From NCBI GenBank assembly GCA_001596135.1, contig CP014773.1:2480001-2544000 (forward strand): a stretch of DNA of 64,000 bases. The letters are read 5' to 3'. Numbering within the stretch: position 1 is the stretch's first letter; each line of letters starts with the position of its first letter. Below the pieces are notes generated by a model. It worked only from the letters and a program-made list of their open reading frames with translations, was not told where the DNA came from and searched no databases. Origin of the DNA: Mucilaginibacter sp. PAMC 26640. Its GTDB lineage: Bacteria > Bacteroidota > Bacteroidia > Sphingobacteriales > Sphingobacteriaceae. The position numbers and the translations under genes were made by a program. Below, one piece after another: positions 1-64,000 of this stretch.

Positions 1-1607
1 GTTCATACATCAGCGGTACAAACGGTACCAGTAACGGTATCATCCCGATGCTGAAAGTATTTAATGATACCGCACGTTATGTAGACCAGGGCGGCGGCAA
101 GCGTAAAGGCGCTTTCGCTATCTATTTGGAGCCATGGCATGCAGATATCTTCGAGTTTTTAGATCTCCGCAAAAACCACGGTAAAGAGGAAATGCGTGCA
201 CGTGATTTGTTCTATGCCCTTTGGGTATCAGATCTGTTCATGAAGCGTGTGGAAGCTAACGAGGACTGGAGCCTTTTCTGCCCGCATGAGGCACCGGGAT
301 TGGCCGATTGCCACAGCGCAGAATTTGAAGCACTTTACACTAAATACGAAAGAGAAGGCCGTGCACGTAAAACCATTAAAGCACAGGAACTTTGGTTTGC
401 AGTATTGGATAGCCAGGTAGAAACCGGTACTCCGTACCTGTTATATAAAGATGCTGCCAACGCAAAATCTAACCAACAAAACCTGGGTACCATCAAAAGC
501 TCAAATCTTTGTACGGAAATTATAGAGTACACTTCAGATAAAGAAGTTGCCGTATGTAATCTTGCGTCCTTAGCATTGCCACGTTACGTGATCAACGGTG
601 AGTTTGACCATGCCAAGTTATACGAAGTAACCTATCAGGCTACTTTGAACCTGAACAAGATCATCGATCATAACTATTACCCGGTTGAGGAAGCCCGTTA
701 CAGCAACCTTCGCCACCGCCCGATCGGCTTAGGCGTACAAGGTTTGGCCGATGCCTTTATTCTGCTGCGTTTACCTTTCGAAAGCGAAGCGGCTAAACAG
801 CTTAACAAAGAGATCTTTGAAACCATTTACTTTGCTGCCATGACGGCTTCTAAGGATCTGGCTATAAAAGACGGCGCTTACGAAACCTTTAAAGGTTCGC
901 CTTTATCGCAGGGTAAGTTCCAGTTTGATCTTTGGAATGAAAAACCGGCCAGCAGCCGTTGGGATTGGGAAAACCTGCGTTTAGATGTAATGAACCACGG
1001 TGTACGCAACTCACTGCTAGTAGCGCCAATGCCAACCGCATCTACTTCACAGATATTGGGAAACAACGAGTGTTTTGAGCCGTATACCTCTAACATCTAC
1101 ACCCGTCGTGTATTGAGCGGAGAATTTGTTATCGTAAATAAACACCTGCTGCGCGACCTGGTTAACCGCAACCTTTGGACCCCGGCCATGAAAGACAGGA
1201 TTATCACTGCAAACGGTTCTATCCAGGACATTGCTGAGATCCCTGCTGACATCAAAGAACTTTATAAAACAGTTTGGGAAATCAAGATGCGTAACATCAT
1301 TGATATGGCTGCTGATAGGGGTGCGTATATCTGCCAATCGCAATCGCTTAACCTGTTTATTAACTCGCCAAATGCAAGCAAATTGACTTCAATGCACTTC
1401 TACGCATGGAAGAAAGGCCTAAAAACAGGTATGTACTATCTGCGTACACAGGCAGCATCACAAGCGGTTAAATTTACAGTGGAGAACCAGGGCGGTAAAA
1501 ACATGGAAGCCGTTATACCCGAAGTTGTTGCAGATAACAGCACCGAGGATGTACCGGCTGGCCCATCTTGCTCAATGGACGAAGGTTGCGTTACTTGTTC
1601 AGCATAA
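1..1607 (+). CDS. nrdA: Class Ia ribonucleoside-diphosphate reductase, large (alpha) subunit, 3' part
   Basis: Catalytic subunit that reduces ribonucleoside diphosphates to deoxyribonucleotides in the cytoplasm. The gene enters from the left edge: the frame starting at base 3 is open before the first in-window ATG at 48, so the true start is upstream. The sequence contains SSNLCTEI, with the thiyl-radical Cys flanked by Asn and Glu, and then AVCNLAS, which carries the second redox Cys. The tail ends GCVTCSA, whose CxxC would be the swinging thiol pair. The SNLCTEI[12 protein letters not shown] stretch resembles the eukaryotic/Bacteroidota R1 type more than E. coli NrdA. The ATP-cone and allosteric N-terminus, if present, lie outside the window. 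No nrdB is visible downstream, so it is presumably upstream. Confidence 0.95.
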
Positions 1608-1630
1608 TTTATTACTCCGAAAAACGGCAA

Positions 1631-1890
1631 GACCGAAAGACGGGAAGTCCGCAATACCAAAAGTCCTTAAGACTGAACGTGTTTAAGATAGGAGAGGCCG
1701 GAAAACTGAAAAGTTTTCCGGTCTCTCGTTTTCAGGAAAAAATGCAAACCATAACGCCTTACTTGCCCTAAGATAAGAACGTCAAGGCACTGCTCTCTTT
1801 TACCATCTGATGATTTGCCAATTAGGAATCTTCCCGATATTTGAACCATAACAATTTTCCGGACTTTCGGTCTACCGGACTTCCGGACTA
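1631..1890. repeat. Degenerate GACCGAAAG / GGAAGTCCG repeats in the nrdA downstream spacer
   Basis: GACCGAAAG and GGAAGTCCG occur near 1631-1651. Their complements CTTTCGGTC and CGGACTTCC occur near 1864-1884, on the other side of the terminator. The order is not that of a simple long hairpin. No protein is encoded here. Confidence 0.4.
1692..1727 (+). terminator. Hairpin terminator after nrdA
   Basis: A 16-bp stem (1692-1707 with 1712-1727, one G-T wobble) closes a GAAA tetraloop and is followed by a short T-rich stretch. It lies 85 bases after the nrdA stop and is the natural end of that transcript. Confidence 0.75.
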
Positions 1891-1896
1891 TAAAGC

Positions 1897-2103
1897 ATGA
1901 CAAAACACGAGATCATCCCCTGCGAGCGTTGCGGCGCACGTATTGAATGCAAGGCAAATTCCTACACCAAATGCCAGTGCAGTGTTGTACAGTTAACTAT
2001 TAACGAGGTGCAATACATCGCCGAGAATTACGATGGCTGTATGTGCGCCAAATGCTTGCTGGAGTTGCAGGTGGAGTATAATACCGAACTTACCGCTTCC
2101 TGA
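1897..2103 (+). CDS. Cysteine-rich CWC family small protein
   Basis: A 68-residue protein with Cys pairs at the start (CERCGARIEC), in the middle (CQCS) and late (CMCAKCLLEL). This matches the small cysteine-rich CWC family, which probably binds a metal and has no assigned biochemical role. The length is normal for the family. It is followed after one base by the next gene, so the two are probably translationally coupled. The start is the first ATG after an AT-rich spacer, and no stronger alternative is visible. Confidence 0.75.
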   Translation: MTKHEIIPCERCGARIECKANSYTKCQCSVVQLTINEVQYIAENYDGCMCAKCLLELQVEYNTELTAS

Positions 2104-2104
2104 T

Positions 2105-2503
2105 ATGTCGCAGATCCGTTTAACCTTCGCCTGCGAGTTTGATAAAGCTTATTCGGTTGTTGTAGAAGATGATGGTCGTGTTGCTTATGCCTACCTCATG
2201 TATTACGATGAAATTGTTTCTGATGTATGGCTTTATAACCGCATTGAGCCGCCAGCCGAAATATTCTTAAATGATTGGCGTCAGCAACCTTTAAATCCTG
2301 ATGAATATATAAGGAAAGATATCATAATAGTACCTATGACAGATTTAAGCCAGATACATTGCGAATGGGACGAATCAGAAGACGGAGTAATAGAAGTTGC
2401 CGTTGTTTTACGCAGACGGTTTACAGCAGAGCTTAAGCATGGTGCAAAACCGGGCTGGTCAGTATTTGTTGCAAAGGATGGGCCGCTCGCTTTAGTTTAT
2501 TAG
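2105..2503 (+). CDS. Hypothetical protein coupled to the CWC gene
   Basis: A 132-residue acidic soluble protein beginning MSQIRLTF. I place the start at 2105 rather than at the in-frame ATG at 2033. The 2033 start would lie inside the CWC gene in another frame, and the 72 extra bases read as Cys-rich shadow sequence. The stop of the upstream gene and this ATG are separated by one base. There is no signal peptide or membrane segment, and I recognise no family. Coupling to the CWC gene is the only clue to function. Confidence 0.65.
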   Translation: MSQIRLTFACEFDKAYSVVVEDDGRVAYAYLMYYDEIVSDVWLYNRIEPPAEIFLNDWRQQPLNPDEYIRKDIIIVPMTDLSQIHCEWDESEDGVIEVAVVLRRRFTAELKHGAKPGWSVFVAKDGPLALVY

Positions 2504-2514
2504 TTGAACCGGAG

Positions 2515-2904
2515 CTAATCCCCCAGTACTTTTACCGGTTTCTTATCCTTATTAATCGCTACAAAAGTAAAAGTACCGGTAATCGCTTTTTCCCGTTCAA
2601 AAGAGTACATCTCTTCTACATAGATTTCTACCAGTACTTTTAAACTGGTATTGCCAATATGAGAAACGGTGCCAACCAGTTCAATAATCGTTCCTGCGGG
2701 GATAGGCTTATTAAAATCTATCCTGTCGGATGATACCGTTACCATGGTTTTTCGGGTAAAGCGGGTAGCCGTTATAAAAGCTACTTCATCCATCAGGTGC
2801 ATGGCTGTACCACCAAACAGCGTGTCATAATGATTAGTAGTATTTGGGAAAACGGCTTTAAAAATGCGGGTCTCTGCAGCTTTGATTCTTTCTTCGGTGG
2901 TCAT
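2515..2904 (-). CDS. Acyl-CoA thioesterase, hotdog fold (YciA-like)
   Basis: A 129-residue single hotdog domain expected to hydrolyse acyl-CoA thioesters in the cytoplasm. It has the family's early NHYDTLFGG motif, where Asn and Asp sit at the active site before the hotdog helix. This is followed by a helix with MHLMDEVAF and a conserved VSSDRIDFNKPI strand. Length and motif order match YciA/acyl-CoA hydrolase proteins. It lies downstream of metE on the same strand, but a strong hairpin separates them, so it probably has its own promoter. Substrate chain length cannot be read from the sequence. Confidence 0.85.
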   Translation of the reverse strand: MTTEERIKAAETRIFKAVFPNTTNHYDTLFGGTAMHLMDEVAFITATRFTRKTMVTVSSDRIDFNKPIPAGTIIELVGTVSHIGNTSLKVLVEIYVEEMYSFEREKAITGTFTFVAINKDKKPVKVLGD

Positions 2905-2920
2905 GATGAATTTTATTAAA

Positions 2921-2949
2921 AGGCCTTGCGGGTATTGCCCGCAAGGCCT
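2921..2949 (-). terminator. Terminator of metE
   Basis: A perfect 12-bp stem (2921-2932 with 2938-2949) and a 5-base loop start six bases after the metE stop on the minus strand. A T/A-rich stretch follows in that direction. Confidence 0.85.
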
Positions 2950-2954
2950 AACAT

Positions 2955-5261
2955 TTAGTTTACAGCCTGTTGGCTGAACATTTCTCTAGCTTCTTTTGCT
3001 GCCTTTACCATATTGGTTAGTGCAGTTTGGGTTTCCGGCCATTTTCGCGTTTTTAATCCGCAATCCGGGTTCACCCAAATATTGGCTACGGGTAACCTTG
3101 TAGCCGCTTTTTTTAGGAGATCTGTCATCTCCTGTACGGTTGGTACTCGTGGTGAATGGATGTCATACACGCCGGGACCAATCTCTGCCGGGTAATTGAA
3201 GTCGGCAAAGGCTTCCAGTAACTCCATTTGTGAGCGCGAGGTTTCTATCGTGATCACATCTGCGTCCATATCGGCAATATGCTTAATGATATCGTTAAAT
3301 TCACTGTAGCACATGTGGGTATGGATCTGCGTTTCATCGCGCACACCGCCTGCAGAAATACGGAAGGCTTTAACAGCCCAGTCCAGGTAGGCAGGCCAAT
3401 CAGATTTTCGCAAGGGTAAACCTTCGCGAATAGCCGGCTCATCTATCTGTATCACCCGGATACCCGCCTGCTCCAAAGCTACTACTTCATCTCGGATAGC
3501 CAAAGCGATCTGGTAAGTAGTTTCCTCACGTGGCTGATCATCCCGTACAAACGACCATTGCAGGATGGTTACGGGGCCGGTAAGCATGCCTTTCATCAGC
3601 TTTTGGGTATTGGCCTGGGCAAAGCTGCTCAATTTAACGGTCATATCGGCCGGTCGGCTGATGTCGCCATAGATTACCGGCGGCTTTACGCAGCGGCTGC
3701 CATAGCTTTGCACCCACCCATTTTTGGTAAACAGGAAACCATCCAGCAGTTCTCCAAAATACTCCACCATATCGTTGCGTTCAAATTCGCCGTGTACCAA
3801 CACGTCAAGGCCAATGTCTTCCTGCCAGCGAATGGCATCGATAGTGGCCCTTTCAATTTCGGTGTCGTATTGCTCCGCTGTGATCGCGCCTTTTTTTAGC
3901 CTTGCCCTTAACTGGCGGATATCACCGGTTTGCGGGAAAGAGCCAATTGTAGTAGTTGGGAACAGCGGCAATTTAAAGTTAGCCTGCTGTATTTTTTGGC
4001 GGGTTGTAAACGCACTGTTTCGGGTAGCATCTGCATTTGTAATTGCCGCTGTGCGCTGTTTTACCGGCTGTTTATGGATAAGTTTGGAGAGGCTCCTGGC
4101 CGATAGTGCAACCAGATTTTGTTGCAGAAGCACATTATTGCCTTCTATAATTTGGCTTATCTCATTCACCTCATTAAGCTTTTGTTTGGCAAAGGCCATC
4201 CAGTTTTTAATTTCGGGATTAATTCCAGTTTCGAGATCCAGGTCGAACGGAGTATGCAGGAGTGAGCAGCTTGGCGCAATCATCATGCGATCCTTGCCAA
4301 TTACTGCAATTGCTTTCTTTATCGCATCTACCGAACGCATATAATCGTTCTTCCAAATGTTGCGGCCATCAACCACCCCGAGTGATAGACTCAAGTTATC
4401 CGGAATAAATTTCAGGATCTCGTTCAGCTGCTTAGGCGCACGAACCAAATCGATATGCAAGGCACAAACTGGCAGGTTAACGGCTAGTTGTGTGTTTTCT
4501 TTAAGGCTTTCGAAGTAGGTAGTGAGTAGGGTCTTAATTTGCGGGCAGTGTTTTTTAATCTCGGCGTATGCATATACAAACGCGTCCTTTTCTTTTTGAG
4601 ATAGGTCCATCGTTAAGAAAGGTTCGTCTAATTGTACCCAAACAGCACCCTGGTCTTTCAGCTTTTTAAGGATCTCGATATAAACAGGAACCAGTTTTTT
4701 AATCAGGTCGATCTTGTCAAAACCAGCTTCTTTTTCTTTGCCAAGCAGCAAATAACTTACCGGGCCTATTAGTACAGGTTTTGGGGTAATACCGGTTATT
4801 TGTTTTGCAAGGTTAAACTCTTCAAACACTTTATCGGAGAAGATGCGGAACTGCTGGTTGGCGGTAAACTCGGGTACAATGTAATGGTAGTTGGTATCAA
4901 ACCACTTCGTCATTTCCATGGCGGTAATGTCCAGTTCATCTTTTTGGTAACCTCGCGCCATCGCAAAATAGAGGTCTATCTCCATGTTTTGCGGGTTTTG
5001 GGTAAGTACGGCGTTGTAACGTTGGGGGATAGCACCCAGCATCAGGGAGGTATCCAGCACGAGATCGTAAAAGCTGAAATCGTTGCAGGGGATCAGGTCG
5101 ATACCGGCTTGTTGCTGCAGTTGCCAGTTTTGCGCGCGGATAGTGCGTGCAGCAGCGAATAATTCATCCCGGCTGATGGTGCCTGCCCAGTATTGTTCAC
5201 TGGCCTTTTTGAGTTCACGATGGGCCCCTACGCGAGGGTACCCCAGGTTGTTTTTGAGCAT
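2955..5261 (-). CDS. metE: Cobalamin-independent methionine synthase
   Basis: Transfers the methyl group of 5-methyltetrahydrofolate (polyglutamate) to homocysteine without B12, the last step of methionine synthesis. I use the ATG at 5261, giving 768 residues. The protein then begins MLKNNLGYPRVG, which aligns with the N-terminus of known MetE (E. coli MTILNHTLGFPRVG). The longer reading frame to 5363 adds sequence unlike the family. The N-terminal barrel is followed by the catalytic half, with zinc ligands in HTHMCYSEFN and NPDCGLKTR. A cobalamin riboswitch lies upstream, so expression should fall when B12 is available and MetH can be used. ATGs at 5267 and 5288 are alternative starts. Confidence 0.95.
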   Translation of the reverse strand: MLKNNLGYPRVGAHRELKKASEQYWAGTISRDELFAAARTIRAQNWQLQQQAGIDLIPCNDFSFYDLVLDTSLMLGAIPQRYNAVLTQNPQNMEIDLYFAMARGYQKDELDITAMEMTKWFDTNYHYIVPEFTANQQFRIFSDKVFEEFNLAKQITGITPKPVLIGPVSYLLLGKEKEAGFDKIDLIKKLVPVYIEILKKLKDQGAVWVQLDEPFLTMDLSQKEKDAFVYAYAEIKKHCPQIKTLLTTYFESLKENTQLAVNLPVCALHIDLVRAPKQLNEILKFIPDNLSLSLGVVDGRNIWKNDYMRSVDAIKKAIAVIGKDRMMIAPSCSLLHTPFDLDLETGINPEIKNWMAFAKQKLNEVNEISQIIEGNNVLLQQNLVALSARSLSKLIHKQPVKQRTAAITNADATRNSAFTTRQKIQQANFKLPLFPTTTIGSFPQTGDIRQLRARLKKGAITAEQYDTEIERATIDAIRWQEDIGLDVLVHGEFERNDMVEYFGELLDGFLFTKNGWVQSYGSRCVKPPVIYGDISRPADMTVKLSSFAQANTQKLMKGMLTGPVTILQWSFVRDDQPREETTYQIALAIRDEVVALEQAGIRVIQIDEPAIREGLPLRKSDWPAYLDWAVKAFRISAGGVRDETQIHTHMCYSEFNDIIKHIADMDADVITIETSRSQMELLEAFADFNYPAEIGPGVYDIHSPRVPTVQEMTDLLKKAATRLPVANIWVNPDCGLKTRKWPETQTALTNMVKAAKEAREMFSQQAVN

Positions 5262-5429
5262 ACGCATAAAACTTTTTTGGTTAAACATTAATGAGTAATT
5301 AATGCTCCTTACGGTTTTCGGTATGCTTTCGTGGTAAAATGGTAATAAAAGATAAAAGGCCATCCGCAGGCATTAAAACACCGGCAAAATCCTTTTTAGT
5401 CTCTGACTACTGCTTCATTACGCGAAAGC

Positions 5430-5605
5430 ATTGTCTTAAACAGTTGGCAAGTATCCTGGCTTGTAACATTGTTGCCGTCCTTCTCATACCGCTTGAGGGG
5501 GTACAATGGACAAGTAAAGGCAACAACCTTTTTGTTACTTACAGTTGCGCGACAGCCCGTGATTTGCACACGGTTCCTTATTAATCCCGGTATTACCCGG
5601 AAACC
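5430..5605 (-). promoter_or_regulatory. Cobalamin (AdoCbl/B12) riboswitch upstream of metE
   Basis: Read on the minus strand, the leader holds the order expected of a B12 aptamer. GGAACCGTG-TGCAAATCACGG comes first (about 5556-5577), then CTGTCGCGCAACTGT (about 5541-5556). A GTATGAGAAGGACGG segment follows, and the B12 box AGCCAGGATACTTGCC lies at about 5445-5461. It sits roughly 170 bases before the metE start. A switch in front of the B12-independent synthase is a known arrangement that represses metE when cobalamin is present. I did not resolve the expression platform. Boundaries are approximate. Confidence 0.88.
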
Positions 5606-5639
5606 ACACTGTTGAAAATAAAGTAAAGAACTGCGCCAA

Positions 5640-6008
5640 ATATATGGAACGGGGCGGTAGGAAAGGCTGTACTGTTGGTTGCTCCTTAATTAATTGCCCT
5701 TAGGCAATTACGGTGTGCAGGGGCTGTAAATTGGGGAGTGTTTCACCCGGCGATTGTGAATCGGGTGAAACACCTTTATTGCTGATTTACAAGTACTTGT
5801 GCTTTTTAGTGAATCACTGTTTTTGTTACCTGTCTTCCGCAAGTAATTCATTATAAGTGGATTGTATAAAATGGGAATAGGTGCAGTAAACAGTGAATCA
5901 CCCCGGGTGAAACACCTAGTTACCTGTATTTTCCTGTTAAGAGTTTACACTTATGGTTAATAAACCAGGTTTTTGCAAGCACATTTCCCTAATCGTATTC
6001 CAATAGAT
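5640..6008. repeat. Palindrome-rich spacer with GGGTGAAACACC motifs
   Basis: This gene-free stretch contains a perfect 12-bp inverted repeat. GTGTTTCACCCG lies at 5738-5749 and its complement at 5762-5773, with a 12-base loop. A second copy of GGGTGAAACACCT follows at about 5903-5915. The half-palindrome GTGAATCAC occurs near 5811 and again near 5891. GGTG-AAA-CACC can fold on itself. No supported ORF was found. Confidence 0.6.
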
Positions 6009-6296
6009 TTATGTGTCCCTCGTGTATACTTCACCCTTGTAGGGATCGATAGTAGCGTGGAACGAATACCCGGATACATGCAGCAGGTAATAGGTCATGA
6101 TATCGCACCAGCAGATCTCATCATGAAACATCGGCACTTTTGGGAACTTGCCTTCCTGTTTGCTTAATTCTTTATTGTACTTATATTCTCCATCGTGTTT
6201 TGCAATCCATGCTTTAAACAGGTCCATCTCAGCTGGCTCCGAGAAGACGATCTTGAAGAACGTTTCTTCGGTAACTTCTTTGAGGTCATCATTCAT
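6009..6296 (-). CDS. Hypothetical protein
   Basis: A 95-residue soluble, acidic protein beginning MNDDLKEVTEETFFK and ending YKGEVYTRDT. The frame is open to 6377, but the upstream segment (His- and Arg-rich) looks untranslated, so I choose the ATG at 6296. There is no signal peptide, transmembrane segment or motif I recognise. It lies alone between the metE regulatory region and a lipoprotein gene on the same strand. Confidence 0.55.
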   Translation of the reverse strand: MNDDLKEVTEETFFKIVFSEPAEMDLFKAWIAKHDGEYKYNKELSKQEGKFPKVPMFHDEICWCDIMTYYLLHVSGYSFHATIDPYKGEVYTRDT

Positions 6297-6397
6297 GTAA
6301 TGATGGTATTTGTGGCGGTGGCGGATGATCTTTGCGGTTATGATGTTACAGGGCTGATTTGTTATAGCGTAACACAAAAGATGGGTGCGCGTTTTGA

Positions 6398-7033
6398 TTA
6401 ATTTAAATTATTGTCTGTCAGCCGCCAGCCATCCTTGACTTTTTCAAAACAAAGAAACCTTTCCTTTCCTGTTCCGCACCAACCGCCGTCTTCAACCAAC
6501 TCATGTATAAAGAGTTTTTTTGTATTTACATTATATTGGGGGTAGGAGATGCTTACATAACCTTTCCCTAATTTCTTTGTCCAAATTTTTAATTTGGCCT
6601 TTTCGGATAGTTTTGGATCGGATATATCTGCAAGATCAGCATCAGTTATAATAGAAACTTTATTTAGCTTTCGGGCATCCCATACAGGCATTGAGGTGAA
6701 TTGATTTGATCGGATAGATGACGGGATAGATATTTGATTATCGGGAGCTCTCCCGGCAAATTTCTGTTGAAGAACGAAGCTTTCTTTTTTATAAAGCATG
6801 GCAAAATCCTTTCCTTCTAATTGTCGAATATAAACCCTGCGTTTAAAGGGCAAACTGTCAAGCCTCGGCAAATAGTGGTCGTTTATGAACCTGTAAGCGT
6901 CACCAGCAATCAAAGGTTTAAAATCGGTCTCTATCTTTAATCGCAACAGTTCGGTTTTTAACACAATTGAATTACCGTCGGCTTTACAGCCTGCAATCAT
7001 TACCAGACATAAAAATTTTACAAGATGTCGCAT
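6398..7033 (-). CDS. Hypothetical lipoprotein
   Basis: A 211-residue protein with a lipoprotein signal peptide: MRHLVKFLCLVMIAGC, with the lipobox IAGC and Cys at about residue 16. After cleavage it would be anchored in the membrane by the acylated Cys. I start at 7033 because this ATG opens directly on the signal peptide, while the longer frame to 7063 adds an unrelated prefix. The mature part has no domain I recognise. Two Cys near the C-terminus (WCGTGKERFLC) could form a disulfide. It is divergent from the gene at 7104. Confidence 0.65.
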   Translation of the reverse strand: MRHLVKFLCLVMIAGCKADGNSIVLKTELLRLKIETDFKPLIAGDAYRFINDHYLPRLDSLPFKRRVYIRQLEGKDFAMLYKKESFVLQQKFAGRAPDNQISIPSSIRSNQFTSMPVWDARKLNKVSIITDADLADISDPKLSEKAKLKIWTKKLGKGYVSISYPQYNVNTKKLFIHELVEDGGWCGTGKERFLCFEKVKDGWRLTDNNLN

Positions 7034-7077
7034 TTTAAGATGATCAAATATAAGTATAAACAATTTAGCAGATATAC

Positions 7078-7085
7078 TACCTTTA
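7078..7085 (+). promoter_or_regulatory. Putative -7 element (TACCTTTA)
   Basis: TACCTTTA fits the Bacteroidota TAnnTTTG consensus except for the last base. It lies 19 bases before the ATG at 7104, in the divergent spacer. Confidence 0.4.
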
Positions 7086-7103
7086 ATCTATTAAATACTA
7101 ATC

Positions 7104-7490
7104 ATGGGTGAACAGTTCAGTTTAGCGTTCGATCACACGGCTTTAGAACAGCTTTTAATCGATCAATTAACCATAGCCGACTTTCTGGAGCAGCTTTTCG
7201 GCGATAAAGGCAGCCCAAATTACCGGGATATGTGCGAGCACCTGGTTGCGTATCATAATAAAGATGGTGGCTCGCCTGAGGTTTTGGACTTTGACTTGAC
7301 TGAGCCGGTTTTCCATACTGATACCTTATCGGGGCACTTTAAATGCAAATTCGGTATTCATTTCTTCTATACCTGTTCGGACGTTCATAATAACGCGAAG
7401 GATACGATACGCTGGGATTTTAAGATAGATCAGGCTACCCATATCATTAACTTCACAGGCGAACAGCCCTGGGTGCGGGATGCAGATTAG
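7104..7490 (+). CDS. Hypothetical protein
   Basis: A 128-residue soluble protein beginning MGEQFSLAFDHTALEQ, without signal peptide or membrane segment. The C-terminal half is strand-rich with HFKCKFGIHFFYTCSD and DTIRWDFKID. I recognise no family. The start is the first ATG and is supported by a TACCTTTA box just upstream. The gene stands alone. Confidence 0.55.
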   Translation: MGEQFSLAFDHTALEQLLIDQLTIADFLEQLFGDKGSPNYRDMCEHLVAYHNKDGGSPEVLDFDLTEPVFHTDTLSGHFKCKFGIHFFYTCSDVHNNAKDTIRWDFKIDQATHIINFTGEQPWVRDAD

Positions 7491-7584
7491 TAAGGCTGCA
7501 ATTTTATTTAAAAGAAAGAGAAATGTTTTTTCCGGTTAATGAAATCACTATATTTATGAAGTTCAACCAAACTTTATCTGTACA

Positions 7585-8319
7585 ATGTCTCATTACCCAA
7601 CCAAAAACATAAAGCGTTTCAGCTTTTTTGTCATTTTTGCTTTTTCGCAAATTCTTTGTTTTCCCGCCCATGCACAGCGCACGCTGGGCATCAATGCCGA
7701 CGGAGATGTATTGAGCGGTAGTAATCGTAATAGCGGTGGCACCATTCGGCAGGATGGCTGGTGGGTGGCCATCAACAGCGGTTACGAGGCTCCGCTGAGT
7801 GATCTTGGAGAAGTTTATAAAGGTGCACCAACCTTTGGTTTCACCCTTGCAAAGCGAACTGGCCATTTAGTTTTCTCGGGAACTGCAGATTACCGCAGTT
7901 ACCATCCCAAGCAAGGCCAGTTTTCATACAGTTATGATGACCAAAATGCGCTAACCGCAACTTACAGTAAGTTCAGAGGGATAGGTTTATACGCTGGTTT
8001 AGCTTACCAATTGCCCATAACCGGGCTGATCGATCTATATGGCGGGGTAAACGGAGGCGTGATCATTTCCAAGTACTCCTTATCAGCAACAGATGGGCAA
8101 TTTATAAGTGTATCGGCGGAATACGACAACGGCAGCATCAGCTATTTTGGCCCCAAACTCGGATTTAACTTTTTGGTTGGCGGCAACTTCAGCATCAGTT
8201 TAGAAGGCCGTTACAGTTTAAGTCTAACCGGTGCCAATTATAACAGCCGCGAAGGCAGCTCGGTAACCAAAGGTTTTAGTTCTTATGCAGCCAATGTGTT
8301 TTTGGTTTACGGCTTTTAG
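7585..8319 (+). CDS. Outer-membrane beta-barrel protein
   Basis: A 244-residue protein with a signal peptide of about 30 residues (KRFSFFVIFAF...FPAHAQ). It then consists of alternating hydrophobic/polar strands rich in Gly, Tyr and Ser, for example GIGLYAGLAYQLP and FSISLEGRYSLSL. It ends in aromatic-rich ANVFLVYGF, the usual C-terminal strand signal for outer-membrane barrels. The size suggests an 8-10 strand barrel of the OmpA/OprF-like or porin-family type common in Bacteroidota. Function is unknown. The upstream CTATATTTATG may hold its promoter. Confidence 0.65.
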   Translation: MSHYPTKNIKRFSFFVIFAFSQILCFPAHAQRTLGINADGDVLSGSNRNSGGTIRQDGWWVAINSGYEAPLSDLGEVYKGAPTFGFTLAKRTGHLVFSGTADYRSYHPKQGQFSYSYDDQNALTATYSKFRGIGLYAGLAYQLPITGLIDLYGGVNGGVIISKYSLSATDGQFISVSAEYDNGSISYFGPKLGFNFLVGGNFSISLEGRYSLSLTGANYNSREGSSVTKGFSSYAANVFLVYGF

Positions 8320-8365
8320 CAGCTGATACATTGTTAAGCTTCGTGATGTTTTCCTTTCTCTTTCT

Positions 8366-8408
8366 GGCGCGAGTATGTAGCGCTGGCTGTGGGTGGCGTA
8401 CTCGTGCC
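8366..8408 (-). repeat. Single inverted REP copy upstream of the RAYT gene
   Basis: GGCGCGAGTATG...GTACTCGTGCC is the reverse complement of the six units at 9019-9390, with central divergence. Its outer arms pair with each other with one mismatch. It lies 44 bases before the transposase ATG and points opposite to the downstream array. Confidence 0.8.
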
Positions 8409-8451
8409 TATCCGCTTGCAATGTATCCGCTTAAATTGTATTTTTAGCTTA

Positions 8452-9012
8452 ATGAGTACGAAGTACAAATTCAGGGACCAAGACAAACTGTACTTTATAA
8501 CCTTCGCAGTTGTAAACTGGATAGACCTTTTTACCCGTAACGAGTACAAAGAGATCATGCTAAAGAGCTGGGAACATTGTAAGGAACATAAGGGTTTGGA
8601 GATCTATGGATGGTGTATGATGACCAATCATATCCACATGATCATAGGCACACATGGCGATAGACTGGAAAACATTATGCGGGATATGAAAAAGCAGACC
8701 TTGTTACAATTGAAGCGGGCTATAAAAGAGCATCCTCAGGAAAGCAGACGCGAATGGATTTTGTGGATGATGGAGCGCGCCGGCAAAAAAAACAGCCAAA
8801 ATATCGAATTTCAATTATGGCAGCAAGACAACCATCCCATCGAACTTTTTAATCATCAGGTCTTGCATCAAAAGCTGGATTATATGCACAACAACCCGGT
8901 GGTAGCCGGGATAGTAGAAAAGCCGGAAGATTATTTATATAGCAGCGCACCCAATTATATCGGCTTGCCGGGCCTTATCAAAGTGACTTTAGTAGATCCG
9001 CTGGTTATGTAG
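8452..9012 (+). CDS. REP-associated tyrosine transposase (RAYT, Y1/HUH superfamily)
   Basis: A 186-residue single-strand DNA nuclease/transposase of the IS200-like Y1 superfamily. It has the metal-binding HUH motif (NHIHMI, His60 and His62) and the catalytic tyrosine in KLDYMHNNP (Tyr144). Both are in the positions usual for RAYTs, and the length is normal. I start at 8452 because MSTKYKFRDQDKLYFITF matches the family N-terminus; the longer frame runs through the REP upstream. One inverted REP lies upstream and six tandem REPs begin seven bases after the stop, the typical setting of a domesticated RAYT that acts on REP sequences. It is not a full insertion sequence, since no terminal direct duplication is visible. 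Confidence 0.92.
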   Translation: MSTKYKFRDQDKLYFITFAVVNWIDLFTRNEYKEIMLKSWEHCKEHKGLEIYGWCMMTNHIHMIIGTHGDRLENIMRDMKKQTLLQLKRAIKEHPQESRREWILWMMERAGKKNSQNIEFQLWQQDNHPIELFNHQVLHQKLDYMHNNPVVAGIVEKPEDYLYSSAPNYIGLPGLIKVTLVDPLVM

Positions 9013-9018
9013 GCGGAA

Positions 9019-9390
9019 GGCACGAGTAAGCCCTGCTCTTTCCGCAGCTGCATACTCGCGCCAGGGTTATTGTGTAGGTCAAAGGCACGAGTACGCCCCG
9101 CTCTTTCCCGGCGCTGCATACTCGCGCCGGGTGATTATGTAGGCGAAAGGCACGAGTACGCCGCGCTCTTCCCAGCGCTGCATACTCGCGCCAGGGTGGG
9201 ATTATGTAGGCGAAAGGCACGAGTACGCCGCGCTCTTCCCGGCGCTGCATACTCGCGCCGGGTGATTGTGTAGGCGAAAGGCACGAGTACGTCGCGCTCT
9301 TTCCCGGCGCTGCATACTCGCGCCAGGGTTATTGTGTGGGCGAAAGGCACGAGTACGCCGCGCTCTTTCCCGGCACTGCATACTCGCGCC
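9019..9390 (+). repeat. Tandem array of six REP elements linked to the RAYT
   Basis: Six 44-45 bp units start at 9019, 9084, 9149, 9216, 9280 and 9346, a period of about 65 bp. Each begins GGCACGAGTA and ends TACTCGCGCC. These arms pair with a single A-C mismatch, and an inner CGCCG/CGGCG pairing is possible in most copies. The spacers (about 20 bp) alternate between AGGGTTATTGTGTAGG and GGGTGATTATGTAGG types and end CGAAA. The first unit is the most diverged. ORFs read through the array are Arg/Ala-rich artefacts. Confidence 0.93.
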
Positions 9391-9433
9391 AGGGTGGGAG
9401 ATATGGCGGCAACTGCATTTGTTTTCTGCATTT

Positions 9434-9458
9434 CCCTTCTCTACGAAGTAGAGAGGGG
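9434..9458. other. Hairpin between REP array and fabG
   Basis: CCCTTCTCTAC and GTAGAGAGGGG form an 11-bp stem with one T-G wobble and a GAA loop. No T-run follows on the plus strand. It could insulate fabG from RAYT transcription, but this is uncertain. Confidence 0.45.
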
Positions 9459-9538
9459 TGGCGAGCGATAGCGATGTCGGGGTGAGTTCATTCGCCCCTT
9501 CGCAGCACTTATCTCTTTTTTACTTAGGCAAAAAAACG

Positions 9539-9546
9539 TACCTTCA
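9539..9546 (+). promoter_or_regulatory. Putative fabG -7 element (TACCTTCA)
   Basis: TACCTTCA resembles TAnnTTTG. A T-rich stretch at about 9515-9521 is correctly spaced for the -33 element. The box lies 25 bases before the fabG ATG. Confidence 0.4.
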
Positions 9547-9570
9547 CCCCCTGCAAATTTTACTTGAATT

Positions 9571-10314
9571 ATGAAATTATTAGAAGGAAAAACCGCGCTG
9601 ATCACCGGTGCATCTAAAGGAATTGGCCGCAAGATTGCCGAGAAGTTTGCCGAGCATGGCGCCAACGTGGCTTTTACTTACTTGTCGTCTGTAGAAAAAG
9701 GGCAGGCGCTGGAAACCGAATTGCAAAGCTTTGGCACTAAAATAAAAGGTTACCGCAGCGATGCCTCTAAATTTGAAGAAGCCGAAAAATTAATAACCGA
9801 CATCGTAGCCGATTTTGGCACTTTACATATTGTAGTTAACAATGCAGGCATCACCAAAGATGCCCTGCTGATGCGCATGACCGAAGAAGCATGGGACGAA
9901 GTTTTGGATGTGAATCTGAAATCGATCTTCAACGTAACCAAGGCGGCATCAAAAATAATGATGAAGAACCGCCAGGGTGTATTCATCAACATGAGTTCGG
10001 TAGTGGGCGTGCAGGGTAATGCAGGCCAGTCTAATTACGCGGCATCAAAAGCCGGAATCATTGGTTTTTCTAAGTCGATAGCTAAGGAATTGGGCTCGCG
10101 CAACATCCGTACCAATGTGGTGGCACCGGGCTTTATCCGCACGGAAATGACCGAAGTTCTCGATCCGAAAGTGGTAGAAGGCTGGACAGCAGCTATTCCG
10201 TTGAAACGTGCCGGTGAAGTGGAAGACGTAGCCAATGCATGCGTATTCCTGGCATCAGATATGGCAACTTACATCACCGGGCAGGTAATCCCTGTTGATG
10301 GCGGGATGTTGTAG
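9571..10314 (+). CDS. fabG: 3-oxoacyl-[ACP] reductase
   Basis: NADPH-dependent reduction of 3-oxoacyl-ACP in fatty-acid elongation. It is a 247-residue short-chain dehydrogenase with the nucleotide motif TGASKGIG (12-19), NNAG (90-93), catalytic Ser143 (NMSSVVG) and Tyr156/Lys160 (YAASK). The C-terminal ITGQVIPVDGGML is typical of FabG. Length and motif spacing match E. coli FabG, so I prefer FabG over a generic SDR. It is monocistronic: a terminator follows, and the acp and fabF genes are not nearby. Confidence 0.9.
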   Translation: MKLLEGKTALITGASKGIGRKIAEKFAEHGANVAFTYLSSVEKGQALETELQSFGTKIKGYRSDASKFEEAEKLITDIVADFGTLHIVVNNAGITKDALLMRMTEEAWDEVLDVNLKSIFNVTKAASKIMMKNRQGVFINMSSVVGVQGNAGQSNYAASKAGIIGFSKSIAKELGSRNIRTNVVAPGFIRTEMTEVLDPKVVEGWTAAIPLKRAGEVEDVANACVFLASDMATYITGQVIPVDGGML

Positions 10315-10336
10315 TAGCAGCAAAACTTTAAAGATT

Positions 10337-10377
10337 AAGCCAAAGGTTGTAAAGAGCAGCTTTTGGCTTTTTTTGTT
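10337..10377 (+). terminator. fabG terminator
   Basis: AAGCCAAA (10337-10344) pairs with TTTGGCTT (10362-10369) and runs directly into seven further T/G-interrupted Ts. It lies 23 bases after the fabG stop. Confidence 0.75.
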
Positions 10378-10405
10378 TTATATTGCAATTGCTAAACCTA
10401 AACGA

Positions 10406-11086
10406 ATGACAAGAATTTTTCTGCTGACTAGTGTACTATTGCTTCCCGAATTTCTATTTGGCCAAGAGAGGCGGCACAGCCCTGTTAGGCAATTTATCAA
10501 GGCGGACGAACAACTGGCAGAGAAGTATAACCAATGTCTTCATCAGGATATTTACAATTTTAATCAGCGTAAGGCATTTTTTCCATTTAACAAGGCGGCT
10601 AAAATTGAACTGATCTCCTTTGAATACCCCCTTGTAATAAAGGAATTGATGAAAGGCGACAATGGGCAACTGATACACAAATATCAACCGGATGACACCT
10701 TTCATATATTTACACCTATATCGCCAGGTAACTACCTGCTTAACCGGCGAAAAATTAAAGAAACGAAAGTGCTGACAGAAGCAGAAATTGACAAGCTGAC
10801 TGATATCTTATACAACATTGGCTTCACGCCAGTGAAAAACTTGCCTTTTACAAGAGGGGGCGATATTAGTTGTTATGAACCCAGAAATGCGATTTTGTTT
10901 TTCGGTTCTGATGGAAGACTGTCACAATACATTGAGCTGTGTTTTACTTGCCATAAATATTATCTTAGTTCGGCAAAGATTAAATACACGCAAAACTGCG
11001 AGCAGAAATTTGATCTGATAAAGCAATTCTTTTTAGCCAACGGAGTTAAATACGGAACAGTATCGTCTACGCGTGATGAAAACTAA
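10406..11086 (+). CDS. Hypothetical secreted protein
   Basis: A 226-residue protein with a signal peptide (MTRIFLLTSVLLLPEFLFGQ). The ATG at 10406 is chosen because it opens on this signal. The frame extends upstream into the fabG terminator and the end of fabG, which cannot be coding. The mature protein contains ISCYEPRNAILFF and ELCFTCHKYYLSS, with three to four Cys that may pair or bind metal. No family was recognised. Its 3' end overlaps the next gene by 11 bases. Confidence 0.6.
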   Translation: MTRIFLLTSVLLLPEFLFGQERRHSPVRQFIKADEQLAEKYNQCLHQDIYNFNQRKAFFPFNKAAKIELISFEYPLVIKELMKGDNGQLIHKYQPDDTFHIFTPISPGNYLLNRRKIKETKVLTEAEIDKLTDILYNIGFTPVKNLPFTRGGDISCYEPRNAILFFGSDGRLSQYIELCFTCHKYYLSSAKIKYTQNCEQKFDLIKQFFLANGVKYGTVSSTRDEN

Positions 11087-11315
11087 CCTCCCCCAAACCA
11101 TCCTTTCCATGGCCACCGAACGCGGCCCTGATAAATCCGTTTGCCCGTCAGAGATTGCGCGTGATTTATTCCCCAATGATTGGCGCAAGCATATGCAGGA
11201 GGTGAGGGCTGCCGCTGTTGAACTGCAAAATGAGGGTAAGGTAATTATTACCCAAAAGGGAGCGCCGGTGGATGTGAACCACATCAAAGGCCCTGTCAGG
11301 ATAAAAATTAAATAG
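11076..11315 (+). CDS. DUF3253 domain protein
   Basis: A 79-residue protein of the small DUF3253 family, a winged-helix-like fold of unknown role. The motifs CPSEIARDLFP, WRKHMQEVRAAA and GKVIITQKGAPVD are typical. The order of helices followed by a beta wing would suit nucleic-acid binding, but no such activity is established. ATG at 11076 is preferred to the adjacent GTG at 11073. It overlaps the end of the preceding gene by 11 bases in another frame, implying co-transcription. Confidence 0.75.
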   Translation: MKTNLPQTILSMATERGPDKSVCPSEIARDLFPNDWRKHMQEVRAAAVELQNEGKVIITQKGAPVDVNHIKGPVRIKIK

Positions 11316-11397
11316 TCCGTTCCACAATATTTTCGCATTTTGCGGGTATGGACTTAATGAGCGCAACTCACCATTCATTACTCACTACTCACCAACC

Positions 11398-13515
11398 ATG
11401 TCTGTAACCTGGGGAACGTTTTCCGGATGGTGGATCCCTGCCTGCCTGTTGCTCGGCTTACTTTATGCCTGGCTGATGTACCGCAGCCCGGTGCAGCTGG
11501 CAAAACTTCCCCGCAACATCCTATTCGCTGTCAGAACGGTAGTGGTAGCCGTGTTGGCATTGTTGCTGGTATCTCCACTGATAAAAACCGTAAGCTACCA
11601 GCCGCAAAAGCCGGTGATATTAATAGCACAGGATAATTCGGAATCGATAAAAGCCTCAACTGCAACCGCTCCAAAAGTGAGCGCCCCGTTAGTCCTACCT
11701 ACCTCCATTTCTGCTGTCGATGACCGGGGGCAGGCTGCACTTACCGCGCTCAAATCCCAATTAGGCGATGGCTACGAGGTGCATGAGTTTTACTTCGATA
11801 AGAATCTGCACGATGGCTTATCAACCTCCTACAACGGCAAGCAAACTGATATTTCATCGGCCTTGCGGCAGTTGAACGAGCGTTTTGTAAACCGCAATAT
11901 CGGCGCGCTGATCCTCGCTACAGACGGTTTGTATAACCTTGGCAACGATCCGCAGTACGAAGCCCGCAATATCAAAACCAGTATTTACACCATTGCACAG
12001 GGGGATACCGTTCCCCGGCGAGATCTGCTGATCGGCAATATCAATTATAACAAAACCGCTTATCTCGGTAATGATTTCGCAGTAGAGGTACTGGCCGAAG
12101 CTTACCAAAGCAAAGGGGAGAACATGCGCCTAACGGTTGCCGAAGACGGCAGACAGGTGTTTTCCCAAAATATCAGCATTACTTCAGCTGCTTTTAAACA
12201 GGTTATCCCGCTGAAGCTGAATGCGGATAAAAAAGGTCTGCGAAAATTCACGGTGAGCCTTGCCCCGGTAAAAAATGAATTATTGGTACAAAACAATACC
12301 GAGACTTTTTACATAGAGGTGCTGGATGCCCGCCAAAAGATCCTGCTGCTGTACGATGCGCCGCATCCGGATATCAGCGTAATTAAACAGGCAATTGAAA
12401 CCAATAAAAACTACGAGGTGAAAACAAGCCTGGTGGCCGATGCTGCAGCATTAAGCATAAACGATTATACCCTGGCCATCCTATATCAGTTCACTGCGGC
12501 CAGTTACGGTACGGCGCACGGCATCATTGCCGGCAAAATGCCCTTATGGTTGATAGCGGGTAGCGGGGCCGGTCTGCAAGGGTTCAACAATAACCAGAAG
12601 GCTGTAAGTATCAATGTTACTCGTGACGAAGAGCAGGAAGTTTTTGCCCAGCCGGTGCCTGCATTTACGGCTTTCACCCTGTCGGATTCCACCCAAGGCA
12701 AAATTGCCAGGTTTCCGCCGCTGGTGGCCCCTTATGGCAGCTATAACGTAGCGCCAAACGCGGCAGTTTTGTTAAAACAAAAAACAGGCAATGTGCCAAC
12801 CAATAATCCCTTGCTGGCCTTTAACGACGAAGCGGGTAGGCGAACCGCCGTGCTTACAGCAGAAGGTATATGGCGCTGGCAACTGGCCGAATACAGGCTT
12901 TTTGGCAACCACCATGCAACGGAAGAGCTGTTGAGCCAAACCGTGCAATACCTTACTGCCAATGCCAACCGCCAACGCTTTAGCGTGTACCCGGCCAAAA
13001 CTGTATTTGACGAGGGTGAAAATGTTTTGCTGAATGCGGAGCTGTACAACGATGCGCTGGAATTGGTTAACACGCCCGATGTGCGCATAGAATTGCAAAG
13101 CCGGGCCGGTAAAAATTATAGCTTTTTATTTACCCGGAGCGGGCAAAGTTACCAGCTTAACGCGGGTACACTGCCTGTGGGCGAATACACCTATAAGGCT
13201 AAGGCGCAAAACGGAAAGCAACAATTTAAGGCAAACGGGCAGCTGACTATTAAGCAACTCAACCTGGAAGCCCGCCAAAGTACCGCTAATCACCAGTTAC
13301 TCCGAACCATAGCCCAACGGTCGGGCGGGCAAATGTTGTATCCGCAGGGCGTTGGTCAACTGGCAGATCTGATCCGCAAGAATGAAAACATCAAAACCGT
13401 TGTTTATGAAGATAAGCACTACAGCGATATGATCGATCTGAAATGGATCTTTGTGCTGTTGGTGCTGCTATTAAGCACCGAATGGTTGACTAGAAAGCGG
13501 GAGGGAGAGGTTTAA
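11398..13515 (+). CDS. Membrane-anchored VWA-like protein
   Basis: A 705-residue inner-membrane protein. Two transmembrane segments lie at about 11-28 and 41-59, and a third close to the C-terminus (WIFVLLVLLLSTEWL, about 683-698). A large non-cytoplasmic domain lies between. The beginning of that domain has VILIAQDNSES, a DxSxS metal-site motif of von Willebrand A domains (Asp79, Ser81, Ser83), and ALILATDG follows at about 175-182. The overall shape resembles the large VWA/BatA-like membrane proteins found in Bacteroidota. No MoxR ATPase or Bat partners lie nearby, so the role is unknown. Confidence 0.7.
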   Translation: MSVTWGTFSGWWIPACLLLGLLYAWLMYRSPVQLAKLPRNILFAVRTVVVAVLALLLVSPLIKTVSYQPQKPVILIAQDNSESIKASTATAPKVSAPLVLPTSISAVDDRGQAALTALKSQLGDGYEVHEFYFDKNLHDGLSTSYNGKQTDISSALRQLNERFVNRNIGALILATDGLYNLGNDPQYEARNIKTSIYTIAQGDTVPRRDLLIGNINYNKTAYLGNDFAVEVLAEAYQSKGENMRLTVAEDGRQVFSQNISITSAAFKQVIPLKLNADKKGLRKFTVSLAPVKNELLVQNNTETFYIEVLDARQKILLLYDAPHPDISVIKQAIETNKNYEVKTSLVADAAALSINDYTLAILYQFTAASYGTAHGIIAGKMPLWLIAGSGAGLQGFNNNQKAVSINVTRDEEQEVFAQPVPAFTAFTLSDSTQGKIARFPPLVAPYGSYNVAPNAAVLLKQKTGNVPTNNPLLAFNDEAGRRTAVLTAEGIWRWQLAEYRLFGNHHATEELLSQTVQYLTANANRQRFSVYPAKTVFDEGENVLLNAELYNDALELVNTPDVRIELQSRAGKNYSFLFTRSGQSYQLNAGTLPVGEYTYKAKAQNGKQQFKANGQLTIKQLNLEARQSTANHQLLRTIAQRSGGQMLYPQGVGQLADLIRKNENIKTVVYEDKHYSDMIDLKWIFVLLVLLLSTEWLTRKREGEV

Positions 13516-13639
13516 TAGCGTGTATATCGTGGTTGGTGAATTTTCGATAGCAACTGCATGGACGCAACTTTACTTTATTGACAGAAGAACATATCACCCT
13601 GGTCGATGGATTATTCACCAGCGGCCATAAAACATCACT

Positions 13640-14485
13640 ATGAAAAAGTTAATAACATTATGCTTGGTACTGCTGCTGGCAGCAACCACACATGCCCAGG
13701 TAGGGCACCTCAATATTGGTACCTACAACCTGCGTTATGATAACAAGAACGATTCTATAGCCGGGAATGGCTGGCGTGCCCGCTACCCGCATATTGCCCA
13801 GATCATCCGCTTTAATGATTTGGATGTTTTTGGTACACAGGAAGGGCTTTATCATCAGCTAACCCAATTGAATGATAGTTTGCCAGGCTACAAATGGATA
13901 GGCGCAGGGCGCGATGATGGCAAACAGGCAGGCGAACATTCAGCTATTTTTTACAAGGCCGGTAAATTTACGGTACTGAAATCGGGTAATTTCTGGATGT
14001 CGCCCATTACCGATAAGCCAAACAAGGGCTGGGATGCAGCCCTGCCTCGCGTTTGTACCTGGTTGCAGTTGAAGGAAATCAAAACCGGCCTTTTCTTTTA
14101 CGTATTTAACCTGCATATGGATCATATTGGTGTAGTGGCCCGCCGCGAAAGTGCAAAGCTGGTATTAAAAAAGATAGCAGAGCTGGCCGGTAATGTGCCT
14201 GTTATCCTCACCGGCGATTTTAACGTAGATCAAACGTCTGATAGTTATGCTGTGATCAATAATTCGGGCGTGTTAAAAGATAGCTATGTACTTTCGCCCG
14301 TACGGCTGGCGGCAAGCGATACCTATAATGGTTATGATATAAATACAGCGGGTAACAGCCGCATCGATCACATCTTCCTAACCAAAAGATTTAAGGTGAG
14401 CCGTTACGGCATCCTTACCGATACATACCACGGCCGGCTGCCTTCAGATCATTATCCGGTGGTGGTTACGGTGGATTATAGATAG
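13640..14485 (+). CDS. Secreted endonuclease/exonuclease/phosphatase family hydrolase
   Basis: A 281-residue exported metal-dependent phosphoesterase of the EEP fold. The signal peptide is MKKLITLCLVLLLAATTHAQ. Motifs in order are GTYNLRY, the metal-binding Glu in GTQEG, the NLHMDH segment, the GDFNVD Asp/Asn pair and the catalytic SDHYPV at the C-terminus. The fold covers nucleases, sphingomyelinases and inositol phosphatases. Export and size suggest phosphodiester scavenging outside the cytoplasm, but the substrate is not readable. It stands alone. Confidence 0.85.
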   Translation: MKKLITLCLVLLLAATTHAQVGHLNIGTYNLRYDNKNDSIAGNGWRARYPHIAQIIRFNDLDVFGTQEGLYHQLTQLNDSLPGYKWIGAGRDDGKQAGEHSAIFYKAGKFTVLKSGNFWMSPITDKPNKGWDAALPRVCTWLQLKEIKTGLFFYVFNLHMDHIGVVARRESAKLVLKKIAELAGNVPVILTGDFNVDQTSDSYAVINNSGVLKDSYVLSPVRLAASDTYNGYDINTAGNSRIDHIFLTKRFKVSRYGILTDTYHGRLPSDHYPVVVTVDYR

Positions 14486-14535
14486 ACCTTAGTACACAGC
14501 CGATGGCCCATAGGAAAGTTTGCGGTGAGTAATAG

Positions 14536-16605
<2,070 letters not shown>

Positions 16606-16647
16606 GCAAAATCAAACAGAAGATCGGTGTAATCCAAATAACTATAT

Positions 16648-17622
16648 ATGACTGCAATAAAATGGGGGATCATCGGCTGCGGTGACGTTACGGAATTAAA
16701 AAGCGGACAAGCCTATAACAAAATTGCGGATAGCAGTTTAGTGGCTGTGATGCGTCGCGATGCCGAAAAAGCTGCCGACTATGCCCGCCGCCATAAGGTT
16801 GGCAAGTGGTACAGCGATGCAGAAGACCTGATGAATGATCCGGAGGTGAATGCGGTATCCATTGCCACGCCGCCATCATCACACCTGGAGTATGCCAAAC
16901 GGGCCATTGCAAAAGGCCTTAACGTTTACGTAGAAAAACCGGTGACCCGTAATGCTGCCGAAGCGGTAGCGATGGCCGAGGCGGTACGGCAAAGCGGCGC
17001 AAAGCTGACGGTTGCACATTACCGCCGCGCAGTACCCATGTTTTTGCATGTAAAGCGTTTGCTGGATGCGCAAACTATTGGGGAGATCAGAACGGTGCAG
17101 ATCCGGATGTGGCAAAACCGGGAGCCAAAAGTGCCCACTTACCCGGGTACCAACTGGCGGCTGGATCCGGAAGTATCCGGAGGTGGTTATTTTCATGACC
17201 TGGCCCCGCACCAGCTCGACCTAATGCTTTACTTTTTTGGTGAGCCGGATCAGTACAGCGGCTCCAGCCTCAACCAGGCCAATACCAGCCCGGCTGATGA
17301 TCATGTTTGCGGCCAGATCATCTTTAAAAACAAAGTGGTGGTGAACGGCTCCTGGTGCTTCAACGTTGCCGAAAGCGAAACCGTTGATTCCTGCGAGATC
17401 ATTGGCACCAAAGGGAAGATCAGTTTCCCGTTCTTTGGCGCATTTGTTACCTGTAAAACCGAAGCCGGTGAGGAAACCCTCAACTTTACCCACCCCATGC
17501 ATATTCAGCAGCCGATGATCGAAAAAATAGTAAGCTATTTTAAAGATGAGGGTCCGAACCCCTGCACCATTGACGAAGCCGTTGTTTTGATGAAAATATT
17601 GGATGCTTTTACCTTGAAATAA
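16648..17622 (+). CDS. Gfo/Idh/MocA family oxidoreductase
   Basis: A 324-residue NAD(P)-dependent sugar or polyol dehydrogenase. The N-terminal Rossmann fold has WGIIGCGDVTE (GxGxxx). VEKPVTRNAAEA is the conserved EKP segment holding the catalytic Lys. The C-terminal alpha/beta domain includes GGGYFHDLAPHQLDLM with the HQLD helix. Substrate cannot be inferred. It follows ligA by 42 bases and could be read from the same transcript, but no functional link is evident. Confidence 0.88.
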   Translation: MTAIKWGIIGCGDVTELKSGQAYNKIADSSLVAVMRRDAEKAADYARRHKVGKWYSDAEDLMNDPEVNAVSIATPPSSHLEYAKRAIAKGLNVYVEKPVTRNAAEAVAMAEAVRQSGAKLTVAHYRRAVPMFLHVKRLLDAQTIGEIRTVQIRMWQNREPKVPTYPGTNWRLDPEVSGGGYFHDLAPHQLDLMLYFFGEPDQYSGSSLNQANTSPADDHVCGQIIFKNKVVVNGSWCFNVAESETVDSCEIIGTKGKISFPFFGAFVTCKTEAGEETLNFTHPMHIQQPMIEKIVSYFKDEGPNPCTIDEAVVLMKILDAFTLK

Positions 17623-17658
17623 TTGGCAATGCTTATCTTTAGTCCACAATAACTTGAT

Positions 17659-18177
17659 ATGCTGAAAGTTAACAGTTATATAATTGTGCTATTGCTGCTT
17701 GCCAGTTTTCAAGCTAGGGCCCAGGTTTACGACGTGCCGAAAAATTATGTATTGAAAAGCAAGGACGACTATGCCCGTTATGAAGGTGACATCATCAAAA
17801 CAGCAGACTGGTTTCAGCATACCGCATGGGCGGCCCAGCCCGAAAAGATGGAAGAAGCCACCCAGTTTTTTCTGAAGTGGATAAAAGGTACCCCGTCTGT
17901 AACTATTAAGTTAACGGAAGCGGTAATGAGCCTGTCGGATAAAAACCCGCAATTGGGCTTTGTGTACATGGCCCAATACGCCAAATATGCCCTGCTGCAC
18001 AAAACCAATTTTGATGTAACCAATGCTAACGTTGAGGCAATCCGCGCTTTGATAGCCAAATACAACGTTGAGCCATCCTACAAAAAAGATGACGATGTGG
18101 AGGAGATTATCGTGCTGGATAGAAAAGGTGAATTGAACGATTGGATTGCCGCTGCGCTGGCGGATAAGGAACGGTAG
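17659..18177 (+). CDS. Hypothetical secreted protein
   Basis: A 172-residue protein with a clear signal peptide (MLKVNSYIIVLLLLASFQARAQ). The mature part is helical, with TADWFQHTAWAAQPEKMEEA and a C-terminal KKDDDVEEIIVLDRKGELNDW. No catalytic motif was recognised. A TATCTTTA box at 17634 may be its promoter. It ends just before a very strong bidirectional hairpin. Confidence 0.65.
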   Translation: MLKVNSYIIVLLLLASFQARAQVYDVPKNYVLKSKDDYARYEGDIIKTADWFQHTAWAAQPEKMEEATQFFLKWIKGTPSVTIKLTEAVMSLSDKNPQLGFVYMAQYAKYALLHKTNFDVTNANVEAIRALIAKYNVEPSYKKDDDVEEIIVLDRKGELNDWIAAALADKER

Positions 18178-18182
18178 TATTT

Positions 18183-18220
18183 AGAACAGGTGAGGCCCGG
18201 TTCCGGGCCTCACCTGTTCT
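18183..18220. terminator. Bidirectional terminator, 18-bp perfect stem
   Basis: 18183-18200 and 18203-18220 are perfect complements (AGAACAGGTGAGGCCCGG and its inverse) around two bases. The hairpin lies between two convergent genes, and its right edge reaches into the stop codon of the minus-strand gene. Confidence 0.88.
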
Positions 18221-18395
18221 AATCTTTCTTCTTCGGTACTTTGGCGCCTTCTTTACGCGCTTCGGAAAGGCCTATGGCAACAGCTTGTTTTTTGCTGGTC
18301 ACTTTTTTACCGCTGCCGCTTTTCAGTTTTCCTTCCTTCATCTCGTGCATGGTTTCCTCCACTTTTTCGCTTGCTTTTTCAGAATATTTGGCCAT
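18219..18395 (-). CDS. DUF6496-like small basic protein
   Basis: A 58-residue, strongly basic protein: MAKYSEKASEKVEETMHEMK, then LKSGSGKKVTSKKQAVAIGL, and an ending rich in Lys. SGKKVTSKKQAIAIGLSEAR is the hallmark of the small DUF6496 family. ATG at 18395 is chosen; the frame reaches 18476, but the prefix is not family-like. The function is unknown; the charge suggests nucleic-acid binding. Its stop codon lies inside the terminator hairpin. Confidence 0.75.
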   Translation of the reverse strand: MAKYSEKASEKVEETMHEMKEGKLKSGSGKKVTSKKQAVAIGLSEARKEGAKVPKKKD

Positions 18396-18444
18396 GATCG
18401 TGTGTGTTTGAATATACCATCTTATAACAAAACCGTTGCCAGAA

Positions 18445-19092
18445 TTAACCCGAGGCTTGCTCCAGTGCATCCACATCAGCAGAATTGATGAGGGGCAGGT
18501 GTTGGGTTATTTTCTCTGCTGTCCAGTTCCACCAGGCAATGTTGAGCAGGCGGGTTATTTGCTGGTCATCAAAGCGTTTACGGATAGGCCTGGCCGGGTT
18601 GCCGCCAACAATGGTATAAGCGGGCACATCTTTGGTCACTACGGCATTGGAGGCGATAACCGCCCCATCGCCGATCTTTATGCCGGGCATGATGGTAGCA
18701 TCAAAGCCTATCCAAACATCATTGCCGATCACCGTATCGCCTTTGTAAGGAAATTTGCCATTTGGATTTTCCGGGTCGGAGATCGTATCCCACCCGTTTT
18801 TAAAAATAGCAAAGGGAAAGGATGAGATGGGCGCAGTTTCATGGTTGGCGCCATTCATAATAAATTTCACCCCCGAGGCAATTGCACAGAATTTACCGAT
18901 AATGAGTCGATCACCAATAAAATCAAAGTGGTACAAAACGTTCTTTTCAAAATTATGGGGATCGGAAAAGTCGTCGTAATAGGTGTAATCGCCTACGATG
19001 ATGTTGGGGCGGGTAACGATATTTTTTAAAAATACAAGGTTTTGATAAGGCGCCATCGGGAAGCGCGCGTCAGGATCTGGTCCGTTGAGCAT
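18445..19092 (-). CDS. Vat/CatB-type xenobiotic O-acetyltransferase
   Basis: A 215-residue left-handed beta-helix acetyltransferase that uses acetyl-CoA. Hexapeptide turns such as VIGNDVWIGFDATIMPGI and IGDGAVIASNAVVTKD form the helix. The catalytic His is His84 in IMNGANHE. The N-terminal part (GDYTYYDD, LYHFDFIGDRLIIGKFCAI) and the C-terminal WWNWTAEKI closely follow the Vat streptogramin A acetyltransferases and type B chloramphenicol acetyltransferases. Whether the natural substrate is an antibiotic is unknown. It stands alone, without mobile-element flanks. Confidence 0.85.
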   Translation of the reverse strand: MLNGPDPDARFPMAPYQNLVFLKNIVTRPNIIVGDYTYYDDFSDPHNFEKNVLYHFDFIGDRLIIGKFCAIASGVKFIMNGANHETAPISSFPFAIFKNGWDTISDPENPNGKFPYKGDTVIGNDVWIGFDATIMPGIKIGDGAVIASNAVVTKDVPAYTIVGGNPARPIRKRFDDQQITRLLNIAWWNWTAEKITQHLPLINSADVDALEQASG

Positions 19093-19366
19093 CGTATAAA
19101 TTATAAAGGAATTCTAAAAATATAACAAATACAGGCCTGTGTCTTTAGTTGGATAAAGAATCAAGAGCAGGGAATGGAGCTTACAGGCCGCTTATACTAT
19201 CATCGGATTAAATGTTGTGCGCGTTTTGAATCTCAAAAATAAAAAATTATCTGCAACCTATTGTGCTTTTTCCAGTTAGAAACAATAACGCAGCGTATGG
19301 TGGTAGCAAGTCAACGATGATTTATATTTACCGTGCCTGAAAGAGGCATCAATTACCCGCTAAAAC

Positions 19367-20461
19367 ATGAATGCTAACAAACTAAACGCCCCTTTTTATG
19401 AACGCCTTGCGCTTGTCCTCATCGGATTTTGCATACTGGGTTACCTGGTGGTGCTGGCCAAAGAGATCCTCGATCCTATGATCTTCGGATTTCTGTTTGC
19501 GGTTTTGCTTTTGCCGCTTGCAAATTTCCTTGAAAAGAAACTTCGTCTTCCGCGCAGCGCATCTTCGTTTGTGTCTATTGTTTTATTTGTTGCCTTTATA
19601 GGGTGCATCGGGTATCTTGTTGGTTCACAGATCTCCAACTTAAGCAACGATTGGCCCATGCTGAAAAAGCAGGTGGAGCAATCTGTTGGCGAGGTGCAGC
19701 AATGGGTGGTGAATGCGTTCCACATCAATATGGATAAGCAGAACATATACCTGCATAATACTACCCAAAAGATCGTGGCCTCCGGCGGGGCGGTGCTGGG
19801 TACTACGTTCGGGGCTTTATCCTCACTGATGCTTTTCTACGTTTTTATCCTGATCTTCACCTTCTTTATCCTTTTTTACCGCAGATTGCTTTTCAGGTTC
19901 ATCCTCTCGGTATTTAAAGATGATCACTCACATGTGGTGATGGATATCGTACAGAATGTACAAAAGATCCTTCGCCAGTATATCTTCGGTCTTTTGCTGG
20001 AAATGGTAATTGTGGCAGCCGTAGCAATTACCGCCTTTTGGCTTATCGGCATCAAGTATGCCGTACTGCTGGGGCTTATCGTAGGGTTATTCAATATTAT
20101 ACCCTACCTCGGTATTTTTACAGCATTGCTATTGAGTACGGTAATCACCTTTGCCACCGGTACGCTGAGCGAAACCCTGACCGTGGTGGTCAGCGTTATT
20201 GGTATCCACGCCGTTGATGCGAACTTTCTACTGCCTGCAGTGGTCGGCTCCAAAGTGAGGTTGAACGCGCTGATCACCTTTATCGGTATTATCTTAGGCG
20301 AAATGATCTGGGGGCTCTCCGGCATGTTCCTGTCTATCCCCATCATTGCCATCTTTAAAATAATCTTCGACCGTATAGATTCATTAAAGCCCTGGGGTTA
20401 CCTTTTTGGCGGCGATTATGTTTACAATGATGAAGCGCAGAAGAAAATGAAAACAAAATAA
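19367..20461 (+). CDS. AI-2E family transporter
   Basis: A 364-residue polytopic inner-membrane protein with about seven to eight hydrophobic segments in the family arrangement. Two N-terminal helices (FYERLALVLIGFCILGYLVV) precede a long soluble amphipathic loop. The C-terminal block has GIKYAVLLGLIVGLFNIIPYLGI, the signature of the AI-2E/PerM family. Members are proposed exporters (autoinducer-2, Na+/H+), but transport substrates are rarely known. The gene ends three bases before the convergent gene, with no terminator between them. Confidence 0.9.
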   Translation: MNANKLNAPFYERLALVLIGFCILGYLVVLAKEILDPMIFGFLFAVLLLPLANFLEKKLRLPRSASSFVSIVLFVAFIGCIGYLVGSQISNLSNDWPMLKKQVEQSVGEVQQWVVNAFHINMDKQNIYLHNTTQKIVASGGAVLGTTFGALSSLMLFYVFILIFTFFILFYRRLLFRFILSVFKDDHSHVVMDIVQNVQKILRQYIFGLLLEMVIVAAVAITAFWLIGIKYAVLLGLIVGLFNIIPYLGIFTALLLSTVITFATGTLSETLTVVVSVIGIHAVDANFLLPAVVGSKVRLNALITFIGIILGEMIWGLSGMFLSIPIIAIFKIIFDRIDSLKPWGYLFGGDYVYNDEAQKKMKTK

Positions 20462-20464
20462 CGC

Positions 20465-20770
20465 TTATTTGATCATGCGGTAGATACTGAAGTAAAGCGT
20501 GGCGGTATACGCTATTAACACAACTGTATTGATCACCAGCAACCAGTTAAGATCTGCCTTGCTGTACTTTTTTATGGAGCAAATGACCAGCAAGGCGATG
20601 AAACCCAGGATTAGCAGAATTGGGAAAGCCAGCATGTAAGCGTGCTTGGGGGCAAAATACAAATGTTGCAGTTTTGAAGTATCACCTTGTGCAAATGGCA
20701 ATAAGGCAAGCAACAATAAAATAAAAAATATGCGGACCACAGCCTTAGCGGCTATCTGACTTGCTTTCAT
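20465..20770 (-). CDS. Hypothetical three-helix membrane protein
   Basis: A 101-residue protein with hydrophobic segments at about 10-28, 46-66 and 76-95, separated by a short basic loop (KKYSKAD). The first could be a signal anchor. No family was recognised. It is convergent with the AI-2E gene and three bases away. Confidence 0.55.
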   Translation of the reverse strand: MKASQIAAKAVVRIFFILLLLALLPFAQGDTSKLQHLYFAPKHAYMLAFPILLILGFIALLVICSIKKYSKADLNWLLVINTVVLIAYTATLYFSIYRMIK

Positions 20771-20842
20771 ACACCGGCAAAGTAAATGGTTTTACATCAA
20801 ATTGCCCCGATAATTTATGCTGATTACCAAAAAAGGGATTAG

Positions 20843-20850
20843 TATTTTTG
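20843..20850 (+). promoter_or_regulatory. -7 promoter element TATTTTTG
   Basis: TATTTTTG is an exact TAnnTTTG match 22 bases before the phosphodiesterase ATG. It also argues against the upstream TTG at 20848 as a start, since that codon lies within the box. Confidence 0.55.
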
Positions 20851-20871
20851 AGGACACAAAATCCGCCCTAT

Positions 20872-21837
20872 ATGCGCATGCTTTATAAACTCTGTGTATC
20901 TACACTCTTGCTATTGCTTCCGATAGTAACCTTTGCGCAAAAAAGAGTAACTGCCACTTCTTTCCGGATAGTGCCCTTAGGAGTTTTAGGGGGTATTGAT
21001 GAAAGTAATTTATCGGCATATATGATAGCGCCAAAAGGGTCCGACAAATATATCTGTATGGATGCCGGCACCCTGCATGCCGGTATCAGTAAAGCTATCA
21101 GCAATAAAGCGTTCAACGTACGCGGCGAAAAAGTATTACAGCAATACATCAAAGGGTATTTTATTTCGCATGCACACCTCGATCATATCGCAGGCCTGAT
21201 CATCAATTCGCCCGAAGACAGCGCCAAAAACATTTACGGACTTGCAAGTACTTTAGAGACCGTGAAAACCCACTACTTTACCTGGGAAAGCTGGGCCAAC
21301 TTTGCCGACGACGGTGCTAAACCCCAGTTAAAGAAATATCATTACAATCCCCTTGAGCCGGGTGCAGAAACCGGTATAGCGAATACGGATATGCAGGTAA
21401 CTGCTTTTCCATTAAGTCATTCCAACTTAACGAGTACCGCATTCCTGGTAAAAAACAACGACAGCTATCTTTTATATTTGGGCGATACCGGTGCCGACGA
21501 AATAGAGAAAAGCCAAAACCTGCATCATTTATGGGAAGCCATAGCACCTTTAATTAAGGCCGGTAAATTTAAAGCTATCATGATAGAGGTGAGTTTTCCT
21601 AACGAACAGCCGGATAAAGCCCTTTTTGGCCACCTTACGCCGCGGTTGTTGATGAATGAACTGGATGTGCTGGCAGAACTTTCCGGCGGTTCATTAAAAG
21701 GGTTGAATGTGGTGATCACCCATTTAAAGCCACCTTACAAAAGTATTAACAAAATAAAAGTGCAGCTCAATTATGCCAACCTTAAACGCAAAATGAACCT
21801 GGTATATCCCCGCCAGGGAAAAGTACTGGAGTTTTAA
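20872..21837 (+). CDS. Class II 3',5'-cyclic-nucleotide phosphodiesterase, exported
   Basis: A 321-residue metallo-beta-lactamase-fold enzyme of the CpdP/yeast PDE1 class that hydrolyses cAMP or cGMP. The signal peptide MRMLYKLCVSTLLLLLPIVT precedes FAQ. The metal motif is SHAHLDH (His100, His102, Asp104, His105) and LYLGDTGAD follows later. An exported location fits other class II enzymes that act in the periplasm. ATG at 20872 is chosen over the TTG at 20848 because the latter lies in the promoter box; ATG 20878 is an alternative. It overlaps the convergent TPR gene by four bases. Confidence 0.87.
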   Translation: MRMLYKLCVSTLLLLLPIVTFAQKRVTATSFRIVPLGVLGGIDESNLSAYMIAPKGSDKYICMDAGTLHAGISKAISNKAFNVRGEKVLQQYIKGYFISHAHLDHIAGLIINSPEDSAKNIYGLASTLETVKTHYFTWESWANFADDGAKPQLKKYHYNPLEPGAETGIANTDMQVTAFPLSHSNLTSTAFLVKNNDSYLLYLGDTGADEIEKSQNLHHLWEAIAPLIKAGKFKAIMIEVSFPNEQPDKALFGHLTPRLLMNELDVLAELSGGSLKGLNVVITHLKPPYKSINKIKVQLNYANLKRKMNLVYPRQGKVLEF

Positions 21838-22424
21838 TTCTCCAGCAGGTCGATGCAGTTTTTGGAGAGTTTGGCAAGCCGGTTTTCTAGGTTGGCGGCG
21901 CCCTGTTCGTCTTTCATAATATTGTAGAAAGTTTTGATCCGGCTGAGCGTGTCGTCGTCCGGATCGCAGGCCTGGGCTTTTTCTAAATAGGGGAGTGCCT
22001 GCTTTAATTTAGCGTTATACAGTTTGGTTAAGCGCTGGCTTTCTTGCTCATTTGCTGCTGAGGCTTTTATTTCATCTGCAAGGTCATCTGCCTGTTTGGC
22101 GTATAGATAGCCCAGTGCGCGCTGTACCACATAGTAATTGGGTACCACTGCCGCAACCCGCTCGTAATAGGGCAGCGCTTTTACAGATTGGCTATCATCT
22201 TCGTAAAGCTTGCCTATGGAATAGTAAAAGTTTGTGAGGTTTTTGCGGGTTAGTTTGGCGGTGTCCGGCAGCAATTTTTCACCCAGTTCCATGGCATCGT
22301 TGGTACGGCCTTCCAGTCGCGCTAAATTAAAGTCGAGATACCGGTCATAAACTTCCTCGGTTGTTTGCCCCTTTGCTGTCGCGATAGCAAAAACAGAACA
22401 TATTATTAACAGTGTGTTCCTCAT
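21834..22424 (-). CDS. Exported TPR protein
   Basis: A 196-residue protein with a signal peptide (MRNTLLIICSVFAIATAKGQ) followed by helical repeats. NFYYSIGKLYEDDSQSVKAL and YYVVQRALGYLYAKQADDLA resemble tetratricopeptide units, with LPYLEKAQACDPDDDTL as a third. Such proteins serve as interaction scaffolds in the periplasm or outer membrane. No specific role can be assigned. It is convergent with the phosphodiesterase gene. Confidence 0.65.
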   Translation of the reverse strand: MRNTLLIICSVFAIATAKGQTTEEVYDRYLDFNLARLEGRTNDAMELGEKLLPDTAKLTRKNLTNFYYSIGKLYEDDSQSVKALPYYERVAAVVPNYYVVQRALGYLYAKQADDLADEIKASAANEQESQRLTKLYNAKLKQALPYLEKAQACDPDDDTLSRIKTFYNIMKDEQGAANLENRLAKLSKNCIDLLEN

Positions 22425-22490
22425 TATTTATCTCTGAAATAAACGAAGATGCATTTTTAATGTTGCAGTGGCAGTAAGTTTATCTTTCAA

Positions 22491-23198
22491 TCAGGATGCA
22501 TCGTGAAAAATGACCCCTAAGGTATGTCTTTCGCCTTGCAAAAGCTCGCTTACACCATGGCGCATATTTACGCGATGGTAGCCTTTGGTGCCTTGCGCGG
22601 GCCTGAAATTGGTTGTAAAGATGAGCAGATTACCCTTACCCGGATTTAGTACAATCGCTTTCGATTGCATCCTCAGTCTTTGCTCCACCAATACAAATTC
22701 TCCGCCGGTAAAATCTGCACCAGGCTGGTTAAGGCATACCACCAATTGCAAAGGGAAATAGATCTCTCCATACAAATCCTGATGCATGGCATTAAAGCCG
22801 CCTTTTCCGTATTTTAATATTAGCGGTGTCGGTCTGTTTTGGTTATGCTGATGGCAAAGTTCCGTTAGTTCGTGTAATGTGCGCGGGAATTGTTTAGGTA
22901 AGCCCAAAACCTCCATCCATTTATTGGCGACGGGAGCAATGTGAGGATAGATCAGCTCCCGTAACTGCTGAACGATACCAGGCAGCGGATAGTTGTAATA
23001 TTTATACTGGCCCACGCCATAGCCATGGTTTTCCATTTGTATGGTTTTGCGGTAGGCATCATCATCTGCGTACGCAGCAATAAGCGCCTCGCACTCGCTG
23101 GCTGTTAGCATTTGTGGTACGCTGGCGTAGCCTCTGGTATGTAAGCTTTCTGTAATTGCCAACCAGTTCGCTTGTTTAATTCTATCTTTCAGCTCCAT
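22491..23198 (-). CDS. 2OG-Fe(II) oxygenase, alkylation-repair-associated (COG3826-like)
   Basis: A 235-residue 2-oxoglutarate/Fe(II) dioxygenase. The iron ligands are His139 and Asp141 (AMHQD), plus a distal His in YHRVNMRHGVS (208 or 214). GERHTLGVIFH follows, with an Arg that would bind 2-oxoglutarate. Size and motifs resemble the PF09859/COG3826 family, described as acting on damaged DNA, but I could not run a profile. It starts one base after the end of the Ada-like gene, so the two form an operon, which supports a role in alkylation damage response. Confidence 0.7.
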   Translation of the reverse strand: MELKDRIKQANWLAITESLHTRGYASVPQMLTASECEALIAAYADDDAYRKTIQMENHGYGVGQYKYYNYPLPGIVQQLRELIYPHIAPVANKWMEVLGLPKQFPRTLHELTELCHQHNQNRPTPLILKYGKGGFNAMHQDLYGEIYFPLQLVVCLNQPGADFTGGEFVLVEQRLRMQSKAIVLNPGKGNLLIFTTNFRPAQGTKGYHRVNMRHGVSELLQGERHTLGVIFHDAS

Positions 23199-23199
23199 T

Positions 23200-24054
23200 T
23201 TATCCGATGCTTATGTGATTGGTTTTTGCCGCTTCCCAGCCAATCATGGCCGATTTGCGGTCGGCACCCCAGTGATATTGGCCAAATTCACCGGTAGATT
23301 TGATTACCCGGTGGCAGGGGATCAGAAATGCCACCGGGTTAGCGCCAATAGCACTTCCTACTGCGCGACTCGCCGTTGGTAACTCCACTGTTCTGGCTAT
23401 AGCTGCATAGGTATTTAAGCCCCCCATCGGGATCTTTAACAATGCCTCCCAAACTTTCAGTTGGAAGCTGGTACCCTTTAAATGCAGCTTGACGGATGCT
23501 AATTGCGACCAGTCTTTTGTAAAGATAAATAAAGCGTTCTGCTGTGCCAGATCAACCATTTGGCTGAAAGTTGCGTTTGGAAATTGCGCAACTAATTGAT
23601 TCAGCGCATCAACTTCGTCATCCGCAAAAGCCATATAGCAAATTCCTTTAGGGGTGGATGCCACGATAATATTGCCGAAAGGCGTTTCGGCATAGCTAAA
23701 ATTGATAGCGAGTGCCCTGCCGCCGTTTTTGTATTCGGCGGGTGTCATCCCTTCAATATTGATGAACAGATCGTGCAGGCGGCTGGTGCCGGATAAACCG
23801 GTTTCAAAAGCGGCATCAAATAAGGTGGCTTGCTGTACTTTCAGCATACTCTTGGCATAGTCCAGGCTCAGGTATTGTAAAAACTTTTTGGGACTGATGC
23901 CCGCCCAATCGGTAAACATCCGCTGGAAATGATAAGGGCTCAGGTTTACCTGCTCGGCAACCTCATCAAGCGTGGGCTGCGATTTAAAATTGAGTTTAAT
24001 ATAGTTTATCGCCCCTGCTATACGGTCAAAGTTGATGCTGTTTTGTGTTTCCAT
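23200..24054 (-). CDS. Ada-like AraC regulator / O6-methylguanine-DNA methyltransferase
   Basis: A 284-residue fusion. Residues about 8-105 are an AraC-type double helix-turn-helix (TLDEVAEQVNLSPYHFQRMF). Residues about 120-280 are the methyltransferase, with the acceptor Cys247 in FLIPCHRVI and the Asn-hinge/finger segment TASRAVGSAIGANP. The N-terminal zinc domain of E. coli Ada, which senses methylphosphotriesters, is absent, so activation must differ from the classical adaptive response. It is co-transcribed with the 2OG oxygenase one base downstream. Confidence 0.88.
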   Translation of the reverse strand: METQNSINFDRIAGAINYIKLNFKSQPTLDEVAEQVNLSPYHFQRMFTDWAGISPKKFLQYLSLDYAKSMLKVQQATLFDAAFETGLSGTSRLHDLFINIEGMTPAEYKNGGRALAINFSYAETPFGNIIVASTPKGICYMAFADDEVDALNQLVAQFPNATFSQMVDLAQQNALFIFTKDWSQLASVKLHLKGTSFQLKVWEALLKIPMGGLNTYAAIARTVELPTASRAVGSAIGANPVAFLIPCHRVIKSTGEFGQYHWGADRKSAMIGWEAAKTNHISIG

Positions 24055-24168
24055 GATAGAAAATTATAGCACAAATGTGGGGCTGTTAAGAGCGATAAAG
24101 AACCCGAAAGTTGCTGTATTGAGATTACGCCGATTGTTTATGATTGCACCGGTGAGCATGATTTTGCT

Positions 24169-24182
24169 CCCCCTTCAGGGGG
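24169..24182 (-). terminator. Possible dacB terminator hairpin
   Basis: CCCCC (24169-24173) and GGGGG (24178-24182) form a short GC stem nine bases after the dacB stop, next to further C/G runs. There is no T-run, so this may be a spacer repeat rather than a real terminator. Confidence 0.35.
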
Positions 24183-24191
24183 CCGGGGGGC

Positions 24192-25625
24192 TTACTTCAT
24201 CTCATTCAAAACCTTAAACATCTTCTCCCGGATGCCTCTTCCAGTGCCGTTGTAATTATTAACGATGATGGCAAAACACAGATTGCGGCCCTGGTAGGTT
24301 TGGTAGCCGGTATAGGCCTGGGCGCTGTTGATGCTGCCGCTTTTCATCCGCATATCGTTATATACCGGGAGGCTTTCGTAAAAATCTTTATACCAGGTTT
24401 CTTTGGCTGCCGACTGCATTATGCGCGCCATGGTTAGCGTGGTTACCCTGTTCTCGGGGGATAGTCCGCTGCCGTCGAATACGTTTAAGGTGTTTTTATC
24501 TATGCCAGCCTTTTTTACCCAAAAGTCCTGCAGGGTTTTTACGCCATTGGTAGTTGTTGTGGCCAGCATGCCCGGCGACGGGATAACGGCAAGCAACAAT
24601 TGTTCCGCGTACAGGTTAATGCTGATGTGGTTTTGCCAGTACAGTATGCTGCTCAACGCAGGTGAATTAATGGTAAGCAGTTGCGTGGTGGATTGCGGTA
24701 CCGGCTGACTTTTATTCCTCAAAGTAGCTGCGGATTCCGGTGCATCACTTACGGTGATTCCAAGGCGTTTTAAAGTATCGGTTAAATGATAGGCCAAATC
24801 AAAGGCCGGATCCGGGATGGCGGCATCTATTTTGTTCTTGGTTTGATCTACTGCATAAGTGCCCCGCAAATACATCACATTGCTGTTGATGGCTGGCAGG
24901 TAGGGGTAGGCCTGGTCGCCGGTCTTGGCTTCGCCATTTACGAGTTCGCTTTTAAAAGCTAAGTAGGGCATTTCCGGTGAGGTGCCTGCTACTTTAATTG
25001 GCGTGTTTACTTCCCCGGTGCGCAGTTTAATGCTAAACTGGTTTTCGTGCCAGCACAGCGCAGAAGCCCCCGCCCCATAATAGGTGCCCAGGTCCTGGTA
25101 GATCCAGCCATCAGGGATAGCCTGCGTGCCGTAGTACGAATCATCGCCTATAACGCGCCCGTTCACTTTTTTGATGCCGGCTTTGCGCAGGGCCGTTACC
25201 ATTTGGTTGAGGATATAGTTATCCCGGGTGGTTTCCCAGCGCCAGCTGCCCAGGGTAGGGTCGCCATAACCGCGTGTGATGATATCACCGGTTAAAGTGC
25301 CATCTGCAGCGATGGTGCCGCGATAGCTAAACTGCGTTTTAAATTTATAGTCTTTACCTAAAACGTTCAGCGCCGTAACACTGGTGATCGCTTTCATGGT
25401 AGATCCCGGTGCCAGCCCCATATCCGGGTTGGCGGTAAAAACCTGTTCCCCCGTTTTGGCATCCAGCACGGTTAAAGATACCGAGGCATATTTGCACTGG
25501 CTATCCTGCTGAAATTTGGTAAAAGCCGTTTGCAATTTCTGCTGCAGGTTTTGCGCGGATAAATGCCCGGCTACCAGCAGGAGGGTCAAGGAGGCTATTG
25601 TTTTTAATTTATTGGTCGTATTCAA
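24192..25625 (-). CDS. dacB: D-alanyl-D-alanine carboxypeptidase/endopeptidase (PBP4, S13 family)
   Basis: A periplasmic penicillin-binding protein that trims peptidoglycan peptides or cleaves cross-links. It has 477 residues with an N-terminal signal (LKTIASLTLLLVAGHLSAQ). The SxxK motif is Ser75-Lys78 (PGSTMKA), the second motif lies in VFDGSGLSPENRV (SxN type) and the KSG-type third motif is in MKSGSIN. The start is unusual. The favoured codon at 25625 is TTG, and the only in-frame ATG upstream (25664) falls on the edge of the repeat array and adds 13 residues before the signal. Either may be used. Confidence 0.9.
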   Translation of the reverse strand: MNTTNKLKTIASLTLLLVAGHLSAQNLQQKLQTAFTKFQQDSQCKYASVSLTVLDAKTGEQVFTANPDMGLAPGSTMKAITSVTALNVLGKDYKFKTQFSYRGTIAADGTLTGDIITRGYGDPTLGSWRWETTRDNYILNQMVTALRKAGIKKVNGRVIGDDSYYGTQAIPDGWIYQDLGTYYGAGASALCWHENQFSIKLRTGEVNTPIKVAGTSPEMPYLAFKSELVNGEAKTGDQAYPYLPAINSNVMYLRGTYAVDQTKNKIDAAIPDPAFDLAYHLTDTLKRLGITVSDAPESAATLRNKSQPVPQSTTQLLTINSPALSSILYWQNHISINLYAEQLLLAVIPSPGMLATTTTNGVKTLQDFWVKKAGIDKNTLNVFDGSGLSPENRVTTLTMARIMQSAAKETWYKDFYESLPVYNDMRMKSGSINSAQAYTGYQTYQGRNLCFAIIVNNYNGTGRGIREKMFKVLNEMK

Positions 25626-25663
25626 AGGTTATGTTTTTAACTGTTTTAACTTTTCTTCCCCCA

Positions 25664-26213
25664 TTGTCATCCTGACGAAGGAAGGATCTACTATGCGCCA
25701 TGCTCTAAGCGTGTCGGTTAACAGATGCTTCGTGCCTCAGCATGACAATTTCTTTGTTTCCCCACCTTGTCATCCTGACGAAGGAAGGATCTACTAAACG
25801 CCATGCATAGTGTGACGGGCGTGTCGGTTAACAGATGCTTCGTGCCTCAGCATGACAATTTTGTCATCCTGACGAAGGAAGGATCCATTAAACGCCATGC
25901 TTTAAGCGTGTCGGTTAACAGATGCGTCGTGCCTCAGCATGACAAGGTTGTCATCCTGACGAAGGAAGGATCTACTATGCGCCATGCATTGTGTGACGGG
26001 CGTGTCGGTTAACAGATGCTTCGTGCCTCAGCATGACAATTTTGTCATCCTGACGAAGGAAGGATCCATTAAACGCCATGCTTTAAGCGTGTCGGTTAAC
26101 AGATGCTTCGTGCCTCAGCATGACAAGGTTGTCATCCTGACGAAGGAAGGATCTACTATCCGCCATGCTCTAAGCGTTTCGGTTAACAGATGCTTCGTGC
26201 CTCAGCATGACAA
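25664..26213. repeat. Six-unit REPIN-like palindromic repeat array
   Basis: Six units of 85-92 bp lie at 25664-25748, 25767-25858, 25861-25945, 25948-26039, 26042-26126 and 26129-26213. Each starts TTGTC-ATCCT...AGGAT-CT and ends with the inverted form AG-ATGCT...AGCAT-GACAA, so every unit is two hairpin half-elements facing each other. The centres are CGCCATGCTCTAAGCGTGTC or a variant with GTGACGGGC. Blocks 25767-25945 and 25948-26126 are nearly identical, so the array grew by duplicating two-unit blocks. ORFs across it are translations of the repeat. A degenerate half unit lies at about 26222-26243. Confidence 0.93.
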
Positions 26214-26231
26214 TTTGATTTGCCTGGTTCC

Positions 26232-26561
26232 TCAACACGACAAACTTTTGTTGGGCGGCCATTCCATTATCTCACTATTTAAGAAATTCCATCTCGGGTT
26301 TTGTTCTTCTATCAATTTTATCTTCTTCATCCTTAACCAGCCTTTAATTTCTTTTTCACGTTGGATAGCATGATCTACATATTGGTGCCGCTCGTACCAG
26401 ATTAAGTAGCAGCATTTGTATTTATAAGTAAAACTGTTTTCCTGGTCTGTGCCAGAATAATGTTCACCTAACCGCCTTTCTAAGTCATTAGTAACACCGG
26501 TGTAAAGTACTTTCCGCGTATAGTTTGTGAGGATATAAGTGAAAAAATTATATTGTCTCAT
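26232..26561 (-). CDS. GIY-YIG domain nuclease
   Basis: A 109-residue single-domain protein. The GIY-YIG signature is spread over YILTN and VLYTGVTNDLERR, followed by the family HYSG segment and a Glu in a later helix (REKEIKGWLRMKK). Length matches the small stand-alone UPF0213/YhbQ-like proteins. The fold cuts DNA with one metal ion; targets of these stand-alone forms are largely unknown. The gene lies directly beside the six-unit array, which is downstream of it, and an inverted half-repeat lies 34 bases upstream of its ATG. Its C-terminal codons border the degenerate last repeat. Confidence 0.9.
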   Translation of the reverse strand: MRQYNFFTYILTNYTRKVLYTGVTNDLERRLGEHYSGTDQENSFTYKYKCCYLIWYERHQYVDHAIQREKEIKGWLRMKKIKLIEEQNPRWNFLNSEIMEWPPNKSLSC

Positions 26562-26594
26562 CTTTCAACCTTAGCTATCTGGTATCTCATTAAA

Positions 26595-26622
26595 AGATCC
26601 TTCCTTTATCATGAATGACAAA
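26595..26622 (-). repeat. Inverted half-element upstream of the GIY-YIG gene
   Basis: Read on the minus strand it gives TTTGTCATTCATG, then AAAGGAAGGATCT, matching the left half of the array units (GTCAT ... GGAAGGATCT) with a small insertion. Its orientation is opposite to the left halves of the array, so the nuclease gene is bracketed by inverted copies. Confidence 0.75.
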
Positions 26623-26645
26623 TCTTCTGCAAACATCTTAAATTT

Positions 26646-28076
26646 CTACACTACCGCATCCCGCTCAGGTTTTACATTTCTTTGCGAAATATAATAAATC
26701 GGAATTCCGATCAGCACGATGCCAAGGCCTGGCCAGGTAAAGTTTGGTTTGTAAATGATGAGTAGAACACAAAATGCTGCCCCCATAATAATATACAAGG
26801 CGGGCAAAACCGGGTAACCAAACGCTTTGTAGGGCCTTTCTGCTTCGGGCCGTTTGGCACGAAGGATAAAAATACCCAAAATGGTAAGCATGTAGAACAA
26901 TACAACTACAAAGGAGATCATATCCAGCAAGTCGCCGTAACGGCCGCTTAAGCACAATACAGATGCTACGCCTGCCTGGATCCACAACCCAAATTCGGGT
27001 ACGCCAGCCTCATTTAAAATGCCCGTGCGCTTAAAGAAAACCCCATCTTTAGCCATGGTATAATACACCCTGGCACCTGCGAGTATCAACCCATTATTGC
27101 AACCAAACGTAGAGATCATGATCATTACCGCGATAACGTAGGTACCCACATTGCCAAAAATTACGTGTGAAGCTGCTACGGCCACCCTGTCTTTATCAGC
27201 AGTTGCGATATCATTGAGTGATAATACGCCTGTATACACCACATTTGCCAACACGTAGATGATCGTTACGATGATGGTACCCAGCATCATACTCAGCGCC
27301 ACATCGCGTTTAGGGTTTTTCATTTCGCCTGCTACAAATGTTACACTGTTCCAGGCATCGCTGCTAAATATGGTGCCAACCATTGCGGCCGCTATCGCGC
27401 CAAGGGCGGTAGCCGTAGTCAGACTGGTGGTACTACCGTCCTTATTTAAATTATGCAGGTCCCAGGCGTTTGCCCAGTTGGCGTTCCAGATATCGCTTTT
27501 GAAAGCCAAAAAGCCAAAACCAATCAGGCCAAAAAGGCTGATAAGTTTTGTTAGGGTAAAGGTGGTTTGGATAAGCTTACCCCCCTTAACCCCTTTGGTA
27601 TTCACAAACGTAAGGGCAAAAATAAGTACGATTGAAACTAATTGTGCGGCACTGATCTTTAAAAAACCAGCCTGAAATAAAATATTGTCTTCGCTGACCG
27701 CCGGGATCAGGTAGGCGGTAAATTTAGAAAACGCTACCCCAACTGCCGCTATGGTGCCGGTTTGTATCACCGCGAAGAAACTCCAGCCGTATAAGAACGC
27801 GATAAGTTTGTTATATGATTCTTTCAGATACACATACTGGCCGCCGGCTTTGGGGAACATGGCGCTTAATTCACCATAACTGAGGGCTGCGGTAAGGGTC
27901 ATAAATCCGGTGATCACCCAAACGGCTATCAGCCAGCCTGCCGAACCAACGTTGCGGGTAATATCCGCGCTCACAATAAAAATACCCGATCCAATCATCG
28001 AGCCTGCTACCAGCATGGTGCCGTCAAGCAAACTCAATTCGTGTTTCAATTTAGGTTGGGAAGTATCAGCTGCCAT
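26646..28076 (-). CDS. APC family amino acid permease
   Basis: A 476-residue inner-membrane transporter with about twelve hydrophobic segments. The first helix has GTMLVAGSMIGSGIFIV, the substrate-binding GSGIF motif of the amino acid-polyamine-organocation family. SDAWNSVTFVAGEMKNPKRD is the conserved loop after helix 6. It resembles LAT-like exchangers and serine/threonine exchangers; the substrate is not decidable. I use the ATG at 28076, since the frame's first codon at 28079 is a TTG. It is divergent from hppA. Confidence 0.88.
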   Translation of the reverse strand: MAADTSQPKLKHELSLLDGTMLVAGSMIGSGIFIVSADITRNVGSAGWLIAVWVITGFMTLTAALSYGELSAMFPKAGGQYVYLKESYNKLIAFLYGWSFFAVIQTGTIAAVGVAFSKFTAYLIPAVSEDNILFQAGFLKISAAQLVSIVLIFALTFVNTKGVKGGKLIQTTFTLTKLISLFGLIGFGFLAFKSDIWNANWANAWDLHNLNKDGSTTSLTTATALGAIAAAMVGTIFSSDAWNSVTFVAGEMKNPKRDVALSMMLGTIIVTIIYVLANVVYTGVLSLNDIATADKDRVAVAASHVIFGNVGTYVIAVMIMISTFGCNNGLILAGARVYYTMAKDGVFFKRTGILNEAGVPEFGLWIQAGVASVLCLSGRYGDLLDMISFVVVLFYMLTILGIFILRAKRPEAERPYKAFGYPVLPALYIIMGAAFCVLLIIYKPNFTWPGLGIVLIGIPIYYISQRNVKPERDAVV

Positions 28077-28232
28077 CAATCGTTTTTGTTTAAGTCCCTA
28101 ATCTATTCAAAAACTTTAAATTTTGACATGCTATTGTAAAGAAATTAAAATTACTAATTTGCACCAACCATTTATAAACACGCCCTGCGTGAACTTTTAA
28201 TAACCAGTATTTTATAACCTTAACTATTGACT

Positions 28233-30473
28233 ATGGATCTTTTGAACAATTACTTAATTTATCTGATCCCGGTATTCGGCCTCATTGGTATTCTCGTAAT
28301 GGCGGTAAAATCTGCCTGGGTAACTAAACAGGAAACCGGAGATGCATCGATGAACCAGCTGGCGGGATACATTGCTGATGGGGCAATGGCTTTCTTACGC
28401 GCTGAGTGGAAAATTCTGAGCTACTTTGTAGTGGTGGCCGGGATACTGTTAGCCTGGAGTGGTACTACTGTAGCAACGTCCAGTCCAATTATTGCCATAT
28501 CATTCCTGATTGGCGCTTTTTTATCAGCTTTTGCGGGTTACCTGGGTATGCGTATTGCCACAAAAGCCAATGTGCGTACCACACAAGCTGCCAAAACCAG
28601 TTTAGCGCAGGCGCTAAAAGTATCGTTTACGGGTGGTACGGTTATGGGCCTTGGTGTGGCTGGTTTGGCTATCATCGGCCTGGGTTCCCTGTTTATCGTG
28701 TTCTACACGATGTATGTGACCAGCGTACCGGGTGCAAGCGTTAACGGAGAAGCGATGGCGAAAGCACTGGATGTACTGGCCGGGTTCTCGCTGGGTGCGG
28801 AATCTATCGCGCTGTTTGCCCGTGTAGGCGGCGGTATCTATACGAAAGCTGCCGATGTAGGAGCCGACCTGGTGGGTAAAGTTGAAGCCGGAATTCCGGA
28901 GGATGACGTACGCAACCCCGCTACCATTGCCGATAACGTAGGGGATAACGTAGGTGATGTTGCCGGTATGGGTGCCGATTTATTTGGTTCATATGTGGCC
29001 ACGATGCTGGCGACCATGGTTCTGGGAAGGGAGATTGTTTCGCCTGATAAATTTGGTGGTATAGCGCCGGTATTGTTGCCGATGGTGATTGCCGGCTTGG
29101 GGTTGATCTTTTCTATTGTTGGCGCTTCATTGGTGAAAATAAAGAATGAAACGGACAGCGTTCAAAAAGCGTTGAATATAGGCAACTGGGCTTCTATCAT
29201 TTTAACCGCCATAGCAACTTACTTTTTAGTACAGTGGATGCTACCCGATACACAGTTCCACATGGTGCGCGATGAGGACGCTAACCACGCCATCAAGGCG
29301 GGTTCGTTGATCTTTACCAAGAATGGCGTTTTTGGTTCTATCATGGTGGGATTGGTGGTAGGTACCTTGATGTCGATTATTACCGAATACTATACCGCCA
29401 TGGGTAAGCGACCTGTGATGAGCATCATCAGGCAGTCGGCTACTGGGCATGCTACCAATATTATTGGCGGTCTGGCCGTGGGGATGGAATCTACCGTGCT
29501 GCCAATCCTGGTGCTGGCAGCCGGCATTTATGGGTCTTACTTCTTCGCCGGTTTGTACGGGGTGGCTATCGCCGCCGCTGGTATGATGGCGACTACGGCT
29601 ATGCAGCTGGCTATCGACGCTTTCGGGCCCATCGCGGATAATGCGGGTGGTATTGCCGAAATGAGCCGCCTGCCCGAAGAAGTACGCGGCCGTACTGATA
29701 ACCTGGACGCAGTAGGTAATACCACGGCAGCAACAGGTAAGGGTTTTGCCATTGCTTCTGCCGCTTTAACCTCACTCGCGCTTTTCGCGGCGTTTGTGGG
29801 TGTTGCCGGCATCGAGCATATTGATATTTATAAGGCCAACGTTTTGGCGGGCTTGTTTGTGGGCGGGATGATCCCCTTCATTTTCTCAGCGCTGTGTATC
29901 TCGGCCGTTGGCCGTGCGGCCATGGCAATGGTAGAGGAGGTAAGGCGGCAATTCCGCGAGATTCCGGGCATTATGGAGTACAAGGCACAGCCCGAGTACG
30001 AAAAATGCGTGGCGATCTCCACCAAAGCATCTATCCGCGAAATGGTTGCCCCGGGCATGATCGCTTTGATCACCCCGATCATTATCGGGTTTATTTTCGG
30101 TCCAGAAGTACTAGGCGGTTTATTGGCCGGTGTTACCGTATCGGGCGTACTGATGGGTATTTTCCAGAGCAATGCTGGTGGCGCGTGGGATAACGCCAAA
30201 AAATCGTTCGAGAAAGGGGTGGAGATCAACGGCGAGATCTATTACAAAAAATCCGAACCCCACAAAGCATCGGTAACGGGCGATACCGTGGGCGATCCGT
30301 TCAAGGATACCTCGGGGCCGTCGATGAATATTTTGATCAAGTTGATGTCGATCGTTTCGCTGGTGATAGCGCCACATTTGAACAGTGCGGATAATACGAA
30401 TAAGATGATGCAGAAGCAGGAGAAGGTACAATCCATGAATGTGCATGTGCTGCATGCGGAGAAGAAAATCTGA
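28233..30473 (+). CDS. hppA: Membrane-bound ion-translocating pyrophosphatase, K+-dependent type
   Basis: Couples pyrophosphate hydrolysis to H+ (or Na+) export across the inner membrane. It has 746 residues and about 15-16 membrane segments. The substrate loop is [20 protein letters not shown], followed by [20 protein letters not shown]. The second conserved block is [20 protein letters not shown]. In [10 protein letters not shown] (about residue 493) Ala occupies the position that is Lys in K+-independent enzymes, so this should be a K+-dependent form. Whether it pumps H+, Na+ or both cannot be decided by eye. ATG at 28233 is preferred to TTG at 28227. A terminator follows. Confidence 0.95.
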
Positions 30474-30498
30474 ATTTTTCTTTAACAGATCTTTTAAG

Positions 30499-30523
30499 CC
30501 CTGGCGAAAGTTAGGGATTTTTT
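30499..30523 (+). terminator. hppA terminator
   Basis: CCCTGGC (30499-30505) pairs with GTTAGGG (30510-30516) with two wobbles around a GAAA loop, followed by A and six Ts. It lies 26 bases after the hppA stop. Confidence 0.75.
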
Positions 30524-30557
30524 GTGGGTACTGCTTTCAAATGATTAATTTAGGCTG

Positions 30558-30839
30558 ATGAACCGAAAGCCGAATTGGACATTTATACTTTATGTGCTGT
30601 GCCTTTACGATATCTATCTCTATTTACCGGATGTTCTCAGCGTGTTTAAAATAGATTTTTACCCACGGGATTTTGATCTAACGCTTTACTTCGATGCCGC
30701 AATGCTGTTGATAGGCGGGATTGTTATCGGTATTGTACTACTTAAAACCGGCGGCCGGTTTGATAGGTATTTAGGTGTATTGATGATTTTGATGAATGTG
30801 GTGCTTACACCATGGTTTTTATTTAAGGCGATGCCATGA
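30558..30839 (+). CDS. Hypothetical small membrane protein
   Basis: A 93-residue protein with hydrophobic stretches at about 8-25, 43-62 and 70-90 (AAMLLIGGIVIGIVLL, YLGVLMILMNVVLTPWFLF). Its stop overlaps the start of the next gene in an ATGA arrangement, so the two are translationally coupled. No family was recognised. Confidence 0.55.
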   Translation: MNRKPNWTFILYVLCLYDIYLYLPDVLSVFKIDFYPRDFDLTLYFDAAMLLIGGIVIGIVLLKTGGRFDRYLGVLMILMNVVLTPWFLFKAMP

Positions 30840-31294
30840 AGATGAATGTTTTAAGATGTCCATTAATGTTCGTGATTGCTATTTCGATCAGTTGTTCAAG
30901 CAATCCAAATATCGCGACCACTTCAATTGATTCTGCTCCTGTTAAAGTTGCTGTGAAAGCCAAGCATCGGAACAATAATCATGAGGTTAGCTTTGAGGCC
31001 TTTTTGAAAAGATTTAATAGTGATTCTGTTTTTCAAAAGGCTCATGTCAAGTTCCCTCTGAAAATGGAGTTACCTAATGAAGAGGAGGACACTGTAAAAT
31101 ACTTGTCCGCTAACAAATGGGCTCATTTCAACTTTGTAAGTAAAGGACAAGATAAGTTTACGACGGTAAAGCTTGATAATTCTCACTATGTCATATCATA
31201 TCAAATAGAAGATACGGGATTCTTTTTAAACTATTATTTCGGTTATAAAAACGGCGAATGGAAGCTTGAATCGACCAAAGACATGGGAGATTGA
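30836..31294 (+). CDS. Hypothetical lipoprotein (possibly DUF4348-like)
   Basis: A 152-residue protein with a lipoprotein signal peptide ending ISISCSS (Cys at about residue 20). The mature part has FEAFLKRFNSDSVFQKAHVK followed by FPLKME, reminiscent of the DUF4348 family of Bacteroidota lipoproteins, and a C-terminal YFGYKNGEWKLESTKD. This family link is from memory of the pattern and is tentative. It overlaps the preceding membrane-protein gene by four bases. Confidence 0.55.
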   Translation: MKMNVLRCPLMFVIAISISCSSNPNIATTSIDSAPVKVAVKAKHRNNNHEVSFEAFLKRFNSDSVFQKAHVKFPLKMELPNEEEDTVKYLSANKWAHFNFVSKGQDKFTTVKLDNSHYVISYQIEDTGFFLNYYFGYKNGEWKLESTKDMGD

Positions 31295-31342
31295 TTTGCA
31301 CAACTACTGCAGAGGACTGGCGCGAAATTCAAAAGGAAATGA

Positions 31343-31465
31343 GCGGTTTATCAAGCTGATTTTTGCTGGTTGAGTTTACGATTTCTATCTATCTACGACA
31401 TTATTGATGACCGCCTGATCATCAATGCAATCACCATTGGACACCGTAAAGACGTTTATAAATAA
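31343..31465 (+). pseudogene. RelE/ParE-type toxin remnant (C-terminal part only)
   Basis: A 40-codon open stretch without a start codon, bounded upstream by TGA at 31340. It reads WLSLRFLSIYDIIDDRLIIN and then AITIGHRKDVYK before TAA. The RFxxIYxIID...IGHRKDVYK ending is that of RelE/ParE-superfamily toxins, but the first half of the toxin and any recognisable antitoxin are missing. It sits in an otherwise gene-free 480-base spacer; the rest of that spacer (to 31710) shows nothing coding. Confidence 0.65.
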
Positions 31466-31710
31466 CCTCAAGACTACAATTTACCCTCTACCCGCGATAA
31501 GCCCGGGCCGCAGGCATCGACTGGATCAGAATCAAGATTTTTAGAGGCAAGAAACAAGAAAGAGAGGGGATTTAGTGTTTTATTTTGAATCTCACTGTCT
31601 GCCTCTCATTTTCCTCCTTTAAATTCCTGATTCGCTTCGCAACTATTTCAAATTTATCAACTTTTAATTCTGTTTGTAACAAACATTCTGTAGTTACATT
31701 CTGCCCTTTA

Positions 31711-31737
31711 TGTTTTCAATAAATTTAAGTACGTTTG
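31711..31737 (+). promoter_or_regulatory. Promoter of the second APC permease
   Basis: TACGTTTG at 31730-31737 is an exact TAnnTTTG match. A TGTTTTC stretch at 31711-31717 is a weak -33 candidate. The expected start of transcription leaves about a 35-base leader before the ATG at 31779. Confidence 0.5.
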
Positions 31738-31778
31738 GAGTACTGATTTAACGAATACTGATCTTACAAAAATTAAAA

Positions 31779-33335
31779 ATGAAGTTATTTATCAAGAAAC
31801 CGATTGCGCAGCTGATGGCGGCATCGGCGGAATCTGAAAAAACACTAAAACGAACGCTTGGCGTTGGGTCGCTTATTGCGCTGGGTATCGGGGCCATTAT
31901 TGGTGCAGGTATCTTTGTGCGTACAGCCGCCGCCGCCGGTGAGCATGCCGGCCCGGCAGTAACCATATCCTTTTTAATTGCAGCTGCAGGTTGCGCGCTG
32001 GCAGGTTTGTGCTACGCCGAGTTTGCCAGTATGATCCCTATTGCAGGCTCTGCCTATACCTATTCTTATGCAACCATGGGTGAGTTTATCGCCTGGATCA
32101 TTGGATGGGATTTGGTTTTAGAATATGCTTTGGGTGCAGCTACCGTATCCATAGGATGGTCCCAATATTTTAATGAATTTTTGCACACGTTTTTCAACGT
32201 GCATATACCCTTTATGTGGTCGCACTCTCCGCTGGAGATCTCCAATACCACAACAGGGATGTACGCCGCCGAACTCGGTCAGCATGGCATGGTAAACCTG
32301 CCGGCCATCTTTATTTTGCTGATGCTTACCATGTTGCTTATCCGTGGTACTGCAGAGTCTGCGGTGGTAAATAATGTAATAGTAGTAATTAAAGTTGCCA
32401 TTGTATTGATGATCATCGGTTTCGGCTGGCACTTTATTAACCCTGCTTTGCACACACCTTACATGATCCCTGAAAACGCAGGAAGTATCAAAGTGAGTGC
32501 CGGTACGGTAAATTACGGTGATACATTTAACCACGGCTGGCTGGGCGTTTTGCGCGGAGCAAGTGTGGTTTTCTTTGCCTTTATTGGTTTTGATGCCGTA
32601 TCTACAGCTGCACAGGAAGCAAAAAACCCGCAAAGGGATATGCCAAAAGGCATCCTGATCTCCTTGGTGATCTGTACCGCATTATACATTCTTTTCTCTC
32701 ACGTATTAACCGGTTTGGTTTCTTATAAGGATTTCCTTATCCAGGGTAAAGAAGCATCGGTAAGCTACGCTATCAAAACCGCTATGCCGGGTTACGGTTG
32801 GTTGGCTTCATTTGTTACTGTATCTATCCTTGCAGGTTTCTCCTCGGTGATCCTGGTGATGCTGATGGGCCAAACCCGTGTGTTCTACACCATGAGTACA
32901 GATGGTTTAATTCCGCCAGTATTTTCTAAACTGCATCCAAAACACCGCACGCCATATAAATCACAATGGTTATTCTTTGTATTCGTGTCGTTATTTGCCG
33001 GTTTCATTCCGGATAAATATGTAGGCGATATGGTTAGTATAGGTACCTTATTTGCATTCGTACTGGTTTGTTTAGGCATTTTCATCCTGCGCCGCACCGA
33101 CCCAGATTTGGTTCGTCCGTTCAAAACGCCATGGTATATGGTAGTTTGTCCATTGGGTGCAGTGATTTGCTTATGTATGATTGCCAGCGAAGGCTGGGAG
33201 AACTGGGCACGTTTAATCGTTTGGTTATTGATCGGTTTCGTTATTTACTTTACTTATAGCATCAAACGTTCGCACGTACGCCGTGGCGTTGTTGAGCCAG
33301 CCGACGGACCTATCAACCCTAAATATGTTGAATAA
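31779..33335 (+). CDS. APC family (cationic amino acid transporter-like) permease
   Basis: A 518-residue inner-membrane transporter with about twelve to fourteen helices. The first helix region LIALGIGAIIGAGIFV has the GAGIF motif, and ASVVFFAFIGFDAVSTAAQE plus AKNPQRDMP is typical of the CAT/YfnA group. A long loop around residues 145-165 (HSPLEISNTTTG) is extra-membranous. The gene is monocistronic, with its own promoter upstream and a strong terminator after the stop. Substrate is unknown, and it is only a distant paralog of the permease at 26646. Confidence 0.9.
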   Translation: MKLFIKKPIAQLMAASAESEKTLKRTLGVGSLIALGIGAIIGAGIFVRTAAAAGEHAGPAVTISFLIAAAGCALAGLCYAEFASMIPIAGSAYTYSYATMGEFIAWIIGWDLVLEYALGAATVSIGWSQYFNEFLHTFFNVHIPFMWSHSPLEISNTTTGMYAAELGQHGMVNLPAIFILLMLTMLLIRGTAESAVVNNVIVVIKVAIVLMIIGFGWHFINPALHTPYMIPENAGSIKVSAGTVNYGDTFNHGWLGVLRGASVVFFAFIGFDAVSTAAQEAKNPQRDMPKGILISLVICTALYILFSHVLTGLVSYKDFLIQGKEASVSYAIKTAMPGYGWLASFVTVSILAGFSSVILVMLMGQTRVFYTMSTDGLIPPVFSKLHPKHRTPYKSQWLFFVFVSLFAGFIPDKYVGDMVSIGTLFAFVLVCLGIFILRRTDPDLVRPFKTPWYMVVCPLGAVICLCMIASEGWENWARLIVWLLIGFVIYFTYSIKRSHVRRGVVEPADGPINPKYVE

Positions 33336-33356
33336 GTAATATTTTTGAGAGATATG

Positions 33357-33388
33357 AAAAAGGTTCTGCTAACGCAGAACCTTTTTTG
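33357..33388 (+). terminator. Strong terminator after the APC permease
   Basis: AAAAAGGTTCTGC (33357-33369) and its exact complement (33374-33386) enclose a TAAC loop; the T-rich arm serves as the T-run. The reading frame that crosses it is not coding. Confidence 0.9.
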
Positions 33389-33410
33389 GTTTTATTGCTT
33401 TTCTAGGGAG

Positions 33411-34571
33411 ATGAAAATCAACAAAACCCTGTGGGTGCTCGTGTTTATATCGGTGATCAACTCCATGGGCTTTGGCATTATTGTGCCGCTGTTATATACT
33501 TATGGCAAAAAATTTGGTGTGACCGAGCAAACCATCGGATTGCTTACCGCCGCGTTTTCCATCGCGCAGTTTTTTGCCACGCCGGTATTAGGCTCACTGT
33601 CTGATAAGTTTGGCCGCAAGCCGATACTGGCGATCAGCCTGGTTGGTACCTGCGCTTCCTTTGTATTATTTGGCTTCGCAAATAGCATTTTACTTCTTTT
33701 TGCCGCACGGATTTTAGATGGTATTACCGGCGGGAATATTTCTGTGGCGCAAGCCATGGTGTCTGATATTTCTTCGCCCGAGGAAAGGGCAAAGAACTTC
33801 GGGATCCTGGGATCGGCATTTGGTTTCGGTTTCGTGATTGGCCCGGCTGTTGGCGGTTTGCTGAGCAAATTCGGAGAAAAGGTGCCTTTCTTTTTCGCGG
33901 CAGGCATTGCACTGATTGGGGTATTGCTTACAGTGTTTTTGTTAAAAGAGACCAATACAGAAAAAAGTAAAAAGAAAGAAGCCGGAGGCGGTTTTAGTTA
34001 TAGGGCTTTGATCACCGTTCTAAAGAAACCGGTTATCGGCACCGCCATATTCGTAGGCTTTTTGCTAACAATGGCACAGTTTGCAATGATCATCGGTTTT
34101 CAAACCTTTACGGTTGACACGCTTAATTTGAAGCCAGATCAGATTGGCCTCTTCTATGCTGGTTTTGGTGTAACCGGGATACTGATGCAATTGGCAGTAC
34201 CGGTTATTAAAAAGGCGGTTTCATCACAGGCAATGATCTTACTGTTCTCCACGATTATTTGTTTGGGGATGATGATCCTATCGGGGTTCGCTACTGGAAT
34301 GGTGCTGTTCGCTATAAGTATTGGTATTTATGGCCTGTTCAACGGGCTGCGCAACCCCATGCTCAACGCCATTATAGCTGATCATAATGATGAAGACGAG
34401 ATGGGGGAGGTACTGGGGGTAAATCAGAGCTATGCATCGATAGGGCAAACGCTTGGGCCCATCACGGCAGGGCTCATTACAGTAATATCGGTACATAGTA
34501 TATTCTTTTTAGCATCTTTCTATATTTTAATTGCATTTTTGTTTAGTATTCGCTTAAAGTCGAGGGAATAA
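33411..34571 (+). CDS. MFS transporter, TetA-like drug/H+ antiporter group
   Basis: A 386-residue inner-membrane protein with twelve predicted helices. The motif-A loop between helices 2 and 3 is GSLSDKFGRKPIL, and motif C-like GSAFGFGFVIGPAVGGLL lies in helix 5, as in the TetA/drug-H+ antiporter group. I start at 33411 (MKINKTLWVLVFISVIN), since the longer frame runs through the preceding terminator. The substrate is not evident. The marC gene starts 13 bases downstream and may be co-transcribed. Confidence 0.88.
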   Translation: MKINKTLWVLVFISVINSMGFGIIVPLLYTYGKKFGVTEQTIGLLTAAFSIAQFFATPVLGSLSDKFGRKPILAISLVGTCASFVLFGFANSILLLFAARILDGITGGNISVAQAMVSDISSPEERAKNFGILGSAFGFGFVIGPAVGGLLSKFGEKVPFFFAAGIALIGVLLTVFLLKETNTEKSKKKEAGGGFSYRALITVLKKPVIGTAIFVGFLLTMAQFAMIIGFQTFTVDTLNLKPDQIGLFYAGFGVTGILMQLAVPVIKKAVSSQAMILLFSTIICLGMMILSGFATGMVLFAISIGIYGLFNGLRNPMLNAIIADHNDEDEMGEVLGVNQSYASIGQTLGPITAGLITVISVHSIFFLASFYILIAFLFSIRLKSRE

Positions 34572-34584
34572 AACTGGATGCCTT

Positions 34585-35154
34585 ATGCCACACTTCATTT
34601 TTAAAGAGATCCTGTCGGTTACGATGATCCTCTTTGCTATCATTGATATTCTTGGTGCTATCCCCGTAATTATTCAGTTGCGACAGAAGGCAGGGCATAT
34701 TGAATCTGAAAAGGCCAGCATTGCTGTTTTAGTGCTCATGATCTCATTTCTTTTTGTGGGTGAAGAACTGCTCTCTGTAATCGGGCTCGATATCTCCTCT
34801 TTCGCTATTGCCGGTTCTATCGTGATCTTCATCATTGCGTTGGAGATGGTATTAGGTGTAGATTTTTTTAAAGAAGAAGCACCTGATGCGGTGTCTATCG
34901 TTCCGCTGGCGTTCCCGTTAATTGCAGGCGCTGGCACCATGACCACCTTACTATCCCTCAAGTCGCAATATCAAACCCAAAACATTATCGTCGGCATTAT
35001 CCTGAACACCATTTTTGTTTATATGGTGCTCAAAAACGTGCAACGGCTGGAAAAAATGCTAGGCAAAACCGGTCTTCATATCCTAAGGAAGGCCTTCGGC
35101 GTAATACTGCTGGCTATTGCTATTAAGCTGTTCAGGAGCAATTCGGGGCTATAG
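34585..35154 (+). CDS. MarC family integral membrane protein
   Basis: A 189-residue protein with six hydrophobic segments, the standard size of the MarC/UPF0056 family. FAIIDILGAIPVIIQL in helix 1 and VPLAFPLIAGAGTMTTLLSL in the middle are the family signatures. Despite the name, MarC is not shown to mediate multiple antibiotic resistance, and its role is unknown. It follows the MFS transporter closely. Confidence 0.88.
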   Translation: MPHFIFKEILSVTMILFAIIDILGAIPVIIQLRQKAGHIESEKASIAVLVLMISFLFVGEELLSVIGLDISSFAIAGSIVIFIIALEMVLGVDFFKEEAPDAVSIVPLAFPLIAGAGTMTTLLSLKSQYQTQNIIVGIILNTIFVYMVLKNVQRLEKMLGKTGLHILRKAFGVILLAIAIKLFRSNSGL

Positions 35155-35235
35155 AAGATTCAAGAGTCAGGAAATCAAGAGTCAGGAAAATCTTTGTCAT
35201 CCTAATTCCTGGTTCTTGTACTCTTGCTTCTTCCT
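35155..35235. repeat. CAAGAGTCAGGAA repeats between convergent genes
   Basis: CAAGAGTCAGGAA occurs twice in tandem (about 35160 and 35174). A complementary TTCCTGGTTCTTG...CTCTTG lies near 35208-35228, so the spacer can fold into a long imperfect hairpin. It may act as a two-way terminator. Confidence 0.5.
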
Positions 35236-35240
35236 CCTAT

Positions 35241-37637
35241 TTATTCGCTTCTCAAACTCTTTACCGGGTTAGCCAGTGCGGCTTTCACCGTTTGGATGCT
35301 AATGAGCACTGCAGTTAGAGTTGTTAGTGCCACTACAGCTATCAAAAAGGGTACGGGTGTTAGGACAATTTTGTAAGCATAGTCGTTTAGCCAGTATTGC
35401 ATCAGGAACCAGGCCAGCGGGCAGGCTATCAATCCTGCTATCAACACCGTCCCTAAAAAATCTTTTAAAAACAGGGCGATCACATGGTTTACCGACGAAC
35501 CCAATACTTTGCGGATACCTATCTCCTTGGTCCGTTTTTGAATACTGAGCGAGATGAGCCCCAGTACCCCAAGCAGCACAATAATTGTTGCCAGCCCGGT
35601 TGCCAGGTAAGCGGCTTTTTTGAGTTGAATTTCTGCTTGATACAGCTTGGCGAGTGCTTCATCCATAAAGCCGTATTCAAAAGGCGCATCCGGCATCTCC
35701 AGCGACCATTTCTTTTGCAAAGCAGCAATACTCGTTTCAAGATTGCCGGGTTTGAGTTTTACCGAAAAGAAGCGATATAAGGGCAAATAATTCACGTTTA
35801 CAAAAGTCATGGGCTGTATTTCCTGTTGCATCGTACCGAATCGAAAATCCTGAACAACGCCGCTGATAGTGAGCACAGGCATGCCTTGCGCCTTAAATTG
35901 CTGGCCAATAGCCTCCGCGGGATGGGAAAATCCAAGGGCATGAAGATGTTTTTCGTTGATGACCACTTTAGCTGAATCGCCTGGGTTGTACACCGGTTTA
36001 AAAAATTCTCCGGCTTGTAAATGCAGGTTGTATGTTTCGGCATAATTGCGGTCCACGTTCACCATTTGGGAGGTGAATACATGTAAACTATCGTCGCTCA
36101 TTTTGTAAGCCTGTAGCTGCCCGCTGTAGTTTCCATCCGGGATAGCCCATGAAAGCGAGATAGACTTTACCTCTGGGATCTGCGCGATACGCCGGCGAAT
36201 ACCTTCCATTTTTTCTACGCCTTTTTTTGACCAGTCGCGCGGTAGTTGAGCGTATAACACATGCTCTTTATCGTACCCAAGGCTTTTGCTGAAAAAGAGA
36301 TTGATTTGCCCAGAAATGACGATAGCAGAGATCAGCACAACAGATGCTGTGGCAAACTGAAAGGCAATGAGGCTTTTACGAAAGATCACTTTTTCGCGGG
36401 AGGTGCCTAATTTGCCTTTTAAAGAATCCACTGATTTTAAAGAAGATAACACCACTGCCGGGTATAGCCCTGCAACAATTCCGATAATAATGGCAATTAG
36501 CGGTGGAAGTACGTAAAAGTATAACGGCAGAGAAAACAGGCTGATGATTTGGGTATTTAAAAGATCGGAAAAATAGGGCCGGAAAACCAGATAAAGTACC
36601 AATGCGAATATAGTGGCTAGCGCTGCCAAAGTTACAGATTCAATCAAAAATTGATTTACAAGCGCCGACCGCACACTTCCCAGAACCTTGCGGATCCCCA
36701 TTTCCTTCATCCGTTGAGAGGAGCGGCTGATGCAAATGTTTACAAAATTGATCATTGCCATCAAAAGGATAAAACCAGCTACCATAGCAAGGGTGAAAAG
36801 CATTTTACTCACGCCCATATCCAAATAATAGTCCTTTAGCGGTATAATGTAAGGTGTTAAGTTTGCCGCCACTTGCGGTGCTGCATGGGTTTTGATCAAT
36901 TTAAGCATCGCTGCCTCAACTTGTTTCTTACTGCCATTGTCTTTTAATTCTACCAATCCCACCACAATGGTATTCGCCCAGGTATCCAGGTTGCGGCCCA
37001 TGTATTTGGCGGACGCTAAAGGCAGAAAGAGATCATTGTTGTTATCATCGCTCAAATTGGTTACGGAGTTCTTAAGAATTTTATCCAACACACCGGTAAC
37101 TATAAAATCATGCTTCTCACCAGTAAAGCTTTCAATAATTATTGTTTCACCAATGATATCCGTCCGCCCAAAGTATTTAAAAGCCTTATCACTGGTAATA
37201 ACTACCGAAAACGGTTCGTTCAATGCATTATCAGGATTACCATGCAGCAGTTTAAAGCCATACATACTTAAAAACGTACTATCACCAATCTGGATGTGTT
37301 CGCGAAAGTGCTTATCTCCTTTAGATACGTTAGAAGTTACCCCATCCCAACGGTAATAATTGGCTACAAGAGCCGGATACTCCCGCTTTAATGCAGCAGG
37401 AAGCGGTGCGCAGGTGCCAATTTCATAGCCCATGTTTGGGTCTTTCCATTTACTCTGGAGAATATATTGCCGATCCACATTTTTAAGAAAATGATTTACC
37501 TGGGTTTCCTGCCAGATATAAATGCCTATAAGCATCGCAAACGCAATTCCAACCGAAAGGCCGAATATGTTAATTAACGAGAAAAGCTTATGCTTGATTA
37601 GGTTGCGCCAGGCGATTATAAAGTAGTTGTATAGCAT
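35241..37637 (-). CDS. MacB/FtsX-like ABC transporter permease
   Basis: A 798-residue inner-membrane permease with eight probable helices arranged as two repeats of one N-terminal plus three helices. The first helix (FSLINIFGLSVGIAFAMLIG) is followed by a MacB-type periplasmic domain. The signature MKEMGIRKVLGSVRSALVNQ and its second copy TKEIGIRKVLGSSVNHVIAL mark the FtsX core of each half. Such double permeases are common in Bacteroidota and usually pair with a MacB-like ATPase, which is not present here. Possible roles are efflux or lipoprotein-related transport. Confidence 0.88.
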   Translation of the reverse strand: MLYNYFIIAWRNLIKHKLFSLINIFGLSVGIAFAMLIGIYIWQETQVNHFLKNVDRQYILQSKWKDPNMGYEIGTCAPLPAALKREYPALVANYYRWDGVTSNVSKGDKHFREHIQIGDSTFLSMYGFKLLHGNPDNALNEPFSVVITSDKAFKYFGRTDIIGETIIIESFTGEKHDFIVTGVLDKILKNSVTNLSDDNNNDLFLPLASAKYMGRNLDTWANTIVVGLVELKDNGSKKQVEAAMLKLIKTHAAPQVAANLTPYIIPLKDYYLDMGVSKMLFTLAMVAGFILLMAMINFVNICISRSSQRMKEMGIRKVLGSVRSALVNQFLIESVTLAALATIFALVLYLVFRPYFSDLLNTQIISLFSLPLYFYVLPPLIAIIIGIVAGLYPAVVLSSLKSVDSLKGKLGTSREKVIFRKSLIAFQFATASVVLISAIVISGQINLFFSKSLGYDKEHVLYAQLPRDWSKKGVEKMEGIRRRIAQIPEVKSISLSWAIPDGNYSGQLQAYKMSDDSLHVFTSQMVNVDRNYAETYNLHLQAGEFFKPVYNPGDSAKVVINEKHLHALGFSHPAEAIGQQFKAQGMPVLTISGVVQDFRFGTMQQEIQPMTFVNVNYLPLYRFFSVKLKPGNLETSIAALQKKWSLEMPDAPFEYGFMDEALAKLYQAEIQLKKAAYLATGLATIIVLLGVLGLISLSIQKRTKEIGIRKVLGSSVNHVIALFLKDFLGTVLIAGLIACPLAWFLMQYWLNDYAYKIVLTPVPFLIAVVALTTLTAVLISIQTVKAALANPVKSLRSE

Positions 37638-37752
37638 ACCGATAGGTTTGATGACCTAATGTAGGCAGCTAAGTGGCAATAAATGAAAAGATTAACATAA
37701 TTTAACTAATGTAGCCTGTCGGGGGTATAAATGCCCGCTACCATCCAATTGC

Positions 37753-38616
37753 CTACTTTAAAAATTGTCTGCGATAATTGAGCGGGCTCATATTCATCTT
37801 CAGTTTGAAGTTTTTGTGGAACTGCGATACATCACCATAACCGCTCTCGAAGGCTACCCGGGCTATGGGCTTATCAGTTTGTATGAGTTGCTGAATGGCA
37901 TAGTTCAGCCTGAAATCCAACACGGTTTCTATAAAGGTTTTACGGGTAACCTTTTTAAAATATTTGCAAAATGCATTAGTGGTCATATTGGCGATAGCGG
38001 CCGCTTGCTGCAGGGAAATATTGCCCTTAAAGTTCTCGACAATGTAAGCCCATACCTTATAGAAACGTTCCTGTTCTGCCGGCGAAATAAATGCGGTAGT
38101 TCGCTGGCTGTCCAAAAGTTCATACTCGTCGCTTGTAGCCAATTGTTGCAAGATCTGCAAAAAATCAATCAGCTTTTCAAAGCTGTCTTCTTTGTCGTTC
38201 ATCTTTTCCAGCGCCAGGTTTACGGTAAGTGCAGTTGATCCTTTAAACCAAATTCCGCTATCGCTCCTGGTTAATAGCTTTTGGATCAGGTGCATTTCCA
38301 ATTTGCTGAAAAAGGATTCGCCTAAAAAGTGTTTGTCAAACTGCAATACGATGGCTCCCGGCGCCGTTTGCTGGTTCGGCTGCTCGTTTAGCTTCCAGCA
38401 ATGCGGTAGGTTGGAGCCAAGCAGCACGAGGTCACCATCGGCAAAATAACCCATATGGTTTCCTATATATCTTTTCCCCGTTCCATGTACAATGGAGGTC
38501 AGCTCCAGCTCGGGATGATAATGGTATGGCGCATAATAGGCTAGCCTATCAAATTTTCTTAACAGGAAAGACTGGCTTTGGCCATGTACAAGGGCTTCAT
38601 AATATGCTTTTTCCAT
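37753..38616 (-). CDS. AraC family transcriptional regulator
   Basis: A 287-residue regulator. The N-terminal half is a cupin-like sensor (APYHYHPELELTSIVHG...GSNLPHCWKL). The C-terminal about 100 residues are an AraC double helix-turn-helix (SLQQAAAIANMTTNAFCKYF, then PIARVAFESGYGDVSQFHKN). The cupin suggests a small carbohydrate or similar ligand. It is divergent from the PhyH oxygenase gene and may control it. The spacer between them contains a perfect inverted repeat. Confidence 0.88.
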   Translation of the reverse strand: MEKAYYEALVHGQSQSFLLRKFDRLAYYAPYHYHPELELTSIVHGTGKRYIGNHMGYFADGDLVLLGSNLPHCWKLNEQPNQQTAPGAIVLQFDKHFLGESFFSKLEMHLIQKLLTRSDSGIWFKGSTALTVNLALEKMNDKEDSFEKLIDFLQILQQLATSDEYELLDSQRTTAFISPAEQERFYKVWAYIVENFKGNISLQQAAAIANMTTNAFCKYFKKVTRKTFIETVLDFRLNYAIQQLIQTDKPIARVAFESGYGDVSQFHKNFKLKMNMSPLNYRRQFLK

Positions 38617-38971
38617 GCATATGTTATTGTAATTTGGTGTAAATATATCATTTGCAGATAATATACACCATGTTTAAGCCAGTATTTACCTACATTACAA
38701 ATAGAATTATCTGTTGATTTACATAGCTAAGCAATTAATAGCTTGACAGAATAGCTGTCGGTAGATCATCTGGAAAATTTAGTAAAGATTCATTTAAATC
38801 TGCAACAGTATATCCTCTTAGCGCCTTTGTATCGCGAATTGATTAAGCTATTTTGAACGGGCAAATGGGCGTCTAAATGGCAATTTTGCCATTTTCCTTT
38901 GGATTTGAAGATGGTTACCTGGGGGAGCTATAATATCAATATTATTAATAATCAGTTTATCAAATAGCCAA
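38617..38971. other. Divergent AraC/PhyH spacer
   Basis: A 355-base AT-rich spacer. On the minus strand about 38750-38850 reads an open stretch RGYTVADLNESLLNF that ends in TAA and lacks a start, possibly a decayed gene end. Apart from this and the palindrome at 38875, nothing structured was seen. Confidence 0.4.
38875..38894 (+). promoter_or_regulatory. Possible operator upstream of phyH-like gene
   Basis: AAATGGCAA and TTGCCATTT form perfect 9-bp arms around TT, about 78 bases before the oxygenase ATG. AraC regulators usually use direct repeats, so this may be a site for another factor. Confidence 0.4.
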
Positions 38972-39793
38972 ATGAAAACAACTACGATTGAACTTCCGCC
39001 TTTAGATTCCTTCAAAAACTTAGAGACAGAACTGGTAACGGAATTTATTGAGAACGGGCATGTACTGGTACGAGGCATTATGACTCCGGAGGAAATTTCG
39101 GTCTATTGCCCCTTAATTGCTAATGCCGTGCAGAAATATAATACCGAAACGCGCCTATTGAAAGACCGCGATACTTATGGTAAAGCTTTTTTGCAAGTGA
39201 TGAATTTATGGCGGGAGGACCCAGCGGTTAAGCAATTTGTTATGGCTAGGCGTTTCGCTAAAATAGCGGCCGATTTGCTCGGGGTAGCTAATGTAAGGAT
39301 TTACCACGATCAGGCTTTGTTTAAAGAGGCCGGCGGTGGCCCGACACCTTGGCACCAGGATCAATATTATTGGCCTATAGATACACACAATACCGTTACC
39401 ATGTGGATGCCATTGGTAGATATAGATGTTCAGATGGGTATGCTCACTTTTGCATCTGGATCGCATACCAGGGGCGCTGTTTTTGATTTTGAAATATCAG
39501 ATGAATCTGAAACCCTTTTTGATAACTATGTATCCGAAAAATCCTACCGTATTGTAATGCCGGATACCATGAAAGCGGGGGATGCTACCTTTCACAGGGG
39601 ATTCACCATACACAAGGCACCGGGCAACTATTCTGATAAGATGCGCGAAGTGATGACCATTATTTATGTGGCAGATGGAGCAAGCGTTGCTGACCCTAAA
39701 AACAACTGGCAAGAAAACGATCTGAAAAAATGGCTAATGGACAAGCCGGTTGGTTCGCTAATTGATTCGGAGCTTAACCCCAAGGTGCTGTAA
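38972..39793 (+). CDS. Phytanoyl-CoA dioxygenase (PhyH) family protein
   Basis: A 273-residue 2-oxoglutarate/Fe(II) oxygenase. The first iron ligands are the His and Asp of PTPWHQDQYYW. FASGSHTRG follows, and the distal His lies in GDATFHRGFTIHKAPGN, with the conserved Arg for 2-oxoglutarate in the MREVMTIIY region. Members hydroxylate diverse small molecules, and the substrate here is unknown. It is divergent from the cupin-type AraC regulator, which suggests induction by a small molecule. There is no signal peptide. Confidence 0.85.
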   Translation: MKTTTIELPPLDSFKNLETELVTEFIENGHVLVRGIMTPEEISVYCPLIANAVQKYNTETRLLKDRDTYGKAFLQVMNLWREDPAVKQFVMARRFAKIAADLLGVANVRIYHDQALFKEAGGGPTPWHQDQYYWPIDTHNTVTMWMPLVDIDVQMGMLTFASGSHTRGAVFDFEISDESETLFDNYVSEKSYRIVMPDTMKAGDATFHRGFTIHKAPGNYSDKMREVMTIIYVADGASVADPKNNWQENDLKKWLMDKPVGSLIDSELNPKVL

Positions 39794-39838
39794 ACAAAAA
39801 TTTACTCCGCTAAATATTTACAATTAAATTCAGGTGAC

Positions 39839-41011
39839 TTAGGGGGCAACAATTCGGCTCAGCCTTGCTACAAACATGGTGTCTGCCTTGCGTTCGTAAC
39901 CCTTAAGTATTTGCATTTCCGCTAACACCAGCCCTAGCTGCTTTACCATAAACTCAACTGCATCTTCATTTTCTGCTTTGAAAGCCGAACAGGTGATGTA
40001 TATAATTGATTTGCCGGGTTTAAGATGCTTAACCACGTTGGTAATAATGCTCTGCTGTAACCTTTTAAAGAAATCGGCACGGTGAAAGTCAAACTGACTG
40101 ATCATCTCCGGTGTGCGCCCCCAGGTTCCGCTACCGCTGCAAGGAGCATCCAGAATAATACCGTCGAATGCGTAATTGTATAATAGCTGTTCGTTGTTCT
40201 CAGTTAAATCCATTACCTTTTTCTGGTATTTCATCAACCCGGCCTGCTGAAAACGCTCATCAAGATTAGAGAGGATGCTTTCCCGGATATCGGATACGAC
40301 CAGTTTAATATCGGGCTGCAAACTGTGCAATAGTAATGATTTTCCACCTGATGCAGCACAGGCATCCCACCAGCTATCCCATTTTTGGGGTCTAAAATAA
40401 TTAGCTGTTTGCTGCGATGAAAGATCCTGGATCTCGTACCAGTTGGGTTTGGATACAATCGCCTCCAACCGGGTGCCGTTTGGCATGCACAGGCAGTTGT
40501 TGCCTTCGTCTTTGAAAATAATACCGGCCTTATTCAGATCAGCTTTTACCAAGTGCTCAAAACCTTTGTTTATCCGGATAAATAGATCGGGTTGTACAAA
40601 AAATGATTTAAGAAAGGCATCTTTATCTACCCCTGCAGAGAGCTGATCGGCCCAGGGGAAAACATCCTCCAGTTTGAAATCGGGATATGAATTTTTGATG
40701 AGGCTGATCTTTTCATCAACACCAATACCCACACAGGCGGCCCATTCCGGCTTAAAATACTGTAAAAAAGAATTGGTTTGCGTATTACATAGGAATTCGG
40801 CCACCATGAGCCGCTCCTCCTGCTTTACATTCGGGATAGCCTTACCTAAGCGAAAATAATTATAGATCAACCGGCCGGCAACGCGCCTGTCAGTAGATCC
40901 CATTTGTTTGTTTTGACGATAAAAGCCGGGAAGAAATTTGCCTAGAGGTGTATCGGCCGGGTAATCGCCCAAAATGCGCTGAAACGTTTTGAGCTGGTTA
41001 ATGGCTTTCAT
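39839..41011 (-). CDS. RsmB/NOP family SAM-dependent rRNA (cytosine-C5) methyltransferase
   Basis: A 390-residue RNA methyltransferase, cytoplasmic. The N-terminal half is helical (GKFLPGFYRQNKQMGSTDRR), followed by a Rossmann domain with DACAASGGKSLLL (SAM loop). ILDAPCSGSGTWGRTPE is motif IV, and IIYITCSAFKAENE carries the catalytic-Cys motif VI. Both catalytic cysteines of 5-methylcytosine RNA methyltransferases are present. The target position is unknown. Its start overlaps the stop of the preceding lipoprotein gene by four bases, so it belongs to the guaA operon. Confidence 0.88.
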   Translation of the reverse strand: MKAINQLKTFQRILGDYPADTPLGKFLPGFYRQNKQMGSTDRRVAGRLIYNYFRLGKAIPNVKQEERLMVAEFLCNTQTNSFLQYFKPEWAACVGIGVDEKISLIKNSYPDFKLEDVFPWADQLSAGVDKDAFLKSFFVQPDLFIRINKGFEHLVKADLNKAGIIFKDEGNNCLCMPNGTRLEAIVSKPNWYEIQDLSSQQTANYFRPQKWDSWWDACAASGGKSLLLHSLQPDIKLVVSDIRESILSNLDERFQQAGLMKYQKKVMDLTENNEQLLYNYAFDGIILDAPCSGSGTWGRTPEMISQFDFHRADFFKRLQQSIITNVVKHLKPGKSIIYITCSAFKAENEDAVEFMVKQLGLVLAEMQILKGYERKADTMFVARLSRIVAP

Positions 41012-42258
41012 TGTACTTGTTTAAGTTCAAAGTTCTCGTATTTCAGGATATCCACATGGGTATTGATCCATCCCTGCCCTGGCTTCTTTTCAAAATGAAA
41101 GCTGTTATGGATCCCGGTATAATCATTTTGCTCCGGGCGGCGGTAACTGTCATCTTCCCTTGCCAGCATCTGCCCAAAATAAAAACCTTCGTCAAAACCT
41201 TTAATGGCAAAGTCGGTAGGGTCGGTATGGTAGGTGCGGCGGTAAAGGCGGATGAAGGTGTTGGCCTCTGCTGATTTATAATCAACCTTATCAGAACTGG
41301 TAATATGTGTTTTTAAGCGCTGTAAAATACCTGCTTTTAAAAAAGCGTATTTTTCCCAGCTTGGGTGGCCAAACAACGTAACCGGATATTTCTTTGCTAA
41401 TGTATCCAGCGATTTTAGCGTAACCATTAAAAAAGCCTGCTTGGTAGAGGGCACTAAAAAAATATTCTGGTCGGATGTTGAAAGTTTAGCGACAAGCGGG
41501 GTAAGATTGCCACGAACAACCGTAAAGGGAATCACTTGTATTTTACGCTTTCCCAGGCTATCTATCATTCGTTTAAATGGTACGGTATACAGCTTTTCAT
41601 CGCTAAAGCCCGAGTTAAGTATAAATAACTTCCTGGGCTTTACCCGTGTGGCAATATATGCGGCGGCGCCCCTGGCATGGTACTCCAATGGCGGTGTTAT
41701 GGTCACCAGGTTTTGGTTATTGAACAGGGCGGGGGTGGCAGGCGAAAGCGGCGATACAATAGGTTTACGCGAATATGGAAACATCGCTAAAAATGGCTTG
41801 ATATCTTCCGGAAAAACAGGGCCTACAATCAAATCGCTGTTTTTGATCTGCGGATTGGATGCCATACCGTGCAGTGCGGCATCATCTTTATTGTCATACA
41901 CCTGCACCCGGAAATTGGCCCCCAGGATAGCAAGCGAATCCAGTGCTAGCTTAAAGCCCTGGTAGTACTCTACCGACATGTTGGCCTTTTTTAAGTTAGC
42001 CGAACTGTATCGCTTACCTGCCGAAACCTCGTTCAGGCTTAGCGGCAAAATAAGCGATACAACCGATGTTTTTGCTTCGGCAGGCTTTGGTTTATCAATT
42101 GGCCTATCAGGCTTCGCAGCCGGCTTTTCCACTTTTGGAGTTACCGCAACGGGTACGGTTCGCACTTTAGGCGAGCAAGCGCCCGCTATTAATGCTATAC
42201 ATACGAATAACCACTTATTCCCACTCAATGGTGGCCGGTGGTTTCGAGCTGATGTCAT
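41008..42258 (-). CDS. Periplasmic-binding-protein type 1 lipoprotein (ABC substrate-binding-like / LppC-like)
   Basis: A 416-residue lipoprotein. The signal [13 protein letters not shown] has a lipobox Cys at about residue 28, followed by a Pro/Lys-rich linker. A type 1 periplasmic-binding domain then begins with [20 protein letters not shown]. No ABC permease is nearby, so it may serve cell-envelope synthesis like LppC rather than transport. The ATG at 42258 lies 44 bases inside guaA; a TTG at 42228 just before SGNKWLFV is an alternative start that shortens the overlap. It is second in the guaA operon. Confidence 0.75.
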
Positions 42259-43744
42259 ATACTACCCGGTTAATTCCTTTTACGTTGTTGATGATCTCGT
42301 TGGAGATCTTGGCCAGCAGATCGTACGGTAAATGGCACCAATCGGCCGTCATCCCGTCTAATGATTCTACAGCGCGGAGGCATATTACATTCTCGTAAGT
42401 ACGCTCATCGCCCATTACACCTACCGATTGTACCGGTAAGTAAATGGCACCCGCCTGCCAAACTTTATCGTAAACACCGGCAGACCGTAAATTGTTGATA
42501 TAAATTGCATCAGCCTGTTGTAATATATCAACTTTCTCCGGCGTAATGTCACCTAAGATCCTGATGGCTAAGCCCGGACCCGGGAAAGGGTGGCGACCCA
42601 AAATATTTGGATCCATGCCTAAAGCGGTACCAACGCGGCGCACCTCATCTTTAAATAAGGTATTTAAAGGCTCAACAACCTTTAGCTTCATAAAGTCTGG
42701 CAAGCCACCAACGTTGTGGTGAGACTTGATGGTGGCTGACGGGCCTTTAACGGAAACTGATTCGATCACGTCCGGATAGATGGTACCCTGGCCCAGCCAG
42801 CTTACGCCCTGGATCTCGTGTGCGGCATCATCAAATACTTCAATAAATACGCGGCCAATGGCCTTGCGTTTTTTCTCCGGATCTGATAAGCCTGCAAGTG
42901 CATCGTAAAATCGCTGCTTGGCATCAATGCCTTTTATGTTGAGGCCCATGTGCTGGTACGAATCCAGTACCGACTGGTACTCGTCCTTGCGTAAAAGACC
43001 ATTATCTACAAATATACAGTGCAGGTTGGCACCGATGGCCTGGTGCAGTAATACCGCAGCTACAGACGAATCCACACCACCTGATAAACCTAACACCACT
43101 TTGTCATTGCCCAGTTTTGCTTTTAGTTCGGCAATGGTCGTTTCGATGAATGAATCCGGGGTCCAGTCCTGGCTGCATCCGCAAATGTCAACCAAAAAGT
43201 TTTGCAGCAATTGTTTACCATCGATACTGTGCGTAACCTCCGGGTGAAACTGGATGCCGTAAGTTTGCGTACCGGTAATCTGGTAGGCGGCAACTTTAAC
43301 GCTATCTGTACTGGCAATGATCTCAAAATCATCGGCTATGCGGGCAATGGTATCCGCATGCGACATCCAAACCTGCGAACCTACAGGTACATTTTTAAAC
43401 AGAATATTATCCTGTTTAACGTAATCGAGGTTGGCACGGCCATACTCACGGGTGCTGGAAGCTAATACTTCCCCGCCATGGAAATGGGCAACATATTGTG
43501 CGCCGTAGCAAACGCCTAAAATAGGCAGCGTTTTATGATGCCTGATGAACTCGAAATGAGGCGCATCTTCCTGACGAACAGAATACGGACTGCCCGAAAG
43601 GATAATACCTTTAACGGTGCTGTCAACTTCCGGAAACTTGTTGAAGGGGTGGATCTCGCAGTAAATATTGAGTTCCCTGACACGGCGCGCGATAAGCTGG
43701 GTAAATTGCGAACCGAAGTCAAGAATGAGGATTTTTTCTTGCAT
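42215..43744 (-). CDS. guaA: GMP synthase (glutamine-hydrolysing)
   Basis: Converts XMP to GMP with ATP and glutamine. It has 509 residues. The N-terminal class I glutamine amidotransferase has [20 protein letters not shown], nucleophile Cys in LGVCYGAQY, and FHPEVTH. The ATP-pyrophosphatase P-loop is [15 protein letters not shown]. The C-terminal dimerisation domain ends [11 protein letters not shown] at 43744 is used; the frame's upstream TTG is part of a TATCTTTG promoter box. First gene of an operon with a lipoprotein and an RNA methyltransferase. Confidence 0.97.
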
Positions 43745-43747
43745 GGG

Positions 43748-43779
43748 CAAAGATAGGTTTTTGCCTGTAAAATTTAGAA
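43748..43779 (-). promoter_or_regulatory. guaA promoter with very short leader
   Basis: On the minus strand TATCTTTG (43748-43755) exactly matches TAnnTTTG and ends three bases before the guaA ATG. A T-rich TTTAC-like stretch lies about 20 bases further upstream. Transcription would start at or next to the start codon. Confidence 0.5.
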
Positions 43780-43815
43780 GTAAAAGGTTAAAAGATGTGT
43801 GAAAATGATTTATCG

Positions 43816-43997
43816 CTAATCTGCATCTTTTTCAGTGTCTGTAAGTTTAGCGGGCCGTTGATAAGATGCCAGGGTTAATTCCTGACATTTTTGAAAACCC
43901 ATATCTGAGGTAATAAGTGGTAAATTAAATGCTAACGAAGTAGCTGCAAGAGATATAAAATTATATTGGTATCAACTAATATCTCTTTGCCACTCAT
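43816..43997 (-). pseudogene. VapC-like PIN-domain toxin remnant with internal deletion
   Basis: The reading frame begins MSGKEILVDTNIILYLL, the PIN N-terminus with its first acidic metal residue, and then hits a stop. A second frame continues LAATSLAFNLPLITSDMGF to a stop at 43816, which is the end of a PIN domain. The central 200 or so bases expected in a 125-135-residue toxin are missing, and the two parts are out of frame. It starts four bases inside the antitoxin stop in an ATGA overlap, so it was once the toxin of that pair. Confidence 0.72.
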
Positions 43998-44131
43998 CTC
44001 TCATTTTTTTCGCCGAGGGATGGTATTAGTCCGTTGAATTTCTTCGCGTTAAATCCAATTTTTGTATTTTTCTTGAAAAGCATCTTGTCGATCTTTTCTT
44101 TAGTTGCTCCCTCTTTTAATACTACTACCAT
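43994..44131 (-). CDS. Small VapB-like antitoxin
   Basis: A 45-residue protein, MVVVLKEGATKEKIDKMLFK, then IGFNAKKFNGLI. The VVLKEGATKEEI and GFDAKKFNG pattern is that of small Bacteroidota antitoxins that precede PIN toxins. It overlaps the toxin start by ATGA, as in functional TA pairs, but the toxin next to it is broken. It is therefore an orphan antitoxin that may be expressed but is no longer needed. It is shorter than the longest relatives and may also be trimmed at its C-terminus. Confidence 0.6.
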   Translation of the reverse strand: MVVVLKEGATKEKIDKMLFKKNTKIGFNAKKFNGLIPSLGEKNER

Positions 44132-44231
44132 AACAGTTTGTTGTTAAATAAATTTAACGAAAATATCGTACTTGGCTGATTGTCTTTATAAATTTAAAGC
44201 ATCGCCGGAAGATCATCAAATATTTTATCCC

Positions 44232-46700
44232 TTAAAAACTCAGCCCGATCCTCAGCGCATTATCCACCTTATTACCCTGGTTGAACGACAGGCCGTACAT
44301 TACCCGGATGCCGGTATTAGTTTGCAAGCCAAAGCCAAGTTCGGTGTAATGTTTAAGGGTAGGGGTGTACAGGTAATTTACGTCCACCAGCTCCTGTAAT
44401 TTCAATTTTCTAATCAGTGGAATCTTATTCAGGATGAACCCCGAGAAGTTATGTTCCAGGTGCCCTTCTAAATATTTATCGCCGGTGCTGTAGCGGTAAT
44501 AATCGAGCAGTAAAAAATGATTGATGCCAGCGCTATAGAATAGTACCTGGTTACCCGAAAAGTGTTTGTAGTCGGTATAAAACAGGCTGTTGGTATTAAA
44601 GAATTTACCCGCCCCAACGTAAAAACTTGTTTTACCATAAAAGCCCATTGGGATATCCGATTTGGCAATATCCGCCGATAGCAACGTATAATCCACATCA
44701 GATCCCAGCACATTCTTAAAGCCCTTAACCACGTTAATCCCTATAGTTGGGTATTTAGAGGGTACGTATCGCCTGCCGGTAGGATAGGTCTCGTATTTGT
44801 CGCTAAAATCATATGAAGTGCGCAAGCTTACTTTGAACGACTGATTCTGCGCAAATAGCGGTACATCCTCAACCGGGTTCAGCGGATTGTTGGAGGTGAA
44901 CTCGCGATCTTTCGGATGGAAAAGACTATAGTCGGCTGTGTTAGGCAACCACTTCCGGTCGGCCCATTCTACTGATCCGCTGGCCAGCCAGCCGCCGATG
45001 ATACGCGTTGATAGACCGGCAGTAATAAATTGCTTTTGGTATAGCTTCTGATAATTCTGCCTGTTGAGCAAGCTGTAGGTCGTATTCATAAAACGCGTAA
45101 CAGGCTGCAGGTTGTTCAGGTCATCTATGATGGAGCCTCCACCAATGTTGAAGGTAAGGGGTCCGTTTGACAAAGTTACCCCTCCGCTTCCGGTAAAGAT
45201 GCGGTTGGAAAATCCGTACCCCGCCCTGCCATATACCGAAACGTATTTGGTAGACAATAAACGGTTTACGCTATCCAGCCCTTTGGTATAGGAAACACCA
45301 TAATCAAGCGCCAGGCCCTGAACGGTGTTATAATACACAGAACTCAATACTGACCCGAAATTATAATACTCGTGTTTGTAACGGTTACGGTGCTGGTAAC
45401 CACTCAGAAATAGTTTGCCAACGCTCACTTTGTTGTTCTCTTTATCCAGTGAATCCAGGTAGGTTTTTGATTCGCGCTTGGCGGCTAATACTGCCTTTTT
45501 GGTATAATCCGTTTTCTCTTCCAGGGTCAGCGGAATAGGGCGTTCCTGGTTCCAGTAAGCAGAGTCCTTTTTGTTTACACCTTTGGTGATGCGCAGCACT
45601 TCGGCAAATTGTTTCTTATCCAGTTTCGGATCGATGTCGTAATCTTTATAGATCGATATAAAATATCCGCCAATGCGGAACCCAAATATACCGCCGGTAA
45701 ACTCAAATTTGATGGAAGCCGGCATCCAAACCTTATCCGTTACCGGCACAAACTCCTGGTTCACTTTTAGTGTGTCCACGAAGTTGATGTTGGCCTTTTT
45801 AGTGATGGACAGCGCAAGGCTTTGCAGTCGCCAGGTATCCTCTACAATATAGATGTAACCGCTAAAGCATGGGTCATAGTCACGGCGCGGAGTAACCAGG
45901 ATCTTATTGATGGTTTCACCGTTCTCGATTGACGCACCCATCAACTTAAATTTATAATAGAAAAGGGCATTATCGGCAATGGGTGACACTAGCGGGCGGT
46001 TACTCAGGCCATCCCAGATTTGGGTATTCTCGTAAAAGTTAACTCTCAGGTCTGATGCGCGGTTAAAGCTGAAAGCCCGGTTGCTGCCCGATACCTTAGA
46101 AGAAATGATTTCCTCGTGTAGGTTATCCGGCCGCATAAAGCTGAGTTTGGATTGCGACTCTGACAGGTAGACGATCCCCCGGCGGTTACTGTCGAGGCCG
46201 GCCTCGCGGGTGGCCTTTTGCACATCAAAGCCCAGGAATTTCTTAGGGGCCGCCAGCAGCTTTTGCAGGCCTTTAATATATACCTCGCAGGTGTAGGCAT
46301 TCACCTCGTTAAGGTAGCCCTTACGTTTTTTGATGGCTTTACGAATGATGGTGTAAGCAGGGTCTTCCCCGCCTACACGTACGGTAACGCCCTGCAGCTG
46401 ATAGTCTTCATTATTCAGGGTTACGTCAACGGTCTGGTTGGTTTTTAAATCTATGGTGCGGCTCTGCTGACTGTAGCCAAGTGCTTTGTACTGTACATTG
46501 TAAGTTCCGGGCTTCAGGTTGATACTGTACTCGCCCTCGCTGTTGGCAGATGTGCCCTTGGTAGTATTCTTTACATATACGGTTGCAAAGGGAATTGCCT
46601 TACCGTCACCGGCAGTTATCTTTCCGCTGATAACGGTTTGCTGCGCGAAAGATGGGAAGGAAAACAGGATTATAAATGCAAGCAATAAGGTTGACTTCAT
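44232..46700 (-). CDS. DUF5686 outer-membrane protein with carboxypeptidase-like regulatory domain
   Basis: An 822-residue protein with signal peptide MKSTLLLAFIILFSFPSFAQ. A carboxypeptidase-like regulatory (CarboxypepD_reg) Ig-like domain follows at about 25-105 (ISGKITAGDGKAIPFATVYV). The DUF5686 region then starts with PAYTIIRKAIKKRKGYLNEV, and the C-terminal half is strand-rich, ending YGLSFNQGN...NALRIGLSF like an outer-membrane barrel. ATG at 46700 is chosen because it opens on the signal peptide. Members are widespread in Bacteroidota and of unknown function, presumably in the outer membrane. It stands alone. Confidence 0.85.
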   Translation of the reverse strand: MKSTLLLAFIILFSFPSFAQQTVISGKITAGDGKAIPFATVYVKNTTKGTSANSEGEYSINLKPGTYNVQYKALGYSQQSRTIDLKTNQTVDVTLNNEDYQLQGVTVRVGGEDPAYTIIRKAIKKRKGYLNEVNAYTCEVYIKGLQKLLAAPKKFLGFDVQKATREAGLDSNRRGIVYLSESQSKLSFMRPDNLHEEIISSKVSGSNRAFSFNRASDLRVNFYENTQIWDGLSNRPLVSPIADNALFYYKFKLMGASIENGETINKILVTPRRDYDPCFSGYIYIVEDTWRLQSLALSITKKANINFVDTLKVNQEFVPVTDKVWMPASIKFEFTGGIFGFRIGGYFISIYKDYDIDPKLDKKQFAEVLRITKGVNKKDSAYWNQERPIPLTLEEKTDYTKKAVLAAKRESKTYLDSLDKENNKVSVGKLFLSGYQHRNRYKHEYYNFGSVLSSVYYNTVQGLALDYGVSYTKGLDSVNRLLSTKYVSVYGRAGYGFSNRIFTGSGGVTLSNGPLTFNIGGGSIIDDLNNLQPVTRFMNTTYSLLNRQNYQKLYQKQFITAGLSTRIIGGWLASGSVEWADRKWLPNTADYSLFHPKDREFTSNNPLNPVEDVPLFAQNQSFKVSLRTSYDFSDKYETYPTGRRYVPSKYPTIGINVVKGFKNVLGSDVDYTLLSADIAKSDIPMGFYGKTSFYVGAGKFFNTNSLFYTDYKHFSGNQVLFYSAGINHFLLLDYYRYSTGDKYLEGHLEHNFSGFILNKIPLIRKLKLQELVDVNYLYTPTLKHYTELGFGLQTNTGIRVMYGLSFNQGNKVDNALRIGLSF

Positions 46701-46757
46701 ATGGCAGGTTAAGTAAGCACTAAGATGATGCTTATAAATCAAAAATTTTAGACGCAC

Positions 46758-47030
46758 TTTGTTAAATATTGTTAACGGGAAAAGACCTTTTATTTATGGG
46801 GGAATTGTGCGTGGCTAGTCCATAATAATTGCACCTAACGAATACAGTCCGCCGCTCGTTCTGGAGAGTTTCCAGCAAACAATTTGAAGTAACAAGGCTG
46901 CCTGATTATCAGCTTATATGCCGCTGAATCTGTTCGCGTTCGCGCTGTTTTCAATTGCGAGCAGGCCCGAACAGACCCGAACATACCCGAACACAGGCAA
47001 TTTATTATCCCCGCTTAATAGCATCAAACC
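46758..47030. other. Spacer with CCCGAACA repeats
   Basis: CCCGAACAGA, CCCGAACATA and CCCGAACACA occur in tandem at about 46966-46994. An earlier GTTCGCGTTCGCG at about 46933 is partly complementary. No gene was seen. Confidence 0.4.
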
Positions 47031-47055
47031 AAAAAGGCGTCCCGTTAGGACGCCT
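47030..47055 (-). terminator. Terminator of the aldo/keto reductase
   Basis: AGGCGTCC (47035-47042) and GGACGCCT (47048-47055) pair around CGTTA. On the minus strand the stem is followed by a run of Ts, at the correct side of the gene that ends at 47125. Confidence 0.8.
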
Positions 47056-47124
47056 CTTGCGTAGAAACCCAATAATTAAACATTCTCGTTCAATCGGAAC
47101 GTTTGATGACGACTGGCCTTAAGG

Positions 47125-48114
47125 CTATTGTAATATTGTTTCGATCTTTGCCAGTTCTTCGCTGCTGAATTCGACATGATCCAGCGCTTTTAGCGAATCA
47201 GCCAGTTGTTCCGGTTTACTGGCGCCTATCAATACCGATGTAACGCGGGGGTCTTTCAGCAACCAGGCCAGAGCCATTTGTGCCAGCGTTTGATTGCGCT
47301 GCAGGGCCAGTTCGTTTAAACTTTTGATTTTATCAATCACCTCATCGGTCACCTGACTGGTTTGTAAAAAGCCAGTGGATTTTGCCGCACGCGAATCTTC
47401 TGGGATGCCATGCAGGTATTTATTAGTAAGCAGGCCTTGGGCCAATGGTGAAAAAGGGATACAGCCCACGCCGTCTTTTTCCAGTACATCCAGCAAACCC
47501 GCTTCGGCGTCGCGTACAAACATGCTGTATTTGGGCTGATGGATTAAGCACGGCGTACCCAGATCTTTCAGGATCTGAATGGCTTTGTCGGCTTCTTCTG
47601 CACTGTAGTTGGAGATGCCGGCATATAGCGCTTTACCCTGGCGAACAATCAGATCAAGCGCTCCCATAGTTTCTTCAAGCGGTGTATCCGGGTCCGGGCG
47701 ATGATGGTAAAAAATGTCAACATAATCCAATCCCATGCGTTTCAGGCTTTGATCCAGACTGGATACCAGGTATTTTTTTGATCCCCATTCGCCATACGGT
47801 CCTTCCCACATGTGGTAGCCTGCTTTGGTAGAGATGATCATCTCATCGCGGTAACCTGCGAAGTCTTCCTTTAGGATCTTGCCAAAATTGGTTTCGGCAG
47901 AGCCCGGAGGCGGACCGTAATTGTTTGCCAGGTCGAAATGGGTAATGCCGCTATCAAAAGCCAGGTGCAGGATCTTGCGGAAATTCTCCATCACATCCAC
48001 ATGGCCGAAGTTGTGCCACAGGCCAAGGGAAATTTCAGGCAGCTTTATGCCGCTTTTACCGCAGCGGCGGTATTGCATTTTATCGTATCGGTTAGCAGCG
48101 GGTTGGTAGGTCAT
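47125..48114 (-). CDS. Aldo/keto reductase (YghZ/L-glyceraldehyde 3-phosphate reductase-like)
   Basis: A 329-residue NADPH-dependent (beta/alpha)8-barrel reductase. The N-terminal RRCGKSGIKLPEISLGLW is that of the YghZ group. HFDLANNYGPPPGSAE holds the catalytic Tyr after Asp, KAGYHMWEGPYGEWGSKKYL contains the catalytic Lys and group-specific insert, and HRPDPDTPLEET has the catalytic His. VLIGASKPEQL binds NADP. E. coli YghZ detoxifies methylglyoxal, and a similar role is possible. It has its own terminator and ends against the large repeat array. Confidence 0.9.
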   Translation of the reverse strand: MTYQPAANRYDKMQYRRCGKSGIKLPEISLGLWHNFGHVDVMENFRKILHLAFDSGITHFDLANNYGPPPGSAETNFGKILKEDFAGYRDEMIISTKAGYHMWEGPYGEWGSKKYLVSSLDQSLKRMGLDYVDIFYHHRPDPDTPLEETMGALDLIVRQGKALYAGISNYSAEEADKAIQILKDLGTPCLIHQPKYSMFVRDAEAGLLDVLEKDGVGCIPFSPLAQGLLTNKYLHGIPEDSRAAKSTGFLQTSQVTDEVIDKIKSLNELALQRNQTLAQMALAWLLKDPRVTSVLIGASKPEQLADSLKALDHVEFSSEELAKIETILQ

Positions 48115-48199
48115 ATTGGTTGGTTTTGCAGGCTAAATTAAGATATTTTGTCTGAACTCGAATTATAGCAATTTTTGAATGGGTAGAATCATCAAAGCC

Positions 48200-50150
48200 A
48201 TGTTAACGACCAAGCACGTGGGGTGCTGAAACAAGTTCAGCCCCCCGGCCCCGGCCGTCGTGCCGAATTTATTTCGGCATCCCACAGGACAGGTAACCGC
48301 CATGAAAACGACCAACCCCAGCCGTCGTGCCGAATTTATTTCGGGATCCCACAGGACAGGTAACCGCCATGAAGTTCACCGAGCACGTGGGGTGCTGAAA
48401 CAAGTTCAGCCCCCCGACCCCAGCCGTCATGCCGAATTTATTTCGGCATCCCACAGGACAGGTGGCCGCCATGAAAACGACCAACCCCAGCCGTCGTGCC
48501 GAATTTATTTCGGCATCCCACGGGACAGGTGGCCGCCATAGAGTTCACCAAGCATGTGGGGTGCTTAAACAAGGTCAGCCCCCCGACCCCGCCGTCGTGC
48601 CGAATTTATTTCGGCATCCCACAGGACAGGTAACCGCCATGAAAACGACCAACCCCCGCCGTTATGCCGAATTTATTTCGGCATCCCACAGGACAGGTGG
48701 CCGCCATAAAGTTCACCAAGCATGTGGGGTGCTGAAACAAGTTCAGCATGACGATGTGAGGCCTTGCAATTGTCCTATTCACCCCCCCGCCGTCATGCCC
48801 GCCATAAAGTTCACCAAGCATGTGGGGTGCTGAAACAAGTTCAGCATGACGATGTGAGGCCTTGCAATTGTCCTATTCACCCCCCCGCCGTCATGCCCGC
48901 CATAAAGTTCACCGAGCATGTGGGGTGCTGAAACAAGTTCAGCATGACGACGTGAGAATTAGCAATTATCCAGTTCACCCCCAGCCGTCGTGCCGAATTT
49001 ATTTCGGCACCCCACGGGACAGGTAACCGCCATAAAGTTCACCGAGCACGTGGGGTGCTGAAACAAGTTCAGCAGGACGACGTGAGAATTAGCAATTATC
49101 CAGTTCACCCCCAGCCGTCGTGCCGAATTTATATCGGCATCCCACGGGACAGGTGGTCGCCATAGAGTTCACCAAGCATGTGGGGTGCTGAAACAAATTC
49201 AGCATGACGACGTGAGAATTAGCAATTATCCAGTTCACCCCCAGCCGTCGTGCCGAATTTATTTCGGCATCCCACGGGACAGGTGGCCGCCATAGAGTTC
49301 ACCAAGCATGTGGGGTGCTGAAACAAGTTCAGCATGACGACGTGAGAATTAGCAATTATCCTATTCAACCCCCGCCGTTATGCCCGCCATAAAGTCCACC
49401 AAGCATGTGGGGTGCTGAAACAAGTTCAGCATGACAACGTGAGAATTAGCAATTATCCTATTCAACCCCCGCCGTTATGCCCGCCATAAAGTTCACCAAG
49501 CATGTGGGGTGCTGAACAAGTTCAGCATGACGACGTGAGAATTAGCAATTGTCCTATTCACCCCCGCCGTCATGCCCGCCATAAAGTTCACCGAGCACGT
49601 GGGGTGCTGAAACAAGTTCAGCATGACGACGTAAGACCTTGCAATTTTCCTATTCAACCCCCGCCGTTATGCCCGCCATAAAGTTCACCAAGCATGTGGG
49701 GTGCTGAAACAAGTTCAGCATGACGACGTAAGGCCTTGCAATTGTCCTATTCACCCCCGCCGTCATGCCCGCCATAAAGTTCACCGAGCACGTGGGGTGC
49801 TGAAACAAGTTCAGCATGACGACGTGAGAATTAGCAATTATCCTATTCAACCCCCGTCGTCATGCCCGCCATAAAGTTCACCAAGCATGTGAGGTGCTGA
49901 AACAAGTTCAGCATGACGACGTAAGGCCTTGCAAGTCCTATTCACCCCCCGCCGTCATGCCCGCCATAAAGTTCACCGAGCATGTGGGGTGCTGAAACAA
50001 GGTCAGCAGGACGACGTGAGAATTAGCAATTATCCAGTTCACCCCCAGCCGTCGTGCCGAGTTTATTTCGGCATCCCACGGGACAGGTGGCCGCCATAGA
50101 GTTCACCAAGCATGTGGGGTGCTGAAACAAATTCAGCAGGACGAGGTGAG
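48200..50150. repeat. Large palindromic tandem-repeat array (about 2 kb)
   Basis: Two hairpin modules alternate. Module A, TGCCGAA-TTTAT-TTCGGCA, occurs about 10 times (first near 48260, last near 50055, where one stem pair is lost). Module B, TGCTGAA-ACAAG-TTCAGCA within GTGGGGTGCTG...CATGACGAC, occurs about 17 times. B copies begin near 48210, 48378, 48548, 48714, 48812, 48910, 49039, 49167, 49298, 49397, 49495, 49588, 49687, 49782, 49878, 49975 and 50106. Three unit classes result: about 168 bp (two A copies), about 130 bp (one A) and about 97 bp (no A, only a GTCATGCCCGCCAT scar). A is always GTCAT-hairpin-ATCCC on plus and B is the same layout inverted. The ORFs seen across it are repeat translations. 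Confidence 0.93.
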
Positions 50151-50160
50151 CATTATATTT

Positions 50161-51474
50161 TTACTCGGGACTCACCTCAGCCACTACAAAAGTGCTGCCA
50201 CCTACAAACACAAGGTCTTTATTTGCCGCGGCGCTTTGTGCGGCGCTTAGCGCATCTTTAACCGATGGGTAGGTTTGGCCCTGTAATCCGGCATTTGCTG
50301 CTTGTGCCTTTAGGTTTTGCGCATCCAAGCCGCGGGGGATATCGGGTTTGCAAAAATAATAGGTGGCATTTTTTGGCAGCATGTTAAGCACTTTACCCAG
50401 GTCTTTATCGTTCACCATGCCGATGACGAAGTGAAGTTTATTGTAGGGAACAGCTGCGATATTTTTTAATACCTCCCGGATACCCTCCGGATTATGGCCG
50501 GTATCGCAAATAGTTAATGGCAAAGTTTTGAGTACTTCCCATCGCCCGTGCAGGCCGGTAAGGGTTTTAACTTGCTTTAACGCTGTTGTAATATGATCAT
50601 TGCTGATCGTAAACCCTTGCTCGCGCAGTTCGTCAACCGCTGATAAAACAGTTTTTAGATTTTTGACCTGGTAAGTTCCGGGCAGATCAAGCTGCAGGTT
50701 CAGCACTGGGTCGTCCGAAAAAGCAAAGGTAGGCAGCACCTGTTTTTGAATCTCTACCGAAAGAGTTTCTGTGTCACTATCTTGCGCTAAAACCTCCCAT
50801 TCTTCAGATGCAAATTCGATGTGTGCATCAAGTTGTTCGGCCCTGCGAAGAAAAACATCAGCTATCTCCGGTTGATATTCGCCAATGACGACCGGGATAT
50901 TCTCCTTAATGATCCCCGCCTTTTCGCCGGCGATCAACTGCAGTGTGTCGCCCAACATATTCATGTGGTCCCAGCCGATATTGGTGATTATGGATAGGAG
51001 CGGGGTAATGATGTTGGTAGAGTCGAGCCGCCCGCCCAGGCCCACTTCAACAACAGCGACATCAACTTTTTCTTTAGCGAAAATATCAAACGCGAGTGCT
51101 ACGGTCATCTCAAAAAATGAGGGCTGGATCTCCTCAAAATCTTGCCCGTGGTTTGCTACAAAGTCAACAACCGTTTCCTCGCTGATCATCTGCCCGTTGA
51201 TCCGGATCCGCTCCCTGAAATCTTTTAGATGTGGCGAAGTATACAGCCCTGTTTTATACCCGGCAACCTGCAAAATGGCAGCCAGCATGTGCGAAGTAGA
51301 GCCTTTACCATTAGTACCGGCTACATGGATACTTTTAAATTTGTGCTGTGGATTATCCAGTTTTTCGCATAACGCCAAGGTATTGGTCAGGTCCTTTTTA
51401 AAAGCCGAAGCACCAACCCGGGTAAACATGGGCAGTTGTGTGTAAAGATAATCGAGGGTGGCGTTGTAGTCCAT
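50161..51474 (-). CDS. folC: Bifunctional folylpolyglutamate synthase / dihydrofolate synthase
   Basis: Adds glutamates to folates and makes dihydrofolate, ATP-dependent, in the cytoplasm. It has 437 residues, the Mur-ligase fold. The ATP loop is VAGTNGKGSTSHM, followed by VVEVGLGGRLDSTN, the DHMNMLGDT segment with the Mg-binding residues, and the C-terminal CDTGHNPEGI. The gene ends 10 bases after the repeat array. It lies at the end of the minus-strand envelope operon, 224 bases after tonB, so it probably has an additional promoter. Confidence 0.94.
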   Translation of the reverse strand: MDYNATLDYLYTQLPMFTRVGASAFKKDLTNTLALCEKLDNPQHKFKSIHVAGTNGKGSTSHMLAAILQVAGYKTGLYTSPHLKDFRERIRINGQMISEETVVDFVANHGQDFEEIQPSFFEMTVALAFDIFAKEKVDVAVVEVGLGGRLDSTNIITPLLSIITNIGWDHMNMLGDTLQLIAGEKAGIIKENIPVVIGEYQPEIADVFLRRAEQLDAHIEFASEEWEVLAQDSDTETLSVEIQKQVLPTFAFSDDPVLNLQLDLPGTYQVKNLKTVLSAVDELREQGFTISNDHITTALKQVKTLTGLHGRWEVLKTLPLTICDTGHNPEGIREVLKNIAAVPYNKLHFVIGMVNDKDLGKVLNMLPKNATYYFCKPDIPRGLDAQNLKAQAANAGLQGQTYPSVKDALSAAQSAAANKDLVFVGGSTFVVAEVSPE

Positions 51475-51601
51475 AGTCCATGGTCCATAGTCGATAGCTA
51501 TGGTTGGGCAAACTTAGGAAATAATTGTTTGGGAATGATGCGTCAGAACTTAATAGCATCTGGCGCAAAAGTGGAAATGATCACCAATGTGATCTGTAGT
51601 A

Positions 51602-51622
51602 GAGACGCAATGCTTTCGTCTC
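51602..51622. other. Small GAGACG hairpin in the folC-tonB spacer
   Basis: GAGACG (51602-51607) and CGTCTC (51617-51622) can pair around CAATGCTTT. Nearby TAGTCCATAG/TGGTCCATAG repeats (51470-51490) lie at the folC start. Nothing coding was seen in the spacer. Confidence 0.35.
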
Positions 51623-51698
51623 AGGTGAACGGGCAAAGCGTTTGATACGGCAAGTCTAATTAATTCGAGGTCGATCGCTATTGATAATGGTCTACAGC

Positions 51699-52514
51699 CT
51701 AATTCACTTTAAACACAAACGTCATCGTACCCGGCTGCGAATCCGGGGCGGTATCTGATGAGTTGAAACGGGCATTCTTCAATGCATCTTCGCATTTCTG
51801 GAGCAGCTCGGAATCTACTATAGTGGTGCCCGGCGCCCCGGCGTTGGCATAAATAACATTACCGTTTTTATCCACCCGGATATCAACGACAACTTTACCC
51901 TGGTGGCGTTTATTGTCGGACACTTTTGGGTAGGATACAAAGCTGCGCTGGGTAAGGTTAAGGTTGCCGCCATTGCCGCTTCCGGTGCCGTTGTAATTAT
52001 TAGTTAGTGTAGTGCCGGTAGTTTTACCCTGGTTGCCCGGGGTAGAGCCCGTACCATCACCTTCACCGGTGCCATTATTGGTTTTTCCTTTGTATAACGC
52101 ATTCTGGTTAACCGTTGGTTTGGCTACCGGTTTAGTTGTTGGCTGCGTAGCTACTGTTTTGCTTGGAGCTTTAGAGTTAGCAACTACTTCAGGCGCATCC
52201 TCGTTGGCTTGGGTAACAACATTTTTATCGCTGTTATCCACTTCCTGCTTTTCTTCGGTAGGTTGTTCCGGGGTTACTTTATCGGGTTTGGTTTGGTTGG
52301 CTTTCTCCGCAACGGAAGGTTCTTCAACGCTCATGTAGTCGCTGCCCATCCCTTCATCCACTGTACCGTAGTTTACCAGGATACCGCCCGTGCCATCTTC
52401 AGCTTTGGGCGGCGACTGAAAAACAATGAAATAGCACAAGGCCATCACCGCGGCAAGTATTACACCTGTCGCAGCAAACGCTCTCGGATAATTATTTTCT
52501 TCCCTGTATTCCAT
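51699..52514 (-). CDS. tonB: Energy transducer TonB
   Basis: A 271-residue inner-membrane protein that carries the proton-motive force to outer-membrane transporters. One N-terminal helix (RAFAATGVILAAVMALCYFI) is followed by a long periplasmic linker rich in Glu/Lys/Thr/Pro and Gly (TKPVAKPTVNQNALYKGK) and a C-terminal TonB domain (GKVVVDIRVDKNGNVIYANA...FNSSDTAPDSQPGTMTFVFK). The C-terminal domain has the two-strand/two-helix pattern of TonB/TolA. The gene is 148 bases after exbD; the spacer has AGTATCAAG repeats. Confidence 0.88.
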   Translation of the reverse strand: MEYREENNYPRAFAATGVILAAVMALCYFIVFQSPPKAEDGTGGILVNYGTVDEGMGSDYMSVEEPSVAEKANQTKPDKVTPEQPTEEKQEVDNSDKNVVTQANEDAPEVVANSKAPSKTVATQPTTKPVAKPTVNQNALYKGKTNNGTGEGDGTGSTPGNQGKTTGTTLTNNYNGTGSGNGGNLNLTQRSFVSYPKVSDNKRHQGKVVVDIRVDKNGNVIYANAGAPGTTIVDSELLQKCEDALKNARFNSSDTAPDSQPGTMTFVFKVN

Positions 52515-52662
52515 TCTTTTAGTATCAAGTAGTTAGTATCAAGTATCAAGACTGTGCCTTGCGTGCTAGTCAGTCTTGCGTGCATGGCCAGTATCAAGAC
52601 GCTGGCATTCGCACCACAGCCAGTATCTATCTTAACACTAGCTACTATGTACTCGTTACTTT
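52515..52662. repeat. AGTATCAAG repeats between exbD and tonB
   Basis: AGTATCAAG or close variants occur at about 52522, 52536, 52544 and 52590, with a related GTATCTATCTT. There is no gene. The repeats resemble the CAAGAGTCAGG spacer at 35155 only in style. Confidence 0.4.
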
Positions 52663-53064
52663 TTATCCTTTCGGCTCCGTGGCCAATACCAGTTTAATAT
52701 TTAATTTTTGTGCAATATCCATCACCTGTACCACATCCTGTATGGCAACGGTACGGTCTACATATAGCACTATCGTTAATTCGCTTGCCAGTGTTTTATA
52801 GCTGCCGATCACCGCAGGCAAATCTGCAATGGGAACTTCCTTTTTATCAACCGTGTATTTAAGATCTTTGTCTATAGAAACGTTTATCGTTTTTTTAGAT
52901 ACCGATTGCCCGCTTGCTGATTTTGGCAGCATAAGCTTGATCACATTGGGGTTGGTTACCGTGGATGCGATCAGGAAGAACAGCAGCAGGAAGAACATGA
53001 TGTCGTTCATGGCGGAGGTATGTACCTCTGCCGATGCGCCCCGCTTTCTCTTTCTTAAATTCAT
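52663..53064 (-). CDS. exbD: Biopolymer transport protein ExbD/TolR
   Basis: A 133-residue single-pass inner-membrane protein that forms the Ton motor with ExbB. A basic N-terminus (RKRKRGASAEV) is followed by one helix (MNDIMFFLLLFFLIASTVTN) holding the essential motor Asp, then a periplasmic domain ending ATEPKG. It overlaps exbB by four bases (ATGA). Confidence 0.9.
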   Translation of the reverse strand: MNLRKRKRGASAEVHTSAMNDIMFFLLLFFLIASTVTNPNVIKLMLPKSASGQSVSKKTINVSIDKDLKYTVDKKEVPIADLPAVIGSYKTLASELTIVLYVDRTVAIQDVVQVMDIAQKLNIKLVLATEPKG

Positions 53065-53774
53065 TTGCTTGGCTCCTCTAACAGGTCAATAAACTCGATC
53101 GCGTCGGTCTCCAGCTTCAGGATCACTTTATCAACCATCATATTTAAAATATGGTAACACACATAAGCAATGATCCCTACAAACAAACCTGCGGCAGATG
53201 TCACCATTTTTACGTATAAACCACCGGAAATTACGCCCATGCTAATGTTGTCTGTCTTAGAGATATCGTAAAAGATCTTGATTACCCCGGCAATGGTACC
53301 CAGGAAGCCGAACATTGGTGCAATACCTGCTACAATACCCAGGATGCCAATGTTTTTTTCCAGTTTGGATACTTCCAGTTTGCCTATGTTTTCTATCGCA
53401 CCTTCAATATCCTTAATGGGGCGGCCTATTCTCAGCATGCCTTTAGCCAGCATGCGGCCAAGTGGTGAGTTACTGTTTTTACAGATAGCGATGGCGGATT
53501 CCAGATTACCGGAAAGGATGCTGCCACGAACCTGCACCATCAGGTGCGACTCGTCTTTAGCAGCCTTGCGGATAGTGAAATAACGTTCGAAAAAGATAAC
53601 CAGGCCCAATACGGCCAAAATCCCGATAGGGACCATTACCCAGCCACCTTTTAAAAGAAGGTCGCCAAACCTTAATTCCTCATTGGGGATCTGTGCCAAT
53701 TGCTGGCCGGCTTGTTTGGCCGTATCCACCAGCTTGCTTGCCGTATCTGTAACCTGTGCGAATAGTAAAGTCAT
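53061..53774 (-). CDS. exbB: MotA/TolQ/ExbB proton-channel family protein
   Basis: A 237-residue inner-membrane protein with three main helices (VMVPIGILAVLGLVIFF, LGILGIVAGIAPMFGFLGTI, VTSAAGLFVGIIAYVCYHIL). The GFLGTIAGVI helix and the DISKTDNISMGVISGG segment are typical of ExbB/TolQ. It builds the proton channel with ExbD and TonB. It follows the HU/SPOR gene by 44 bases in the same operon. Confidence 0.92.
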   Translation of the reverse strand: MTLLFAQVTDTASKLVDTAKQAGQQLAQIPNEELRFGDLLLKGGWVMVPIGILAVLGLVIFFERYFTIRKAAKDESHLMVQVRGSILSGNLESAIAICKNSNSPLGRMLAKGMLRIGRPIKDIEGAIENIGKLEVSKLEKNIGILGIVAGIAPMFGFLGTIAGVIKIFYDISKTDNISMGVISGGLYVKMVTSAAGLFVGIIAYVCYHILNMMVDKVILKLETDAIEFIDLLEEPSK

Positions 53775-53818
53775 TTGTGTATGTTCTGAATATTTAGGGA
53801 GTTGCCTCCCTGGTTAAA

Positions 53819-54922
53819 TTATGGCTTGATGCCTGTATTTTGCGGGTTTATTTCAATAATCTTTGCTTTTGCATCTGCCACCTTGGATGCAAGCTTCGCT
53901 TTAAGCGCATCCTCTGCCTCACCGCGTGTGGCGTAGGTGCCAATAGACACCTTTATCAGTGGACCAGTGCCCGGATCAGCAACTCTTTTAGCATCTATGC
54001 CTTTTGCTTTAAATCTGATAATAGCGGCAGTTACCTGCGCTTCGGTCTTGAAAGCCCCGTCTATGAGTTCAAAACGCGGCCTGAATGTTGAATCGGCCAC
54101 TGGCGTTGTTTTTACTGATAACGTATCGGCAGCCGTATCTCTTATTAAAGGTGCATCGGCCGTGTCTTTTTTGTTTACCCTATCACTGGTATCGATAACA
54201 ATCTTCGGTTGAGCAACTGGTTTTTCCTGTGGTGCGTTAAAGAATCCGAAAGCAGAAGGGTTATAACGCTGAACAAGAACAATGGCGGCCGCTGTAAATA
54301 GGATCACCAGGCACAACACCACCAAGCGCGTTGTTCTGCGTTTTTTAGATGTTAGTGCTACCAGGTAATCCTCGTGCTCCTGTTCGGTTTGGAACTCATC
54401 ACTGTAGGCTTGCTGACGCGAATCGGCAACTGGTACTGTTATTTGGCCTGCAAGCTCCCCGGTTGAATTTTCCACTTCTGCCGGGTATTGCGGTTGCTGA
54501 GGCTGCTGGCCTATTTTGTGTAAGGAGATAGCCGGATAACCAAAAAATTCAGGGTCGGTACCGGTTACATTGTTCGGCCGGAAAATTAACTGGCCATTGG
54601 TGTTTGTGCTAAACCAGCCCAGGTCTGCCAACGCTGTTTCTGCTGTTACAGCCTGTTGTTTCAGGTTAAGAACAAATTTTTCGGTGAAATATTTTGAGGA
54701 GGCAACAGAAATTTTCTTTTTGTCGGCAATATATACCGCTAATGCATCGTCGTCCTGCAAGGATTGTGGGTCAAACTGCACGCTATAGCCCGGGGGGTAA
54801 AATTTACCCTCGGCATCATTATAATACCCATTTACTCGGGTATGCGCAAAGTAGCCAAGCCCCTGTACATTTACAGTACCGTGGTGCCCAAGTAATTCGC
54901 TTATATAATAGCCTACATCCAT
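53819..54922 (-). CDS. HU/CCDC81-like and SPOR domain bitopic membrane protein
   Basis: A 367-residue protein in three parts. Residues 1 to about 130 look like the two HU-CCDC81 (bacterial DNA-binding-like) subdomains (YYISELLGHHGTVNVQGLGY; VNGYYNDAEGKFYPPGYSV). One transmembrane helix follows at about 203-221 (TTRLVVLCLVILFTAAAIVL). The C-terminal periplasmic part ends in a SPOR domain (TEAQVTAAIIRFKAKGIDAK...YATRGEAEDALKAKL), which binds peptidoglycan with denuded glycan chains. It sits in an operon with the Ton motor, suggesting it links cytoplasm or DNA to the envelope. Confidence 0.8.
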   Translation of the reverse strand: MDVGYYISELLGHHGTVNVQGLGYFAHTRVNGYYNDAEGKFYPPGYSVQFDPQSLQDDDALAVYIADKKKISVASSKYFTEKFVLNLKQQAVTAETALADLGWFSTNTNGQLIFRPNNVTGTDPEFFGYPAISLHKIGQQPQQPQYPAEVENSTGELAGQITVPVADSRQQAYSDEFQTEQEHEDYLVALTSKKRRTTRLVVLCLVILFTAAAIVLVQRYNPSAFGFFNAPQEKPVAQPKIVIDTSDRVNKKDTADAPLIRDTAADTLSVKTTPVADSTFRPRFELIDGAFKTEAQVTAAIIRFKAKGIDAKRVADPGTGPLIKVSIGTYATRGEAEDALKAKLASKVADAKAKIIEINPQNTGIKP

Positions 54923-54960
54923 TCGCTAAAAGTACGGATAATTATAAAACATCAAAAAAC

Positions 54961-56829
54961 CTAAAACGCATAACCAATGCCACCAAATACGTTCAGGCCA
55001 TAATTTGGATAATATGCCCAGTTTTGGTTGGTTGTGCTCAGGATATTATTTACCTGTACAAATACCGAGAATTTTTTATTCACCTTGTAATTAACGCCCC
55101 CACTCAGATCTGCAAAAGATGATATGGTAGTATACGCAGTTGTACCGGTACTTGTGGCTACCTGCAAAGGGTCTACCGTGCTGCCACGGAACAATAATGA
55201 ACCGGTAACATCAACCTTATCATTAATATGGATGGTAGTGCCTGCCGTTAATTTAAATTTAGGCAGGTTCCATGGCTGGGCTTCTGATGCCAGTTTGTAA
55301 TCTTTAAACTCTACACGGCCAAACAGGTCGAAATCGTCGGCCGCTTTAAAGTCCAGTTCACCGGTAAAGCCGCTAACACGGGCTCTTCCGTTATCATAGA
55401 TCACCGCAAATTTATTCCTTTCGGCCCCAAAGTTGTTTACAAACAAAGCCATGTTCTTCACCATGTTACGGAAGAAGGCAGCTTTAAAGCTTAAACCCGG
55501 CGCCAGTGTGCCTTTTAATCCAACTGCCAGATCCAGCTCATCTACTGAATTTTTGATGGCAACATTCTGACCCAGGAAAGGGTTAATATCCGTGTAGTCA
55601 ATTAATGAAGCACGATTAACATCACCTTTTACTTCTGCAAACAAGCGCACGTATTTCGGGATCACCTGATACTCTGCTTTTGCCGCCGGGAATATAAAAA
55701 AGCGACTGGAAAAGCCAAATTCCTTTACGATGTTGACACCTGCATCTATTTTATAGTCTTCTCCCTGAAATTTGATATAAGGATTACCTCTTACAATGCT
55801 ATTACTGAGTGAGTAAAGGCTGTCTTTTTGCGTGCTGAGATCAAGCGAACCGCTTAAACCTGCGTAAAATTGTTTGACTGTTTGATTTATAAAACCTGAT
55901 AGCACCAGGTTGTTTTCCCTGGCTTTATACGCATTGCTGAACAGGTTGCCCTTAAGTTTTACCGCATAGGTAAAATCGTTCTCTACGTCTTTATAGTTCT
56001 TGGCCAGCTCTACTTCGGCACCTATGTCATTAAAGGTTTGTTTCTGCGGATTAAACGTTGCGGCCGACAGCGCAATAGGAGGGGTTAATCCATAAAAATA
56101 TGTTCCCATACGCTTGTAATTCACGCGGCCGGTAATAGTGTTTTCCTCGTTGATGCTTTTACCAAACACCCCAAGCTGATCACTGATTTGATTTTGTTTG
56201 TACTGGCTGCCCGATTGTGCAAAGTGTTTGATAAAGCCGCCAAGCTGCAGGGCTTCATCGCGGCCATTTGAAAAATAACCCTCGGCATAGGTGGTTTTTA
56301 AACTACCCGCACCGGCTTTAACATAATTATTAGATAGAACCGAATCCTGTTCTGCAGGGCGTTTCATTGCATCCAATTGCCGTATGTTGTTGTCCTGCTG
56401 CAATTTTTTATCAATAGGAGCATAAGCCAGCGGAGCTTTAAAAGGAGCTGCCTCTTCCAGATCGGGGTTGCGGCGAATTTTCACCGCTTCTGCCAATACT
56501 GGTTTGTATGCGGTGGTGACTACTATTTCCTCTGTTAGGCCGGCACCGTTCCCCGTAGGGGTATTTGAATTAGTACCCCCGCCTTTTTTAGTCGTGTCGG
56601 CTGTTATTTTAGCTGCGGCATCACCCAGGTTACGGGCAGATGATTGCTGTGCAGGAGTAGTTTTAACGGTAGTTTTTTTTGCTGCAGCTTTTTTTGCAGG
56701 CTTAGCTGCCGGGGCTTGCACCGTTTTTGAAGCGGGTTTTTTAACAGGTTTTTTTGTTTGTGCGTTTGCAGGAACAAAGTAAAAACCCATTAACAAGGCG
56801 AGCAGTATGTATGTGTATTTCGTGTTCAT
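54961..56829 (-). CDS. TonB-dependent-receptor-like outer-membrane beta-barrel without evident plug
   Basis: A 622-residue protein with signal peptide (YTYILLALLMGFYFVPANAQ) and an unusual Lys/Ala/Pro-rich stretch at about 25-60 (TKKPVKKPASKTVQ, KPAKKAAAKKTT). EEIVVTTAYKPVLAEAVKI at about 98-116 resembles a TonB box. The remaining 480 residues are barrel strands that end FGGIGYAF. No plug domain is recognisable, so it is not a classical TonB-dependent transporter. It starts 11 bases after the large TPR gene, with HU/SPOR, ExbB, ExbD and TonB downstream. Confidence 0.78.
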   Translation of the reverse strand: MNTKYTYILLALLMGFYFVPANAQTKKPVKKPASKTVQAPAAKPAKKAAAKKTTVKTTPAQQSSARNLGDAAAKITADTTKKGGGTNSNTPTGNGAGLTEEIVVTTAYKPVLAEAVKIRRNPDLEEAAPFKAPLAYAPIDKKLQQDNNIRQLDAMKRPAEQDSVLSNNYVKAGAGSLKTTYAEGYFSNGRDEALQLGGFIKHFAQSGSQYKQNQISDQLGVFGKSINEENTITGRVNYKRMGTYFYGLTPPIALSAATFNPQKQTFNDIGAEVELAKNYKDVENDFTYAVKLKGNLFSNAYKARENNLVLSGFINQTVKQFYAGLSGSLDLSTQKDSLYSLSNSIVRGNPYIKFQGEDYKIDAGVNIVKEFGFSSRFFIFPAAKAEYQVIPKYVRLFAEVKGDVNRASLIDYTDINPFLGQNVAIKNSVDELDLAVGLKGTLAPGLSFKAAFFRNMVKNMALFVNNFGAERNKFAVIYDNGRARVSGFTGELDFKAADDFDLFGRVEFKDYKLASEAQPWNLPKFKLTAGTTIHINDKVDVTGSLLFRGSTVDPLQVATSTGTTAYTTISSFADLSGGVNYKVNKKFSVFVQVNNILSTTNQNWAYYPNYGLNVFGGIGYAF

Positions 56830-56840
56830 TGCTTGTTCTG

Positions 56841-59800
56841 TTATTGTTCTTTGTTCTCCGGTTTGGTAGTGGTGGTATCTGTTACAGCTGGCTTATCTTC
56901 GGCGGGTTGCAGCGCTGGTGCAGGTATGGCCGCCTTTTGGCCGGACATTTGCGCCAGCCTGGCTTTGGCTGTCTCTAAAATATCGTCGTTTCCTTTATAG
57001 TTTTCAATAATACTTTGCAGGGTAGCTTTGGCCTGGAATCTATCTTTCAGCGCGGCATAATTATCTGCCAGCAGGATATAGGTCCTGGCTATCCAGTAAT
57101 CATAGTTTGGCAATTCTTTCACCAGGTCGAAGCATGTTTTTTGAGATTCTTTGTATTTGCCTTTTAAGTATTCAATGTTGGCAAGGTTATACTTCGCCTC
57201 GGCAGCGGCGACCGTTTTGGTGTTCTTTACAGTGTAGTTGAACTCCGTAACGGCCGATGCAGTATCGGCTTTCATCAGGTAAGCTTTGCCGGCATACAGC
57301 CCTGTTTTGAAGATATCTTCCTGCGCCGATTTTTCATTGTCGCGGATCAGGTTGGCATACTTCAGCATATCATCCGGCATGTTGATCTGCGCGTAGCAGA
57401 ACAATAAGTTGTTTATGGCGTAAGAATAATCTGCCTTATATTCCGAATTGGTTTCCAGCCGTTTCAGAAACACAATGGCATCGTTGTATTTCTTTTGCGC
57501 CATGTAAAGCTTAGCCATGCTGATCAGGGCTTTTTCGCTGTAAGTGCTGGTCCAATCATTTAGTATAACGTTGTAATCTACAACAGCTTCTTCGTTTTTA
57601 TTCAAATTTACCAGGCTTTGCGCACGAATAAACCGTGATTCTTTCTCGTAGATCTGTTTAGTGGGGAATCTGTCAAAGTAAGCGCCAACTGCATTAACCG
57701 TTCCCTGCCAGTCGCCCCGCAGATACAGGTTGTTAGCAGCCGCATACATGATATTCTCCTGGTCGGCGGTAGAATAGTTGCCTATAGCTGTGGTGCCCGC
57801 ATAGTTTATAAAAGTTTGTGCATCCCCTTTATCAGTATATATCTTTTCTACCTGCTTAAGCGCCTGTTTTGCTTCATCGCTGGATGAATAATCAGATACC
57901 ACCTTTTTAAACGAAACTACAGCATCATCATTACGGCCTGCATTGTAATCTATCAAACCAATGGTGGTAAGCGCACGGGGTATATAGCTGCTGCGCGGAT
58001 ATTTTTGCACCATGGCCTGCAGATCTGCTTTGGCCCGGTCGCCGTCGTTTTTCAGGAAGTAAGTGTAAGCAATTTCGAAAGACGCATCATCCGCATAATC
58101 TGAGTTTGGGAAACGGTTCAGCACATCAGTCAGCGTGCTGATCTTGGCATCCAGCGAGCCTTGCAGCCCCTGGATAATTCCCCGCTGAAACAGGGCATAA
58201 TCCTGTCCCTGGCTCTGCTGCGCAATGATCTTGTTATACGCGCTCATCGCATTTTCATAACTCTTCAGCACAAAGTAGCTGTCGCCTAAACGGGCAATGG
58301 CGTCATTTTCGGAATTTTTGTCCTTAACATCTCCGCGCAAAAACTTCTCAAAATAGGTAGCGGCCGTGCGGTATTGCTCGTCGCCAAAAGCCGCATATGC
58401 AAGAGCATAGTTAGCAAAATTGTAAACGTCGGTTTGTTTAGCCTCAGGCATCGCCAAAAACTTCTGGAAATTATCAACCGATTCACCGTATTTGCGTACC
58501 TCAAACATCGACTCGGCCATCCAGTAATAGGTAAGGGTCTGGATCTTGGTATCAATGGGGTCGCGAAGCGAACGAAGGAAGATACCGATGGCATTTTCAA
58601 AAGCGCGCTCGTTGTAAAACTCTAAGCCTCGGTAGTAGGTCACTTTTTGATAAGCTTCCATGGCACTTGCCGATTTATTGGGAATAGGCTCCAGAATCTC
58701 AACCGCTTCTTTGTAGTTGTGCGAATTTAGAAGTTCTTCACCAAGCAAAATCTTTACCTCATCGGTACGGGTGCTGCGCGGATATTTTTGTAGATATAAA
58801 CGGGTAGCTCCCAGGGCTTCGTTGTTAAAATCAAGTTCATAGGAGAGCTTGGCATATTGGTAAAGCGCATCTTCCTGTAGTTGTTTGTCGTAATCCAGCT
58901 TAGCCGCTACCTGGAAGGCATTACGCGCGCTTTGCTTATTGTTCATCTTCAGAAACACATCGCCCAGGGTGTAGCTGCCGCTCTGGCTGTAATTGTCGTT
59001 TTGTGCTACCAGTTTTTCCAGTTCGCTTGCTGCCTTGCCATAGTTGCCAACTTTGTAAAAGGCGTATCCTATTTGGTAACTATCCTGCGTATTTTGCGTT
59101 TTACCCATATCCTGATCCTGGAAACGGCTGTAATAACCCACTGAGTTATCAAAATCTCCTTTGGCAAAATAGGAGGCAGCAATAATGCGCAGCATTTCAG
59201 TTTCGTTTTGCTGTTTGGTGTTTTTAATGATGGGAACCGCATAGCTGATTACATCGTTGTAGCGCTTATCTAAAAAATAAACTGCTGTGATATAATAAGG
59301 ATAGCTGCTCTCGTACTTCTTCGAGTTTTTTAAACGTTCGAAGTTGGCAAGGGCAATACTGTAATCCTTATTCAGGTAAGCGATGTAGGCAAAGTAGTAA
59401 ATGGCATCATCCAAAAAAGGTGATTTTTTATTTTTTACTTCGCCAAATAAAGGCTGCGCCTTTTTATAATCATTCAGCATAAAGTAGGTGTAGCCCTTAC
59501 GGAACTTATACTCGGTGTTTTGGGCGCCGTTGAGTTCTCCTGACTCCACTTTGTCAAACCAGGTTAACGCTTCGCTGAACTTTTGCTGTTTAAAATAGGA
59601 TTTACCTATCTGGAAATAAGCAAGTTTGGTAAGCGGATTTTCCGGGTGTTCTTTAATAAAGCGCAGGAACATGCTTTCGGCGTCATCGTTGCCTAATTCC
59701 AGCGCGCAAAGTGCCTCGTAATACTGGGCATTTTCTTTTAGTAAGGAAAGTTCTGTTTCAAATTTTGCTTGTGGCGCAGTTTTGAGTCGGTACTGCTCTA

Positions 59801-59963
59801 CCAGGCGGTATTGCTCGGCTGCAGATGCGTATTTACCTTTATCTAACAGGTCTGATGCGGTTCGATAAACCTGGTTAACGTGAAAGGATGGATTTTGCTG
59901 AGCCTGGGTAGTAAGTGCAAAAAATACCGGCGCAGCAAAAGTAATGTATTTAAGTTTGATCAT
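56841..59963 (-). CDS. Exported large TPR protein
   Basis: A 1040-residue exported protein with signal sequence IKLKYITFAAPVFFALTTQAQ, chosen with ATG 59963 because the longer frame adds an unrelated prefix. The remainder consists of tandem tetratricopeptide units such as NPLTKLAYFQIGKSYFKQQK and QDSYQIGYAFYKVGNYGKAA, in the order of twenty helix pairs. A Pro-rich end follows (PAPALQPAEDKPAVTDTTT). It would be a periplasmic or outer-membrane scaffold. As first gene of the operon (TPR, barrel, HU/SPOR, ExbB, ExbD, TonB, FolC), it probably organises that envelope complex. Confidence 0.85.
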   Translation of the reverse strand: MIKLKYITFAAPVFFALTTQAQQNPSFHVNQVYRTASDLLDKGKYASAAEQYRLVEQYRLKTAPQAKFETELSLLKENAQYYEALCALELGNDDAESMFLRFIKEHPENPLTKLAYFQIGKSYFKQQKFSEALTWFDKVESGELNGAQNTEYKFRKGYTYFMLNDYKKAQPLFGEVKNKKSPFLDDAIYYFAYIAYLNKDYSIALANFERLKNSKKYESSYPYYITAVYFLDKRYNDVISYAVPIIKNTKQQNETEMLRIIAASYFAKGDFDNSVGYYSRFQDQDMGKTQNTQDSYQIGYAFYKVGNYGKAASELEKLVAQNDNYSQSGSYTLGDVFLKMNNKQSARNAFQVAAKLDYDKQLQEDALYQYAKLSYELDFNNEALGATRLYLQKYPRSTRTDEVKILLGEELLNSHNYKEAVEILEPIPNKSASAMEAYQKVTYYRGLEFYNERAFENAIGIFLRSLRDPIDTKIQTLTYYWMAESMFEVRKYGESVDNFQKFLAMPEAKQTDVYNFANYALAYAAFGDEQYRTAATYFEKFLRGDVKDKNSENDAIARLGDSYFVLKSYENAMSAYNKIIAQQSQGQDYALFQRGIIQGLQGSLDAKISTLTDVLNRFPNSDYADDASFEIAYTYFLKNDGDRAKADLQAMVQKYPRSSYIPRALTTIGLIDYNAGRNDDAVVSFKKVVSDYSSSDEAKQALKQVEKIYTDKGDAQTFINYAGTTAIGNYSTADQENIMYAAANNLYLRGDWQGTVNAVGAYFDRFPTKQIYEKESRFIRAQSLVNLNKNEEAVVDYNVILNDWTSTYSEKALISMAKLYMAQKKYNDAIVFLKRLETNSEYKADYSYAINNLLFCYAQINMPDDMLKYANLIRDNEKSAQEDIFKTGLYAGKAYLMKADTASAVTEFNYTVKNTKTVAAAEAKYNLANIEYLKGKYKESQKTCFDLVKELPNYDYWIARTYILLADNYAALKDRFQAKATLQSIIENYKGNDDILETAKARLAQMSGQKAAIPAPALQPAEDKPAVTDTTTTKPENKEQ

Positions 59964-60200
59964 AGAATGCGTACTAATGATGGTGCTAAAATAGCTAAAC
60001 GCAAAAATGCAATTCACAATAGTAATTAACAAATGTGAATAAGCACTGTTTTAAAACGGCGACAAAAAGGCGCTGGTATATCTGTGGGAAATTAAAATTA
60101 GGAGCAAAATAGGAGGTTTTGTGCTGATGGTTAACAAATTTTAGCTTGCTAAAAACCGGTGTAGTGGTTTTATAGAATAGCCTGATTTTAAGTATAATTG

Positions 60201-60232
60201 TTTGATTTTGCAAGTGGTTTTGAGTAGTTTTG
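60201..60232 (+). promoter_or_regulatory. Canonical Bacteroidota promoter of the nitrilase gene
   Basis: TTTG (60201-60204) and TAGTTTTG (60225-60232) are 20 bases apart, matching the TTTG-N19-21-TAnnTTTG pattern. The predicted start of transcription (about 60238) lies after the ATG at 60233, which argues for translation from 60251. Confidence 0.6.
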
Positions 60233-60250
60233 ATGGCTAACAACGCTATC

Positions 60251-61039
60251 ATGAAAGTTGCTTTAGCCTCTCCGCCCTATCCCAAAAACATAGCCGATGG
60301 GCTGTATCAAATAGAGAAATTAACAGCCGAAGCGGCAGCAAAAGGTGCCGCTATAATTTGTTTTCCGGAAACTTATTTGCCTGGTTACCCCTTATCCGGC
60401 AACGAAAACGAAGCCGGCACGCCCGAAAAGATGGAAGAAGCATTGGAAAAAATCTGCGTAATTGCAGCGGCAAATGGTATCGCCATGATTATACCGATGG
60501 ATTGGTACGAAGGCAATTTACTTTTTAATATCGCCTATGTGATATCCGCCGAAGGGGAGAAACTGGGGTATCAAACCAAAAACCAATTAGACCCCAGCGA
60601 AGATCACCTATGGGTGCCGGGAACGCAGCGCAAGTTGTTCGAAATTGAAGGATTAAAATTCGGGATCACGATTTGCCACGAAGGTTTCCGTTACCCGGAA
60701 TCGGTACGATGGGCGGCAATGCGGGGCGCACAAATTGTTTTTCACCCGCACTTAACCTGGAACGAGGATCCAGATCATAAAGTTACCGAGTGGCTGCATC
60801 CGCAAAACCCGTATTACGAAAAAGCAATGATGATGCGGGCACTGGAGAACACCATTTATTTTGCCGGCGTTAATTATACAGTTGATAACCCGGCATCTGC
60901 TACGGCACTGATTGGGCCAGATGGCACCTGCGTAGCCTACCAGCCATATGGCCAGCCGGGTGTTTTTGTAGCCGATATTGATTTGCATAGCGCGACAGGT
61001 AATTTGGCTAAAAGATTTAAACCGGCTTTGGTGCAATAG
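60251..61039 (+). CDS. Carbon-nitrogen hydrolase (nitrilase superfamily)
   Basis: A 262-residue nitrilase-superfamily hydrolase or amidase. The Glu-Lys-Cys triad is Glu40 (CFPETYLPGYP), Lys110 (GYQTKNQLDPSED) and Cys142 (ITICHEGFRYPE). It resembles the general amidase/predicted amidohydrolase branches rather than true nitrilases; substrate is unknown. I use the ATG at 60251 (MKVALASPPYPKN) because the ATG at 60233 falls before the predicted transcript start. It is divergent from the TPR gene. Confidence 0.88.
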   Translation: MKVALASPPYPKNIADGLYQIEKLTAEAAAKGAAIICFPETYLPGYPLSGNENEAGTPEKMEEALEKICVIAAANGIAMIIPMDWYEGNLLFNIAYVISAEGEKLGYQTKNQLDPSEDHLWVPGTQRKLFEIEGLKFGITICHEGFRYPESVRWAAMRGAQIVFHPHLTWNEDPDHKVTEWLHPQNPYYEKAMMMRALENTIYFAGVNYTVDNPASATALIGPDGTCVAYQPYGQPGVFVADIDLHSATGNLAKRFKPALVQ

Positions 61040-61131
61040 GGATAAAAAGCCTCACATACCCTATCGTCATCGCCCGGTAAATGATCTTGATCGCATAAAA
61101 TATCAACGTCCGCCCTGCGTTATTTTTCAGA

Positions 61132-62283
61132 ATGCAGATTTCTACTACTGTCCGATATTATTTATTCATTTTAACAGAGTTGGTGGGATTGGTAGGTTTT
61201 ACCCTGCCCGTTGATGCACAAATTCCTTTTAAAACCGCTATCATCGAGTTGCAACCCAAGCCAGCAGCCATTGCACCTACTCAGTTTTATATTTTCAGGG
61301 TGGATGACGAACGTTCAGATTTGCGTACTATAGGTAAAGTGGTGCAAGTAAATGATTTGAAGCCCCGGCAACCACAAATTTTACCCGCCCATTTAGGGGG
61401 CGGCGGGACAGCACTTAGATCTTTTATAGCAGCCAGTATCCCGGTGAATAAAAATTTACGACCGCTGGTCATCAAGATAAAATCAGTTGAGATTGACGAA
61501 AGGCCCGTTGCAGCTAACAGAGCAGAAGGGAAAATTGCCTTATCACTGCAATTTGGTTTGTTGCGGAATGGTGAATTTGTAAAACTGGATGATTATACCG
61601 CCAGTAGCAGTTACCAGCGAAAAAGCGGTGCGGCACAAAAAGCAGAGCCTTTATTAAGTAATATGATGGTAAAGGGATTAATATATATTAATAATTGGGT
61701 GAACGCTCAGGCTGATCATCATATGGCTCTTGCCAAAAAAGTTAAAATAAGTTTTACCGATCATAAAAACACTATTGAAGACGATACAGTTTATTATGAC
61801 CCGAACCGACCTTTAAAATGGACTGATTTTGCCGGGAAGCCACATAATAGTAAATACGCTGCCGAAATTTTTGCTGCACTTGGTTATGATGAAGATGTTA
61901 AGCTGTCTAATGCAATTATAGATATCGTTCTTGATATAAAAGTATATGTGCCCAAAAGCGCGTGTTGGGTTCGCAGTGGAGGTTTAAACAGCAATAGCTT
62001 AGCACATGAACAACTACACTTCGATATTGTGAAATTAGTAGCAGAGCGATTTAAGCAACGCTTAGCACGTACCGAATTAAGCGTTGATAACTACGACGGC
62101 CCTATAAATATGGCTTATCTGGATGCGTTGAGAGAAATTAATGAGATTCAGAAACGATATGACTCAGAAACCAGCCATGGCCTTGAGGGGTATCAGCAAC
62201 AGTTGTGGACTGTGAGAGTAAGGCAGGAGCTGCAAAAACTATCTGTAACACAGCTAAACACTCAGGCTGCTGAGCTCAAATGA
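61132..62283 (+). CDS. DUF922-like exported protein with HEQLHFD motif
   Basis: A 383-residue protein with a hydrophobic N-terminus (YYLFILTELVGLVGFTLPVD, about 10-29) that is probably a signal peptide. PLKWTDFAGKPHNSKYAAE at about 228-246 and the C-terminal AHEQLHFDIVK (His292, Glu293, His296, Asp298) fit the predicted zinc peptidases of the DUF922 group. Four helices rich in Arg/Glu follow. Its 3' end overlaps the convergent response regulator gene by 22 bases. Enzymatic activity is not established. Confidence 0.7.
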   Translation: MQISTTVRYYLFILTELVGLVGFTLPVDAQIPFKTAIIELQPKPAAIAPTQFYIFRVDDERSDLRTIGKVVQVNDLKPRQPQILPAHLGGGGTALRSFIAASIPVNKNLRPLVIKIKSVEIDERPVAANRAEGKIALSLQFGLLRNGEFVKLDDYTASSSYQRKSGAAQKAEPLLSNMMVKGLIYINNWVNAQADHHMALAKKVKISFTDHKNTIEDDTVYYDPNRPLKWTDFAGKPHNSKYAAEIFAALGYDEDVKLSNAIIDIVLDIKVYVPKSACWVRSGGLNSNSLAHEQLHFDIVKLVAERFKQRLARTELSVDNYDGPINMAYLDALREINEIQKRYDSETSHGLEGYQQQLWTVRVRQELQKLSVTQLNTQAAELK

Positions 62284-62630
62284 CTTTTAATTTTACCGAG
62301 TAAATTGTTGATGTCAAATGGTTTGGCAATGAAGTCATTTGGAGCGCCTTCATTGTTCATGGAACTAGAAATATTATGGCTCGCAGAGATTAATATAACA
62401 GGAATGTTATGGGTACTTGACTCTTTTTTGACCGCTTTACACAACTCACGTCCGTCCATATTACCCAACATAATGTCCAGCAAAATCAGATCAGGCATTT
62501 TATTTCGTACAATGTCCATCAAATTATGGCCGTCTGAAAGTGTATCAACCTCATAACCAGAATCTTCTAAAATAAATTGAAGTACTTCTAGTATATCTTT
62601 ATCATCGTCTACAGCTAATATCCGGCGCAT
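62262..62630 (-). CDS. Single-domain response regulator (receiver)
   Basis: A 122-residue CheY-like receiver with acidic pocket (LAVDDDKDI), phospho-acceptor Asp52 (LILLDIMLG), Ser82 of the switch (LISAS) and Lys103 (IAKPFD). There is no output domain, so it must act by protein interaction or as a phosphorelay intermediate. No histidine kinase is visible. It overlaps the end of the DUF922 gene in the opposite strand by 22 bases. Confidence 0.9.
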   Translation of the reverse strand: MRRILAVDDDKDILEVLQFILEDSGYEVDTLSDGHNLMDIVRNKMPDLILLDIMLGNMDGRELCKAVKKESSTHNIPVILISASHNISSSMNNEGAPNDFIAKPFDINNLLGKIKSHLSSAA

Positions 62631-62726
62631 GTTATGGTATCTGTTATAATATGTATCTGCAAATAGTTGTATATCGTATACAACACTTGTATTTATTACA
62701 CTTAAGCAATACTTATACCAAAATAA

Positions 62727-62918
62727 TTATTTCTCGCTATTTTCTTTTTTGATGATGTAATAACCCTTATTACAATTGGCGCAGAAATATTTCTTATAAG
62801 GGATAAAGCTCAAAATATTTTTCATAAACCACCCCCGGTGAAGTCTATGATGAAAATGCTTGCCGCATTTTGGGCAACGGGAGTGAGTTGGCTTTTTGTC
62901 TGTATCTAAAGCTTCCAA
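62727..62918 (-). CDS. Small zinc-ribbon-like protein A
   Basis: A 63-residue basic protein with CPKCGKHF and CANCNKGYYIIKK, the two CxxC knuckles of a zinc ribbon, around LHRGWFMKNILSFIPYKKYF. The start is unusual: an in-frame TAA directly precedes the TTG at 62918, and no ATG lies before the first knuckle. It is a paralog of the next protein. Confidence 0.6.
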   Translation of the reverse strand: MEALDTDKKPTHSRCPKCGKHFHHRLHRGWFMKNILSFIPYKKYFCANCNKGYYIIKKENSEK

Positions 62919-63025
62919 TTAATATGATTGTAAATTACAATTGCAAATATTGTAATTATAAACCATATTTTATAGCTGGTTTTGCAATTTAGATAAAAAC
63001 GAATCACTTAAATACAATTCCTTAA

Positions 63026-63217
63026 CTATCGGTTAATTATTACATATTGGTTGCGGTTGCACTTGACGCATTTAAATTTTCTAACCGGTAACCAAAATAA
63101 AAGATTTTTAACAAACCAGCTGCGGTGGGCGCGGTATTCCAGCGGTAATTTGCATTTTGCACACACACCAAACGTTTTTGTTGGGTGTTTTCTGTGTTCT
63201 GTTATTGTGGCGGTCAT
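63026..63217 (-). CDS. Small zinc-ribbon-like protein B
   Basis: A 63-residue basic protein beginning MTATITEHRKHPTKTFG, with CAKCKLPL and CVKCNRNQYVIIN. The middle HRSWFVKNLLFWLPVRKFK shares the HRxWFxKNxLxxxPxxKxxC spacing with protein A. The pair lies in tandem 107 bases apart, and both are presumably products of a duplication. Possible roles are RNA or DNA binding; no family name is recalled. Confidence 0.65.
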   Translation of the reverse strand: MTATITEHRKHPTKTFGVCAKCKLPLEYRAHRSWFVKNLLFWLPVRKFKCVKCNRNQYVIINR

Positions 63218-63451
63218 GGCAATACAATCAGGTTACTGTATTTTCAATAATTACTTATTAATAAATATATTAAATATTATTATACTTAAGTCTATTGAAA
63301 TATAATAATATTTAAAAAAAATTAGACTGGTAGCGTTTGTAGTCGGTCTGATCCGGCAGGCAGCCTATGGAGATTGGTATTTTTATGATGTGCCGTTATT
63401 TTGAACCGTTTGCTGTTATGCTATTATTGGAACATCTAGTCCAAAAACAAA

Positions 63452-63479
63452 AAATCCCGCCCAGTATTGGGCAGGATTT
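63452..63479 (-). terminator. Terminator of the sugar nucleotidyltransferase
   Basis: AAATCCCGCCCA (63452-63463) pairs with TGGGCAGGATTT (63468-63479) with one wobble around GTAT. On the minus strand it runs into a T-rich tract (63443-63454), 26 bases after the gene ends. Confidence 0.85.
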
Positions 63480-63505
63480 AACTATGTCAAATAGTTGCGG
63501 TTACA

Positions 63506-64000
63506 CTACGACCAAAGATTAGTAGGGTAAGTGCCGTTTTCTACCAAAGCAGAAATGCTTTTTTGTACAATGGGTTTATCTTCTTTGTACGTTACGCCAA
63601 ACCATTTAGCATCTGTAGGGATCACTTCAAAAGAAGCTTCACCTGTTGTTATTAAACCGTCGGCCACCAGCGGTATAAAGAATTCAGCTTTCGGATTAGA
63701 TTTGTTTTTCTCAACAAAGGCTTTAAACATCGGCAGGCTCTGTTCAAAAACTGCAGGCGTAAAACCCCAAAAGTTCATAGATACGCGGGTTAGCGGGTCT
63801 AACGGGAATTCTTTATCGTCTTCTTCATACGCTACAGTTCCATCTTCTTTAAAATAAACTTTGAGGCGCTCATTTATCGCTACCATTTTACCATCTTCTA
63901 CCTGGCATACGCCGCGCGATACTGACCCGTGGTCGCTCAGCGTGCGGTCTACCTGGTAGCCAATAATGGCATATTTATCATCGGCAACTTCGTTAGATAA
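63506..64000 (-). CDS. Sugar-phosphate nucleotidyltransferase, C-terminal part
   Basis: The frame is open to the window edge, so only the last 164 residues are seen and the start lies beyond base 64000. The visible part reads YAIIGYQVDRTLSDHGSVSR, then LKVYFKEDGTVAYEEDDKEF and MNFWGFTPAVFEQSL. The MNFWGF(T)P segment and the later FEVIPTDAKWFGVTYKED are typical of the nucleotidyltransferases that resemble glucose-1-phosphate thymidylyl- or UTP-transferases. The nucleotide-binding GxGTRL motif lies outside. A terminator follows. Confidence 0.8.
   Translation of the reverse strand, partial: LSNEVADDKYAIIGYQVDRTLSDHGSVSRGVCQVEDGKMVAINERLKVYFKEDGTVAYEEDDKEFPLDPLTRVSMNFWGFTPAVFEQSLPMFKAFVEKNKSNPKAEFFIPLVADGLITTGEASFEVIPTDAKWFGVTYKEDKPIVQKSISALVENGTYPTNLWS

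Follow-up and report, generated by a model that had tools for sequence, protein, structure and literature searches.

What does a small GIY-YIG nuclease gene do among palindromic repeats in the genome of Mucilaginibacter sp. PAMC 26640, and could its product be the enzyme of these repeats? Repetitive extragenic palindromic (REP) sequences are among the most abundant bacterial repeats, and the excerpts of Di Nocera et al. (2013, PMC3733652) used here describe two superfamilies, of which one is served by RAYT transposases and the other, the CGTC superfamily, was left without an enzyme: its members "apparently lack a dedicated transposase" and are not associated with tyrosine transposase genes. 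The same excerpts identify Neisseria dRS3 as a CGTC-1 repeat, and A. lipoferum and S. meliloti are named in them too. A first-pass annotation of the present locus had proposed a second enzyme type, beside the RAYTs, that is associated with GTCAT-hairpin elements.

The nuclease gene and hairpin units of the window

The window, that is, the whole 64-kb stretch analysed, covers positions 2480001-2544000 of the 5.6 Mb genome. Its GIY-YIG gene (26232-26561, minus strand) is stand-alone and intact, encodes 109 aa (protein P0001), and lies between an S13 peptidase gene on one side and an amino-acid permease gene on the other. On its 3' side is an array of six REPIN-like units of 81-88 bp each (25666-26211, plus strand), which were read from the sequence and located with a pattern: 25666-25746, 25769-25856, 25863-25943 (one base changed in the right hairpin), 25950-26037, 26044-26124, and 26131-26211, the last of which is 20 bp off the gene end. 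Every unit consists of a GTCAT hairpin, a spacer, and an inverted GTCAT hairpin (GTCATCCTGACGAAGGAAGGATC ... GATGCTTCGTGCCTCAGCATGAC). The array is thus directly downstream of the gene, as the first-pass annotation had described. The inverted half-element that it had placed 34 bases 5' of the start codon is also at that position (26595-26619, minus strand, by pairing to the array copies), in a degenerate form: the tag-side arm is decayed, the complementarity to the array copies is 80% over 25 nt or 85% over 20 nt, and the hairpin is no longer fully paired. Judged by eye (no tool score), another degenerate half-element may cover the stop codon (about 26221-26243, minus strand). The pattern matched 11 halves in the window, all of them inside the array (mean of 100 shuffles, 0.00), and the left half of the element has 61 copies genome-wide at up to two mismatches, mostly clustered (reversed control pattern, 0). 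In the region 25500-26750, no Rfam family came near threshold; PADLOC gave no match, and PHROGs gave a single weak family of unknown function.

Elsewhere in this genome, the second stand-alone GIY-YIG gene (L002) had no GTCAT hairpin within 1.5 kb, and at L004 (405-719) three GTCAT hairpin pairs were located some 0.8-1.1 kb away from a GIY-YIG domain that belongs to a protein of 456 aa. The window also contains a RAYT-type Y1_Tnp gene (8389-9012, PF01797, 27.1 bits) within a locus at 8364-9393, to which the annotation had likened the nuclease locus; the likeness extends to the inverted copy upstream (8364-8412) and the array downstream, and fails for the element itself, a different palindrome.

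In Pfam at 0.001, P0001 matched only PF01541 (54.5 bits, cut-off 22.6); in NCBIfam, TIGR01453 (group I intron endonuclease) was below threshold (17.3 bits, cut-off 56.05). Residues Y20, G22, and E69 are invariant in 68 sequences, and R30, H34, and N88 are conserved in at least 90%; Y20, G22, R30, E69, and N88, all present in the window protein, are presumably the catalytic residues. The AlphaFold2 model had a mean pLDDT of 91.8, and its Foldseek matches all fell short of 0.001, the nearest being UPF0213 1zg2 (E 1.1e-3) and chains of Slx1 (E 0.018-0.28); a profile search gave 1zg2 with E 1.9e-8, and Slx1 only weakly (0.75). The Slx1-Slx4 complex processes branched DNA, according to the titles of structures 6seh and 7cq4.

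Linkage of hairpins to nuclease genes

For the family Sphingobacteriaceae, GIY-YIG matches to P0001 in 151 genomes were taken in E-value order, and the first 100 loci (64 genomes) were fetched with up to 20 kb round each; the window genome's own rows were left out. A strict pattern of the window hairpin type had copies in only 28 of the 151 genomes, and such a pattern misses other stem types. Therefore, a generic scan was adopted, which counted as a hairpin any GTCAT whose stem, beginning at AT, was perfect over 5 bp and enclosed a loop of 3-20. Note that degenerate halves, such as that at 26595-26619, are uncounted because the scan requires the perfect stem.

Under this definition, a hairpin was found within 500 bp of the GIY-YIG gene in 77 of the 100 family loci, which share ancestry, versus 7/87, 10/85, 8/78, and 5/75 for equally large intervals at 2, 4, 6, and 8 kb (loci with both sides available). 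When one locus per genome was taken, the counts were 48/64 versus 4/57 (2 kb) and 7/56 (4 kb). Hairpin density fell from 4.40/kb at 0-150 bp to 0.084/kb beyond 4 kb. Hairpins were on one side only at 19 loci and on neither side at 23. The count of 77/100 was unchanged when matches inside the gene were disregarded, and was 75/100 when a C was required after the closing AT. Among 15 control tags run on the first 60 loci, 14 gave 1-7/60 and GTCAC gave 11/60; GTCAC-tagged hairpins are thus also enriched near nuclease genes (L066-L125), and this is probably a variant tag. At one locus (L066, 9845-10204), the nuclease C-terminus CHSERSEESYTPC resembles the translation of a GTCATTCTGAA-type hairpin that overlaps the gene end. 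The polarity of the window locus, which the annotation had taken to be shared with the RAYT locus, did not prove general: for the nearest upstream and downstream hairpins in the 100 loci, all four orientation pairs occurred (+/-, 17; -/-, 15; +/+, 15; -/+, 11), and a fixed REPtron polarity was dropped.

The same linkage was found across phyla. A profile built from 68 family proteins was used to scan 84,980 species genomes, and the matches comprised at least 586 stretches, at least 567 of which encode a relative; the best 80 were kept. In this set, a GTCAT hairpin was within 500 bp in 63/80 loci (unchanged in both recounts), versus 3/59 at 2-2.5 kb and 2/54 at 4-4.5 kb, and eleven control tags gave 1-7/80. 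A perfect hairpin was thus absent within 500 bp at 23/100 family loci and 17/80 multi-phylum loci. The flanked loci belong to Bacteroidota, Rhizobium, Ensifer, Desulfobulbaceae, Chloroflexi, Acidobacteria, Nitrospinae, Clostridia, Fibrobacter, Planctomycetota, and Portnoybacteria, and unflanked ones (L184, L195, L208, L230) fall in several of the same groups. In a plasmid collection, 45 records matched; 14 loci with the gene were fetched, of which nine were flanked (L289, L291, L292, L299, L367, L368, L370, L372, L373) and five were not (L290, L293, L298, L369, L371). On a Planktothrix plasmid (L373, 2989-3273), the flanked gene has a type IIL restriction enzyme gene (MmeI) on one side and DISARM drmA on the other. 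In N. gonorrhoeae, the GIY-YIG gene is inside an array of GTCATTCCC hairpins, which have the form of dRS3. The link between GIY-YIG genes and hairpins was present in A. lipoferum, S. meliloti, and Neisseria alike. The enrichment at stand-alone GIY-YIG genes elsewhere, which the first-pass annotation had left to be looked for, is therefore strongly positive, and its proposal of a second enzyme type stands as far as the linkage is concerned; what the enzyme would do is treated below.

It might be argued that the nuclease gene is a passenger, either cargo or a frequent insertion target in REP-rich intergenic regions, and that another enzyme moves the hairpins. Because the repeats live between genes, we compared intergenic gaps of at least 60 bp in the same family loci, in four length classes. 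Hairpins were present in 121/181 gaps adjoining the nuclease gene, and the other gaps carried them too (72/724), as a passenger gene among intergenic REPs would have it; however, other gaps of equal length rarely did so (23/33 v 13/305, 38/58 v 21/199, 36/60 v 22/154, and 22/28 v 14/54). Two gene-side controls likewise argue against a passenger. First, when 22 genomes were picked by hand (20 without a P0001 match at 1e-9) and a profile gave 37 weaker GIY-YIG relatives, a REP-form hairpin was found at only 1 of 30 loci fetched with flanks of up to 1.5 kb, namely at a broken gene (L271, G073). Second, when 30 Y1_Tnp loci were fetched from matches in 61 genomes of the same family, only three had any GTCAT hairpin within 500 bp (the position in truncated locus L336 is approximate), none with the typical sequence. 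As for 11 GIY-YIG proteins of more than 400 aa, elements were about 780-1100 bp off at L004 and one was more than 1 kb off at L286; the remaining loci had no element within 1.5 kb. The association is restricted to one GIY-YIG subfamily.

Hairpin type, mobility, and element number

Hairpins were typed by the letters after GTCATN (CTGA, TCGA, GCGA, CCGA, and others) and placed on a nuclease tree, built from 175 proteins by a quick method on a short alignment, in which types with at least three rows gave 120 labelled rows. The type changed 31 times on this tree, versus 59-74 times in 300 shuffles. The nearest nuclease of another genome had the same type at 87 of 137 loci (70/94 at more than 65% identity, 16/40 at 55-65%) and a different type at 50, and two nuclease loci of one genome shared the type in only 7/25 cases (random pairs, 17.7%); the type is thus tied more closely to the enzyme than to the host. 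In genomes with two or more types, 22/30 loci matched the type of the nearest foreign relative. A passenger gene gives no reason for the type to track the nuclease clade even within one genome, and we regard that explanation as unlikely on the whole. That the gene is probably the partner of its hairpins is the reading that we favour.

The sixth stem letter and its partner, whose complementarity was left free in the search pattern, were complementary in 130/135, 104/109, 126/127, and 108/114 distinct contexts of four types (468/485 pooled), the GC type being little informative, for its pair is almost always T-A and hardly varies. This complementarity indicates that it is the folded form that is maintained. 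Among 517 hairpins within 500 bp of 180 genes, the base before GTCAT was T or C in 484, and the tail was CT in 387 and CC in 82.

Of 689 nuclease pairs with an identity of 60% or higher, only 28 had a homologous neighbour gene within 4 kb in common; thus, the gene moves, and the hairpins go along. In S. meliloti, the unit has the order hairpin, short leader, gene, 12 bp, and inverted hairpin (tag plus one base), and adjoining the full unit, between two such hairpins, is a derivative that shares its ends but has lost most of the gene through an internal deletion, as would be expected of a miniature element; Sinorhizobium K101 has a fused single hairpin where this derivative stands. In Azospirillum lipoferum 4B, the gene is located between sufB and sufC with hairpin pairs on both sides, and this insert is missing in all four Azospirillum relatives read (seven more records gave the same two-piece match); the sufB-sufC spacer is too diverged for exact element ends. 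In Shinella, the unit is missing in three relatives, and the junctions are not clean. Hairpins at both unit ends and absence from orthologous sites were thus observed with junctions that are not sharp, and neither a clean target duplication nor an exact junction was found at the Shinella and Azospirillum sites. The only strain polymorphism that was resolved, on S. medicae plasmids (L300 v L303-L305), was considered as an insertion and rejected: it is a deletion of 161 bp at AGCC microhomology, with a REP hairpin on each side (3 of 8 shorter alleles aligned).

The nuclease protein is under purifying selection: dN/dS was 0.03-0.16 in 13 of 16 hand-chosen close pairs, those where dS was computable. 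This suggests a useful protein, and together with the Slx1-like fold and the hairpins often found near both gene ends (medians, 81 bp upstream at 67 family loci and 89 bp downstream at 68), it would suit hairpins that terminate or regulate transcription of the nuclease gene, or a hairpin-trimming host enzyme, without any part in movement. The gene is, however, patchy, its neighbours are seldom conserved, and some copies are broken or frameshifted (L081, L089, L112; G073), unlike a settled host gene, and arrays of many copies exceed the needs of a terminator, so that such regulation or host service seems quite improbable to us.

The partner-enzyme reading was also examined at the level of element number, which the first-pass annotation had expected to track the nuclease. 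Elements were counted with two patterns (the GCGA type and the strict CTGA type), and a P0001 match at E <= 1e-9 was scored as nuclease presence. Ten or more elements were found in 44/82 genomes with a close nuclease and in 8/69 without (Mann-Whitney p 9.5e-9, uncorrected for kinship); within genera the trend was weaker (p 0.0136 for g12, 0.0194 for g16, 0.0545 for g1, 0.071 for g19, 0.271 for g4, and 0.326 for g14). The expectation therefore holds as a tendency with exceptions. Of the 11 genomes whose P0001 matches were best, 4 had no copy of the strict CT pattern. Abundant elements in genomes lacking the nuclease, which the annotation had named as the finding that would speak against it, do occur in this minority: seven of these genomes have 16-121 elements, and the clearest case, G014, has 396 GC-type halves, no stand-alone GIY-YIG gene (only GIY-YIG proteins of 609 and 460 aa), and no Y1_Tnp match. 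Such genomes are a point for the passenger explanation discussed above. At 30 fetched G014 loci (L337-L366), the elements are pairs of 64-76 bp, and several are composites with a CT-type pair nested in a GC-type pair. In G014, either the enzyme was lost, or it acts from elsewhere, or it is unneeded to keep the elements.

RAYT (Y1 HUH) transposases, such as the one at 8.4-9.0 kb, might be supposed to mobilise these elements as ordinary REPs, the architecture of hairpin pairs, arrays, and a gene in the middle being that of RAYT REPtrons. This is hardly credible, since the tag is YGTC, not GTAG, typical copies of YGTCAT hairpins do not flank the 30 Y1 loci fetched, the RAYT of the window has its own, different element, G014 has its 396 halves with no Y1_Tnp match, and the cited excerpts report CGTC repeats to be unassociated with tyrosine transposase genes (Di Nocera et al. 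2013, PMC3733652).

Proposed role and comparison with known systems

A nuclease gene that is found among palindromic repeats here and in many unrelated bacteria is a strong candidate for the missing enzyme of this REP class. In our judgement, the stand-alone GIY-YIG gene probably encodes a partner enzyme dedicated to REP hairpins of the CGTC type (here YGTCAT), the gene with its flanking hairpins being a REPtron-like mobile unit and the paired-hairpin elements its non-autonomous companions. With moderate confidence, we further propose a new class of bacterial mobile element, present in many phyla, whose sole enzyme would be a GIY-YIG nuclease of about 100 aa that recognises YGTC-tagged hairpins and nicks them if they are of its own stem type, and which would supply the enzyme that the CGTC REP superfamily (Neisseria dRS3 and the rhizobial repeats included) has lacked so far. 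We read the nuclease as the counterpart of the RAYTs. In the mechanism that seems most likely, the hairpin would fold out of single-stranded or supercoiled DNA, a nuclease of the matching type would recognise the folded stem beside the unpaired YGTC tag and nick there, and repair or replication might then copy the element elsewhere or expand arrays; an enzyme with the UPF0213/Slx1 fold could recognise the foot of the extruded hairpin beside this tag. Binding, nicking, and the resulting movement are inferred here. With a nuclease matched to the hairpin type, the question can be put to the test using small proteins and oligonucleotides. If the proposal is true, a GIY-YIG enzyme joins the short list of those sustaining repeat populations in bacterial genomes.

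Small GIY-YIG proteins of the UPF0213 type (1zg2, 1ywl) and Slx1 are alike in fold and active-site pattern, and we know of no link of these proteins to repeats. GIY-YIG homing endonucleases (I-TevI type) are alike in that a GIY-YIG nuclease is tied to mobile DNA, but the 109-aa protein has no long DNA-binding tail. In titles and abstract starts of the top-ranked matches from the open literature, the field covered by our search (subscription journals and preprints being outside its scope), no published link between GIY-YIG proteins and REP-like repeats was found, and "repetitive extragenic palindromic" with GIY-YIG gave no paper; in a 2018 review of HUH enzymes (PMC6006769), the terms CGTC and GIY gave a single match, in the reference list.

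The CGTC REP superfamily, as far as it is set out in the excerpts of PMC3733652, resembles the present elements in the CGTC/TGTC tag, the stem beginning with AT, the inverted dimers (head-to-head in all six window units and also in G014, where only inverted pairs were extracted), the alternative complementary stem letters, and hosts that include Bacteroidetes and alpha-Proteobacteria. Its stem is 8-9 bp with a loop of 4-5 and a tail of CCA, whereas the window hairpins have a short perfect stem of about 5 bp, a longer loop, and a tail of CT; Rhizobiales copies such as L210 fit the superfamily in stem and loop. These excerpts report no dedicated enzyme, whereas a GIY-YIG gene is linked here. RAYT/TnpA-REP and REPIN systems, in the passages of PMC3116915 and PMC8266576 drawn on, are alike in their palindromes with unpaired tags, inverted pairs, and arrays, in a dedicated nuclease gene with palindromes of its own type on its flanks, and in enzyme-repeat co-evolution; they differ in having an HUH Y1 enzyme and a GTAG tag, in place of a GIY-YIG enzyme, a YGTC tag, and no fixed polarity. 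The plan of an enzyme plus a palindrome is thus known from the RAYTs, and what would be new is the class of the enzyme and the superfamily that it would serve.
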